A stretch of 44,908 nt of DNA from Planctomycetota bacterium (GTDB lineage Bacteria > Planctomycetota > Planctomycetia > Pirellulales > Pirellulaceae), in contig JAGWWZ010000013.1 in the NCBI GenBank assembly GCA_018970165.1, positions 1 through 44,908 on the forward strand, written 5' to 3'. Shown in pieces: positions 1 to 44,908 of this stretch. Below the pieces are notes generated by a model that was not told the origin of the DNA, searched no databases, and saw nothing but the letters and a program-made list of their open reading frames with translations. How positions within the stretch are numbered: position 1 is the first letter of the stretch; every line of letters begins with the position of its first letter. The position numbers and the translations under genes were made by a program.

Positions 1-2
1 CG

Positions 3-767
3 ATCACTGCATGGGTGGCGCACCAAGCCATCCAAGGCCAACCCGGCAACCCCTCGCTTGAATCGTGGAAAGAGGCTCGCAAAAAAGGGGTTCAACAGTG
101 TTCGGATCTGTTCTTCGCGTGTGATTCGAAGTTGCCTTTGGTGGATCGCGTTCGGTTGATCGCGCAGGAGACGCACCCGGAAATCGAGTGGGGCAAGCGA
201 CCGATGATTCCCAAAGATCTAGGTGATCGACCTGCTCTAGATTCCCTAGGCCCCTTGCGATGGAGTGCGTCTGCGGCACCGATTTGGGGAGCAACAAATG
301 CTGTGGGCGAAGAGTTTTCATCCAAGCGCATGGAGGGCAAACCCTATGTGTTGATCCTGTACCTCGGATTTGGATGTCTGCACTGCGCGGAGCAGTTGGG
401 GAAATTTTCACCGCAAGTGGAGCGATTTCGCGAAGCAGGTATCGAGGTCCTTGGCGTGAGTACCGAAACTCCACAGTCGCTTGCCGAAGGACTCAAGAGG
501 TACGATTCGGAGATGCGGATTACGCTTGCTTCGAATGCGAGCTTGGATGCATTCAAAGCCTTTCGATGTTTCGATGACTTTGAAGGGCAACCATTGCACG
601 GAACGATTTTTGTGGATGGCGAGGGACGGATCCGTTGGCAGGACATCGGCCACGAGCCGTTCATGGATGCGGATTTTCTTTTGCGAGAGGCAAAGCGATT
701 ATTGCGGCTCAGCGAGTTTCAGAAGGCCTCTGTCACGCCAGATCGCGCAGCGCAGGCATCCCGTTGA
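3..767 (+). CDS. Redoxin (AhpC/TSA-like thioredoxin-fold) protein, C-terminal part, truncated at the left edge
   Basis: The reading frame is open to the left edge, so the gene begins outside the window; the GTG at 15 is not taken as the start. The last ~150 residues form a thioredoxin-like redoxin domain. A beta strand (YVLILYLGFG) runs into a Cys-x-x-Cys site in GCLHCAEQL, followed by 'EVLGVSTETPQSL' and a C-terminal 'HGTIFVDGEGRIRWQ' strand, the usual peroxiredoxin/TlpA order. The upstream ~90 residues have no recognised domain and may be the end of a larger multidomain protein. Likely role is thiol peroxidase or disulfide exchange; substrate and cell location cannot be told because the N-terminus is missing. 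It ends 29 bp before a convergent phosphatase gene. The family call is fairly sure, the exact function is not. Confidence 0.7.
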   Translation: MTAWVAHQAIQGQPGNPSLESWKEARKKGVQQCSDLFFACDSKLPLVDRVRLIAQETHPEIEWGKRPMIPKDLGDRPALDSLGPLRWSASAAPIWGATNAVGEEFSSKRMEGKPYVLILYLGFGCLHCAEQLGKFSPQVERFREAGIEVLGVSTETPQSLAEGLKRYDSEMRITLASNASLDAFKAFRCFDDFEGQPLHGTIFVDGEGRIRWQDIGHEPFMDADFLLREAKRLLRLSEFQKASVTPDRAAQASR

Positions 768-795
768 GACGACGCACTGCAGCAATCTGTTCGCT

Positions 796-1479
796 CTAGG
801 TTGTTACTTCCTCGGGCTCAAGATGCTGATGTGCATTCCAGAAGTCGAGCCTCCATGTTCCATGGCTACGAGTGAGGCGAGAGATCGATGTGTTTACTAC
901 CTCGCCTAGATGTTCCTCGAGATCTTCTCTCCTCAACAGGGCCTCCAGGAGCCTCAGTTTGAAATCAGCATGGATCACCATTCCCCACCGTTCGCCTGAT
1001 TCCCGACGATCTCCTAGTTCGCCGTATGCGAAGTCGATCCAGGTGGCAACGCGTTTGGCTCTCTCTCTGGCCTCAGGAAGGATTTCATAATGGTCGAGAG
1101 TATTCCAACCTCCTTCGGGGATCTTCGGATCGATCTCCCAGGTGGGGCACAATTGCTGTAAATCGCTCCGCCCCATTCCAGGCATGGGATGCCGATCTCC
1201 GAGTGCGAAGCCACGATAACAGCCCCCTTGCTCGAATAACTCGCGGTGAATGATAGGCTGCAATCCGAGCCGACTCGCCGCATCGCGAGCGGTCTGGATG
1301 GAACGCAAAAACGGGCTGGCGTACAGTCGCGTTAGACCCAAGGGAGCGAGCGCATCGGCCAAGCGCTGGGCTTGCCTGCAACCTAGTGGAGTGATGGGGG
1401 GATCCGGGATACGCAGGGACTCGTCCTGAGCGTTGTTAGCGGACTGAGCGTGGCGAACGAGAAATAAACTGAGGCTCAT
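796..1479 (-). CDS. Histidine phosphatase family protein (phosphoglycerate mutase-like), catalytically intact
   Basis: A 227-aa cytoplasmic protein of the histidine phosphatase superfamily. The N-terminal phospho-acceptor motif is complete (LVRHAQSANN). The next conserved arginine is in SPFLRSIQTA and the second catalytic histidine is in the late segment 'MVIHADFKLR'. The substrate could be a phosphosugar, a nucleotide or another small phosphoester; nothing in the sequence decides. The ATG at 1479 places RHA about nine residues from the N-terminus, as is normal. It is transcribed divergently from zwf with an 86-bp gap, so the two may share a regulatory region. It contrasts with a second family member in this window (10781-11353) whose catalytic residues are lost. 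Confidence 0.85.
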   Translation of the reverse strand: MSLSLFLVRHAQSANNAQDESLRIPDPPITPLGCRQAQRLADALAPLGLTRLYASPFLRSIQTARDAASRLGLQPIIHRELFEQGGCYRGFALGDRHPMPGMGRSDLQQLCPTWEIDPKIPEGGWNTLDHYEILPEARERAKRVATWIDFAYGELGDRRESGERWGMVIHADFKLRLLEALLRREDLEEHLGEVVNTSISRLTRSHGTWRLDFWNAHQHLEPEEVTT

Positions 1480-1565
1480 AGCAGAAGCATAGATTCCGTT
1501 ATACTAGATAGGCGTCTTCAAACCCGATTTCAGAACCGTAATTGAGAATGAACGGCAGGTACGAT

Positions 1566-3023
1566 ATGCCACACAGCATAGTGATTTTCGGCGCTTCAGG
1601 TGATTTGACAAGCCGCAAGCTGATTCCTGCGTTGTATCGACAGTACCTGCGCGATCGATTGCCGAAGCCATCGCGGATTGTAGGGGTTGCCAGGAGTGCG
1701 TTTAGCACGGACCAGTGGCGATCGCAACTGGGAGAAAGTACCGCCAAGTACGTGAAGGGAGAATTCAACGCCGAAGTCTGGAACGCATTTTCTCAAAATA
1801 TTTTTTATTGCCCAGGCGATATTGCGAACCAAGATGACTTCGTAAAGCTGGGTGCCTTCCTGCAAGAAATCGAGGAAAACAAACCTGCCGATCGTGTTTA
1901 CTACTTGTCGACCATGCCGCAACTTTATGCATCCGCGATCGAGCAACTCGGCAAGGCGGGGTTGCACAACGATCCGATCGGTCAGCGTCGCGTTGTTATC
2001 GAAAAGCCCTTTGGAACCGATCTGGCAACTGCGCATTCACTCAACGACTCCATCCACCAAACGTTCCGCGAGGATCAAATCTATCGAATCGATCACTATC
2101 TCGGCAAAGAAACGGTCCAAAATATTTTGGTCTTGCGATTCGGGAATACCATTTTTGAACCTCTTTGGAACCGCAACTACATCGAACATGTACAGATCAC
2201 CGTTGCGGAAGAAGTCTCTGTTGGGAGACGTGGCGGGTACTACGATAAGGCAGGGGTGCTCCGCGACATGTTTCAAAACCATATCTTCCAGTTATTGATG
2301 GTCACGGCAATGGAAGCTCCGGTTCGCTACACCGGCGAATTCGTGAGAGACGAAAAAGTAAAGGTGCTTCAGGCCGTTCGTCCTTACCGCGGTAGCGATT
2401 TCGCCGAGTTCGGTATCCGTGGTCAGTACCTAGGCTACAACAAGGAAGAGGGGGTTCCCAACGATAGCCAGACGGAGACATTTGCGGCTCTCAAACTGTA
2501 CATCGACAACTGGCGTTGGAGAGGAGTGCCATTCTACTTGCGAAGCGGAAAGGCGATGAGTTGCCGATCCACCCAAATCGTGATTCAGTTTCGCGAGCCT
2601 CCTCACATGTTGTTCGGAGACCAAAAATCCTATCGACCGGAAGCCAACCGCTTGGTCATCCAAATCCAACCGGGCGAAGGAGTGCAGATCTTCTTTCAAT
2701 CCAAGGTTCCCGACTCGGACATGCGTCTTCGACTCAGCGAATTGGATTTCCGATTCGATAGTAGTGGTCAAGAACCGCCGGATGCCTATCAAAGATTGCT
2801 GCTCGATGCGATGCTCGGGGATCCCGGCTTGTTTGCAAGAAGCGACGAGGTCGAGCAATCGTGGAGGATCATCGATCCGATCATCACCGCATGGAAGAGT
2901 CCCGCCGCTCCCTCCCTAAATATCTACGAGCCGGGAATGTGGGGACCAACGCAGTGCAGTGAGTGGATGCAAAACCAAGGGCGAACCTGGTTTGACACAT
3001 GTCCTATCCTCCCACTCGGCTGA
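1566..3023 (+). CDS. zwf: Glucose-6-phosphate 1-dehydrogenase
   Basis: Oxidises glucose-6-phosphate to 6-phosphogluconolactone with NAD(P)+, the entry step of the oxidative pentose phosphate pathway. From the chosen ATG the protein is 485 aa, normal for the family. The Rossmann nucleotide-binding motif GASGDLTSRK is at residues 9-18. The substrate-binding and catalytic signature RIDHYLGK is at about 174-181, and 'EKPFGTDLATA' precedes it as in other G6PDs. Earlier in-frame starts exist (TTG 1542, ATG 1548). I prefer 1566 because GGCAGG lies just upstream and the protein then begins MPHSIVIFGASGD, as homologues do. No 6-phosphogluconolactonase gene adjoins it. Ribulose-phosphate epimerase of the same pathway lies ~9 kb away. 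Confidence 0.96.
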   Translation: MPHSIVIFGASGDLTSRKLIPALYRQYLRDRLPKPSRIVGVARSAFSTDQWRSQLGESTAKYVKGEFNAEVWNAFSQNIFYCPGDIANQDDFVKLGAFLQEIEENKPADRVYYLSTMPQLYASAIEQLGKAGLHNDPIGQRRVVIEKPFGTDLATAHSLNDSIHQTFREDQIYRIDHYLGKETVQNILVLRFGNTIFEPLWNRNYIEHVQITVAEEVSVGRRGGYYDKAGVLRDMFQNHIFQLLMVTAMEAPVRYTGEFVRDEKVKVLQAVRPYRGSDFAEFGIRGQYLGYNKEEGVPNDSQTETFAALKLYIDNWRWRGVPFYLRSGKAMSCRSTQIVIQFREPPHMLFGDQKSYRPEANRLVIQIQPGEGVQIFFQSKVPDSDMRLRLSELDFRFDSSGQEPPDAYQRLLLDAMLGDPGLFARSDEVEQSWRIIDPIITAWKSPAAPSLNIYEPGMWGPTQCSEWMQNQGRTWFDTCPILPLG

Positions 3024-3122
3024 TGAAACGATATTTCTCGAAATCTTCATCCGGAACGGGCCATTTTTTCGTGGCTATCTAGGTAGAGTCTTCTGTCGTA
3101 TGCGAAACAAATTTGTTCCGCA

Positions 3123-3470
3123 GTGGTTACACTGAAGGAACTCATTCTGACAAGCCGCATTTATGAGGAATCGCTTTCAGTGACCGGACGTATTCAGGGA
3201 AAAGTTGTTGAAGTAACGGACCATGGGGATCTCATCACCGATCTGCTCGCGGGTCAGCTCGAAGGAGTCAACTGCGGCCCCGAAACAAAAGTGACGGTGG
3301 ACGACGAACATGAAACCTTCGGGATCTTCGGTGCTGACCACAATCAACCATCGATGACACTCGTGGCCGTCCTAGTACCATCCGAAGCACTTCGTTTGCA
3401 TTTGGTAGACGACTCGGCAGCGATGATGCTCGGCGTTCAAGTCGGCGCATCCGTGGAAGTGAGTTGGTGA
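3123..3470 (+). CDS. Small protein resembling the C-terminal domain of SAM hydroxide adenosyltransferase (DUF62)
   Basis: A 115-aa protein starting with GTG. An in-frame stop at 3084-3086 limits extension, and no clear Shine-Dalgarno is seen. Residues ~25-115 follow the pattern of the C-terminal beta-barrel of DUF62/SAM-dependent halogenase-like proteins: 'GKVVEVTDHGDLITDL', then a GIFG turn, then 'LRLHLVDDSAAMMLGVQVGA' and a terminal strand. The N-terminal catalytic domain of that family is absent and does not fit upstream, where zwf ends at 3023. It probably has no adenosyltransferase activity alone and may act as a binding or accessory domain. Its stop codon overlaps the truB start (GTGA), so the two are likely translated together. 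The domain assignment is by eye and only moderately sure. Confidence 0.5.
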   Translation: MVTLKELILTSRIYEESLSVTGRIQGKVVEVTDHGDLITDLLAGQLEGVNCGPETKVTVDDEHETFGIFGADHNQPSMTLVAVLVPSEALRLHLVDDSAAMMLGVQVGASVEVSW

Positions 3471-4357
3471 AGTACGGGATCCTCAATCTCTTTAAGCCGA
3501 TAGGTCCAACCAGTCGAGATTGCGTCAACAAACTGGTTAAACCACTTCGTCCGAGCAAGGTTGCACATGCAGGGACCTTGGATCCTCTAGCGCAAGGGGT
3601 ACTCCTGATCCTGGTCGGGCCAGCAGTTCGATTGATGGACGAGATCCATGAATTGGACAAAGAGTATGTGGCTAGTTTCACTCTAGGGCAGCGAAGCCCC
3701 TCCGGAGATTTAGAGACTGAATGCGAGTCGGTGCCAATGCAGATGGAATTCGACCGAAATACGATTCAAGATGCAATGACGAGATTTTTAGGCCCCATTG
3801 TGCAGGTCCCCCCGACCTACTCCGCAATCAGGGTAAACGGCAAACGTGCGCATGCGTCCGCAAGACGAGGGACCGAAGTTCACATGCCCCCTCGCACAAT
3901 CATGATTCACGAACTGGACTCGCTGGAGTATGAGCATCCACGGATTCGCGTCAGGATTCGATGTAGCACCGGAACTTATATTCGTACCTTGGGAAGCGAT
4001 CTCGCGAAATCGCTCGGTACCGATGCCGTAATGACGGAACTGACTCGCGTACGCGTAGGTCCATTCAGGATCGAAGCCTCTCGTTCCCTCGAATCGGTTC
4101 AAGACCACTTCTCCGATGCATGCCTAGATCCTCCCATCGCTGCCTTGAAACACTGGGAGCATTGGAGCGTCGATGATGTCGTCATGAGACGCATTCTGGA
4201 TGGGCAGCATCTGGCTGATAACGAAGTTCTCTCAACATCCCAAACGCGTCTCGCTGTGCTTGATTCGCGAGAAACACTTCGGGCTATTTTGAAGAAACGA
4301 CCCGACGGAACATGGCGTTGCGATAAAGGAATCGCGCATTGGGACGTTTTCCCGTAA
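3467..4357 (+). CDS. truB: tRNA pseudouridine(55) synthase
   Basis: Makes pseudouridine at position 55 in the T-loop of tRNAs. The 296-aa protein begins GILNLFKPIGPTSRD, the TruB N-terminal signature. The catalytic aspartate is D39 in HAGTLDPLAQG. The conserved YSAIRVNGKRA segment and 'GTYIRTLGSDLAKSLG' follow in order, with a PUA-like C-terminal tail. A TTG at 3464 is possible. The GTG at 3467 is preferred because it gives a GTGA stop/start overlap with the preceding gene and the standard N-terminus. Translational coupling to the small upstream gene is likely. The usual neighbours of truB (infB, rbfA, rpsO) are not nearby. Confidence 0.95.
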   Translation: MKYGILNLFKPIGPTSRDCVNKLVKPLRPSKVAHAGTLDPLAQGVLLILVGPAVRLMDEIHELDKEYVASFTLGQRSPSGDLETECESVPMQMEFDRNTIQDAMTRFLGPIVQVPPTYSAIRVNGKRAHASARRGTEVHMPPRTIMIHELDSLEYEHPRIRVRIRCSTGTYIRTLGSDLAKSLGTDAVMTELTRVRVGPFRIEASRSLESVQDHFSDACLDPPIAALKHWEHWSVDDVVMRRILDGQHLADNEVLSTSQTRLAVLDSRETLRAILKKRPDGTWRCDKGIAHWDVFP

Positions 4358-4365
4358 GCCATGAG

Positions 4366-4397
4366 TGGTTGGTTCGGAGAATGGTTGGTTCGGAAAG
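4366..4397. repeat. 16-bp tandem duplication between truB and the zinc-ribbon gene
   Basis: The 13-bp word TGGTTGGTTCGGA occurs at 4366-4378 and again at 4382-4394, a period of 16 bp. It lies in the 73-bp convergent gap between truB and the zinc-ribbon gene. It looks like a simple local duplication; no hairpin or T-run accompanies it. Confidence 0.6.
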
Positions 4398-4430
4398 TCG
4401 AACAGGTCAACTCGCACAGAGTGACACTCG

Positions 4431-4745
4431 CTATCGGGAATGGTGCATGCAGGCTTGATGCAACTGCCGATCCGCCGCTGCCAGAAGAGTGTCCACCCGG
4501 ATGTCCAACGAATTGCGCTGTCCAGATGATCCCTCAAAACCTGTTCCTGCTCTCGTTGGCTCTACAGATACCGGCGCTGCTTCCTGAGGCAATGATTCCT
4601 GTTGGCTCAATTCTCGCCGGCCTGTCGCCCTAAATTCCGCGCCGCATCCGTGGCAACGTACCAATTTGCCATGCAAATCGATCGGGATGTGCAGATGCCT
4701 GCCACAGGTCGGGCATGTCCCAGCAAATCGAATAGCCGTTTGCAT
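4431..4745 (-). CDS. Short zinc-ribbon protein of unknown function
   Basis: A 104-aa protein with an N-terminal zinc ribbon: C11-x2-C14 (CPTCGRHL) and C31-x2-C34 (CHGCGAEF) separated by a short hydrophobic/basic stretch with GKLVRC. This layout recurs in many planctomycete proteins as an N-terminal module. The rest (residues 40-104) is low-complexity, rich in Gln, Glu, Ser and Pro, with no recognised domain. The ATG at 4745 is chosen over an upstream alternative at 4778 because GGAGG lies about 10 nt before it. The gene converges with truB across 73 bp that hold a small tandem duplication. No function is assigned; nucleic-acid or protein binding through the ribbon is only a guess. Confidence 0.7.
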   Translation of the reverse strand: MQTAIRFAGTCPTCGRHLHIPIDLHGKLVRCHGCGAEFRATGRRELSQQESLPQEAAPVSVEPTRAGTGFEGSSGQRNSLDIRVDTLLAAADRQLHQACMHHSR

Positions 4746-4836
4746 CGTCAACGATCCTCCGAGTCGCACCACGATCAAAAATCGAGAGAAGGATTATTGG
4801 GCTTTTAAACCCCTCTGTCAATATCATAGTGCAACT

Positions 4837-4875
4837 ATTAGCCCCAGTGCGGTTTTTTAGCGAGATTTAGCCCCA
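4837..4875. repeat. Two spaced TTAGCCCCA repeats upstream of imuA
   Basis: WTTAGCCCCA (W = A or T) is present at 4837-4846 and 4866-4875, start to start 29 bp (close to three helical turns), with a third partial TTAGC at 4857. They lie 115-155 bp upstream of imuA. Phased direct repeats suggest an activator-type binding site, but this is inference. Confidence 0.4.
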
Positions 4876-4893
4876 AACAGGCAAAGGCCGCAG

Positions 4894-4911
4894 GACCAGA
4901 CTAGTCCGGTC
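4894..4911. promoter_or_regulatory. 18-bp near-perfect palindrome upstream of imuA
   Basis: GACCAGACTAGTCCGGTC is an inverted repeat centred on ACTAGT with only one mismatched base pair across 18 bp. It lies about 80 bp upstream of the imuA start in a gene-free stretch. Because imuA-imuB cassettes in other bacteria are damage-inducible, this is a candidate operator; no planctomycete LexA motif is known to me to compare it with. Confidence 0.4.
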
Positions 4912-4953
4912 ATTGACTGATGTTACGCAAAGCGTGGACCGATCTTAAGCGGA

Positions 4954-4963
4954 ATGCTAGCAT
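4954..4963. promoter_or_regulatory. 10-bp palindrome ATGCTAGCAT just upstream of imuA
   Basis: A perfect 10-bp palindrome ends 27 bp before the imuA ATG, where an operator would overlap a promoter or leader. Its 8-bp core TGCTAGCA also lies upstream of uvrC (12308-12315), another repair gene. Possible shared regulator site; weak because 8-bp words can recur by chance. Confidence 0.35.
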
Positions 4964-4990
4964 GGCCAAGTCACATAAGGATGTACGGGG

Positions 4991-5824
4991 ATGATTGAAA
5001 AACTCGCTGCCAAAGAACGGACCGATCGGCACACGACCGGCCGGCGATCGCTCGACGACTTGGCTCGCAAAATCCGCTCGATCGAAACGTCGGGGAGGCC
5101 TACCGAAGCGCGAATTTCCAGCGGTAGCGTTGCTATGGACGCTCTGTTGCCAAGTGGCGGTTACGGGGCCGGGACAATGATCGAATGGGTGCATGGTGGC
5201 GAAGTTGGGAGCGAACATTCGATGCCTGTGCGTGGACTCGGTAGCTTGTCGCTGGCCATGCGGGTCGCCATCGAGGGGATGGCGGGAGGAAAATACTTGG
5301 TCTTGGTCGACCGCCATCGCCGCTTTTATGCTCCGGGTTGGATCGGGCTTGGAGGATCACCTGATCGGTTGATTGTGTTGCGACCGGATTGCGATGCCGA
5401 TGCGATTTGGGGGATGGATCAAGCGTTGCGCAACCCGTCCGTGGGAGCGGTAGTCGCTTCGATGCATCGGTTGGATGACCGAGTCGCGCGTCGATTGCAG
5501 TTGGCGACCGAACAGGGAGGCGGTCTGGGGATCTTTGTGCGAGACGCGCACGCGGCGCGGCGTTATCCAAGTTGGGCGGAGGTTCAATGGCGTGTTCGGC
5601 CTTCGATGCCATCGCGAGATTGGCAGACCCGTTGGTTTGATTTGGAATTGATGCGAGCCGGTGGAGGTCGATCGGGCTCCCGATTGCGAATCGGTTTGAA
5701 CGCTCGGGGCCAATGGGTCGAGTATTCCGAAGGGATGGGAGTTTCACATGAGTCAGCGGGTGCTCTGCATTTGGCTTCCGAACTGGCCAAGCCAGCGCGT
5801 CGCCGCAACGGCATCGCCGTCTGA
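4991..5824 (+). CDS. imuA: ImuA-like RecA-fold mutagenesis protein
   Basis: A 277-aa protein of the ImuA/SulA-like group, a RecA-fold accessory factor of the ImuA-ImuB-DnaE2 translesion mutasome. The identification rests on the N-terminal Leu-rich start, the RecA-like core beginning at 'ALLPSGGYGAGTMIEWVHGG' (~residue 51), the 'GKYLVLVDRHRRFYAPG' strand (~100), and the position directly upstream of imuB. The P-loop-like segment GGYGAGTM lacks the Walker A lysine, so ATP hydrolysis is doubtful. The ATG at 4991 follows GTACGGGG. The last 77 bp overlap imuB in another frame. The upstream region holds two palindromes and spaced repeats that may be a damage-response control region. No dnaE2 gene lies in the window. 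Confidence 0.8.
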   Translation: MIEKLAAKERTDRHTTGRRSLDDLARKIRSIETSGRPTEARISSGSVAMDALLPSGGYGAGTMIEWVHGGEVGSEHSMPVRGLGSLSLAMRVAIEGMAGGKYLVLVDRHRRFYAPGWIGLGGSPDRLIVLRPDCDADAIWGMDQALRNPSVGAVVASMHRLDDRVARRLQLATEQGGGLGIFVRDAHAARRYPSWAEVQWRVRPSMPSRDWQTRWFDLELMRAGGGRSGSRLRIGLNARGQWVEYSEGMGVSHESAGALHLASELAKPARRRNGIAV

Positions 5825-7478
5825 ACTGCCTCACCTGGTGCTCCCTCGCGTTTTGTACTCCAACGATTCGCGGCGGGGTCGTGTGGTGGCAGCAGCCAAT
5901 GCGACGGCTCGCAAAGCTGGCGTATTGCCCGGCATGCCTCTGGCGCAATTGGCGGCGTTGTGTCCTGACGCTCAGTGGGAAGAGCATGACACAGACGCCG
6001 ATCTTGAAGAACTCCTCTCACTGACGGAACAGTTGCAGAGTTTTAGCCCCATAGTTGGGATCGAAGAACTTGATGCGCATGCGTGGGCAGGCCGTTCGTT
6101 GCGGCAACCGCAGGCGATCAGCATGGAGATCCGTGGAACTGCAAGTTGGTTTGGTGGGGAGCAAGCCATGGCGACCTCGCTGCAGGCATGGCTCGCGCAC
6201 CGTGGCTATGTGGCTTGCATCGGTATTGCCGATACGCTCGGTGCTGCATGGGGAATTGCGAATTATTCCTTTCGCAATCACATCGCCCCGGTGATGGAAC
6301 TCTTGGAATCGCGGCCAGGCCTGCCCGAACCTCAATCATGGATCGAGATCCTTCCTGAGGATGCGAACCGCGAAGCGCATCTAGCGAACTATCCGATTGA
6401 GGCGCTCAGGCTCGAGACGGACTGCACGGCAAAGCTCCATCGCTTAGGAATCCGAACGATCGCTCCCCTTTTGCGTTTACCCCGTTCGTCGTTGCCATCC
6501 CGTTTTGGCCCATCGCTGCTGCGACGCATCGACCATTGCTTCGGTTCGCTCGAGGAACCACTCCGCGTTTTTCATTCCGGCGACCCTATGGTGACCGAAC
6601 GGGAGTGGGAACATCCGATCTCCGATCTCGCATGGGTCGAATCCGCAATCGAAAATGCGTGCATCGATCTTTGCAAAAAAATGACACTGGCTGGCTGTGG
6701 CGCTTTGAGGATCGCATGCCAATTGATTTTGGAGAAGCAATCGATCGATCTTCGAAGCCAGGATACTACATCGCAGTCGCGTGCTTACGTGATGCAATTG
6801 AGTCTCTTTCAAGCTTCCCAGGATCCATTGCATTTAGCCTGGCTATTGAAGGGTCAGTTGCAGCTTCATCCTCCCCGCCTGGGATCCGATATCGCGATCC
6901 GAGGGATTCGGCTTGAGGCCACTCTCACCGCCTCGCTCCAGTGGCGACAACATGACTTGTTCGCAGAGGTGAGTGTCCAGCATCGCGATGCTGCTGCGAA
7001 GTTGATCGATGGCCTGAGCGCGAGGCTCGGTCGCAATCGCGTTGTCGCTCCGACGATCGTCCGAGATCCGATCCCAGAAGCTCAAGTCCGAATGCGTCCG
7101 CTCACCGGTCTTAAACCTGATGGATCGCTCCAAGACACCAAACGCAAGCTACCTCGCGCACCCAAGAGAGATTTCGCGCAGGAGGGGTCGCTTGAAACAC
7201 CAGAGAACGCGTTCTTATCCCGCCCCACCGAATTGATCCAACCGACTCCCGTGATTGTCGCCTGTGAAGCTTGGGGTGAGCCGACATCCATTTCGATCGA
7301 TCGCCATTCCTGGCGTATTGTTGCCGTTGCTGGCCCGGAGCGCATCGAGAGCGGTTGGTGGTCCGGTCCGATGCAGCGCCGCGAGTACTACCGCATCGCG
7401 TTGCAAACGGGCGATTGGTGGTGGATCTATCGGGACATGAAGACAAATACCTGGTATTTGCACGGTGCATTCGCGTAA
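5748..7478 (+). CDS. imuB: ImuB-like Y-family DNA polymerase homologue
   Basis: A 576-aa Y-family polymerase-fold protein. It begins with the ImuB signature 'RVLCIWLPNWPSQRVAA'. The catalytic Asp/Glu residues of active Y-family enzymes are absent: the first strand has IWLPNW, and the position of the usual DE pair reads 'ISMEIRGTASWFGG'. ImuB is known as an inactive hub that recruits DnaE2 and the beta clamp, and this sequence fits that. Helix-hairpin-helix and little-finger-like regions span ~220-400. The C-terminus (~480-576) resembles the conserved ImuB tail. The start lies 77 bp inside imuA, supported by GGGAG about 6 nt upstream, so translation is probably coupled. A DnaE2 partner is expected elsewhere in the genome. 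Confidence 0.85.
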   Translation: MSQRVLCIWLPNWPSQRVAATASPSELPHLVLPRVLYSNDSRRGRVVAAANATARKAGVLPGMPLAQLAALCPDAQWEEHDTDADLEELLSLTEQLQSFSPIVGIEELDAHAWAGRSLRQPQAISMEIRGTASWFGGEQAMATSLQAWLAHRGYVACIGIADTLGAAWGIANYSFRNHIAPVMELLESRPGLPEPQSWIEILPEDANREAHLANYPIEALRLETDCTAKLHRLGIRTIAPLLRLPRSSLPSRFGPSLLRRIDHCFGSLEEPLRVFHSGDPMVTEREWEHPISDLAWVESAIENACIDLCKKMTLAGCGALRIACQLILEKQSIDLRSQDTTSQSRAYVMQLSLFQASQDPLHLAWLLKGQLQLHPPRLGSDIAIRGIRLEATLTASLQWRQHDLFAEVSVQHRDAAAKLIDGLSARLGRNRVVAPTIVRDPIPEAQVRMRPLTGLKPDGSLQDTKRKLPRAPKRDFAQEGSLETPENAFLSRPTELIQPTPVIVACEAWGEPTSISIDRHSWRIVAVAGPERIESGWWSGPMQRREYYRIALQTGDWWWIYRDMKTNTWYLHGAFA

Positions 7479-7592
7479 CTATCGCAAACGGATTGTCAGG
7501 GGTTTGCGTAAACAAGTCCAAGGACCAAAATAGCAACGCATTATCGGATTTTCTACTTTGCCAACCTACTTTGACGATCGGGAATCGTACCC

Positions 7593-9878
7593 ATGGCGAA
7601 CAGAAAAATGACTCGCTGGATCGTTCTCAGTGGTTTGATTTTTGGCGTACTGGCGATTGCCGGTTATCAATTCGCACGCCCATTCAAGGATTTCGGCCTT
7701 AGCGAATCGAAGGAGGATCCGAACGCTACTTCCAAAAGCCACGGCCCAGCGAAACAGAGTAGGGGCTCGTACGGTCTTTCTTATTCTCCGCGAAAGATTG
7801 TCGACTCCTCCGGATATGGATGGGTTCTCGGATGTGTTCAACCATGGCCATCCGACTACACGCTCGAGCAGATCGGGGTGCATTTCCGATCTTCGATACA
7901 AAGGACGATCGCGGATCTAACGCAGCAATTGAATGGTTCGAATTTACAGGAGGCCCAGCGGGCTTCGGTGCAGTTTTCGAAAGCAACATTCCTGAACTTC
8001 GAAGGAGACGCAGTCGGCGCATATGAAAATTTAGCGGCAGCTCGCGAATGGCTCGAAACTACCCCCGCTCTCGCGCAGGACTTTCTCTACACCATCATCT
8101 ACTTTCAAGGTATCACCGCTATGAGACGCGGGGAGAATGACAATTGCATCGCTTGTCGTGGCGAGAGCTCCTGCGTTTTGCCGATTGTCCCGTCCGCAAT
8201 CCATACCAACCCTGAGGGTTCGCGACTCGCCATCAAACACTTCACCGAGTATCTCGAACGCTTCCCGGAGGATGGCGAAGTCCGCTGGTTGCTCAATGTG
8301 GCCTACATGACTCTCGGCGAGCATCCTGGTTTGATTCCTGCGAGATATCTTGTCGATATTTCCTCCTATGAGGGCCAAGAGCACAGCATTGGAGCGTTCC
8401 GAGATATCGGAGCAGAGGTCGGATTGAATCGCCTCAATCAAGCCGGCGGAGCCATTATGGAAGACTTCAACAATGATGGGTGGTTGGATATCGCCGTCAC
8501 CTCATTTGACCCGACGCAGGTCATGGGTTTCTACATCAACGATCGCAACGGCAAATTCTTGGACAAGACACGTGAAGCGGGCGTCGCGAACCAACTCGGA
8601 GGGCTGAATTGCGTCCAAACCGATTACAACAACGATGGTTGGAAAGATATCTTTATCGTGCGAGGCGCATGGCTTCCAGGCACCCTAGCAATGCGTCCTA
8701 CTTTGCTCCGCAACAACGGAGACCAAACGTTTACGGATGTCACGATCGAAGCGGGCATGGCAACCCCGATCAACTCCATCTCGTCCTGCTGGGCCGATTA
8801 CGACAACGATGGTTGGCTTGACTGCTTTGTTTGTTGCGAGCAACAAGCCAACCGCCTTTACCGAAATCGGCAAGATGGCACGTTCGAGGAGAGAGCTGTG
8901 GTCGCAGGTCTTGCAGGAAATCCTGGCTCATGTTGCAAAGGAGCCAATTGGATCGACTACGACAACGACGGATGGCAAGATATCTACTTGAACTATCTCA
9001 CAGGCGAAGGGGGGCAACTTTTTCTCAACCAACGAAATGGCCGATTCAAAAACGTCACTCGATCCATGGGGTTCGAAGGGCCTGAGCTTGGCTTTTCCTG
9101 CTGGACTTGGGACTACAACAACGACGGCTGGCAGGATATCTATGCATCGAGTTATGTCAGGTCGGTTGAAGCGTGTGCCCAAGGACTGCAAGGCCTGGCC
9201 CACAACGAGGCAACGAGCCGTCTATTTCGCAATGAGGGAGGGAAACGTTTCGAGAATGTAGCTGATGATGTTGGGCTCGACGGAGTTTATATCGCGATGA
9301 GTTCCAACTTCGCCGACTTCGATGGAGACGGCTGGCTCGATTTCTACCTGGGCACCGGTGACCCGGCTCTCAGTACCCTCGTCCCCAATCGTATGTTTCG
9401 GAGCCTCAATGCGAATCGATTCGCGGATGTCTCGGCTTCGACTCGCACAGGCAATTTACAAAAAGGGCATGGAATCGCCTGCGGCGACTGGGATCGCAAC
9501 GGATCGATCGACATATTCATCGAGATGGGGGGAGCGGTAAACGGCGACAAATACCATAACATCCTATTTCAGAATCCAGGCAACGAGCATTCCTGGGTCA
9601 CGCTGCGATTGACAGGAAAGAAGACCAATCGGGCAGCGATAGGTGCTCGCATCAAAATCGAAACTGCTGGCGACAACCCGCAAACGATCTATCGCCATGT
9701 ATCTTCGGGTAGCAGTTTCGGGGCCAACCCGCTCGAACAAACCATCGGACTTCTTCGCGCCACCGAAATCGCCAGGATCACGATCGATTGGCCGGTCAGT
9801 GGCACACAACAAGTCTTTGAAAACGTAGCAGTCAATCGACTCTATGAAATCGAAGAGTTCGATAACTCCCTGCGTTGA
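7593..9878 (+). CDS. Secreted/membrane-anchored CRTAC1-family FG-GAP (VCBS) and ASPIC/UnbV protein
   Basis: A 761-aa exported protein. Residues ~7-28 form a hydrophobic segment (uncleaved anchor or signal). Residues ~60-260 are helical, with a TPR-like part (HFTEYLERFPEDGEVRWLL). From ~285 at least seven FG-GAP/VCBS calcium-binding motifs follow, such as DFNNDGWLDIAV, DYNNDGWKDIFI, DYDNDGWLDCFV, DYDNDGWQDIYL and DFDGDGWLDFYL, building a beta-propeller. Residues ~670-750 are an ASPIC/UnbV domain (GARIKIETAG ... ITIDWPVSG). The family is abundant in planctomycetes; carbohydrate binding or cell-surface roles are suspected but not established. A cluster of cysteines around 185-192 (CIACRGESSC) is unusual. 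Its stop lies one base from the convergent accD stop. Confidence 0.9.
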   Translation: MANRKMTRWIVLSGLIFGVLAIAGYQFARPFKDFGLSESKEDPNATSKSHGPAKQSRGSYGLSYSPRKIVDSSGYGWVLGCVQPWPSDYTLEQIGVHFRSSIQRTIADLTQQLNGSNLQEAQRASVQFSKATFLNFEGDAVGAYENLAAAREWLETTPALAQDFLYTIIYFQGITAMRRGENDNCIACRGESSCVLPIVPSAIHTNPEGSRLAIKHFTEYLERFPEDGEVRWLLNVAYMTLGEHPGLIPARYLVDISSYEGQEHSIGAFRDIGAEVGLNRLNQAGGAIMEDFNNDGWLDIAVTSFDPTQVMGFYINDRNGKFLDKTREAGVANQLGGLNCVQTDYNNDGWKDIFIVRGAWLPGTLAMRPTLLRNNGDQTFTDVTIEAGMATPINSISSCWADYDNDGWLDCFVCCEQQANRLYRNRQDGTFEERAVVAGLAGNPGSCCKGANWIDYDNDGWQDIYLNYLTGEGGQLFLNQRNGRFKNVTRSMGFEGPELGFSCWTWDYNNDGWQDIYASSYVRSVEACAQGLQGLAHNEATSRLFRNEGGKRFENVADDVGLDGVYIAMSSNFADFDGDGWLDFYLGTGDPALSTLVPNRMFRSLNANRFADVSASTRTGNLQKGHGIACGDWDRNGSIDIFIEMGGAVNGDKYHNILFQNPGNEHSWVTLRLTGKKTNRAAIGARIKIETAGDNPQTIYRHVSSGSSFGANPLEQTIGLLRATEIARITIDWPVSGTQQVFENVAVNRLYEIEEFDNSLR

Positions 9879-9879
9879 T

Positions 9880-10746
9880 CTAACGTTTGCCGCAATAGTC
9901 GATCGCGGCGGCGATCTCGGTTTTGAGTCGGAACCGTTCCACGATGCGGTCGATGTAGCCGTGCTCGAGAAGGAACTCACTGGTCTGAAAGCCTTCCGGC
10001 AGCTCGATCCGAATGGTAGCCTTGATGGTGCGAGGTCCGGCAAAACCGATGAGAGCTTTCGGTTCTGCGAACACCAAGTCGCCGAGGCTTGCAAAACTTG
10101 CAGCCACCCCCCCCATCGTCGGGTTGGTTAGCACACTGATGTAGAGTCCGCCTGCAGCGTGGTAGCGTGCCAGTGCGGCCGAGACCTTTGCCATCTGCAT
10201 CAACGACAGAATCCCCTCATGCATACGTGCACCCCCACCGGAACCGCTGACGATGATCAACGGCAAATCGTTCGCCGTGGCCCGTTCGATGAGGCGGGTG
10301 AGTCGTTCGCCGACCACCGAACCCATGCTTCCCATAATGAATGCGGAATCGGTTACTGCGATTGCGACTCTCCGGGCCCGTATCATCCCGGTGCCGCACA
10401 GTGCGGCGTCGGTTAGTCCTGTGCGATTTTGTTCGGCAGTCAATCGCTCAGCGTAAGATTTCTTGTCGGCGAACTTCAAAGGATCGGTTGGCAATACATG
10501 TTCGTCGCAGACCTCGAATGTCCCTTCATCCAACAATTGGGCGATCCGTTCGCGCGCCGAGACGTAGTTGTGGTAACGGCATTTCGGACAAACGTTCAGG
10601 TTCCGCTCGAGTTCCTTGCGGTAGATCGAGTCGCGACACCCCGGACAGCGAATCCACAATCCTTCCGGGATCCCGCGTTTCATCGCCTTAGGAGATGCAT
10701 CGGCGTCTTGATCGGTGTTTTGGTCTGTGGAATCAGCGATTGCCAT
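9880..10746 (-). CDS. accD: Acetyl-CoA carboxylase carboxyltransferase subunit beta
   Basis: The beta subunit of the carboxyltransferase that moves CO2 from carboxybiotin to acetyl-CoA to make malonyl-CoA for fatty acid synthesis; it works as an alpha2beta2 complex with AccA. The 288-aa length is normal. The N-terminal zinc ribbon is complete: C34, C37 (CPGC) and C53, C56 (CPKC). The crotonase-like core follows, with '[17 protein letters not shown]' and the '[15 protein letters not shown]' segment that bind acyl-CoA. The first ~25 residues are an Asp/Ala-rich extension of no known role. It is the third gene of an rpe / phosphatase-like / accD run on the minus strand, 34 bp after its neighbour. 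Confidence 0.96.
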
Positions 10747-10780
10747 GATGGATGGTAACTTCTTTCAATACAAACAAATC

Positions 10781-11353
10781 TCAGTTTCTCGCAGATGCTA
10801 TTTCTTCGATGATTTCCCAGGACCCGTTATCGCATTCCGACTCCCAAAGATCACCAAAGTCGACGGACTTGAGTTTGCTGGCTACCAGAGTCGCCAAGGG
10901 CTCAGGGATCACCACCGCAATCGTTTCCTTGGAATGTTTTCTATGTAGTTTATCTAATTGTTTGGAAACCCGCGATTCCGCCTCTGCAAGAGTTTCGCCG
11001 CCGGGGGGATGAAACGCTCGCGGGTTTTCTTGAACCTGTCTGAACAATTTCGGTTGTTGCCGCTTGATCTCGTCAATGCACTTGCCTTGCCATAGGCCAT
11101 GATCGAGATTGCGAAAACATTCGCAGATCTTTAGTTTGCATCGAGTCGCATCTGCGATGGTCCTAGCTGTGGCCTGTGCCGACTCGCATGGGCCGCAATA
11201 CACGGCGGTGACGGAAAGCCCAACCATCGCGATTGCGACGCGTTGAGCTTGTTCTAGTCCTGCGGGGGAAAGAGGGATATCGAGGCATCCCTTCATCCGA
11301 TCTTGTTCATCGAAAGCTGTCGAACCGGGGCGAACGACTACCACTTTAAACAT
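10781..11353 (-). CDS. Histidine-phosphatase-fold protein with lost catalytic residues (probable pseudoenzyme)
   Basis: A 190-aa protein with the phosphoglycerate-mutase-like fold throughout: 'DRMKGCLDIPLSPAGLEQAQ', 'LDHGLWQGKCIDEI', 'PPGGETLAEAESRV'. The catalytic centre is gone. The acceptor RHG reads RPG (VVVRPGSTAF). The S-x-L-x-R arginine site reads 'YCGPCESAQATA'. The second histidine (normally V-S-H-G) is replaced in 'AVVIPEPLATL'. The frame is intact and codon use looks normal, so it seems kept as a non-enzymatic protein, perhaps a ligand sensor or protein partner. The start is taken at 11353 (MFKVVVV), since the upstream alternative at 11365 has no better ribosome site. It sits between rpe and accD and may be co-transcribed with them. 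Confidence 0.75.
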   Translation of the reverse strand: MFKVVVVRPGSTAFDEQDRMKGCLDIPLSPAGLEQAQRVAIAMVGLSVTAVYCGPCESAQATARTIADATRCKLKICECFRNLDHGLWQGKCIDEIKRQQPKLFRQVQENPRAFHPPGGETLAEAESRVSKQLDKLHRKHSKETIAVVIPEPLATLVASKLKSVDFGDLWESECDNGSWEIIEEIASARN

Positions 11354-11393
11354 ATAACATCCCATCAAAGAATCTATCCGCAGTTTGCATCGC

Positions 11394-12101
11394 TCAACTC
11401 CGTTGGAATTCGCGACGCAAACGCGTCATCGCTTGGCAGTAGTCTGCCTCGCGGAAGACAGCGGAACCTGCCACGAGCAAGTCCGCTCCGTGCGCGGTCG
11501 CAGGGCCGACCGTCTGCACATTGATCCCGCCATCGATCTCAAGCAGCAAATCGGGACCGAATCGATCTCGAAGCTGTCGCAGTCGTTCCAAGGCGACCGG
11601 CTCAAAAGGCTGCCCCCCGAAACCCGCAGGGACACTCATCACCAAGACCAAATCGCACAGCGACACATACGGCAACAATCGCTCCATCGAGGTCGCTGGA
11701 TTGATGGCCAACCCAGAAGCGACACCTTGGTCGCGAATCGATTGGAGGATCGGCCCGGGATCTCCGGAACCCGCTTCAATATGGAATGTGATACTGTCCG
11801 CTCCCGCATCGATGAACTGATCCGCGTATTGTGCTGGATCGGAGATCATGAGATGCACATCCAATTTCAGCGATGTGATCTTGCGCAAAGCCGCAACAAT
11901 CGGCATGCCGTAGGTCAGGTTGGGGACAAAGTGTCCGTCCATAACATCCAGATGGAGCACATCCACTCCGGACTCCTCAAGCAAATCCACCTCGCGACGC
12001 AGATTGGCAAAGTCGCATAATAGCAACGACGGGAGGATCGAAGGGCGAATCCCCCGAAGGTATTCGATCGTGGCAACGGCGCGGGAACCGGGTTCAGACA
12101 T
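11394..12101 (-). CDS. rpe: Ribulose-phosphate 3-epimerase
   Basis: Interconverts ribulose-5-phosphate and xylulose-5-phosphate in the pentose phosphate pathway. The 235-aa TIM barrel shows all family signatures: 'IRPSILPSLLLCDFANL' at the N-terminus, the metal-binding 'VLHLDVMDGHFVPNLTYG', 'ITFHIEAG' and the phosphate-binding 'LLEIDGGINVQT' near the C-terminus. It leads a minus-strand group (rpe, a phosphatase-like pseudoenzyme, accD), and the 379-bp gap upstream separates it from the divergent uvrC. It complements zwf, found earlier in the window. Confidence 0.96.
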   Translation of the reverse strand: MSEPGSRAVATIEYLRGIRPSILPSLLLCDFANLRREVDLLEESGVDVLHLDVMDGHFVPNLTYGMPIVAALRKITSLKLDVHLMISDPAQYADQFIDAGADSITFHIEAGSGDPGPILQSIRDQGVASGLAINPATSMERLLPYVSLCDLVLVMSVPAGFGGQPFEPVALERLRQLRDRFGPDLLLEIDGGINVQTVGPATAHGADLLVAGSAVFREADYCQAMTRLRREFQRS

Positions 12102-12480
12102 AAAGGGCCGAAGTCAGTACAACATCAATCAATTCCTAGCACGATAACCAACTACGGGCTAGGTCCACAAGAGGCAATCCCTCAGCCGCGACTGCGAACA
12201 AAGCCGGAAGCGCAATAGCCGCAAGGAGTTATGTCGCTTTAGAGATCTTGCCTTATTCGTCCCTCGCTCACGCGTCGGGTTATGATAATCCCCAGCAAGA
12301 GACTACTTGCTAGCAATCGCGATCGCGAAAAGCCCGACATGCGCAAAGGCCGACATGGAGCCTCTTTACCTCGCCCGTCCAGGCGTTGCCTTGTGAGGGG
12401 TTCGCGAATTTGCTAGTTTCCAGTTGGCCGGAAGGCCGCTTGCTTCCTCGCTGAGAGCCACAAAAACGACGGACTGCCTT
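12102..12480. other. Gene-free divergent intergenic region between rpe and uvrC, with back-to-back palindromes
   Basis: 379 bp without a credible gene or tRNA. At 12307-12316 there is a perfect 10-bp palindrome TTGCTAGCAA, followed at once by a perfect 12-bp palindrome TCGCGATCGCGA (12317-12328), about 150 bp upstream of the uvrC ATG. A half-copy TTGCTAGT recurs near 12410. The region must carry promoters for both genes; I could not place convincing -35/-10 elements. Confidence 0.6.
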
Positions 12481-13986
12481 ATGCCAGAACCTGGCGATGA
12501 ACTCGACAACTCTGAGGAAGAAATCGACGACTCGGGTTCGCTGGCTACCCAGGAACAGATCGAGCGTCTGGAAGCACTGCGCTCTGGGAACGTAGGATTC
12601 CGTCGCGCGGCTGAAAAGGTCAAGGACTTTCCGCAGGAACCGGGGGTCTACCTGATGAAGGATGCCTCAGGTGTGGTGATCTACGTCGGCAAGGCCAAGA
12701 ACCTCCGCTCCCGCGCCGGGAGTTACTTTCATGCTGCGGCTGCTTCCGAGATCCGGACCGCTGACTGGATCCATGAGATTGCCGATATCGACTGCATGGT
12801 GTGCGCTAGCGAAGTGGAAGCTTTGCTCACCGAGAATCGCTTGATCAAAGATATTCAACCGCGGCACAACAAAGATCTCAAGGACGATAAGACCTTTCCT
12901 TACCTGATGATTACCACGCACGAGGATTTTCCGCGTGTCGAAGTGACTCGGACCCCGAAAGATAAAGGAGCAAAGCTCTACGGACCATTCACCAGTGCCG
13001 GACAACTTCGCGGGGCGTTGCAGGTTATGCAACGTGTTTTCAAGTTCCGCACTTGTTCGCTCGATATCGAGGAAAGCGATCCCAGATGGCAATGGTTCCG
13101 ACCATGCCTGCTCGCATCGATCCAACAGTGCACGGCACCGTGCAATCGACGAATCAGCAAAGAAGACTATCGTCGAGATATTCGGCGCCTGCAGACTTTT
13201 CTTGATGGCGGTAGCGAACGGCTTCTCAAACAGATGCGGGAAGAGATGAAGGAGGCATCCTCGAAGCTCGATTTCGAACGGGCTGCACGCCTGAGAGACG
13301 AGATCCAGCTTCTGGAAAACTTGAACCGCCGCGGCGAAATCGATGTCCACGCGCAACCCGAGGTCTTTTACATCGATCCCAAAAAGGGAATGCGGGCGCT
13401 GAAAAAGGTTCTGGGAATGGAGAATGAACCTCGCGTGATCGAGGGAGTCGATATCGCGCATCTCGGAGGAACCGATACGGTAGCTTCGGTTGTGCAATTT
13501 CTCGATGGGCTTCCGTTCAAGCCTGGCTATCGACGCTACAAAATCCAAGGGGTCGAGGGAATCGATGATTTCCGCTCGATCCACGAAGTCATCTCGCGCC
13601 GCTTCAAAAGAAAGTATGAGGAAAACGAAGCCTTTCCCGATCTGCTTATGATCGATGGGGGGAAGGGGCAACTCAACGCTGCCCGAGCAGCATTCCGCGA
13701 CTGCGATCTTCAGCCACCCACTTTGATATCGCTAGCAAAGAAGGACGAAGAGATTTATCTGCCCGATGAGAAGGATCCTATTCGATTAGGGCGGGAATCG
13801 TTTGCGCTAAGGCTTTTGCAATACATTCGGGACGAAGCCCACCGCTTTGCACAACACTATCATCACATCCTTCGAAACAAGAGTTCTTTTGAGCAAAAGA
13901 CTGGTAAACCCGGCGGACGTCGAACCCCTAGCAAAAAAGGGGATAATCAGGGAGCCTCGGGAAAGGAATCTTCGGAGGAAGATTAA
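12481..13986 (+). CDS. uvrC: Excinuclease ABC subunit C, short form without the C-terminal HhH domain
   Basis: The dual-incision nuclease of nucleotide excision repair. From the ATG at 12481 it is 501 aa, about 100 shorter than the ~600-aa norm. Visible domains are the GIY-YIG 3'-nuclease (PGVYLMKDASGVVIYVGKAK, ~residue 53), a UVR motif for UvrB contact (KLDFERAARLRDEIQ, ~270), and the RNase H-like 5'-nuclease with 'EGVDIAHLGG', 'LLMIDGGKGQLNAA' and RDEAHRFA. After RDEAHRFAQHYHHILR the protein ends in a basic, Ser/Gly/Lys-rich tail instead of the tandem helix-hairpin-helix domain that binds DNA around the lesion. Only 117 bp remain before pckG, so no frameshifted HhH is hidden downstream. An acidic ~40-residue N-terminal extension precedes the GIY-YIG domain. 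Confidence 0.93.
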   Translation: MPEPGDELDNSEEEIDDSGSLATQEQIERLEALRSGNVGFRRAAEKVKDFPQEPGVYLMKDASGVVIYVGKAKNLRSRAGSYFHAAAASEIRTADWIHEIADIDCMVCASEVEALLTENRLIKDIQPRHNKDLKDDKTFPYLMITTHEDFPRVEVTRTPKDKGAKLYGPFTSAGQLRGALQVMQRVFKFRTCSLDIEESDPRWQWFRPCLLASIQQCTAPCNRRISKEDYRRDIRRLQTFLDGGSERLLKQMREEMKEASSKLDFERAARLRDEIQLLENLNRRGEIDVHAQPEVFYIDPKKGMRALKKVLGMENEPRVIEGVDIAHLGGTDTVASVVQFLDGLPFKPGYRRYKIQGVEGIDDFRSIHEVISRRFKRKYEENEAFPDLLMIDGGKGQLNAARAAFRDCDLQPPTLISLAKKDEEIYLPDEKDPIRLGRESFALRLLQYIRDEAHRFAQHYHHILRNKSSFEQKTGKPGGRRTPSKKGDNQGASGKESSEED

Positions 13987-14103
13987 TCTCGCCCCGATAC
14001 CGTTTCTGGTCTCCCAGGGAAGGAACCTCCTGCGGTATCCTGTTGAATGGTTTACGAGTTCTGATCCGATCAACCACCTCCTATTTGACTTCACTGCTCC
14101 AGC

Positions 14104-15927
14104 ATGGCTGACGTGACCCTGCAACATAAACCACTGATTACTTTGTCGCACAAGGCACTTGCCAACTGGGTTATGGAGACTGCACTGCTTTGCGAGGCGG
14201 ATAGCATCCGCTGGTGCGATGGCTCTCAGGAGGAGTGGGACGAACTGACCAATGAACTTGTTGAGCGAGGGACGTTGATTCGGCTGAACCCGGAACTGCA
14301 CCCGAACTCCTTCCTTGCACGAAGCCACCCCTCGGATACAGCTCGCGTCGAGGATCGGACCTTTATCTGTTCGCGTCGCGAGGGGGATGCCGGACCGATG
14401 AATCACTGGCGTGATCCCGATTCGATGCGCAGTCTGTTGATCGAGAAGTTTCGCGGTTGTATGCGAGGAAGAACGATGTATGTCGTTCCCTTTTGCATGG
14501 GACCACTCGACAGCCCCCTAGCGCTCGTAGGTATCGAGATCACAGATTCTCCCTATGTTGTCGTCAGCATGCGCATTATGTGCAACATGGGGGAGAGGGT
14601 CTTGAGGAAACTCGGGAGCGATGGTCCGTTCGTTCCCTGCTTGCACAGCGTCGGTGCTCCGCTCGATCCGGAACAAAAAGATGCGGCATGGCCGTGCAAT
14701 GACGAAAAGTATATCGTCCATTTCCCCGAGACGCGGGAAGTTTGGTCGTACGGCAGCGGCTACGGTGGCAATGCTTTGCTCGGAAAGAAATGTGTTGCAC
14801 TCCGAATCGCCAGCACCATCGCTCGCGACAATCGATGGATGGCCGAACACATGCTGATCATGGGCTTAGAAGCCCCCGATGGTCTGAAGACTTATATCAC
14901 CGCCGCATTCCCAAGCTCATGCGGGAAAACCAATCTTGCGATGATCGTACCCCCGGAACGCTATCGAGACATGGGTTGGAAAACGACGCTAGTCGGGGAT
15001 GACATCGCGTGGTTATGGCCTGGCAAGACCGGGAAACTGCATGCCATCAACCCGGAACGCGGATTCTTCGGCGTTGCCCCAGGAACATCATGGCAATCCA
15101 ATCCCGGCGCCATGCATGCCATGTCTCGCAATACAATCTTCACCAACGTTGCTCTCACGGATGAACTGGGCGTGTGGTGGGAAGGTCTATCGCCCCCGCC
15201 TGCTCATTTGATCGATTGGACGGGTAACGACTGGAACCCGCATTGCGGACGATTGGCAGCCCATCCCAATTCCCGCTTCACCGCGCCGGCAGACCAATGC
15301 CCCAACATCGATCCCGACTGGCAGAACCCAGAGGGAGTTCCGATCGACGCTATCGTCTTCGGAGGACGCCGCCCGACCACATTGCCGCTCGTATTCCAAG
15401 CCTTTGACTGGACGCATGGAGTGTTTCTCGGGGCAACACAGGGCTCGGAGACCACCGCTGCCGCAACTGGCCAGGTCGGCACGGTTCGCCGCGACCCGAT
15501 GGCGATGCTCCCTTTCTGCGGCTACAACATGGGGGATTACTTCGGCCACTGGCTGGAAATGCGGAAGCATATCCAGCGGCTGCCCCGAATCTTTCACGTG
15601 AACTGGTTCCGAAAAAACCCGAATGGCAAGTTCCTTTGGCCGGGTTTCCGCGAGAACATGCGAGTCCTCGAGTGGATCGTGAACCGTTGCCACGGACGTA
15701 TTCCAGGTCACGAAACCCCCATAGGATGGACCCCCGACTGGGTGGATTTCTGCGTGGATGGCCTCGATGGCTTCGATGAGGCCCAATTCGATGCCGCGAT
15801 GCAATTTTCTCGGGAAGAATGGCTGGCGGAAATCATGAGCCAAGAGGAGTTTTTTCTTCGGCTCTACCACCACATGCCCAAGGAACTATTGTGCCAGAGG
15901 GAACTCCTCATGGCCAGAATGGCTTGA
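14104..15927 (+). CDS. pckG: Phosphoenolpyruvate carboxykinase (GTP)
   Basis: Converts oxaloacetate and GTP to phosphoenolpyruvate, GDP and CO2, the gateway to gluconeogenesis. At 607 aa it has the size of the GTP-type enzymes rather than the shorter ATP type. The P-loop with the reactive cysteine is in '[15 protein letters not shown]' (~residue 267). The N-terminal '[16 protein letters not shown]' and the late '[19 protein letters not shown]' segments are typical. The ATG at 14104 gives a standard N-terminus. It follows uvrC by 117 bp on the same strand; the two are not functionally related and may be separate units. Confidence 0.97.
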
Positions 15928-15963
15928 GGAGAGCAACCTTCTTTCAAATCGGTCTTGCCTCGG

Positions 15964-15993
15964 TTGACATACCGCTTCCCCTGAGCCTACCAT
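15964..15993 (+). promoter_or_regulatory. Candidate sigma70-type promoter for the YHS-like secreted protein
   Basis: TTGACA at 15964-15969 matches the -35 consensus exactly. TACCAT at 15988-15993 matches the -10 in four of six positions, with an 18-bp spacer. It lies 45 bp before the start codon of the next gene, which also has a strong GGAGG site at 16028-16032. Confidence 0.5.
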
Positions 15994-16038
15994 GTTATTC
16001 CAGTACGTACCCCTTGTATAACCCTTTGGAGGATTGGA

Positions 16039-16482
16039 ATGAAGACATTTATTGCTGCTATGTTCGCTTTCGCCGTAGCGTTCTCTGCTGTAAGCGTTTA
16101 CGCCGAGAAGGTCGATGTATCGAAGGTCAAGTGCTTGATCTCGGGAGCTGCTGCCAAGGAAGACAAGACCGCTGATTGGAAGGGCGGAAAGGTTTATTTC
16201 TGCTGCGGCAACTGCCAGAAGAAGTTCACCGATGACTCTAAGAGTTTCGCGGCTAAGGCTAACCATCAGCTAATCGCTTCCGGCCAAGTCACCCAGGGCG
16301 CATGCCCATTCTCCGGTGGCGAATTGAACAAAGACGCCAGCGTCGAGTTCAAGGGAGCCAAGATCAGCTTCTGCTGCAACAATTGCAAAGGCAAGGCTGA
16401 GAAGATGAGCGACGACGATAAAGTTGCTAAGCTCTTCGGTGACGAAGCCTTCGAAAAGGCCAAGTTCGCCGTAGCCAAGTAA
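16039..16482 (+). CDS. Small secreted protein with duplicated YHS/TRASH-like cysteine motifs
   Basis: A 147-aa exported protein with a clear signal peptide (MKTFIAAMFAFAVAFSAVSVYA, residues 1-22). Two related modules follow. The first runs from the Cys in KCLISGAAA to YFCCGNCQKKF; the second from ACPFSGGELN to SFCCNNCKGK. Each pairs a single Cys with a downstream C-C-x-x-C about 25 residues on, after a W/F-KG-K/A strand. This is the pattern of YHS/TRASH metal-binding domains, so periplasmic copper or other metal handling is plausible but not shown. Its own promoter, a GGAGG ribosome site six bases from the ATG and a strong terminator mark it as monocistronic and possibly well expressed. Confidence 0.8.
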   Translation: MKTFIAAMFAFAVAFSAVSVYAEKVDVSKVKCLISGAAAKEDKTADWKGGKVYFCCGNCQKKFTDDSKSFAAKANHQLIASGQVTQGACPFSGGELNKDASVEFKGAKISFCCNNCKGKAEKMSDDDKVAKLFGDEAFEKAKFAVAK

Positions 16483-16513
16483 TCTTCGGCCCTCATGCCG
16501 ATAACAACTTAGG

Positions 16514-16543
16514 AAGCCTGCTCATACCGAGCAGGCTTTTTTG
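16514..16543 (+). terminator. Rho-independent terminator after the YHS-like gene
   Basis: A perfect 10-bp stem AAGCCTGCTC / GAGCAGGCTT (16514-16523 and 16529-16538) with a 5-nt loop ATACC, followed by a T-run to 16542. It lies 32 bp after the stop. On the other strand no T-run follows, so it is directional. Confidence 0.92.
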
Positions 16544-16646
16544 TTTGCCTAATCATTGTCCAGTAAGTCCAAGTAGATAGCGATCGTGAATTAACAAACA
16601 GATGCACCGAAGTGGCAAACGTGCATTGAAGCGCAACTTCGAGTTG

Positions 16647-18335
16647 TTAGTCGGGTAGCAGAGCCGCCGCCTGATGATTCTTTCGCATCGATTCCCATAG
16701 AACAGCCAATTCGCTAACACGTTCCGTGTGGTCGGCCGCAACATTTGTCGTCTCAGCGCGATCCTCCCGAAGATTGTACAGTTCCCACGAACTCTCCTTC
16801 CCTGCTGCAACCAGTTTCCAATCTCCTTTCCGAACGGCTCGGTTCTGTTCGTGCTGCCACCACAGGATTCGTTCCTCGGGTGTTTCTCTCTCCGCGGCGA
16901 GTTCTCGATAGGGTGATATGCTCGGTTTGAGCATCGGCAAGAAACTCAAGCCGGGAGGGGAGGGTATTCCGCTCGATTGAGCTTCATCGGATCGGCTCAT
17001 GGGTTTGCCGCTGGCGATCTCAAGTAGAGTGGGAGCGACATCGATGACATGCAAAGGGCTGGCGATCGGTTTGTCGGCGACCTTTACTGCTTCGGGCCAA
17101 TGCAAGATGCATGGAGTGCAAATCCCTCCTTCATGCACCCAAGTCTTGTGTTTGCGAAATGGAGTGTTGCAGACGGTCGACCAACCTGGTCCGAGGCACA
17201 GATAACTTTCCTTCGCGCCAGCAATGGAATCCGCCGAATGGCCATCTCCCCGCACCATGATCTCAGCGCTCGCGCCATTGTCAGAGAGAAACATGATCAA
17301 CGTATTATTCAATTGACCGTGGTTGCGCAGCCACTCGATAAGCCTACCGATCTCCTGATCCATGCTTTCCACCATGGCGGCATGCACGGCCATCTTTCCG
17401 GCTTGAAACGCTTGTTGCTCTGCATTCAGCTCATCCCAAGGTATCGGGCGGTTTACTTCACCAGGCCCCAGTTTCTTCATGGCATCAGGAAACGGATAGG
17501 GAGGTCCGAGTTCTCGCTCCACTTCAGATAGTTGCGTCCCGAGACCGAGAGCCTGCATTCGAGACCAACGTTTTCGACGAACACTATCCCAACCGTCACG
17601 ATATCGTTCTAGGTATCGTGCTACCATTTCGCGTGGCGCCTGCAGCGGGAAATGGGGAGCGGTGAACGCGACCAAGGAAAAGAATGGCGAGTTGGGATAT
17701 CGAGTCGTGTGCTGGTCAAATTGCATCAATGTTCGGTTTGCGATCTCGGTCGTAACATAAAAATTCGCATCGCCATCGACTGCAGGCAACGGTTCATCGT
17801 TCCAGAAATGTCTTTGGGGATGGAAGTATCGATCGTGGTCTTCCAATCGATACGAACTCTCGAAACCGTTCTTCAGAGGCGTGCCATCGATGTGCCACTT
17901 GCCGGAATGGTAGGACTTGTAACCGTGTTGATTGAGCGAAACCGACAGCAGTGGTGCCCAGGTGGGGCGTTTGCCTTGACCGCCACTCGGAACCCCTTCG
18001 ACCTGATCGCGACGAATCTGCTGTGCGTAGTAGCCGGTCATAAGGGCACCGCGCGATGGCCAACAGCGAGCCGTGTTATAAAACTGCGTGAACCTAAGCC
18101 CCCGTTCCGCCAACCGATCCAGGTTCGGGGTTTGAATCTCGGAGCCGTAGCATCCCAGATCTGAGAACCCCAGATCATCCGCAAGGATAATTAAGAGATT
18201 TGGCGGACGTTGCGTGGACTCTTGTCCGTTCCCCTCCGCGCTATGGCACTCGCGGATCGACAAAATAGACGCCACGGCGATCAGACACATCGCAACGACA
18301 CGAAACGACGATCGAAAGAAACTTTTTGAACTCAT
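16647..18335 (-). CDS. Secreted sulfatase (arylsulfatase family, formylglycine type)
   Basis: A 562-aa exported type I sulfatase that hydrolyses a sulfate ester, probably on a polysaccharide. A signal peptide covers ~1-32 (hydrophobic VVAMCLIAVASILSI, cleavage near HSA). Metal-binding 'LLIILADDLGFSDLG' follows, and the formylglycine site is C91 in CWPSRGALMTG, the full C-x-P-S-R signature. Later catalytic segments include 'SGKWHIDG' and 'MFLSDNGAS'. Activity needs a formylglycine-generating enzyme encoded elsewhere. Its start overlaps the stop of the Dnmt2-like gene (ATGA), so it is the last member of a four-gene coupled chain. Substrate is not predictable from sequence; planctomycetes carry many such enzymes for marine sulfated glycans. 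Confidence 0.95.
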   Translation of the reverse strand: MSSKSFFRSSFRVVAMCLIAVASILSIRECHSAEGNGQESTQRPPNLLIILADDLGFSDLGCYGSEIQTPNLDRLAERGLRFTQFYNTARCWPSRGALMTGYYAQQIRRDQVEGVPSGGQGKRPTWAPLLSVSLNQHGYKSYHSGKWHIDGTPLKNGFESSYRLEDHDRYFHPQRHFWNDEPLPAVDGDANFYVTTEIANRTLMQFDQHTTRYPNSPFFSLVAFTAPHFPLQAPREMVARYLERYRDGWDSVRRKRWSRMQALGLGTQLSEVERELGPPYPFPDAMKKLGPGEVNRPIPWDELNAEQQAFQAGKMAVHAAMVESMDQEIGRLIEWLRNHGQLNNTLIMFLSDNGASAEIMVRGDGHSADSIAGAKESYLCLGPGWSTVCNTPFRKHKTWVHEGGICTPCILHWPEAVKVADKPIASPLHVIDVAPTLLEIASGKPMSRSDEAQSSGIPSPPGLSFLPMLKPSISPYRELAAERETPEERILWWQHEQNRAVRKGDWKLVAAGKESSWELYNLREDRAETTNVAADHTERVSELAVLWESMRKNHQAAALLPD

Positions 18336-19216
18336 GATCGAGTGAACTGCATAATATGCGCGACGGCTGGCAGAGAGAGTGAATTACCTAGCAACTGCCA
18401 AAGTCGCCGAGTTGGTAGATGGTCGGGTAAGACAAAATTCGGGGGAAAGCCCAATATATTCGCCACTTCGCGCGGCGAGAACCGGCGTAATCCATATTCC
18501 GTTGCGATATACGAACCAGATTTCGTGATCGCGCGGCCGTACGATGAGCCAAAACAGGCGGCGACCGCATGCGAGTCATCGACATCGACAACATCGAGCG
18601 CCGCTCCATACTTCGAAACTATATCCGCACTTACGCTCAGCCCTTCGCGTTGGGCGGTGTCAGCCTCGTACTGGACAAGGAGATCTATCAAGGCTTTCGA
18701 GAGCGTCAACTCTGGGACCTTGATCAAAGGGACAGTTCCCTGAGTCGCAATCACATAAACGCGAGGTCTCCGATTCGGCCAACCGGTTTCAGTCGGACAG
18801 AGTGTGTGGACCTGCAAGTGATAACCCGATCTTTGCCACACATCGGATAGGCGTTGGAACGTATGCGAGTTCTCAAACCCAACCACGTTCTCCAAGACAA
18901 CGTACGCGGGTCGAATACGGGCCACGGCATCGATTAGGTGAAGCAACGCACGTGTTCGGACATCGTGTAGATCCCTTCGTTCCCCTTTGCGGGTGAATGG
19001 CGTGCAGGGAGGACTCATCCACCAAAGATCCCCTTTTTGAGTTGCGAGCCAGTCTAACGGAATCGTCTCGAGTTCCCGGATAATGTAGGGTGCCGAGAAA
19101 TTCCATGAGTAGACTGCCTCGCTATCGCGATTGATATCGACGGCGGCAACTACTTTTAGCCACGGGCAGGCGGCGTGAAGTCCGCCGATGCCTGCGAACA
19201 GTTCAAGAGTTCGCAC
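18332..19216 (-). CDS. Dnmt2-like cytosine-C5 methyltransferase (probable tRNA C38 methyltransferase)
   Basis: A SAM-dependent C5-cytosine methyltransferase of 294 aa from the GTG at 19216, which gives MRTLELFAGIGGLH. An in-frame extension to 19282 is possible but lies inside the upstream gene. Motif I is LELFAGIGGL. Motif IV has catalytic C71 in 'SPPCTPFTRKGERRD', where Dnmt2 reads SPPCQPFTR. Motif VI is ENV (109-111) in 'YVVLENVVGFENSHTF'. Motifs IX-X match Dnmt2 closely: 'LRRFSPREVANILGFPPNF' and LLGNSL. The Dnmt2 CFT motif appears as CFGSSYG. There is little room for a DNA target-recognition domain, which favours an RNA target. It overlaps the GH63 gene by 14 bp and the sulfatase start by 4 bp. 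No restriction partner is adjacent. A small orphan DNA methyltransferase is the alternative. Confidence 0.85.
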   Translation of the reverse strand: MRTLELFAGIGGLHAACPWLKVVAAVDINRDSEAVYSWNFSAPYIIRELETIPLDWLATQKGDLWWMSPPCTPFTRKGERRDLHDVRTRALLHLIDAVARIRPAYVVLENVVGFENSHTFQRLSDVWQRSGYHLQVHTLCPTETGWPNRRPRVYVIATQGTVPLIKVPELTLSKALIDLLVQYEADTAQREGLSVSADIVSKYGAALDVVDVDDSHAVAACFGSSYGRAITKSGSYIATEYGLRRFSPREVANILGFPPNFVLPDHLPTRRLWQLLGNSLSLPAVAHIMQFTRS

Positions 19217-21947
19217 GGGAGTTAGCTTGGTGTTCCAGCATGGTGGCAACCAATGCGGTCCATCCCGTCTGGTGGCTGGCACCTAAACCTTTGCCATTAT
19301 CGCCATGAAAATACTCGTAGAACAGAACGAGATCTCGCCAATTGGGATCGTTTGCATACCGAGAGTCTCCGCCATGGCAAGGGCGTGTACCATCGGTTCC
19401 CGCGAGAAAGATCCTGACCAATCGTCGTTCCAACTCGTTGGCGACTTGCAACAAATTCATCTGCTGCCCCGAACCGGTCGGGCATTCGATTTGAAACGAG
19501 TCTCCGAAGTATTTATGGTAAGAACGCAAGGATTCGATTATCAAGTGGTTTAACGGAAACCAGATCGGCCCTCTCCAATTCGAATTGCCACCAAACATGC
19601 CTGTGTTGCTTTCACCAGGGACATAGCTCACCGATGACGTTGATCCTTCGTGGTCGAACACAAACGGTTTTTGATGGTGAATTGCGGATAAAGATCGAAT
19701 GCCGTAGGGGGACAAGAACTCCCTTTCGTCAAGCATATAGGTGAGTAGTCTCCGCAATCTCTCCGTCGATGGGATCGCCAGCAGGCGTACTGCGCCAGAG
19801 TGGTCGCCATCAGAACTCTTCTTTTCCAGGTAAGTCATACAGCGCGACATATGAGGTTTGTGCTTGAGGAACCAATCCATGCGCCGAGTAAAGCTCGGGA
19901 TCCGGTGCAAAGTCGATTCGTGTAGAATCACATTCGTGCACAATGGAATCAATCCGACGAGAGAGCGAACTTTGAGTGCAGTACTTCTACCATCGCGATA
20001 CACGTGGTCGTAGTAGAAACCATCACCCTCGTCCCACAGACCGGAGCCGTGCAGCGAATTCATCGCTTCCGAAATGGCGACATAGTGTTCGAAAAACTTG
20101 CTCGCCATGTCGGAGTAGGCCTGGCTCTCATGCGCCAACTCCAATGCCATCTGCAGCATACCGCCGCAGTAAAACGCCATCCAAGCGGTCGCATCCGCTT
20201 GATCAAGAGTTCCGCCACCCGGTAGCGGTTTGCTTCGATCGAACACGCCGATGTTATCGAGTCCGAGAAAACCACCGCTGAACACATGCTGCCCACGCGT
20301 ATCTTTTCGATTCACCCACCAAGTGAAGTTAAGCAGAAGCTTTTGGAAAGTTCGGGCGAGAAAATCGCGATCGCCCGACTGCTTATAGACCTGCCAGCAT
20401 GCCCAGGCGTGCACAGGGGGATTCACATCGCTCAGGGCCCATTCGTATGCCGGGATCTGGCCATTGGGATGCATGTACCATTCACGCAGGAACAGGATGA
20501 GTTGATTCTTCGCGAATTCGACATCGATTTTAGCCATCGGAATCATGTGGAATGCTAGATCCCATGCGGCATACCAGGGGTACTCCCATTTGTCTGGCAT
20601 CGATATCACGTCTCGATTGAATAGGTGTTGCCAGTCGCCATTGCGACCAGCTTTACGTTCCACCGGAAGTGGTTTGCACTCCGGATCCCCCGTAAGCCAC
20701 GCATCGACAACGTAGTAATAAAACTGCTTGGTCCATATCAGACCAGCGTACGCTTGCCTCGCAACACTTTTCTCTTGCTGACTTAGAGCAGGCGAGATGA
20801 TGGAATCGTAATACTCATCCGCTTCAACGATTCGTTGTTCGATGGTGGTATCGAAGTCAGCATCGATGCTCGATGCGCGATCGAGGAGAATGATTTGATC
20901 CGGCGGTGAGTATGGAGGTAGTGGCAATTTCGCACGAGACGTAAGTCGGCATCGCAATACCAGAGGGCGATCCGTATGAACGATTGCCATGTAATGAGCA
21001 GCGCATTTCGTTCCAAACATTTGCGGATTGACGCAGTCGCTATTTCCCTCCAAAACGTATTCATGGAAAGCGTCCTTAAAGAATCGTCCCACGGATGTTG
21101 CTAATGGATGACGATTCGGATTAGTCTCGTTGTCGGTAAATAACCACGCTGGAGATTCGCCATCGGCGTTGGCTTGAACTCGAAACTCGTATTGACCGAG
21201 AGTCTCATGGTCGCACAAAACGACTCCGTGTGGCTCTTCGACGGTGCGTATGAGCCTCAAACGCGGTTTGGTGGTACACCCCTCATGGGTGCATCCCCAG
21301 ACCCAACTGTTGTGAAACCACAATTGTGGAAGAATATGCAGGACTGCAGGCCTCGGTCCTCGATTGTGAACGGTCAGGCGAATGAGTACATCATCGGGCG
21401 ATTCCTTAGCGTACTCTACTTGGCAGTCGAAATAGGCGTTGTTCTCGAAAGCCTCCGCATCCGCCAACTCAAATTCCGGCTCAAATCGAGAACGCGAACG
21501 ACTCCCATCCACCAGTTTTTCATATGGAAATCGAGCCTGTGGGTATTTGTACAGCCCCTTCATATAAGATTGCGTAGGTGTTCCATCGACGTAGTAGTAG
21601 CACTCTTTGACGTCTTCGCCATGGTTTCCCTCCGGACCTGTCAGGCCAAACAATCTCTCCTTCAAGATCGGGTCGCGGGTGTTCCAGAAAGCGAACGAAA
21701 AACAAAGACGCCCTTGCCTATCGCAGATACCGAGCAGTCCATCTTCGCCCCAGCGATAAGCTCGAGATCGCGCGTGATCGTGAGGCAAAAAGTGCCATGC
21801 ATCTTGAGTGTTCGAATAGTCCTCCCTCACCGTCCCCCACTGTCGCTCCGAAAGATAAGCCCCCCAACGCTGCCAATTGGCAGCGCGAGATTTGGACTCC
21901 TGCAGTCGAAGATACTCATCAGTCTGTTCGATAGTGCGTTCGTTCAT
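19203..21947 (-). CDS. GH63-type glucosidase ((alpha/alpha)6-barrel glycoside hydrolase)
   Basis: A 914-aa cytoplasmic protein (no signal peptide) of the GH63/MGH1-like glycoside hydrolase group. The N-terminal half is a beta-rich domain with 'WGTVREDYSNTQDAWHFLPHDHARSRAYRWGEDG', here cited only for its RWGEDG end. The C-terminal half is an alpha/alpha-barrel with 'WDLAFHMIPMAKID', 'PAYEWALSDVNPPVHAWACW', 'GGFLGLDNIGVFDRS', 'WRGPIWFPLNHLIIESL' and 'GWTALVATML', all typical of GH63 and mannosylglycerate hydrolase relatives. It probably cleaves an alpha-glucoside or related sugar inside the cell. Its start overlaps the nagB stop (ATGA) and its end overlaps the Dnmt2-like gene, so it is the second gene of a coupled chain. 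Exact substrate and catalytic acids were not assigned. Confidence 0.85.
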   Translation of the reverse strand: MNERTIEQTDEYLRLQESKSRAANWQRWGAYLSERQWGTVREDYSNTQDAWHFLPHDHARSRAYRWGEDGLLGICDRQGRLCFSFAFWNTRDPILKERLFGLTGPEGNHGEDVKECYYYVDGTPTQSYMKGLYKYPQARFPYEKLVDGSRSRSRFEPEFELADAEAFENNAYFDCQVEYAKESPDDVLIRLTVHNRGPRPAVLHILPQLWFHNSWVWGCTHEGCTTKPRLRLIRTVEEPHGVVLCDHETLGQYEFRVQANADGESPAWLFTDNETNPNRHPLATSVGRFFKDAFHEYVLEGNSDCVNPQMFGTKCAAHYMAIVHTDRPLVLRCRLTSRAKLPLPPYSPPDQIILLDRASSIDADFDTTIEQRIVEADEYYDSIISPALSQQEKSVARQAYAGLIWTKQFYYYVVDAWLTGDPECKPLPVERKAGRNGDWQHLFNRDVISMPDKWEYPWYAAWDLAFHMIPMAKIDVEFAKNQLILFLREWYMHPNGQIPAYEWALSDVNPPVHAWACWQVYKQSGDRDFLARTFQKLLLNFTWWVNRKDTRGQHVFSGGFLGLDNIGVFDRSKPLPGGGTLDQADATAWMAFYCGGMLQMALELAHESQAYSDMASKFFEHYVAISEAMNSLHGSGLWDEGDGFYYDHVYRDGRSTALKVRSLVGLIPLCTNVILHESTLHRIPSFTRRMDWFLKHKPHMSRCMTYLEKKSSDGDHSGAVRLLAIPSTERLRRLLTYMLDEREFLSPYGIRSLSAIHHQKPFVFDHEGSTSSVSYVPGESNTGMFGGNSNWRGPIWFPLNHLIIESLRSYHKYFGDSFQIECPTGSGQQMNLLQVANELERRLVRIFLAGTDGTRPCHGGDSRYANDPNWRDLVLFYEYFHGDNGKGLGASHQTGWTALVATMLEHQANSRANS

Positions 21948-22783
21948 GGAAATTCTCGACCTTGTGTTACTCCCAGAGAAACGCTCTTCAACCGCACGCG
22001 GTTAGCCTCCGATTCACGATAGTAGTCGCAATGAGCCAGAAGCCGACTAGCCTCCTCATCGATCATGATCGTAACGTCTGGATGGAGTTGCAAAACCGAT
22101 GCAGGAACCATGGATGTGACTGGCCCTTCGATCGCATCGCGAATCGCGCGTGATTTCGACTCGCCCGAGGCAATCAGCAAGATCGAACGGGCACTCATGA
22201 TCGTTCCTATCCCCATGGTGATCGCCATTGTGGGAACCTGGTCCATGCTGTCGAAGTAACGCGCGTTGTCGCTTCGCGTCTGCCGTGTCAATGTCTTGAC
22301 CCGTGTGCGCGAAGCCAACGAAGAACCGATCTCATTGAAGCCTATGTGACCATCGGACCCAATACCTAGAATCTGGTAGTCGATGCCACCGGCCTCCTCG
22401 ATTTGCCATTCGTAACTGGCCGCCGCTTCGTTCAGATCCTCCGCGCACCCATCTGGCAGATGGGTATTCTCGCGCGCGATATCGATGTGGTCGAACAAAT
22501 GCTCCTGCATGTAAGCATGGTAACTGCGTGGATCCGAGGAAGAGAGTCCGACATACTCGTCGAGATTGAAGGTGGTGACACTCTGAAACGAAATCTCTCC
22601 CGCACGAAAGTGTTCAATCCACTGACGATACAGGCCGACAGGCGTTCCTCCTGTAGCCAGTCCGAGCACCACGCGTCCCAACCGCTTCCCATGCCTGTTG
22701 GCCAATAAACCACAACGTTCCAACGACTCTTTGCCTGCCACGCGTGCCATCTCGGCGGCGGAATCCAGAATGACTACTCGCAC
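21944..22783 (-). CDS. nagB: Glucosamine-6-phosphate deaminase
   Basis: Converts glucosamine-6-phosphate to fructose-6-phosphate and ammonia, feeding amino sugars into glycolysis. The 279-aa protein from GTG 22783 starts MRVVILDSAAEM like other NagBs; a TTG at 22816 would add 11 residues. Family motifs are 'VVLGLATGGTPVGLYRQWI', the catalytic 'TFNLDEYVGLSSSDPRSYHAYM', 'YQILGIGSDGHIGFNEIG', and 'ITMGIGTIMSARSILLIASG'. It heads a minus-strand chain nagB, GH63, Dnmt2-like, sulfatase in which every junction overlaps. It is divergent from the PVC cytochrome gene across ~195 bp. The association suggests use of an amino-sugar-containing, perhaps sulfated glycan. Confidence 0.93.
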   Translation of the reverse strand: MRVVILDSAAEMARVAGKESLERCGLLANRHGKRLGRVVLGLATGGTPVGLYRQWIEHFRAGEISFQSVTTFNLDEYVGLSSSDPRSYHAYMQEHLFDHIDIARENTHLPDGCAEDLNEAAASYEWQIEEAGGIDYQILGIGSDGHIGFNEIGSSLASRTRVKTLTRQTRSDNARYFDSMDQVPTMAITMGIGTIMSARSILLIASGESKSRAIRDAIEGPVTSMVPASVLQLHPDVTIMIDEEASRLLAHCDYYRESEANRVRLKSVSLGVTQGREFP

Positions 22784-22978
22784 AAATGGAACCCATCTTT
22801 TCGGTGAGGAAATCAACTCGGCTCAGATTGAAATCGAGCCACGATCTGACAGTATGGCTGGGCGCAATCCCTTCGGGCAAGAGACCTCCCCCTCGTTTCA
22901 CTCAGGAATCGATCGACTACACTGGAGTCGAATTCAAAAAAACCGTTTTGGAAAGCATTTACGATTACGGAGCTTGAA

Positions 22979-25900
22979 ATGCAGTCCCTCTCCCGTTGGT
23001 TTCGCATGCCACGCCGAGCCCTGGCTGGCCTCACCCTTGGTTTCAATATCCTAGGAATTGGAATCGCCTCCATCGATTTTTCTGTCGCTACAGGAGAGCA
23101 AGATGGGGGGCAGTCCTCCTCAGCCAATACCAAGGTTTACGAGCAAATGCCGGAAACGGCTCCTGTGCAGGCGACTGACAACTCGGCCGATCAGAGCACT
23201 CGGAACTCGTTGCGAGACCGAGCTTTGGCCGAAGGACCGAAGCCTCTTTGGATATGGGGAGAGGATCCCAATCGCCGCTATGTGATCCGCAAGAAGCTCA
23301 ATGTCCCTGCGATCACCTCTGCTTGGCTTGCGGCCACATGCGACAACAACATGGCGATCGATATCAATGGCCAACAAGTCGCCGTAAGCGACACTTGGGA
23401 AGAAGCTCTGATCGTCGATTTGAGTCGTATCCTGAAGCCAGGGGAAAACGAGATCTCGTTCCAGGTTCAGAATGCGGGCGGCATCGCTGGCTTGGTCGCA
23501 AAATTGGCGATCATCGACCCTCAAGGCAAAGTGACCACGATGGAAACGGGCGAGGATTGGCAAGCGGCACCTCAAAACAAACCCGACACATTCGGTTCGG
23601 CCAAGAAGATCGCAACCTATGGCGATAATCCGTGGGGCAACGTTTTGGCTCCCGAACGATCTTCGCAAGGAACCGGCTTCAATGTGCTTCCAGGCTTTAC
23701 GATCGAACGCCTCTTTCGTGTACCGAAAGATGAGTTGGGCTCATGGGTCGCAATAACCTGCGATCCCAAAGGGCGATTGATTGCGAGCGATCAAGAGAAC
23801 AAAGGCTTGTTCCGCATTACACCACCCAAGGTCGGAAGCAACGATCCTACGCGTGTTGAAAAACTGAAGGTCGATCTTTCGGGGGCTCAAGGTCTACTGT
23901 TTGCTTTCGACAGTCTCTATGTTTGCGTCAATGGAGGCAAGGGAAGCGGTCTCTATCGCCTGAAGGATACCGATGGCGATGATCAGTTCGATGACGTGGT
24001 CTTGCTCAAAGGACTTCGCGGTGGTGGCGAGCACGGGCCGCACGCGCTTCGACTGTCCCCCGATGGCAAATCGATCTATGTATGCTGCGGCAACCATACC
24101 CTGCCACCCGTGGATCGAATATCCAACGCACCTCCTCAAACGATGGGGGGAGCAAGGTCGGAGATCTTGCAGGCGAAACTTCCCGATGGTTACACCAGCA
24201 GAATTGCACCCAATTGGGACGAAGACTTACTGTTACCTCGCCAGTGGGATGCCAATGGACATGCTGCAGGCATCCTCGCACCTGGAGGTTGGATTGCCAA
24301 AACAGATCCCGAAGGCAAGACCTGGGAAATGGTCAGCATCGGTTACCGCAATCAATACGATTTCGCCTTCGACACTGCGGGAGAAATGTTCGCCTACGAT
24401 GCGGATATGGAATGGGACATGGGAGCCCCATGGTATCGACCAACGCGCGTTGTCCATGCAACCAGCGGTAGCGAATTTGGATGGCGAAGCGGGACAGGCA
24501 AGTGGCCAGGATACTATTTGGATAGCCTGCCAAGTCTCGTCGATATCGGGCCAGGTTCACCCGTTGGCGTCGAGTTTGGAACGGGTGCGAAATTCCCACA
24601 AAAGTATCAGCGTGCACTGTTCGTCTGCGACTGGACCTTTGGAACGATGTATGCCATCCATGCCAAGCCTGAAGGCGGTAGCTACACCGCTACCAAAGAG
24701 CAGTTTTTATCTCGCACTCCTTTGCCACTCACGGATGTGGTTATCGGAACCGATGGCTATATGTACTTCACTGTCGGTGGCCGGGGGACACAGTCGGAAC
24801 TGTATCGCGTTCGGTATGAAGGTCCCGAATCGACAGCACCCGCGCCAGCTTTGGAGTTGACGGCAGAGCACCGAATCCGTCGCGATTTGGAACAGTATCA
24901 TACCGACACAACCTCGAACGCAGATGCTGCCGCCCAGCAACTCCTATCGAAACTGAATCATCCCGATCGTCATGTCCGTTATGCAGCGAGAGTCGGTTTG
25001 GAACGGCTTCCTACATCCCTTTGGGCCCCGCGAATTCTCAGCAGTTCGGATCCGCAGACGCTAATCACCGGCGGTACCGCAATCGCTCGTGTTGGCGACC
25101 CATCCCTGCGAACTCCGTTGTTGGAACGAATCGGGTCGATCGATCCACAGCGATTGAGTCCGAACCAACGGTTGGAACTTGCTCGCACGTTGCAATTGAT
25201 TCTGATTCGTTTAGGGGGACTCGATGAAAGCCTTCGCACCGCGATGATTGAAAGGATCGATCCGATGTTCCCATCCGGCGACGACACGCTGGATCGCGAA
25301 TTGGCGATCCTGCTCGCATATCTCGACAGTCCATCGCTGCCTGGCAAGATCCTGCCGCTGCTGGAACGTGAACGACGATTCACCGAAGCGGATTTTACCG
25401 ACATCCTTCAGCGCAACCGGGGTTACGGCGCATCGATCGCAGCCATGCTCGACAATCAACCGGACCTTCAGCAATTCCACTATGCGTTTGTGCTCCGCAA
25501 TGTCCGATCGGGCTGGACACTCGATCAACGCAAGGCCTACTTCCAATGGTTTCAAAAAGCACAGGGTTGGAAGGGTGGTGCCAGCTATGAGAAGTTCCTG
25601 ATCAACATTGCCAACGATGCATATGCGTTGTGCAATGACCAAGAGCGATTCACGTTGGAAGCGCTCGGCTTACGCGAAACCGCATCTATTCCCAAAACCC
25701 TACCAACAGCCGAAGGACCTGGCCGCAAATACACGACGGATGAGATTGCGTCCTGGGTTCCGGAGCGGATGAAGGACCGAAATCTCGAGCGTGGCAAAAA
25801 AATGTATGCTGCTGCTCGCTGTGTCGTCTGCCACCGCTATGGAGGAGACGGAGGAGCGACCGGTCCGGACCTGACACAGGTCGCTGGCCGTTTCTCACCT

Positions 25901-26203
25901 GCGGATTTGATCGATGCGATCGTTCGCCCGAGCCAAGTCATCTCCGATCAATACAAGACGATGGTTCTGCAGACAAAAGATGGAGAAGTCTACACCGGTC
26001 GAGTCGTAAATGATGTCGGCGGCAAGATCACGATCGTTACGGATCCGGAGGATGCAACAAAAACCGTGACGATAGATCGAAGCGAAATCGAGAACGAGAG
26101 GGTATCCAAGGAATCGCAAATGCCAGCGGAACTGCTGGACAAACTCAACGAAGACGAGGTCCTCGATTTGCTTGCCTTCCTACTATCCCGAGGTAAAGCC
26201 TAG
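22979..26203 (+). CDS. PVC-type heme-binding CxxCH protein with beta-propeller (membrane-bound dehydrogenase-like)
   Basis: A 1074-aa exported protein. A basic and hydrophobic N-terminus (~1-40) acts as signal or anchor. Residues ~75-210 look like a galactose-binding-type beta-sandwich (ISFQVQNAGGIAGLVAKLAI). Residues ~225-630 form a PQQ/NHL-type propeller (VAITCDPKGRLIASDQENKG; ALRLSPDGKSIYVCCGNHTL). Residues ~640-830 are helical repeats. A C-terminal monoheme cytochrome c domain has CVVCH near residue 950, 'GGATGPDLTQVAGRF', and the planctomycete-specific 'IVRPSQVISDQYKTMVLQTK' and DGEVYTG tail. Likely role is oxidation of a sugar or related substrate in the periplasm with electron transfer to cytochromes; the substrate is unknown. 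It is divergent from nagB and followed by a repeat region. Confidence 0.9.
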   Translation: MQSLSRWFRMPRRALAGLTLGFNILGIGIASIDFSVATGEQDGGQSSSANTKVYEQMPETAPVQATDNSADQSTRNSLRDRALAEGPKPLWIWGEDPNRRYVIRKKLNVPAITSAWLAATCDNNMAIDINGQQVAVSDTWEEALIVDLSRILKPGENEISFQVQNAGGIAGLVAKLAIIDPQGKVTTMETGEDWQAAPQNKPDTFGSAKKIATYGDNPWGNVLAPERSSQGTGFNVLPGFTIERLFRVPKDELGSWVAITCDPKGRLIASDQENKGLFRITPPKVGSNDPTRVEKLKVDLSGAQGLLFAFDSLYVCVNGGKGSGLYRLKDTDGDDQFDDVVLLKGLRGGGEHGPHALRLSPDGKSIYVCCGNHTLPPVDRISNAPPQTMGGARSEILQAKLPDGYTSRIAPNWDEDLLLPRQWDANGHAAGILAPGGWIAKTDPEGKTWEMVSIGYRNQYDFAFDTAGEMFAYDADMEWDMGAPWYRPTRVVHATSGSEFGWRSGTGKWPGYYLDSLPSLVDIGPGSPVGVEFGTGAKFPQKYQRALFVCDWTFGTMYAIHAKPEGGSYTATKEQFLSRTPLPLTDVVIGTDGYMYFTVGGRGTQSELYRVRYEGPESTAPAPALELTAEHRIRRDLEQYHTDTTSNADAAAQQLLSKLNHPDRHVRYAARVGLERLPTSLWAPRILSSSDPQTLITGGTAIARVGDPSLRTPLLERIGSIDPQRLSPNQRLELARTLQLILIRLGGLDESLRTAMIERIDPMFPSGDDTLDRELAILLAYLDSPSLPGKILPLLERERRFTEADFTDILQRNRGYGASIAAMLDNQPDLQQFHYAFVLRNVRSGWTLDQRKAYFQWFQKAQGWKGGASYEKFLINIANDAYALCNDQERFTLEALGLRETASIPKTLPTAEGPGRKYTTDEIASWVPERMKDRNLERGKKMYAAARCVVCHRYGGDGGATGPDLTQVAGRFSPADLIDAIVRPSQVISDQYKTMVLQTKDGEVYTGRVVNDVGGKITIVTDPEDATKTVTIDRSEIENERVSKESQMPAELLDKLNEDEVLDLLAFLLSRGKA

Positions 26204-26223
26204 ACCACTCTTACCGACCATCG

Positions 26224-26390
26224 CACTGCGATGAACTTGGACATGCATAGGTGAGAACTTGGGTGATGAGAAGTTGTGAGAACTTGGACATGCACTGCGT
26301 TGAGCGAGGTGAGTGTGAGAGGTGAGAACTTGGACAGGCACTGCGTTGTGCATGGTGAGAACTAGGACATGCATTGCATTATGTTGCATG
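26224..26390 (+). repeat. Array of five degenerate REP-like repeats on the left of the transposase
   Basis: The core GAACTTGG recurs at 26233, 26255, 26280 and 26326, with a variant GAACTAGG at 26359, mostly preceded by GTGA and followed by ACATGCA. Copies at 26276-26302 and 26322-26348 share 26 of 27 bp, including a trailing CACTGCGTTG. The last copy carries an inverted repeat CATGCA/TGCATG (26368-26373, 26385-26390) able to fold into a hairpin. The array fills the space after the cytochrome gene and points toward the transposase. Confidence 0.8.
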
Positions 26391-26535
26391 ATGAAATGCT
26401 AGCAACGGTCGCTTCGCAACAAATGGTTCTGTCTTTCGGAAGCTAACACATACTGAGTGGTTGATGAGGTCATTGGACCTGGATATCTTGGCGATCCTTC
26501 TAAGTCCGCTTTTGCCCGAAGGGAGGTACTTCGCA

Positions 26536-27558
26536 ATGACCCAACCGCGTTCAACGATTGTCAATCCCAGCGTCACTCGTTGGTACCACTGCATCTCCCG
26601 ATGCGTGCGCCAAGCATTTCTTATTGCTGACAACCAGGAGTTCGATCGCAAAGCATGGATCGATAACAGGCTCAAGGAATTGAATTCGCTCTTCGCTGTT
26701 TCCGTTGCTGGATTCAGTTCCATGGATAACCATTTTCATCTCCTGCTCCGCATGGATCCCGAGGTGGCCGAAGCCTGGACTCCCCTCCAAGTCGTCCAGC
26801 GTTGGCTCAGTCTTTACCCGCTCCGCGTCAATCGAAGGCCCGTTGTTCCAACACAGGAAGATCTCGATCGATTGGCTTCCGATGCGAAGTGGGTCAAGGA
26901 GAGACGCTCGCGTCTGGCTTCCTTGAGTTGGTTCATGAAATGCTTGAAAGAACCACTCTCTCGCAAAATCAATCGGGAAGAGAAGTGCCGCGGAACCTTC
27001 TTCGAGGGCCGCTTCAAATCGATCGCGATTCTGGACGAGGAATCCATCTTCACAGTCGCGGCCTATATCGATTTGAATCCCGTTGCGGCGGGTATCTGCG
27101 GGTTGCCTGAGCATTCTCCCTATACTTCAATCAAGGAGCGAGTCGAGCACTTGATCGCCCAAGGACGCTTGCTCGACGTTGCGCAGATTCGCAATGGAAG
27201 CGTCGCTGCCAAGCGAGTCAGCGAAGGGATCGAACAGGATCATTGGCTGATCCCCATCGAAGATCAACGCTCTCAGGGTTCAAACCGCGAAGGCATCAAA
27301 GAGGGCTTTACTCTTGGCCAGTACTTGATGCTGGTCGACTGCATGAGCCGATCGGTGCGCGAGGGGAAGGCGAATATCTCGCCGGACGAGGAATCGATCT
27401 TTGAGCGTCTGGAGATGGACGCGCAGTGTTGGTTGGGGAGAGTTACCCAGATGCTGACCAGTCAACGCTTCTATGGAAGTTTCATGTCCGCATCGCGGGA
27501 TGCTCTCCGGCGGGTCGCCCAGAAGTTGGGGGTGCGGCAACTCGCCAACACCGCATAG
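26536..27558 (+). CDS. REP-associated tyrosine transposase (RAYT, Y1/HUH family)
   Basis: A 340-aa transposase of the Y1_Tnp (IS200/IS605-related) superfamily that acts on single-stranded hairpin DNA. The HUH metal site is in 'SMDNHFHLLLRMDPE', the N-terminal strand in 'RWYHCISRCVRQAFL', and the catalytic tyrosine is expected in 'VAAYIDLNPVAAG'. The conserved RGTFFEGRFKS precedes it. The ATG at 26536 is chosen over 26461 because GGGAGG lies nine bases upstream. It is longer than compact RAYTs: ~130 residues after the catalytic helix have no recognised domain. The frame is intact, so the gene may still be active. Repeats of related sequence sit on both sides in opposite orientation. Confidence 0.92.
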   Translation: MTQPRSTIVNPSVTRWYHCISRCVRQAFLIADNQEFDRKAWIDNRLKELNSLFAVSVAGFSSMDNHFHLLLRMDPEVAEAWTPLQVVQRWLSLYPLRVNRRPVVPTQEDLDRLASDAKWVKERRSRLASLSWFMKCLKEPLSRKINREEKCRGTFFEGRFKSIAILDEESIFTVAAYIDLNPVAAGICGLPEHSPYTSIKERVEHLIAQGRLLDVAQIRNGSVAAKRVSEGIEQDHWLIPIEDQRSQGSNREGIKEGFTLGQYLMLVDCMSRSVREGKANISPDEESIFERLEMDAQCWLGRVTQMLTSQRFYGSFMSASRDALRRVAQKLGVRQLANTA

Positions 27559-27782
27559 TGTGCGTGCAACGCGTGAATTACGGATCCTCTAAGCCCATCC
27601 GCCAACCCTTCTGAGGAGAAGGTCTGCGGTCAGCGGACGCAAAACCGCATATCGACGGGCATCTGACGCGCAAAACATCCCAAAATCCGGTCGATGACTC
27701 TGTCATGGAGAGTCGAATCGCCGCCAACATGGCGTGACAGCAATGCAAGCGTTCACTCGCAAATGCCTGCAAACAGAAAACG
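27559..27782. other. Gene-free stretch between the transposase and its right-hand repeats
   Basis: I see no credible gene here. A short hairpin GACTCT / AGAGTC (from 27696) with a 7-nt loop is present. The stretch probably belongs to the transposable module's right flank. Confidence 0.4.
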
Positions 27783-27860
27783 CTATGCATGTCCATGTTC
27801 TTCTATGCATGTCCATGTTCTTCTTGCATGTTCTTCTTCTTCCATGTTCTTTTCTTTATG
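27783..27860 (-). repeat. Right-hand REP-like repeats: perfect 20-bp tandem duplication plus degenerate tail
   Basis: CTATGCATGTCCATGTTCTT occurs twice in tandem (27783-27802 and 27803-27822). A shortened copy at 27823-27835 and a CATGTTCTT remnant at 27843 follow. The words are inverted relative to the left array. The array runs up to the stop codon of the UVR-motif gene. Confidence 0.85.
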
Positions 27861-28545
27861 ATGCTAGGACGATCTCTGGACGAAGGGCTTGGGCGAATTG
27901 CTCGCTGACTGGCCCGTTTGCGAAGATAACGAAATCACATCTGACTTCCTTCAACCCTTGAACCAGTTGCTCCTGAAGCTCGTTACTCAAGAACGCGGAT
28001 GGATCAAGCACGCTCAGAACAAGGGGCTGTTCGTGCTCGATACACCGCGAAATCTCTCTGAACAAGCAAGGCATCACTTCACCGAGCATATCTGATTTGA
28101 ACTGACGGAACGTTTCAACACACAAAACAGGCAATAACGCCCGAAAATGCCGACTGAAAATGTCGTTAACCTCGAGGAGAGTTTGCAGCTCTCCAGCGGG
28201 TGATTCCGAATCTGATGTCAATGCAAGATGGATCGGAGATGCGAGTGACTTGGGCCATTGCTGCGGGATTGCTGCGTCCTTTGCCACTGGCTTTAACTCA
28301 AGCATATCTAGTATAGGAAAGACTTGACATCCCGGGGCATGGGTACCTCTCAATATGTTCTTCAAGACGTAGGGCGGAAATTGAAAGCCTTGCAATCGCG
28401 ACGTTTCATCATCAAGAGCCTTTAGAAGATAAGCCGCCGCCTCAAAATCACTGCGAGCGATGGCCTCTTCTTTCTCCCGTCGCAGGGCCGATATTTTCTT
28501 CATGATTTCTAGGGCTTCGGCTTTCAATGCGGGCGAGTTTTCCAT
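27856..28545 (-). CDS. Protein of unknown function with an N-terminal UVR (UvrB/UvrC) motif
   Basis: A 229-aa protein I do not recognise as a whole. Residues ~12-50 form a helical hairpin like the UVR motif of UvrB, UvrC and ClpC-type proteins: 'LRREKEEAIARSDFEAAAYL' then LKALDDETSRL. The rest (~90-229) is mixed alpha/beta with two conspicuous hydrophobic strands, 'PLVLSVLDPSAFL' and CDFVIFANG, which could belong to a nucleotide-binding-like fold, but no Walker A is seen. No signal peptide. The ATG at 28545 has AAAGG about 8 nt upstream. The neighbours are the REP repeats (touching its stop) and a DksA-like gene upstream on the same strand. It could be an adaptor contacting UvrA/UvrB or McsA-like partners; this is inference. 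Confidence 0.65.
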   Translation of the reverse strand: MENSPALKAEALEIMKKISALRREKEEAIARSDFEAAAYLLKALDDETSRLQGFQFPPYVLKNILRGTHAPGCQVFPILDMLELKPVAKDAAIPQQWPKSLASPIHLALTSDSESPAGELQTLLEVNDIFSRHFRALLPVLCVETFRQFKSDMLGEVMPCLFREISRCIEHEQPLVLSVLDPSAFLSNELQEQLVQGLKEVRCDFVIFANGPVSEQFAQALRPEIVLAS

Positions 28546-28583
28546 GCTAAGACCTTTCGTGTTTAAGCCGTTTCCGAGACTCC

Positions 28584-28615
28584 AAAACGTTTTCTGCTCA
28601 AATTTAGAGAAAACG
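28584..28615 (-). terminator. Possible terminator after the DksA-like gene
   Basis: On the minus strand CGTTTTCT pairs with AGAAAACG (28608-28615 and 28588-28595) over a 12-nt loop and is followed by TTTT. The stem is AT-rich, so strength is uncertain. It lies between the DksA-like gene and the UVR-motif gene. Confidence 0.4.
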
Positions 28616-28658
28616 AATCATCCACACTTCGTTGATTTGGACCGAATCTCTGGATGGA

Positions 28659-28979
28659 CTAAGTCGCACAATCGACGCAAGTCCCCGTAAATGGCAGCGC
28701 TGTTAGCCGAGCCTTTGCTATTGCTTTGCCGCACTCAACGCATATTCCGTACTTGCCGTGTGCGATCCGATCGAGGGCTAAACGAATCTCGTGGATATCG
28801 TGAATCGTAACGTCATTTAACCCCGCTAGGACTTCATCGTTCTCATGAAAGATTGCGTTTTCCCCAGAGTCGGCCTCCCCCGGTTGACTAAGACGATTCT
28901 CCAAACGCTCGGAACGTTCCTCGAGTTCCTTGAGCTTTTGTTCCAATTGCAGCTTGATCTGCTCATGGTCTTTTTTCAT
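28659..28979 (-). CDS. DksA/TraR-family C4 zinc-finger protein
   Basis: A 106-aa protein with an N-terminal coiled coil (~1-45, rich in Lys, Glu and Leu) and a C-terminal zinc finger. The finger is C-x2-C-x17-C-x2-C: GICVECGKAI then GTCVDCA, the exact DksA spacing. Just before it comes 'IRLALDRIAHGKYGICVECG', the family signature. Members bind the RNA polymerase secondary channel or are general transcription regulators. The ATG at 28979 is preferred because AGGAG lies 9 nt upstream; an earlier in-frame start at 29012 lacks this. The protein is shorter than E. coli DksA (151 aa), closer to TraR-like and CarD-less bacterial small forms. Regulated targets are unknown. Confidence 0.88.
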   Translation of the reverse strand: MKKDHEQIKLQLEQKLKELEERSERLENRLSQPGEADSGENAIFHENDEVLAGLNDVTIHDIHEIRLALDRIAHGKYGICVECGKAIAKARLTALPFTGTCVDCAT

Positions 28980-29102
28980 CCCATGTCTCCTAGCAAAAAA
29001 ACCATCTGCCACCTAACCCAACGTGGCTCATTGTCATTCATAAGGGAGTTGGGCTCCCCTGTCATTTTCTGACCTCAGTGATCGCCTCCTTTTCAGCGAT
29101 CG

Positions 29103-31121
29103 CTACTGCGAGATCTTCAACTCGTCACCCAACATGGCCCACGCCTTGGGTGGTTCCTTGCCGGTCCAGTCGATCGATCGGAGCAAAAGCCGAGTTGAAT
29201 CCCCTCGGAACCCATGCTCCTTTAGCAACGCCAACAAACGCATTTCTAGCATCGCAACTAGCTTGCCGCTATTCGCAGCGCTCGCACTCTCATCCCAGAA
29301 GGCTGCAGTCGCGATATCGATTTCATCCTCCTGTCCCCCCAACAGTTGGCCGAGGTCCAGCCCTGTACTCGCTTCGGGGCGATGGACTACTTTGTATTTG
29401 TCGAGTTTCGCTCCCTTAGCCACCATCGAGAGTGCATCGTCCAGACCGCCGAGTTGATCTACAAGCTGATTGGCCTTGGCCTGCTCGCCCGACCAGACTC
29501 GCCCTCCAGCAAGAGTCTTGAGGGTATCAACTGGAATGCCGCGCGATGTCGATGCGATCTGTAGGAATTTGTTGTAGATCGTATCGATAAAGCCTTGCAT
29601 CGCATCGATCTCCTCCTCGGTCCATGCATGGTTGAGTGCATCCATTCCGGCAGCTGAATCGAGTGTGACAGACTCGACGTGAACGCCGACTCGCCGCATC
29701 AGCGTCCCTGCGCTGACCTTCAGCGAAAAGACTCCAATCGAACCAGTGATCGTCCCATATTCTGCAAAAATGGGCTGCCCAATACAAGTAATCCAGTACC
29801 CGCCGGAAGCAGCCATTTCACCCATGGAGTAAACCAACGTCTTCTTCTTGGCAAGAGCATCGAGTGCCTGACGAATCGCTTCGCTCGCAGTCGCACTTCC
29901 CCCTGGCGAATTGATTCGAACCACGACCCCCTTGACCTTATCATCCGCAGCCAAGTCTTCGATCAGTTTTACCGTAGGTCCAGAAACAATCGCGCCGGAC
30001 TTGGCAGCCTTTCCATCCTCTATCGTGCCGCTCAAATGGAGAACAACGATGGCGTTCTCCTTCAACTTCGAAGGATCCTTTGGCGGAGCCATCGCTTTAC
30101 CCATCAACTCAAAGATCGATACTTCGCGCTTTGGCTTCGACTTAGGAGTTGTCCATTCGTAGTTTTCTCCTAATCCGTCCATAATTGTCTTCTTCATGGA
30201 ACCGTACGGAACCAAGCGGTCGACAAGTCGGCTCGAAAGGGCCTCAGCAGGGAGAATCATACGTTTCTTCTGCAGATCTCGAACTACGCCGGCCGACAGC
30301 CCTCGGCCCTTCGCAATACGAGTGACTTGAGCGCTGTTGATCGATTCGAGCATCGCGAGGTAATGGGCCTTGAGGTGTTTCGACATAGTCGAGTTGAGGT
30401 AAGGTTCCACAGCACCTTTGAAATCCCCAGCGCGTGTCACCGATGCCTGAATACCCAACAGATCCATCGCGTCGCGATAAAACATGGTTTCCATAGACGA
30501 AGATGGGATATCGATGCCACCTAGATCTGCGAGCAAAACTTCATCGCATGCAGCGGCGATCGCCAAGTGAACATTGCCAGCGGACTCCAACCAAGCGATG
30601 CATTTCTTGCCATGGCTCCGCAGATGCTGCAAACGTCGCGACAACTCTTCGAGTTGCGCAGGGTTCATCGACAATGCCGAAGAGGACAAATCAAAAACCA
30701 CGTGCGTAACCAATTCCTCATGGCTCAGTTCGTCTAGGTAATCACAAAGCTTGAAAAACCCTTTTGGTTTTCCACCACCGCCACCGAGCACAAGATCGGT
30801 TGGGTTGAAACCGCCGCTGCTAGGTAAATCTTCATAGTTGCCACTCAAAGGCAAAACGCGAACTTGCTTCTTGGGAGGAGCCTTTGCTGTTTCCTTGGCA
30901 CTCTCATCTTTCTTCGCCTCAGGCTTTGCTTCGGCTGGCTTATCATCCAGCTTGGCTTCCTCCGGCTTGGCTTCCTCCGCCGTTTGCTCAGCGGGTGCGG
31001 CATTCGGAGCTTTGTCTTGCGCCTCAACGCGATGATACGCGACGACTGTAATCGATAGTGCTACTAAGCCCACGCTTAACGTGTGGATAGATAACTTACG
31101 CACAGGATCAATGAGCGACAT
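29103..31121 (-). CDS. sppA: SppA-like S49 signal peptide peptidase
   Basis: A 672-aa membrane-anchored S49-family serine protease, probably removing or degrading signal peptides in the membrane. Residues ~12-30 form a hydrophobic anchor (TLSVGLVALSITVVAY). A ~60-residue Ala/Glu/Lys/Pro linker follows. The two tandem S49 domains resemble the E. coli 67-kDa type. The C-terminal one carries the nucleophile in MAASGGYW (~residue 437), preceded by VVRINSPGGSATASEA and followed by TITGSIGVFS. The N-terminal domain normally donates the catalytic lysine; at the matching place I read 'IAAACDEVLLAD', with Glu rather than Lys, so the dyad is uncertain. The start at 31121 (MSLIDPVRKLS) is preferred over 31163. 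Confidence 0.85.
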   Translation of the reverse strand: MSLIDPVRKLSIHTLSVGLVALSITVVAYHRVEAQDKAPNAAPAEQTAEEAKPEEAKLDDKPAEAKPEAKKDESAKETAKAPPKKQVRVLPLSGNYEDLPSSGGFNPTDLVLGGGGGKPKGFFKLCDYLDELSHEELVTHVVFDLSSSALSMNPAQLEELSRRLQHLRSHGKKCIAWLESAGNVHLAIAAACDEVLLADLGGIDIPSSSMETMFYRDAMDLLGIQASVTRAGDFKGAVEPYLNSTMSKHLKAHYLAMLESINSAQVTRIAKGRGLSAGVVRDLQKKRMILPAEALSSRLVDRLVPYGSMKKTIMDGLGENYEWTTPKSKPKREVSIFELMGKAMAPPKDPSKLKENAIVVLHLSGTIEDGKAAKSGAIVSGPTVKLIEDLAADDKVKGVVVRINSPGGSATASEAIRQALDALAKKKTLVYSMGEMAASGGYWITCIGQPIFAEYGTITGSIGVFSLKVSAGTLMRRVGVHVESVTLDSAAGMDALNHAWTEEEIDAMQGFIDTIYNKFLQIASTSRGIPVDTLKTLAGGRVWSGEQAKANQLVDQLGGLDDALSMVAKGAKLDKYKVVHRPEASTGLDLGQLLGGQEDEIDIATAAFWDESASAANSGKLVAMLEMRLLALLKEHGFRGDSTRLLLRSIDWTGKEPPKAWAMLGDELKISQ

Positions 31122-31295
31122 ACTGCAACTCGAGAGTAAGGAAGACTGGACGCACCAATTCAATCAACCGATTGTAATCGATCGGAGCATATTTCTGGCA
31201 CCCGGGTGACAGTTTCTAAGATAGCGGGAACAGAAAAAGAGTCATAGGTTCCCAGTAAATCGGCATCTTGGCTGAACTGCAGCGGGCGATTTGGC

Positions 31296-33872
31296 CTAGA
31301 ACAATTCCCTTTGGATGTACCCCCCTGGTTTGACCGGTTTCACTAGGGATGCCTCCGATGGTCCACGGCTCGTCAGCCAAGTGATGATCCGTCCAGCCAT
31401 CGCACGACCGCTCTCGAGAGCCCCTTCGATACCGCTTCCTACCCATGTATCACCGCATGCCCCCACACCTACAGATTTATCCCAAAAACAAGTGGGTCTG
31501 TTTTCTTGTATCTCGGTATCCGAGAGACCAGCAACTGGCTTCGCATATCGCCAACGATGCGATTCACGATGCAATAGACCGGGCAACTCCGGCAATCCGG
31601 ATTCGCGGATCTGAATGAGGATCCGTTCCGCTGCTTCCTGTGGATCGCATTCGAGATGTCGGCTCGTCCACTCCGCATCCATCTGAACGACCCATGCATC
31701 GATATCACTCGACCTCCCGGGCTTGCTCGATTCCCTCCCCAGCCATGACAAACCATGACTGGAACATCTCACTCCGTCGAGGGGCACATTCCATCTGTTT
31801 TCGAGAACCATCATCAACGTCCAACATGCTTCATGAGCCTGCAGCGGCAATAACTCTCTCCAATCGCAAGCCGCCGGCACAAGCGATCGCACCTGCTCGG
31901 TGGGTATCGCAAATACGATTGCGTCGAAGGGTTCTAACGTCTTCATTGCGCTCGTCGATGCAGCATCCTGCGTCTCGACCTGCAGTCGATAACTCGCGAG
32001 ACCTTCTTCAATAGCCACAAGTCGATGATTCAGCAGACACTTCAATTCGCGTGCCAAGTGTTTTCCAATCGCATTCATGCCTCCCAAGCCCACCCATCGA
32101 GGTCGCGAACTTGGTAACGAACGAAAGTCCCTTCCATTCCATTCCCCCAGATCGCCTCGCCAAGGGGCGATAACTCCGTCCTGATGCCATGATCGCACGA
32201 ACCAATCCCATCGAGGGTCAGCAAACTCCGCGTAGGGTGCACCATGATCGACGATGACGCTCTCCCATAGCCGACGACTTGCACAGCGTCCTCCGAAGCC
32301 TCGCGATTTCTCGATGAGTGTGACATCAACCCCATGATCAGCCAGCGTTCGTGCGCACATAGAGCCGGCCATTCCGGCACCAATCACAGCAGCGCGCGCT
32401 TCTCGACGACTGATCGGTCTTCGAACATGAGCTTCATACGGTTCCAAACGCATGCGCTGCGAGTGCTCACTCGTGGGTCGATCCCGTACCGTGCCAAGAA
32501 TAGTTTGCTCCGGTGAAAACGGTCGATCGAACTGACCCAGACACCACAGAATACCGCCGTACGATGCAGGGTCTCGTCCATCCAAGGCGTACCGATGATT
32601 CAGGTCGATCAAGAGTTCCAACGCCTCGTTCGCATTGCGAGTCCATCGGAGCAAAGCCTTTCCCCATGTCATGCGTACGTTGTTGTGCAACTCGCCATGC
32701 CTAAGCAGACTTTCCTGACACGCATTCCAAAGGCGATCCTCGGTACGGGCGCGAGACAGTGTCTCCCATGAGTAGATTGCTGGTCGATCATCCGCTTCAT
32801 GCTCTGCGAGTGTCGCAACGGCCCAATTCGGCAGGGCTTTGGTCGACGCATACTCCGGCCGGTAAAAGCAGAAGCCATACGCCAACTCCCGCCAGATGAG
32901 CAACTCGTCCAAGTACTTTTCCGCCTTCATCCCGTTGGCTTCGCGTGCCAAACGCATCGGCGAAACCATGCCGTAGTGCAAATAGGCCGACATCCGACTG
33001 GCGACTCCGGATATGGGATCGTTTCGCTTTGCCGCATATTGTCTCAACGGACCAGCAACAAACGCATTCCATCGCTTGTATCCCTCGACGGAACCACCGG
33101 GTGTATCGGCTACAGGACCAACACCATGATCGATCCGGCAACAGGCTATTAAATCTTGGAGATCTACAGATTCGATCTCCACGGGTTCAAAGGGTAGCTT
33201 CCCCTCGAAAGCCTTCGGCGATCCGCTCGCTACAGGCCAAGGCTTATCGATTCTTTCTGCATACAGTTTTTTCGTTGCATCGCGAAACGCGAAGGCGCGA
33301 TCGAATGCCCGACCTACTAATCGCATTGGGACGACACACGCTGTATCGACGGCCAGACACGGCAGTCCGGGCAGATAGGCAAGCCGTTCCAGCCAGCGAT
33401 CAGTCGGCTCTCCAGGAAAATCCTCCGTTACCAAGACGCTCGCACATCTCGCAAGCCTTAGAAGCGAGGGGGTCGCATCCTCCGCTGTCTCCACATGGAG
33501 CGCGAAACGAATCCCCATTGATCGATACTGTTGGCTCAAGTCGCGAGCTGATTGAAGCTGAAACCAATGGTGACGATCGGAAGCATACCGATACCGCTCG
33601 CTTAACCCTTGATACACGAGCAACGGTCGCTCCAAAGCAAGCGACAACTCAATCGCCGTATCCAGAGCTGGATTCTCGACCGTGCGCTGAGCGTGATGTG
33701 TCCAGTAAACGATCGGTCCATCGGGCAATGATCGCGACTCGTATAGGGCCAGCGACTGGCGCTGCCGAGTCCGCGAGACAACCCGAATCCTTTCCGTTAG
33801 ATGCACCGGCAGTTTTGAAACGGCTGCGGCCAAAAGCATCGGTAAAGATTTCATATCCGATTCAGGATTCAT
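31296..33872 (-). CDS. Fusion of a class II-like DNA photolyase/cryptochrome and a renalase-like FAD oxidoreductase
   Basis: An 858-aa two-part protein. The N-terminal ~480 residues match the photolyase/cryptochrome family, nearest class II. The antenna-domain start is 'GPIVYWTHHAQRTVENPALD'. The FAD-binding helices include 'DELLIWRELAYGFCFYRPEY', 'LWNACQESLLRHGELHNNVR', RMTWGKALLRWT and 'HRYALDGRDPASYGGILWCL'. From ~490 a second enzyme begins with a Rossmann dinucleotide motif 'AAVIGAGMAGSMCARTLADH' and IEKSRGFGGRC, typical of renalase-like NAD/FAD-dependent amine oxidase-fold proteins (COG3380 type). It ends with 'GVGACGDTWVGSGIEGALES', the FAD-binding C-terminal motif. No stop or frameshift separates the parts. 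The oxidoreductase could supply reduced flavin to the photolyase, but that is inference. The start is taken at ATG 33872 (MNPESDMKSL). Confidence 0.9.
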   Translation of the reverse strand: MNPESDMKSLPMLLAAAVSKLPVHLTERIRVVSRTRQRQSLALYESRSLPDGPIVYWTHHAQRTVENPALDTAIELSLALERPLLVYQGLSERYRYASDRHHWFQLQSARDLSQQYRSMGIRFALHVETAEDATPSLLRLARCASVLVTEDFPGEPTDRWLERLAYLPGLPCLAVDTACVVPMRLVGRAFDRAFAFRDATKKLYAERIDKPWPVASGSPKAFEGKLPFEPVEIESVDLQDLIACCRIDHGVGPVADTPGGSVEGYKRWNAFVAGPLRQYAAKRNDPISGVASRMSAYLHYGMVSPMRLAREANGMKAEKYLDELLIWRELAYGFCFYRPEYASTKALPNWAVATLAEHEADDRPAIYSWETLSRARTEDRLWNACQESLLRHGELHNNVRMTWGKALLRWTRNANEALELLIDLNHRYALDGRDPASYGGILWCLGQFDRPFSPEQTILGTVRDRPTSEHSQRMRLEPYEAHVRRPISRREARAAVIGAGMAGSMCARTLADHGVDVTLIEKSRGFGGRCASRRLWESVIVDHGAPYAEFADPRWDWFVRSWHQDGVIAPWRGDLGEWNGRDFRSLPSSRPRWVGLGGMNAIGKHLARELKCLLNHRLVAIEEGLASYRLQVETQDAASTSAMKTLEPFDAIVFAIPTEQVRSLVPAACDWRELLPLQAHEACWTLMMVLENRWNVPLDGVRCSSHGLSWLGRESSKPGRSSDIDAWVVQMDAEWTSRHLECDPQEAAERILIQIRESGLPELPGLLHRESHRWRYAKPVAGLSDTEIQENRPTCFWDKSVGVGACGDTWVGSGIEGALESGRAMAGRIITWLTSRGPSEASLVKPVKPGGYIQRELF

Positions 33873-34029
33873 AGTGCTTTCGTGCAAGTGGGCAATACGG
33901 TGACTACAACTTCGGCGCACCGAGTTGTTATGAACTCAAATACGTCCAATCTGTATCGGATCGACGGAACGCTACTTCTAAGCCCCGAGAGCGAGATGGG
34001 AATACGGATCGTGAACTTGGCTTGATGTG

Positions 34030-34731
34030 CTACTCGGGCCGGTAGAGGAGCCTACCGCAACTGGAACATGGTATCGGGTTGCCTAGCCGCAACTGGTCGA
34101 GCAGTCGTGGTGGTAGCGTCGTATTGCATCCACCGCACGATTTGTCGTCGAGCGGTGCCATCGCTTCCTCACCTCGCGATTCGACCATGCGTTGATATGT
34201 GTCGATGAAGTCGGGCGGAATTTCCGCCTCGGTCGCTCGCAGTTCCCCCTCGGCTCGCTCGAGATCCCCTCGAAGAACAGTCATTCGCTCATGGATTCTC
34301 GCCTCGGCGTTGGCAGTATCTGCCTGCACAACGACGAGTTTTGCCTCCAATTCACCTAGTAGCGTATGCGCCGCGTCCGATGCCTCGAGAATCTCAAAGA
34401 TTTCGTCCGATAGGACGCTATTGGCTTGGGTGTCAGCCGCGATCTGCTCCTTGATGGTTTGATACTCGCGATTGTTGGTCGCGGCGTTCATTTTTCCTTG
34501 CCACTCATAGATCTTGGCCTCTCGCTCCCGCTGTTGCAGCTGTTTTCTGTCCGCCTCCAACCGCTTTTGCTTGATGGAATCCTTGCACTGGGACACGGCA
34601 TCCTTGGCGGCCTGCAGTTGGGTTTGGGCGAGTTGAAGCTGTTTGGGGCCTCGATTGATCTGGTTCTTGATATCCGCCACTCGAATCAAAATCTCGTGCA
34701 AACGACGCACGATCGCGTCCGTAACAGGCAT
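34030..34731 (-). CDS. Coiled-coil protein with C-terminal C4 zinc ribbon (CT398/PF02591-like)
   Basis: A 233-aa protein of the widespread coiled-coil plus zinc-ribbon family sometimes called zf-RING_7. A long helical hairpin covers ~5-165 (many Gln, Lys, Glu and Ala; 'WQGKMNAATNNREYQTIKEQ' is a typical core). The zinc ribbon at the C-terminus is C-x2-C (SCGGCNTTLPP) and C-x2-C (IPCSSCGRLLY). Family members have been linked to secretion or flagellar regulators or nucleic-acid binding, without a settled function. The ATG at 34731 (MPVTDAIVRRLHEIL) is chosen as the conserved N-terminus. It is divergent from the TPR gene, with ~125 bp between starts, so promoters are shared or face each other. 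Confidence 0.85.
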   Translation of the reverse strand: MPVTDAIVRRLHEILIRVADIKNQINRGPKQLQLAQTQLQAAKDAVSQCKDSIKQKRLEADRKQLQQREREAKIYEWQGKMNAATNNREYQTIKEQIAADTQANSVLSDEIFEILEASDAAHTLLGELEAKLVVVQADTANAEARIHERMTVLRGDLERAEGELRATEAEIPPDFIDTYQRMVESRGEEAMAPLDDKSCGGCNTTLPPRLLDQLRLGNPIPCSSCGRLLYRPE

Positions 34732-34856
34732 TTTTTTGTCCAGAGTTTGGGATGAAGGGCTGTAATTCGCCTGGGAAGTTGACCGTGAAATCAATCGGCG
34801 ATTTCTGGTATCTTAATGCTCTTCCCAAAGGCTGCACTACCTCGAGAGGAATGAGA

Positions 34857-36005
34857 ATGAAAAAACACCACTTTCGTGCCCACCTATGGCTGTCGGGATC
34901 GCTTTGCTTGGTCTTTATGGCCGGCAGTTCGGTAACAGGGGTTTCTCAAGACCGTACGCCAAGGACAGGATGGGGCGACAAAGCCGAGGCCGTCGAACCA
35001 GCCAAGAGTGGGGTCGCGCCCGATCTGCAGGCCCTTTTCGACAGGAGCAACCGCGCCGCTTCGGTGATTGAATTCAACAACATCATCGAAGGGAGCCGGA
35101 CGATCGCCAAGGATACTACTCGAAGTCTCGCGGAAAGGGATTATGCAAAAAAGCTCTTGAGTTGGGCCGCCAATCGCCGCGGTGAACTGCGTTCCGATAC
35201 CGCGGCTCAAATGGCGCGCGATGGTCAAGTAGCGGAGGCCTCCGCACTGGACAGAACCGCTGCCGAGGACTTCCTGTTGGCTATCCAGTTCGATGATTCC
35301 CGATGGCGTGCGCATCACAATTTGGGTGTAGCTCGCGCACTGACAGGGGACATCGACTCAGCCATCGAATCGTTCGGGAAAACGATCGAACTGCAACCTC
35401 AATTCTCGGAAGCATATTTCAATCGTGCGGAACTACGCAGCAAACGGAATGACCTGACCGGTGCCATCGCAGACTACGATAAAGCGATTGAGTTGTCCCC
35501 AGATGACCCCGGGATTCGAACCGCTCGAGGTCGAACCCATTCACGTACAGAGAACCTTGACGCAGCACTCGCAGATTTCCAAGAAGCGATGCGATTGCAA
35601 CCCGAGTCAGGCCAGGCCGCAGGATTAGTTGCCGATACATGCCAACGACTTGCGAAATGGAAGGAAGCTGCATTGGCTTATCAAAAGGCTCTCGAGTTAG
35701 CTCCCAACGATCCGAAAGTACTCCAAAACGCGGCCTGGATGATGGCTACATGCCCCGACGAGTACTATCGAAACCCAGAGACCGCTCTGAAGACGGCACA
35801 GCGTGCCGTCGAAGCCAGCGAAGGATCCGTGACCGCTCACCGTCTTCATGTATTGGGAGTCGCCCAAGCCGCCACGGGGGACTTTGCCGCTGCCATTGCC
35901 TCGATCAACGATGCCCTCGAACTGACGTCCGATCCTGTACTCCGACGGGAACTCACTCAACACCGCGCGCTGTTCCAACGCAAAAGGCCGTTCGTCCAGC
36001 CCTAG
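34857..36005 (+). CDS. Secreted tetratricopeptide-repeat protein
   Basis: A 382-aa exported protein. A signal peptide covers ~1-31 (basic MKKHHFRAH then LWLSGSLCLVFMAGSSVTG). A helical segment (~50-130) precedes at least four TPRs: 'WRAHHNLGVARALTGDIDSA', 'SEAYFNRAELRSKRNDLTGA', 'PGIRTARGRTHSRTENLDAA', 'WKEAALAYQKALELAPNDP'. TPRs serve as protein-binding scaffolds in the periplasm or envelope. Two ATGs, 34851 and 34857, follow AGAGGA; the second has better spacing. No catalytic motif is seen, and the partner is unknown. It converges with truA 32 bp downstream. Confidence 0.88.
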   Translation: MKKHHFRAHLWLSGSLCLVFMAGSSVTGVSQDRTPRTGWGDKAEAVEPAKSGVAPDLQALFDRSNRAASVIEFNNIIEGSRTIAKDTTRSLAERDYAKKLLSWAANRRGELRSDTAAQMARDGQVAEASALDRTAAEDFLLAIQFDDSRWRAHHNLGVARALTGDIDSAIESFGKTIELQPQFSEAYFNRAELRSKRNDLTGAIADYDKAIELSPDDPGIRTARGRTHSRTENLDAALADFQEAMRLQPESGQAAGLVADTCQRLAKWKEAALAYQKALELAPNDPKVLQNAAWMMATCPDEYYRNPETALKTAQRAVEASEGSVTAHRLHVLGVAQAATGDFAAAIASINDALELTSDPVLRRELTQHRALFQRKRPFVQP

Positions 36006-36037
36006 CGAATGATTATTGAAGAACAACTCACGCACGT

Positions 36038-36847
36038 TCAATCCTCCAGAAAGACGCTTGGCGGATAATCAACCTGCAACAAACATAATCCGCGAGCGGG
36101 TGCGGTTTGGCTCACGGTGTTGCGCTGGCGCGAATCCAAAACGTCGCGGATCCACGACGGGGGAAAACGCCCTCTTCCAACCTCGACCATTGCGCCCACG
36201 ATGTTGCGCGCCATGTTGTAAAGAAAACCGTCGGCTTCGATCTCAATGATCCATTCGCTCCCGGCGATCGCTTCTTGAAACTGCAGATCGATACAGCGAA
36301 TCGTCCTCGTCGTGGTTTTTCGTACCGAACCCAATGTCTGAAATGCTATGAAGTCGTGGGTTCCCAAAAGGAGATCCCCCGCCTTCCGCATCGCCTGAAT
36401 ATCCAATGATCGAGGAATCCACCATTGATGCATATGCCGCAAAGGATCCGGCACACGGGACGTTCGTATGCAATAGCGATAGCGCTTGCCGATCGCATTT
36501 CGAATCGGATCGAAAGTCGGCACAACGCTGCGACTCTCAAGCACGACAATGTCTCGAGGCAAATGGCAATTGATCGCCTGCACAAGCCGATCGGCATCCA
36601 ATGTCCAACTCTCCGTTGAAAAGGAAGCGACCTGGCCAACCGCATGTACTCCCGCATCGGTTCGACCGCTTCCTTGGATTTGAACGGCGTGCCCCACCAC
36701 TTTGCTGACTGCTTCGGAAACGACTTGCTGAATCGCTAAGCCATTAGGTTGAATTTGCCACCCGGCATACCGAGTTCCATCGTATGCGAGGGTCAACGCA
36801 AATACCCTGCGCTTATCGCCAACCTCAAAGTCCCTCGTCTCGTTCAT
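36038..36847 (-). CDS. truA: tRNA pseudouridine(38-40) synthase
   Basis: Forms pseudouridine at positions 38-40 in the anticodon stem of many tRNAs. At 269 aa it is of family length. The first core strand reads 'LAYDGTRYAGWQIQPN' and the catalytic aspartate is D64 in 'QGSGRTDAGVHAVGQVA'. Later 'GKRYRYCIRT' and 'GFLYNMARNIVGAMVEVGRG' complete the fold. Its start overlaps the dciA stop (ATGA), and it is the last gene of the minus-strand run from the M16 peptidase gene. Confidence 0.96.
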   Translation of the reverse strand: MNETRDFEVGDKRRVFALTLAYDGTRYAGWQIQPNGLAIQQVVSEAVSKVVGHAVQIQGSGRTDAGVHAVGQVASFSTESWTLDADRLVQAINCHLPRDIVVLESRSVVPTFDPIRNAIGKRYRYCIRTSRVPDPLRHMHQWWIPRSLDIQAMRKAGDLLLGTHDFIAFQTLGSVRKTTTRTIRCIDLQFQEAIAGSEWIIEIEADGFLYNMARNIVGAMVEVGRGRFPPSWIRDVLDSRQRNTVSQTAPARGLCLLQVDYPPSVFLED

Positions 36848-37188
36848 CGCTCTACGCGAACCGTCAAGCGCTGGACCCCAAAATCAGGCAACCGATCCTG
36901 CAATGTTCGGAGAATCTCCTTTACCCGGAAATCCAACTCGGTCTTTACTACATGATTTGGGACGAAGACCTGGAGTGCACCGCGGGAAACCTTGCCCAGT
37001 CGCGTCTGGCCCGATAAATCGTCGCCGACCGCAGCAACCCATGCGTCTCTCAGTACATCAGCCGACTGCACGGCGGCGTAACCACGTTGCTGTATCACTC
37101 TCTGAAGCAATGTCGCAATCTTGGTCGCTCCAAGTCGCGTTGGTTGCGGTTTGGGAATTTGGCTCAGGTAATACTCTTCGTCATCCAT
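36844..37188 (-). CDS. dciA: DUF721 protein, DciA-like replicative helicase loader
   Basis: A 114-aa protein of the DUF721/DciA family. DciA is regarded as the ancestral bacterial loader of the DnaB replicative helicase in genomes without DnaC or DnaI. The domain core is visible: 'DAWVAAVGDDLSGQTRLGKV', then SRGALQVFVPNHVVKTEL, then 'LRTLQDRLPDFGVQRLTVRV', which is the family's W..vvG, hydrophobic L.V.v.s. and terminal v..i..rv pattern. The ATG at 37188 (MDDEEYYLSQIPKP) is preferred to an upstream in-frame start at 37224, which would overlap the permease end. It is 10 bp after the permease stop and overlaps truA by 4 bp, so it is part of a tight operon. Confidence 0.82.
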   Translation of the reverse strand: MDDEEYYLSQIPKPQPTRLGATKIATLLQRVIQQRGYAAVQSADVLRDAWVAAVGDDLSGQTRLGKVSRGALQVFVPNHVVKTELDFRVKEILRTLQDRLPDFGVQRLTVRVER

Positions 37189-37198
37189 GCCACAGATT

Positions 37199-38572
37199 TT
37201 AACGTCTCTTACCAGAAAAAACATAGAGAAGAAATCCGAGAGCGAACGTTCCTAAACACAACCACAACTGAGTCGGCTTGATCTGCGTGGCCACCAACAG
37301 CAAAACGCTCGCACCCGCGACATATAGGGCCACCGCGAGATGCTCCCACCATCGAATGGGCCGAATGGCATTCATTTCCCGATGGGCAATCCAAAGAGTG
37401 CTGGTGGCGACCGCTCCGCAAGCAGTAAGCGTAAGACCGAGATAATCCACCAAATCCTTAACTGTCGCTATCCAGACGAACACAGCGCTGACGACCGCCT
37501 GCACGAAGATCGCTAGGCGAGGAACTTCCGTCGAGGATGAGAACGCGGTCGGCAACCATCCGTCGTTCGCCATCTGCGAGTAAACTCGCGGGCCAGTAGC
37601 CGTCATCGCTAAAACACTAGTCGCCGATGAAATGGCAATCGTGATCCGCATCACCCCTTTCAACCAATCACCTCCGACATCATACGCTACATCGGACACG
37701 AAATAATCGCCCCCAGCGATGATCCGTTCAGGTGTACTACAAGCCAGAAACAAAGCATTCAAGCCAAGATAGATGAGCATCACAAACAGACACGCTGCGA
37801 TCATCGATCGCCAGACGGCTGGAGACGGCTCAGCAACACTAAGGGTTTCCTTTGCCCCTGATGTATCGTGAATCTCTTCCGCGATGTAGATGCTCGCATT
37901 GAATCCCGTATAGGCCAAGGAGATAAAGAATAGTTGCACTGCGATCACAAGCCAAACGCTTGGTTGCAGCAACTGCTTCAGGTAACTTGTCTCAAGAAAG
38001 GATTCCCGGAGTGCGAACGCTTCCTTTTGCGTATCGTTGGCTCCGAACAGGAAGATAGCACATGTCACTGCGAACACGGCAAAGCCGATCAACTTGAGTG
38101 CAATCACGCCATTGTTGACCCAGGAGCCGGTCCGCAAATTGATCATGTGAAAACCAGCGCACAACGCGATCCATCCTGTCGCCAGGATTCGTGCCTGCCA
38201 TGTCGGCTCAGGCACAGCCATCATGTATTCTCCGAGCACAAGCGCTGCGGCAGCGACCGGAGCTGCGAAACCGGCTGTCAAGGAAATCCAACCGGCCATC
38301 AATCCGATTGCCGGATGAACGTACCGCGACAGGAAGGAATACTCGCCCCCCGAGAGCCGCACGCGACGAGCCAAAGCCGCATACGCGATCGCTCCGCACA
38401 GTGCATGCAAACCGCCGATCAACCACGCCAGCAGAACCAATCTGGCATCCCCAAGTGCTCCCAACGCATAGGAGCTGGATATGTAGACTGCCGAACCGAT
38501 CATATTCCCAATGATCAGGCAGACCAAGGAAACGAATCCGATCGTCGAACGGGCGGATGCTTTAGGATTCAC
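37199..38572 (-). CDS. APC-superfamily amino acid permease
   Basis: A 457-aa integral membrane protein with about 12 predicted transmembrane helices. The N-terminal helix carries the APC substrate-site motif 'CLIIGNMIGSAVYISSSYAL', and helix 6 has 'QLFFISLAYTGFNASIYIAE' followed by EEIHD, typical of the LAT/APA group. It probably exchanges or imports an amino acid by proton symport; substrate cannot be read from sequence. It lies between fmt and dciA, its start overlapping the fmt stop (ATGA), so it is translated with a translation-factor operon. That a permease sits here is unusual but not obviously functional. Confidence 0.88.
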   Translation of the reverse strand: MNPKASARSTIGFVSLVCLIIGNMIGSAVYISSSYALGALGDARLVLLAWLIGGLHALCGAIAYAALARRVRLSGGEYSFLSRYVHPAIGLMAGWISLTAGFAAPVAAAALVLGEYMMAVPEPTWQARILATGWIALCAGFHMINLRTGSWVNNGVIALKLIGFAVFAVTCAIFLFGANDTQKEAFALRESFLETSYLKQLLQPSVWLVIAVQLFFISLAYTGFNASIYIAEEIHDTSGAKETLSVAEPSPAVWRSMIAACLFVMLIYLGLNALFLACSTPERIIAGGDYFVSDVAYDVGGDWLKGVMRITIAISSATSVLAMTATGPRVYSQMANDGWLPTAFSSSTEVPRLAIFVQAVVSAVFVWIATVKDLVDYLGLTLTACGAVATSTLWIAHREMNAIRPIRWWEHLAVALYVAGASVLLLVATQIKPTQLWLCLGTFALGFLLYVFSGKRR

Positions 38573-39621
38573 TCGGTTCTCTCCGGCTCGGTCGATAACG
38601 CCATCATGGACTCGAGCAACGGTTGCGGCGATTCAGGGACTCGGAACCGAACGCCCGCATGTCTAGCATAGCCTCGCATAAACTCCACACCGCTCATCGC
38701 TCGTTTGCCTGATGGCTGTACCGATTCGAGTGCCATCACACCATCGCGAGCGATCACGGCTACTGCTTGGTCCGACCAAGACAAGTTGATCGATGTACCG
38801 TTGGCTGGAAGCAACAAACTGCCCACTTCCCCGAACTTGGAAACCTCCACAGACTCAATCGGAGTCGCACGATGAACGATCACTCTCAACGATTTCCCGT
38901 CGGGTAGCTCGAGATGTGTGAATACCCCGGGCCAAGGTTGCAAACCGCGGAGTTGGCGATCGAGCCAACGCACGGGGTAGTTCCAATGGAGTTCGCCGTC
39001 CGATTTCTTGAGACGAGGTGCTCGCGTCGCGTAACTTCGATCCTGGGCAAGACTGGCGGGAGGATCATCACGCTCAAGCATTTCGATCGCGCGAAGGGTA
39101 GGCTCTACGCCCAGTTGGCTGAGGCGAGCCTCTAACTCGCCTGCATCTTCGCCCATGTGAATCCTTGTAGATGCCGAGGTCAAAATCGGACCGGCATCGA
39201 GCCCCGGTGTCATGTGGATCACCGACACGCCTGCGAATACATCACCCGCCAGTACCGACCACTGAACCGGTGCCGCACCGCGATGCCGAGGCAATAAGGA
39301 GCCGTGCAGATTGATGCCACCCAAACGAGTTGCTGATAGAGCCTCGGGCTTGAGTATCTGTCCGTAATCGCAAACGACCAGCAGATCTGCATGCAGGCTG
39401 GATAACCATGCTACGGTGTCGGCATCGTTGATCGATATTGGGGTATGCACTGCCAAGCCGCGTTGTCGTGCCCAGACGATCACGGGACTTTCGGGCGGCT
39501 CTTTCCCCTGCGATGGCGCTGCCGGCCGAGCTACAACGCAGGCGATCTCCCTCGCCGACGCGTGGATCGCGTCAAAGCTAGGGACCGCAAAGGGTCCGTT
39601 TCCCATCAATACGATACGCAT
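38569..39621 (-). CDS. fmt: Methionyl-tRNA formyltransferase
   Basis: Formylates the methionine on initiator tRNA with 10-formyltetrahydrofolate, needed for normal translation initiation. At 350 aa it is a little longer than the ~315-aa norm. Catalytic residues are N104 and H106 in 'INLHGSLLPRHRGAAP' and D142 in 'HMTPGLDAGPI'. The C-terminal OB-like domain starts around 'ELHWNYPVRWLDRQLRGLQP'. The usual def (peptide deformylase) partner is not adjacent. It is 42 bp after tilS and overlaps the permease start. Confidence 0.95.
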   Translation of the reverse strand: MRIVLMGNGPFAVPSFDAIHASAREIACVVARPAAPSQGKEPPESPVIVWARQRGLAVHTPISINDADTVAWLSSLHADLLVVCDYGQILKPEALSATRLGGINLHGSLLPRHRGAAPVQWSVLAGDVFAGVSVIHMTPGLDAGPILTSASTRIHMGEDAGELEARLSQLGVEPTLRAIEMLERDDPPASLAQDRSYATRAPRLKKSDGELHWNYPVRWLDRQLRGLQPWPGVFTHLELPDGKSLRVIVHRATPIESVEVSKFGEVGSLLLPANGTSINLSWSDQAVAVIARDGVMALESVQPSGKRAMSGVEFMRGYARHAGVRFRVPESPQPLLESMMALSTEPERTE

Positions 39622-39663
39622 GCCAAGTAACTGTTTGTGTAAAGGCTCAATTGACGCAGAGAA

Positions 39664-40698
39664 TCAATCCGTGTCTGAATCGTTCCTGAAAAACCTGACG
39701 ATACCGCGTCGCATTGTAACGTCGATTTGCCCCGGCAGTTGCATGCGGCGAGGATGCGGTCCTTGATCGATTGGCTGCAGAAAACTGCGCAGTTTATCCC
39801 AGTGCTTCGCCGTCACTCCCTGCAATGGCCATGACAAATCGTGCCAAATGGCTACTAAACCCTCGCGAATAACACACCATGGGACATTTTCAAAAGCCTG
39901 TGCCGCAAACTCTACGCTTCCGGCATCCTCGGATACTCGAGCTGTCTGCAACCATTGACGAGCCGACTCTTCGACGAATTCATGTTCTTCGCGGATCTGT
40001 TGCGTCGCTTGCCACAATCTCCGATCCACGTCAGATGTCTCGGAAAACTCTCGCAGATAAGGAAGCAACTGATGACGAATTCGGTTGCGAGTGTAGGCTT
40101 CCGAAGCATTGGAACGATCGACCCGAAACGGCAAGCGATTCGCTTCGATATACTGGATGATTTGGGCTCGCGACACGGATAGCATAGGATGAACAAGTGT
40201 CAAATTGCTCGCGAGCTTTCGTGTGGGTGGAATTGAAGCTAGCCCGCGCGGTCCGCTTCCACGCAGCAACCGATGAAGCATGGTCTCAACCACATCGTCT
40301 GCATGATGTGCGGTCGCGACCCACCGCGCGCCATGCCGAAAGGCTATCCTGCGCAGATGCCGATGACGCGCTTTACGCAGTTCTGCCTCGCTGAACATCA
40401 CGTCTTTGATTCCCTGCGCCGGGACCGCATCCTCCTCGGTAAGACGAACGATCTCGCAAGGAACTCCCCATCGATGAGACAAATCATGTACGAACTCCCG
40501 ATCACCGTCGCTTTCTGCACCTCGAAGTCCGTGATCTATATGAGCGACGACGAGTGGTGCTTGACGATCTGAAATCACAAGAAGAGCGTGGAGCAACGAT
40601 ACACTATCGGGCCCGCCACTGACCCCCACCACCGAAGTGGAACCACTCCACAAATCGAGAGGCCAGGAATGCAGAATCGATGCTTCGACAGATTCCAT
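39664..40698 (-). CDS. tilS: tRNA(Ile)-lysidine synthase, short form
   Basis: Converts C34 of the tRNA(Ile) CAU anticodon to lysidine, so that it reads AUA and is charged with isoleucine. The PP-loop for ATP is SGGPDS at residues 27-32, and 'VVAHIDHGLRGAESDGDREF' is the second conserved block. ATHHADDVVETMLHRLLRG is the substrate-binding block. At 344 aa it has the N-terminal catalytic domain and a first C-terminal domain but little or none of the last, as in short TilS such as that of Aquifex. It is eight bases after the M16 peptidase gene stop. Confidence 0.93.
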   Translation of the reverse strand: MESVEASILHSWPLDLWSGSTSVVGVSGGPDSVSLLHALLVISDRQAPLVVAHIDHGLRGAESDGDREFVHDLSHRWGVPCEIVRLTEEDAVPAQGIKDVMFSEAELRKARHRHLRRIAFRHGARWVATAHHADDVVETMLHRLLRGSGPRGLASIPPTRKLASNLTLVHPMLSVSRAQIIQYIEANRLPFRVDRSNASEAYTRNRIRHQLLPYLREFSETSDVDRRLWQATQQIREEHEFVEESARQWLQTARVSEDAGSVEFAAQAFENVPWCVIREGLVAIWHDLSWPLQGVTAKHWDKLRSFLQPIDQGPHPRRMQLPGQIDVTMRRGIVRFFRNDSDTD

Positions 40699-40706
40699 GG
40701 CTCGGA

Positions 40707-43478
40707 TTACTCGGAGCCACCCTTGGCTGGCTTGACGGGCGTGTTGTTTGCAAAGTCTCCCGCGGTAGCGATGACAAGGAACTCGGGATTGATGTATTCC
40801 TTGATGGCCTCGTTCACATCGTCGACCGTCAGGGCTGCGATTTGCGACTCAAGTTTCTGGTAGTACTGCATATCGCGGCCAGCGAACAGATTATTCGAGA
40901 GCACTCGGGCCAGCAGGCCATCTCGGGAACGATTCAGTTGTTGACTCTGCAGGTAGCCTTGTGTGGCATCCTGTAGCTCCGCTTCCGAGATCCCATCGTT
41001 GACGATTTTTTGAATTTCCTCGCCGATGGCCTGCACCAAAGCATCGCGGTTCGACGGATTCGCGATCGCACGAATATTCAATTCAGCGTATTCATCAATC
41101 GCATTGGCTCGAAGTGAACTGGCAACGCTGTAGGACAGCCCTTCCTTCTGCCGAACACGGTCCCCGAGTCGCGACGACAAAGCGCTGGCACCGAGGATAT
41201 AATTGCCCATAAGCAAGGCCGCGAATTTGGGGTGATCATCGCGAAGTGCATATTGCTGGCTGGCGTAATAGACCGAATTGGCTTTGTCGGGAGTTTCGAT
41301 CGACTGCATCGCAATCTTGACATCGCTGAGGGGAGCAACAGGAACTCGCTGATAGGGAATCCTTGAAGTCCAACCGGTCAGCATGTTCGACAAGCCAGCC
41401 TTCACTTCCTCGGGGTCAAAATCGCCAACCACAGCGATTTCCCCTTCGCTCCCGGACAGAAACTTCTGGTGGATTTGCTTGACATCCTCGAGGCTCAGGT
41501 TGCGGAGATCTTCTAGCTCCTCATCGATTGTCGCCACATACCTCACATCCCCCCTTTCGTAAGGGTTTAGGATGCGTGCTACAGACAGATAAGCCAACAC
41601 TTGCGGTTCTTGGCTTTGATTCTCAAGTTGCGCGATGGATTGTTCCTTCAACAGCTCAAATTCTTTTTCGTCCAAGGTTGGCTCGCGGAGGATCTCACGC
41701 ACGACTTCTAGGACTTTAAGAAGGTTCTCCCTCTTGGTCTCGATCGAAAGGATCAGTTCTTGCTGTTGAGAACCTGCTCCGATGTTTGCCTTCAATTGGT
41801 CGAGTCGATCGTTGAGTTGCTGGAGGCTCATGGAACTGGTGCCACGAACCATCAGCGAGCCCAACATTTCGACGGCGGCCATCTTACCGTTCAGCGATGA
41901 CTCGTCGCCGAATCGCAAATTGATCGATACGTTCACGGTAGAACCACGCGTCTTCTTTGGTAGGAAGGCAAACGGGATCCCGGTAGCGAGCTTCCCCTTG
42001 ATCATTCGCGATTGAATATTCTTAGGAGATGGATCAAACGCTTCACCTTCGGCCGCTGCCTCGCGTCCCTCGTATCCCGATAGCATCTGGTTGATGTTGG
42101 GGCGGTCGGGGACCTCGATCCGTTCGGCAGATGCGATTGGTTCGAACAATCCGAGAGTACGATTATTTCGAACCAGATATCGATTTGCGGCTTGCTGTAC
42201 TTCCGAAGCGGTCGTCTTCTCGATCCCATCGCGATGCAAGAAGTAGAGACGCCAGTCACCCTGAGAGGCCCAATCGCTCAGTTCGATCGCCAAGCTTTGC
42301 GTCTTTGCCGCCATCATTTCACGCTGGTTCAAGACCTGACGGCGCGCGCGATCGACTTCCTCTTCGGTAATCGGTGCCTCTGCCAACCCCTCCAGGGTTT
42401 GAATCATGGCCTGCCTCGCTTCTTCCAGCGATTTGTCTTTAGGAACTTGAGCCAAGAATGTTATCGAGCCTGGATCATGGAGAGCCAGTGCACCGCCGCC
42501 GACACCGGTTGCTAATTTCGGCTCTACCATCGACTTGTACAGGCGGCCGCTGGGCTCATCGGTCATGATGATCGAAAGGAGTTCGATCGCGGGGAACGTT
42601 GGATCTGAACCTGCGGGGACATGATACATTGCACCGACATACTGAGAGTCACCCACCCGCCTGACGGTGGTTATTCGATCCCCATCTTGCGGAGGTTCGA
42701 TGGTGTAGGTTTTCAGGAGTGGAACAGAAGGTTTTGCGATCGCGCCGAAATACTTTGCGATCCACTTGAGCGTTTTGTCTTCGTCAAAGTTACCCGCAAC
42801 GGTCAACATGGCGTTATCGGGACGATAGTATTTGCGATAGAAAGCTCGAAGGCTATCGATCGGAACGCGTTCGATGTCGCTCCGGTTTCCGATTGTGGAT
42901 TTGCCGTAATTGTGCCATTGATAGCAAACCGATGCCATTCTTTGCTGAAGGACTCGGACCGGGCTATTCTCACCTCGTTCAAACTCGCTGCGAACGACCG
43001 AGAACTCGGACTGCAGATCCTCGTTTCGGATCTTGCTGTTCACAAGTCGATCGGCTTCGAGTCGGATTGCAAATTCGAGATTCTCATCCGATGCTGGCAA
43101 GGTCTCGAAGTAGTTGGTGCGGTCCAGCCAGGTGGTACCGTTGTACTCAGCTCCGCGATCTTTTAGTTGTTTGGGAATATCCGGGTGCAGTTCCGTCCCC
43201 TTAAAGAGCATGTGTTCGAGTAGGTGAGCCATTCCGGCTTCGCCATATCCCTCATGGCGGGAGCCCACAAAGATGGTGCAATTTACCGTCACCTTGGGCT
43301 GGCTTCGATCTTGGAAGATTAGGACCCTGAGTCCATTGTCCAAGGCATATTCGGTGATTCCTTCAACACTCGTGACCTTCGTCGGCATATTGTCGTCGGC
43401 GATACCAAGAACGGAAAAGATACTAATCAATAGCAGAGTGAGACTAATCCCTCGCACGGGGACGCAATCGCAGGACAT
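40707..43478 (-). CDS. Secreted M16 (insulinase/pitrilysin-type) zinc peptidase
   Basis: A 923-aa exported metallopeptidase. A signal peptide covers ~1-26 (GISLTLLLISIFSVLGIA). The inverted zinc motif H-x-x-E-H is H85, E88, H89 in MAHLLEHMLFKGT, with the third ligand glutamate expected ~75 residues on, within 'LQSEFSVVRSEFERGE'. Two M16 halves are present. The second (from ~505, 'GIPFAFLPKKTRGSTVNVSI') lacks a zinc motif, as is usual for the inactive partner half. Such enzymes degrade small peptides in the periplasm. It is the first gene of a minus-strand operon with tilS, fmt, permease, dciA and truA, and is divergent from the Rieske gene. Confidence 0.94.
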   Translation of the reverse strand: MSCDCVPVRGISLTLLLISIFSVLGIADDNMPTKVTSVEGITEYALDNGLRVLIFQDRSQPKVTVNCTIFVGSRHEGYGEAGMAHLLEHMLFKGTELHPDIPKQLKDRGAEYNGTTWLDRTNYFETLPASDENLEFAIRLEADRLVNSKIRNEDLQSEFSVVRSEFERGENSPVRVLQQRMASVCYQWHNYGKSTIGNRSDIERVPIDSLRAFYRKYYRPDNAMLTVAGNFDEDKTLKWIAKYFGAIAKPSVPLLKTYTIEPPQDGDRITTVRRVGDSQYVGAMYHVPAGSDPTFPAIELLSIIMTDEPSGRLYKSMVEPKLATGVGGGALALHDPGSITFLAQVPKDKSLEEARQAMIQTLEGLAEAPITEEEVDRARRQVLNQREMMAAKTQSLAIELSDWASQGDWRLYFLHRDGIEKTTASEVQQAANRYLVRNNRTLGLFEPIASAERIEVPDRPNINQMLSGYEGREAAAEGEAFDPSPKNIQSRMIKGKLATGIPFAFLPKKTRGSTVNVSINLRFGDESSLNGKMAAVEMLGSLMVRGTSSMSLQQLNDRLDQLKANIGAGSQQQELILSIETKRENLLKVLEVVREILREPTLDEKEFELLKEQSIAQLENQSQEPQVLAYLSVARILNPYERGDVRYVATIDEELEDLRNLSLEDVKQIHQKFLSGSEGEIAVVGDFDPEEVKAGLSNMLTGWTSRIPYQRVPVAPLSDVKIAMQSIETPDKANSVYYASQQYALRDDHPKFAALLMGNYILGASALSSRLGDRVRQKEGLSYSVASSLRANAIDEYAELNIRAIANPSNRDALVQAIGEEIQKIVNDGISEAELQDATQGYLQSQQLNRSRDGLLARVLSNNLFAGRDMQYYQKLESQIAALTVDDVNEAIKEYINPEFLVIATAGDFANNTPVKPAKGGSE

Positions 43479-43567
43479 CGGACACAGCTCCGGGCAAAAC
43501 CCCTCGACACGTTGAAATCTGTCGTATTGTAGACCATATTTCGAATTTGCGATCGAGGGAAAACGCT

Positions 43568-43876
43568 ATGGCATGGCTCGAAGTTCTGGATTCCCAAGCT
43601 TTGAAAGAGGGAGAGGGGAGTGAGGTTTTGCATCATGGGAACGTGATCGCAGTGTTCCGACACGAAGGCCGGTTGTACGCCGTTGACGGGTTATGCATGC
43701 ATCAGGGGGGCCCGCTTGCTCGCGGAAAACTGGCGAGCGGAACGATTCAATGCCCATGGCACGGATGGATGTACGAACTGGAAACCGGTAACAACGCCGT
43801 AACCTGCCAACGGATGCTGCGGACTTATCCGGTCCGGGAAATCGATGGGAAAATTGAGATTGACTTGGAAACCTGA
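43568..43876 (+). CDS. Rieske [2Fe-2S] ferredoxin-like protein
   Basis: A 102-aa soluble Rieske protein. The cluster ligands are in 'LCMHQGGPLARGKL' (C-x-H) and 'IQCPWHGWMYELETG' (C-x2-H), spaced as in NirD and in dioxygenase ferredoxin components. It is the whole protein, with no catalytic domain attached, so it probably passes electrons to an oxygenase or reductase encoded elsewhere. The ATG at 43568 follows GAGGGA; an earlier in-frame start at 43547 lacks this. It is divergent from the M16 peptidase gene (gap 89 bp). The electron partner is not in the window. Confidence 0.9.
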   Translation: MAWLEVLDSQALKEGEGSEVLHHGNVIAVFRHEGRLYAVDGLCMHQGGPLARGKLASGTIQCPWHGWMYELETGNNAVTCQRMLRTYPVREIDGKIEIDLET

Positions 43877-43940
43877 CGTTTTCTAGCATCCTCGGCTGAG
43901 TTGTCATAGAGCCCTGGATTTTGCGGTCAGGAGGACCGAA

Positions 43941-44908
43941 GTGCAAACCATCAAAACTGCAGTCGTTGTCGTTTTGTTGTTGTTCCTTCTTTACGGCGGT
44001 TACGTCGCGCTCAACGGAACGGACGCACCGATGTCGGAGGAGCTTCGAAATCTGGTGAGTGTTGGAGAAACATCGCCCGACGTATCTCCTCCTCCGATGT
44101 TCCAACCCGATGCAGTTCCGACAGAGGGAGCAAAAACAGAGGATCCATTTAAGAAATTCGCCTCGTTGCCGAGTCCAAGCTTTAGTGCCCCCAGCAAAGC
44201 GACGGATACGGCGGCGGCTCCACCCGCGCTTCCAAACCCTGGATTGCCATCTCCTCCGACCATTCCCGAGATCCCGGAAATCGATGTGCCGGAATTGGAG
44301 AAGCCTGTTTCGGCTCCCGATGCGAATCGCGATGAGTCTTCGCAAGGGGCTGTGGATCGCAAAGTGAATGCTCAGGAAATTTCTGCAAAGGTTGATCCTG
44401 CATCGAAAGCGGATCCCGGTTTCGGACTGGCACTCCCATCCGCAAAAGGAAACGATGTTCCGCTTCTCCCGAAGGGGGCATCAACTCCAAACGCCGGATT
44501 GCCTCGAACCGTCCCCCCAACGGTTCCTAGTCTCGATCTTCCATCCATGCACGGTGATGCTCAAACGCTCGCCGATGTAACGGCTCCCAAGTCCGATGCA
44601 GCATCGGGCGCTCCCCAGCCTGCGATGCCTGCCTCAAAGCCCGGTCGCTCGTACGAGAACGCAAAGCAAGTCGCGATGGATCAGATCAAGGAAGGGGACT
44701 TGAAGAAAGCGCTCGCAACACTATCGCTTTTTTACAATGCACCTGAGTTGACCAATACGCAACGAACCGACCTCGTGGATCTGCTCGATGCTCTCGCTCG
44801 TGAGGTCGTCTACTCACGACGCCATCTTTTGGATTTCGCGTTCGTAGTTGCCGCTGGCGATACATGGGAGCAGATATCCAAGCAGTACGATGTACCGGCT
44901 GACATCCT
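43941..44908 (+). CDS. Membrane-anchored LysM-domain protein, N-terminal part, cut by the right edge
   Basis: Starts at GTG 43941, six bases after a perfect AGGAGG. At least 322 codons lie in the window and the frame stays open to the edge. Residues ~4-24 form a single transmembrane anchor (IKTAVVVVLLLFLLYGGYVA). A long Pro/Ala/Ser-rich linker (~30-235) follows. A short helical region (YENAKQVAMDQIKEGDLKKA) comes next. At the edge a LysM peptidoglycan- or chitin-binding domain begins: 'FVVAAGDTWEQISKQYDVPA'. The layout suggests a cell-envelope protein spanning to a polysaccharide layer, or an assembly factor. Catalytic domains further on cannot be seen. Confidence 0.82.
   Translation, partial: MQTIKTAVVVVLLLFLLYGGYVALNGTDAPMSEELRNLVSVGETSPDVSPPPMFQPDAVPTEGAKTEDPFKKFASLPSPSFSAPSKATDTAAAPPALPNPGLPSPPTIPEIPEIDVPELEKPVSAPDANRDESSQGAVDRKVNAQEISAKVDPASKADPGFGLALPSAKGNDVPLLPKGASTPNAGLPRTVPPTVPSLDLPSMHGDAQTLADVTAPKSDAASGAPQPAMPASKPGRSYENAKQVAMDQIKEGDLKKALATLSLFYNAPELTNTQRTDLVDLLDALAREVVYSRRHLLDFAFVVAAGDTWEQISKQYDVPADI

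Follow-up and report, generated by a model that had tools for sequence, protein, structure and literature searches.

A Dnmt2-family methyltransferase gene in a member of the Pirellulaceae with tRNA-Glu(UUC) as predicted substrate

Databases name the cytosine-C5 methyltransferase encoded at this planctomycete locus as a DNA methylase only (Pfam, NCBIfam, PADLOC, and PHROGs). An earlier note, made from the sequence letters, read it instead as a Dnmt2-like enzyme of a tRNA anticodon loop. Which of these is the better description, and which tRNA would the enzyme modify in this host? The gene lies in the window, that is, the whole stretch of 44,908 nucleotides that we analysed. We worked with two alignments: A1, a 19-row alignment and profile of Pirellulaceae-type relatives, and A2, which contains the query and 59 bacterial relatives (60 rows). 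The features of the gene are as follows.

18332..19216, minus strand: Dnmt2-type cytosine-C5 methyltransferase of 294 aa, starting with GTG; upstream, the frame stays open as far as 19282
19004..19006, minus strand: codon for C71, the presumed catalytic cysteine, within SPPCTPF of motif IV, counted from the 19216 start
18548..18556, minus strand: CFG (C221-G223) at the site of the Dnmt2 CFT motif; the third residue varies across A2

Translation of 18332-19216 on the minus strand gave a 294-aa frame with a GTG start and no internal stop. All five motif strings noted earlier for this frame were found in the product: SPPCTPFTRKGERRD, YVVLENVVGFENSHTF, CFGSSYG, LRRFSPREVANILGFPPNF, and LLGNSL. An alternative upstream GTG at 19282 would yield a protein of 316 aa. 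We preferred the start at 19216 because 11 of the other 18 A1 rows, whose starts were set by motif, have a start codon at the equivalent position. The catalytic motifs of cytosine-C5 methyltransferases were present, namely, PC (motif IV), ENV (motif VI), and RxR (motif VIII). Moreover, C71, E109-N110-V111, R150, and R152 were invariant in all 60 rows of A2, which are 35 to 59% identical to the query. This invariance at such divergence points to selection on catalysis.

We initially compared the protein with families and solved structures at the level of sequence. Pfam assigned it to PF00145 (1.8e-31). A single-sequence search of solved structures returned human DNMT2 at 9.1e-44, S. pombe Pmt1 at 2e-31, and M.HhaI at 2.8e-13. 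The top five distinct solved sequences, from 9.1e-44 to 2e-31, were all Dnmt2 proteins (two human constructs, Spodoptera, Entamoeba, and S. pombe). The gap was wider with the A1 profile, which gave 4.7e-72 for human DNMT2, 2.3e-67 for Pmt1, and 4.9e-34 for M.HhaI. The query resembles eukaryotic Dnmt2/TRDMT1 proteins (human DNMT2, S. pombe Pmt1, Spodoptera DNMT2, and EhMeth) in its catalytic motifs, its fold, and the CF-Y-GS of the recognition region, where CF is present together with YG and GS; however, identity to them is only 25 to 32%. The bacterial rows are marked off from eukaryotic Dnmt2 by WW before SPPC (60/60) and by W273 (57/60). From the printed alignments and the length of the human protein, we take R95 and K367 of human DNMT2 to correspond to R87 and R270 here, and K295 and R371 to S224 and Q274. 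R87 is an arginine in 60 of the 60 A2 rows. The human basic residues R95, K295, K367, and R371 have been named as important (PMC5995894), and the non-basic S224 and Q274 weigh against our reading.

The earlier note also judged the space left for a DNA target-recognition domain to be small. This measure did not separate the two classes: motifs VIII and IX are spaced by 94 here, compared with 109 in M.HhaI and 102 to 119 in four eukaryotic Dnmt2 rows counted without their unaligned residues. As M.HhaI falls inside the Dnmt2 range, we rejected a compact recognition region as proof of Dnmt2.

A CFT motif has been described as unique to Dnmt2 (PMC3227630; PMC3380923) and, in the first of these papers, is reported to be absent from DNA cytosine-C5 methyltransferases (PMC3227630). 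Strict CFT is not found in the query, which keeps CF and replaces T by G. Across A2, C is conserved in 58/60 rows, F in 59/60, and the subsequent YG in 60/60, and the residue after CF is T in 46 rows, A in 8, and G in 6. The CFG rows are the query, L079, L084, L090, L091, and L125. CFA is more scattered, occurring in Pirellula-type rows and also in L101, L112, and the Syntrophales bin L123. Since CFA extends outside the Pirellula-type group, we regard CFG/CFA as a recurrent variant and not as a clade feature. Within the genus, the 12 carriers in which the motif was covered comprised three with CFG (G000, G025, and G001), five with CFA (G005, G007, G010, G018, and G021), and four with CFT (G006, G011, G022, and G024). 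The proposal that CFG shifts specificity found no support here: all three forms occur in one genus, yet the tRNA-Glu and tRNA-Asp loops were identical wherever they were fetched. A CFG switch coupled to the host tRNAs likewise found no support.

The predicted fold gave the same order of kinship as the sequence searches. An AlphaFold2 model built from A2 (mean pLDDT, 95.3; pTM, 0.92) was compared with the PDB by Foldseek. The nearest solved structures, at ranks 1 to 9, were Dnmt2 chains of EhMeth, Pmt1, human, and Spodoptera (TM-score by query, 0.83 to 0.90; identity, 25 to 32%). M.HhaI first appeared at rank 10 (TM-score, 0.81; identity, 20%), and a lower-ranked M.HhaI chain reached 0.84, so that the scores of its chains (up to 0.84) overlap the Dnmt2 range. 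Since the fold class is common to DNA enzymes, the Foldseek order ranks kinship and is no proof of substrate.

We then placed the protein in a phylogeny. The careful tree had 67 rows (52 bacterial relatives, the query, 4 eukaryotic Dnmt2 proteins, and 10 DNA methyltransferases), and bacterial and eukaryotic Dnmt2 together, including the query, were split from the DNA methyltransferases at 100/99; the tree tool warned of unusual letter make-up in several rows, including EhMeth, Spodoptera DNMT2, and M.HhaI. A quick-method tree of 107 rows also placed the DNA enzymes on one side, at 98. The query adjoins L079 (100/96) within the Pirellula-type rows. An approximately unbiased (AU) test that held the query alone with the DNA enzymes lowered the log-likelihood by 23.8 and did not reject this placement (p 0.119). 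Sequence searches, the A1 profile, the predicted fold, and the tree all place the protein closer to Dnmt2 than to DNA methyltransferases, and on this point the original reading was borne out.

If the enzyme acts on tRNA, the host should offer a tRNA with C38. The draft genome gave 41 tRNA matches, read by ARAGORN into 41 rows (two identical tRNA-Trp genes form one row, and Leu(CAA) in L044 is extra to the 41 matches). Three rows have C38: Glu(UUC), with the loop CUUUCAC; Gln(CUG), with UUCUGAC; and His(GUG), with UUGUGGC. The host tRNA-Asp has the loop CUGUCGA (L049:1500-1574) and therefore, with A38, is excluded as a C38 substrate; in this the enzyme differs from eukaryotic Dnmt2, as the classical tRNA-Asp target is impossible in this host. 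Human DNMT2 has the loop motif C32UNNCAC38 (PMC9976931), and among the 41 host rows CUNNCAC fits tRNA-Glu(UUC) alone. The draft is 95.9% complete and gave no tRNA-Asn; another C38 tRNA could therefore be absent from the set. In the fetched loci of relatives (40 genomes, including the host's own), tRNA-Glu was CUUUCAC in 30/30 and tRNA-Asp was CUGUCGA in 30/30, in carriers and non-carriers of the gene alike. Hence, the tRNA-Glu loop showed no covariation with the methyltransferase gene in these loci.

Other bacterial carriers of Dnmt2 have a different tRNA-Asp. Of 20 such genomes, 13 gave tRNA-Asp, and all 16 loci read CUGUCAC, including that of a planctomycete-labelled bin (L151). Phylum-wide, 26 of 29 further tRNA-Asp loci were CUGUCGA, a share biased upward because these loci were those most like the query; the others were UUGUCGA, UUGUCAA, and UUGUCAC. 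The planctomycete tRNA-Asp genes sampled (L222-L251 and L314-L342) thus mostly carry G37-A38. C38 has been described as an evolutionarily conserved identity element for AspRS (PMC9976931) and as a tRNA-Asp identity element in E. coli (PMC6523644; PMC9976931). Given its role in E. coli, the missing C38 of planctomycete tRNA-Asp is odd in itself.

Taken with the host tRNAs, the kinship makes a tRNA anticodon loop the most likely substrate. We consider that the gene is probably a member of the bacterial Dnmt2 (TRDMT1) family and a predicted m5C38 methyltransferase of tRNA-Glu(UUC), not of tRNA-Asp. By analogy with the family, C71 would attack C6 of the cytosine in the anticodon loop and S-adenosylmethionine would supply the methyl group, giving m5C38; judging from the host tRNAs, the target would be C38 in the CUUUCAC loop of tRNA-Glu(UUC). 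The effect may be a tuning of the decoding, charging, or stability of tRNA-Glu. In eukaryotes, m5C38 affects aspartylation and decoding (PMC4860778; PMC5372726). Any effect on tRNA-Glu would be optional, since the gene was not found in 14 of the 27 genus genomes.

The same family and chemistry might serve another C38 tRNA, either His(GUG) or Gln(CUG), or a set of tRNAs in which tRNA-Glu is not the main substrate. Both of these tRNAs do have C38, and Dnmt2 homologues are reported to differ in their substrate sets (PMC5372726). Neither loop, however, fits CUNNCAC, whereas tRNA-Glu does and is also the reported target of Geobacter Dnmt2 (PMC5372726). We consider this explanation unlikely, though it is the best placed of the alternatives.

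The closest known parallel to the predicted tRNA-Glu enzyme is the Dnmt2 of Geobacter sulfurreducens (GSU0227, as named in PMC5456315), a bacterial Dnmt2 whose reported target is the one predicted here. GSU0227 was compared through Geobacter-labelled relatives, which are 37 to 41% identical to the query. Two of them (L110 and L132) share with it WW before SPPC, a feature required by our scan pattern (see below), but have CFT-YG motifs where the query has CFG. Their hosts also differ from the planctomycete, having C38 in tRNA-Asp where it has A38.

We next weighed the reading as an orphan DNA cytosine-C5 methyltransferase whose DNA targets were either retained or regained. It would account for the DNA methylase names, and the methyltransferase fold and motif plan are indeed common to the query, M.HhaI, and other DNA cytosine-C5 methyltransferases, with overlapping TM-scores and a single-row AU test that stops short of rejection. 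Against it, the DNA enzymes match less well in sequence, rank below the Dnmt2 chains in fold, and lie on the opposite side of the 100/99 branch. In addition, the sole NCBIfam match was the general dcm model at 86.7 bits, below its cut-off of 100.65. Using Pfam, we found no restriction gene among the nine neighbouring ORFs (11385-27558). Six of these were matched (UvrC-type, PEPCK, sulfatase, glycoside hydrolase, 6PGL-type, and cytochrome c), and three had no match. Apart from the methyltransferase, nothing in the draft genome matched PF00145. On balance, a DNA enzyme appears improbable. A methyltransferase of a type II restriction-modification system was rejected, given the low dcm score, the closer Dnmt2 kinship, and the nine ORFs free of a recognizable restriction gene (three of them without a Pfam match).

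The Dnmt2-type gene lies within a co-directional run of genes, with the following neighbours.

16647..18335, minus strand: sulfatase, downstream neighbour (PF00884, 1.1e-49); 4-base overlap with the methyltransferase stop; same neighbour in congeners
19203..21947, minus strand: MGH1/GH63-like glycoside hydrolase, upstream neighbour (PF22422, 9e-26); 14-base overlap with the methyltransferase start
21944..22816, minus strand: glucosamine-6-P isomerase/6-phosphogluconolactonase-type gene, the first of the run (PF01182, 2.4e-23); same order in congeners
22979-26203, plus strand: ORF of 1074 aa that matches cytochrome c (PF00034, 1.8e-8)

The cytochrome c-type ORF, on the opposite strand beside the operon, is also found in the congeners G001, G007, and G018.

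Within the genus, we found a strong match to the methyltransferase in 13 of 27 genomes, compared with 8 of 34 other genomes of the family and 0 of 38 others of the order; weaker matches in these counts were taken as DNA methylases. The gene is accessory, as 14 of the 27 genus genomes show no such gene, while the glycoside hydrolase was matched in 27/27. Six of the 13 carriers (G000, G001, G005, G007, G018, and G025) have the methyltransferase between the hydrolase and the sulfatase, two (G010 and G012) show one flank before the contig end, and five (G006, G011, G021, G022, and G024) have it elsewhere. Among the 14 non-carriers, four (G004, G013, G017, and G019) have the sulfatase immediately after the hydrolase; in the remaining 10 the junction is not visible, because the contig stops, the neighbours differ, or the locus was not fetched. 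At one hydrolase-sulfatase junction, the gene is thus present in some members of the genus and absent from others. The junction with the gene (18332-19216 in the window) and without it (L293, L294, L296, and L297), the neighbours being kept, forms a natural with/without pair.

Beyond the family, we scanned contigs with the pattern WW[MLI]SPPC[TQ], which was taken from planctomycete rows and covers WW members. The scan gave 202 stretches, 166 of them with a relative, and 80 were kept. By record title, these 80 comprise 35 Planctomycetota, 19 Thermodesulfobacteriota, 9 Acidobacteriota, 8 Myxococcota, 2 Actinomycetota, and 2 Pseudomonadota; the titles of the other 5 give no phylum. Most titles are those of metagenome-assembled genomes, and odd single labels, such as Klebsiella bin L143, may reflect errors of binning or naming. 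A named strain, Geobacter argillaceus (L132), carries a relative, and two single-contig genomes of the Pirellulaceae have the gene (G006 and G053). An even sample of the phylum gave matches at 1e-40 in at least 4 of 392 genomes, the host's own included, as first-look candidates were only partly scored. In the phylum of G. argillaceus, 13 of 247 genomes matched at 1e-30, four at 365 bits or more (two already known) and nine at 111 to 140 bits. Of these nine, the four that were fetched (L286-L289) were rejected, as they lack the CF motif and have GFPCQPFS as in DNA methylases. By sequence, the bacterial Dnmt2 family is broad, with a patchy distribution. The patchy presence of the gene across the genus and family, together with the altered CFG, could suggest that the protein of this lineage has the Dnmt2 fold but methylates no nucleic acid, which we regard as very improbable in view of the catalytic residues unchanged across A2.

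A mobile or phage origin was rejected as well. No close relative was found among 72,556 plasmid records (104 matched) or 50,697 phage records (271 matched), all matches being less than 60% identical. Among the best 25 of 104 and the best 20 of 271 by coverage times identity, the top full-length matches were at most 26% identical, and two viral-contig hits, 26% identical, lack the CF motif.

A paper from 2011 named Geobacter as the only bacterial source of Dnmt2 homologues known by then and considered a possible acquisition from eukaryotes (PMC3227630). Compared with open-licence papers, the bacterial branch looks wider than that. In the 67-row tree, the eukaryotic rows form one group (100/97) with no bacterial row inside it, and the bacterial rows form one group at only 63/82. 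The absence of bacterial rows within the eukaryotic group speaks against a recent gain, although only against one from opisthokont or amoebozoan lineages. Joining the eukaryotes to three Geobacter rows was not rejected by the AU test (p 0.086). The tree contained four eukaryotes, from opisthokonts and an amoebozoan, and either direction of transfer would be compatible with it. A tentative scenario, to which we give less than even weight, is that bacterial Dnmt2 is an old and wide lineage that first acted on C38 of tRNA-Glu; eukaryotes would have received Dnmt2 from bacteria and moved to tRNA-Asp, with the glutamate target as what remains in planctomycetes.

In NCBIfam, the general dcm model is matched by all 60 A2 proteins and, apart from weak second hits in two of them, no more specific model is; given these matches, bacterial Dnmt2 relatives are probably annotated publicly as DNA methyltransferases. 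With the family found across several phyla, the question of how a conserved eukaryotic tRNA modification arose becomes testable, and hosts without C38 in tRNA-Asp would provide a natural test of a shift to tRNA-Glu.
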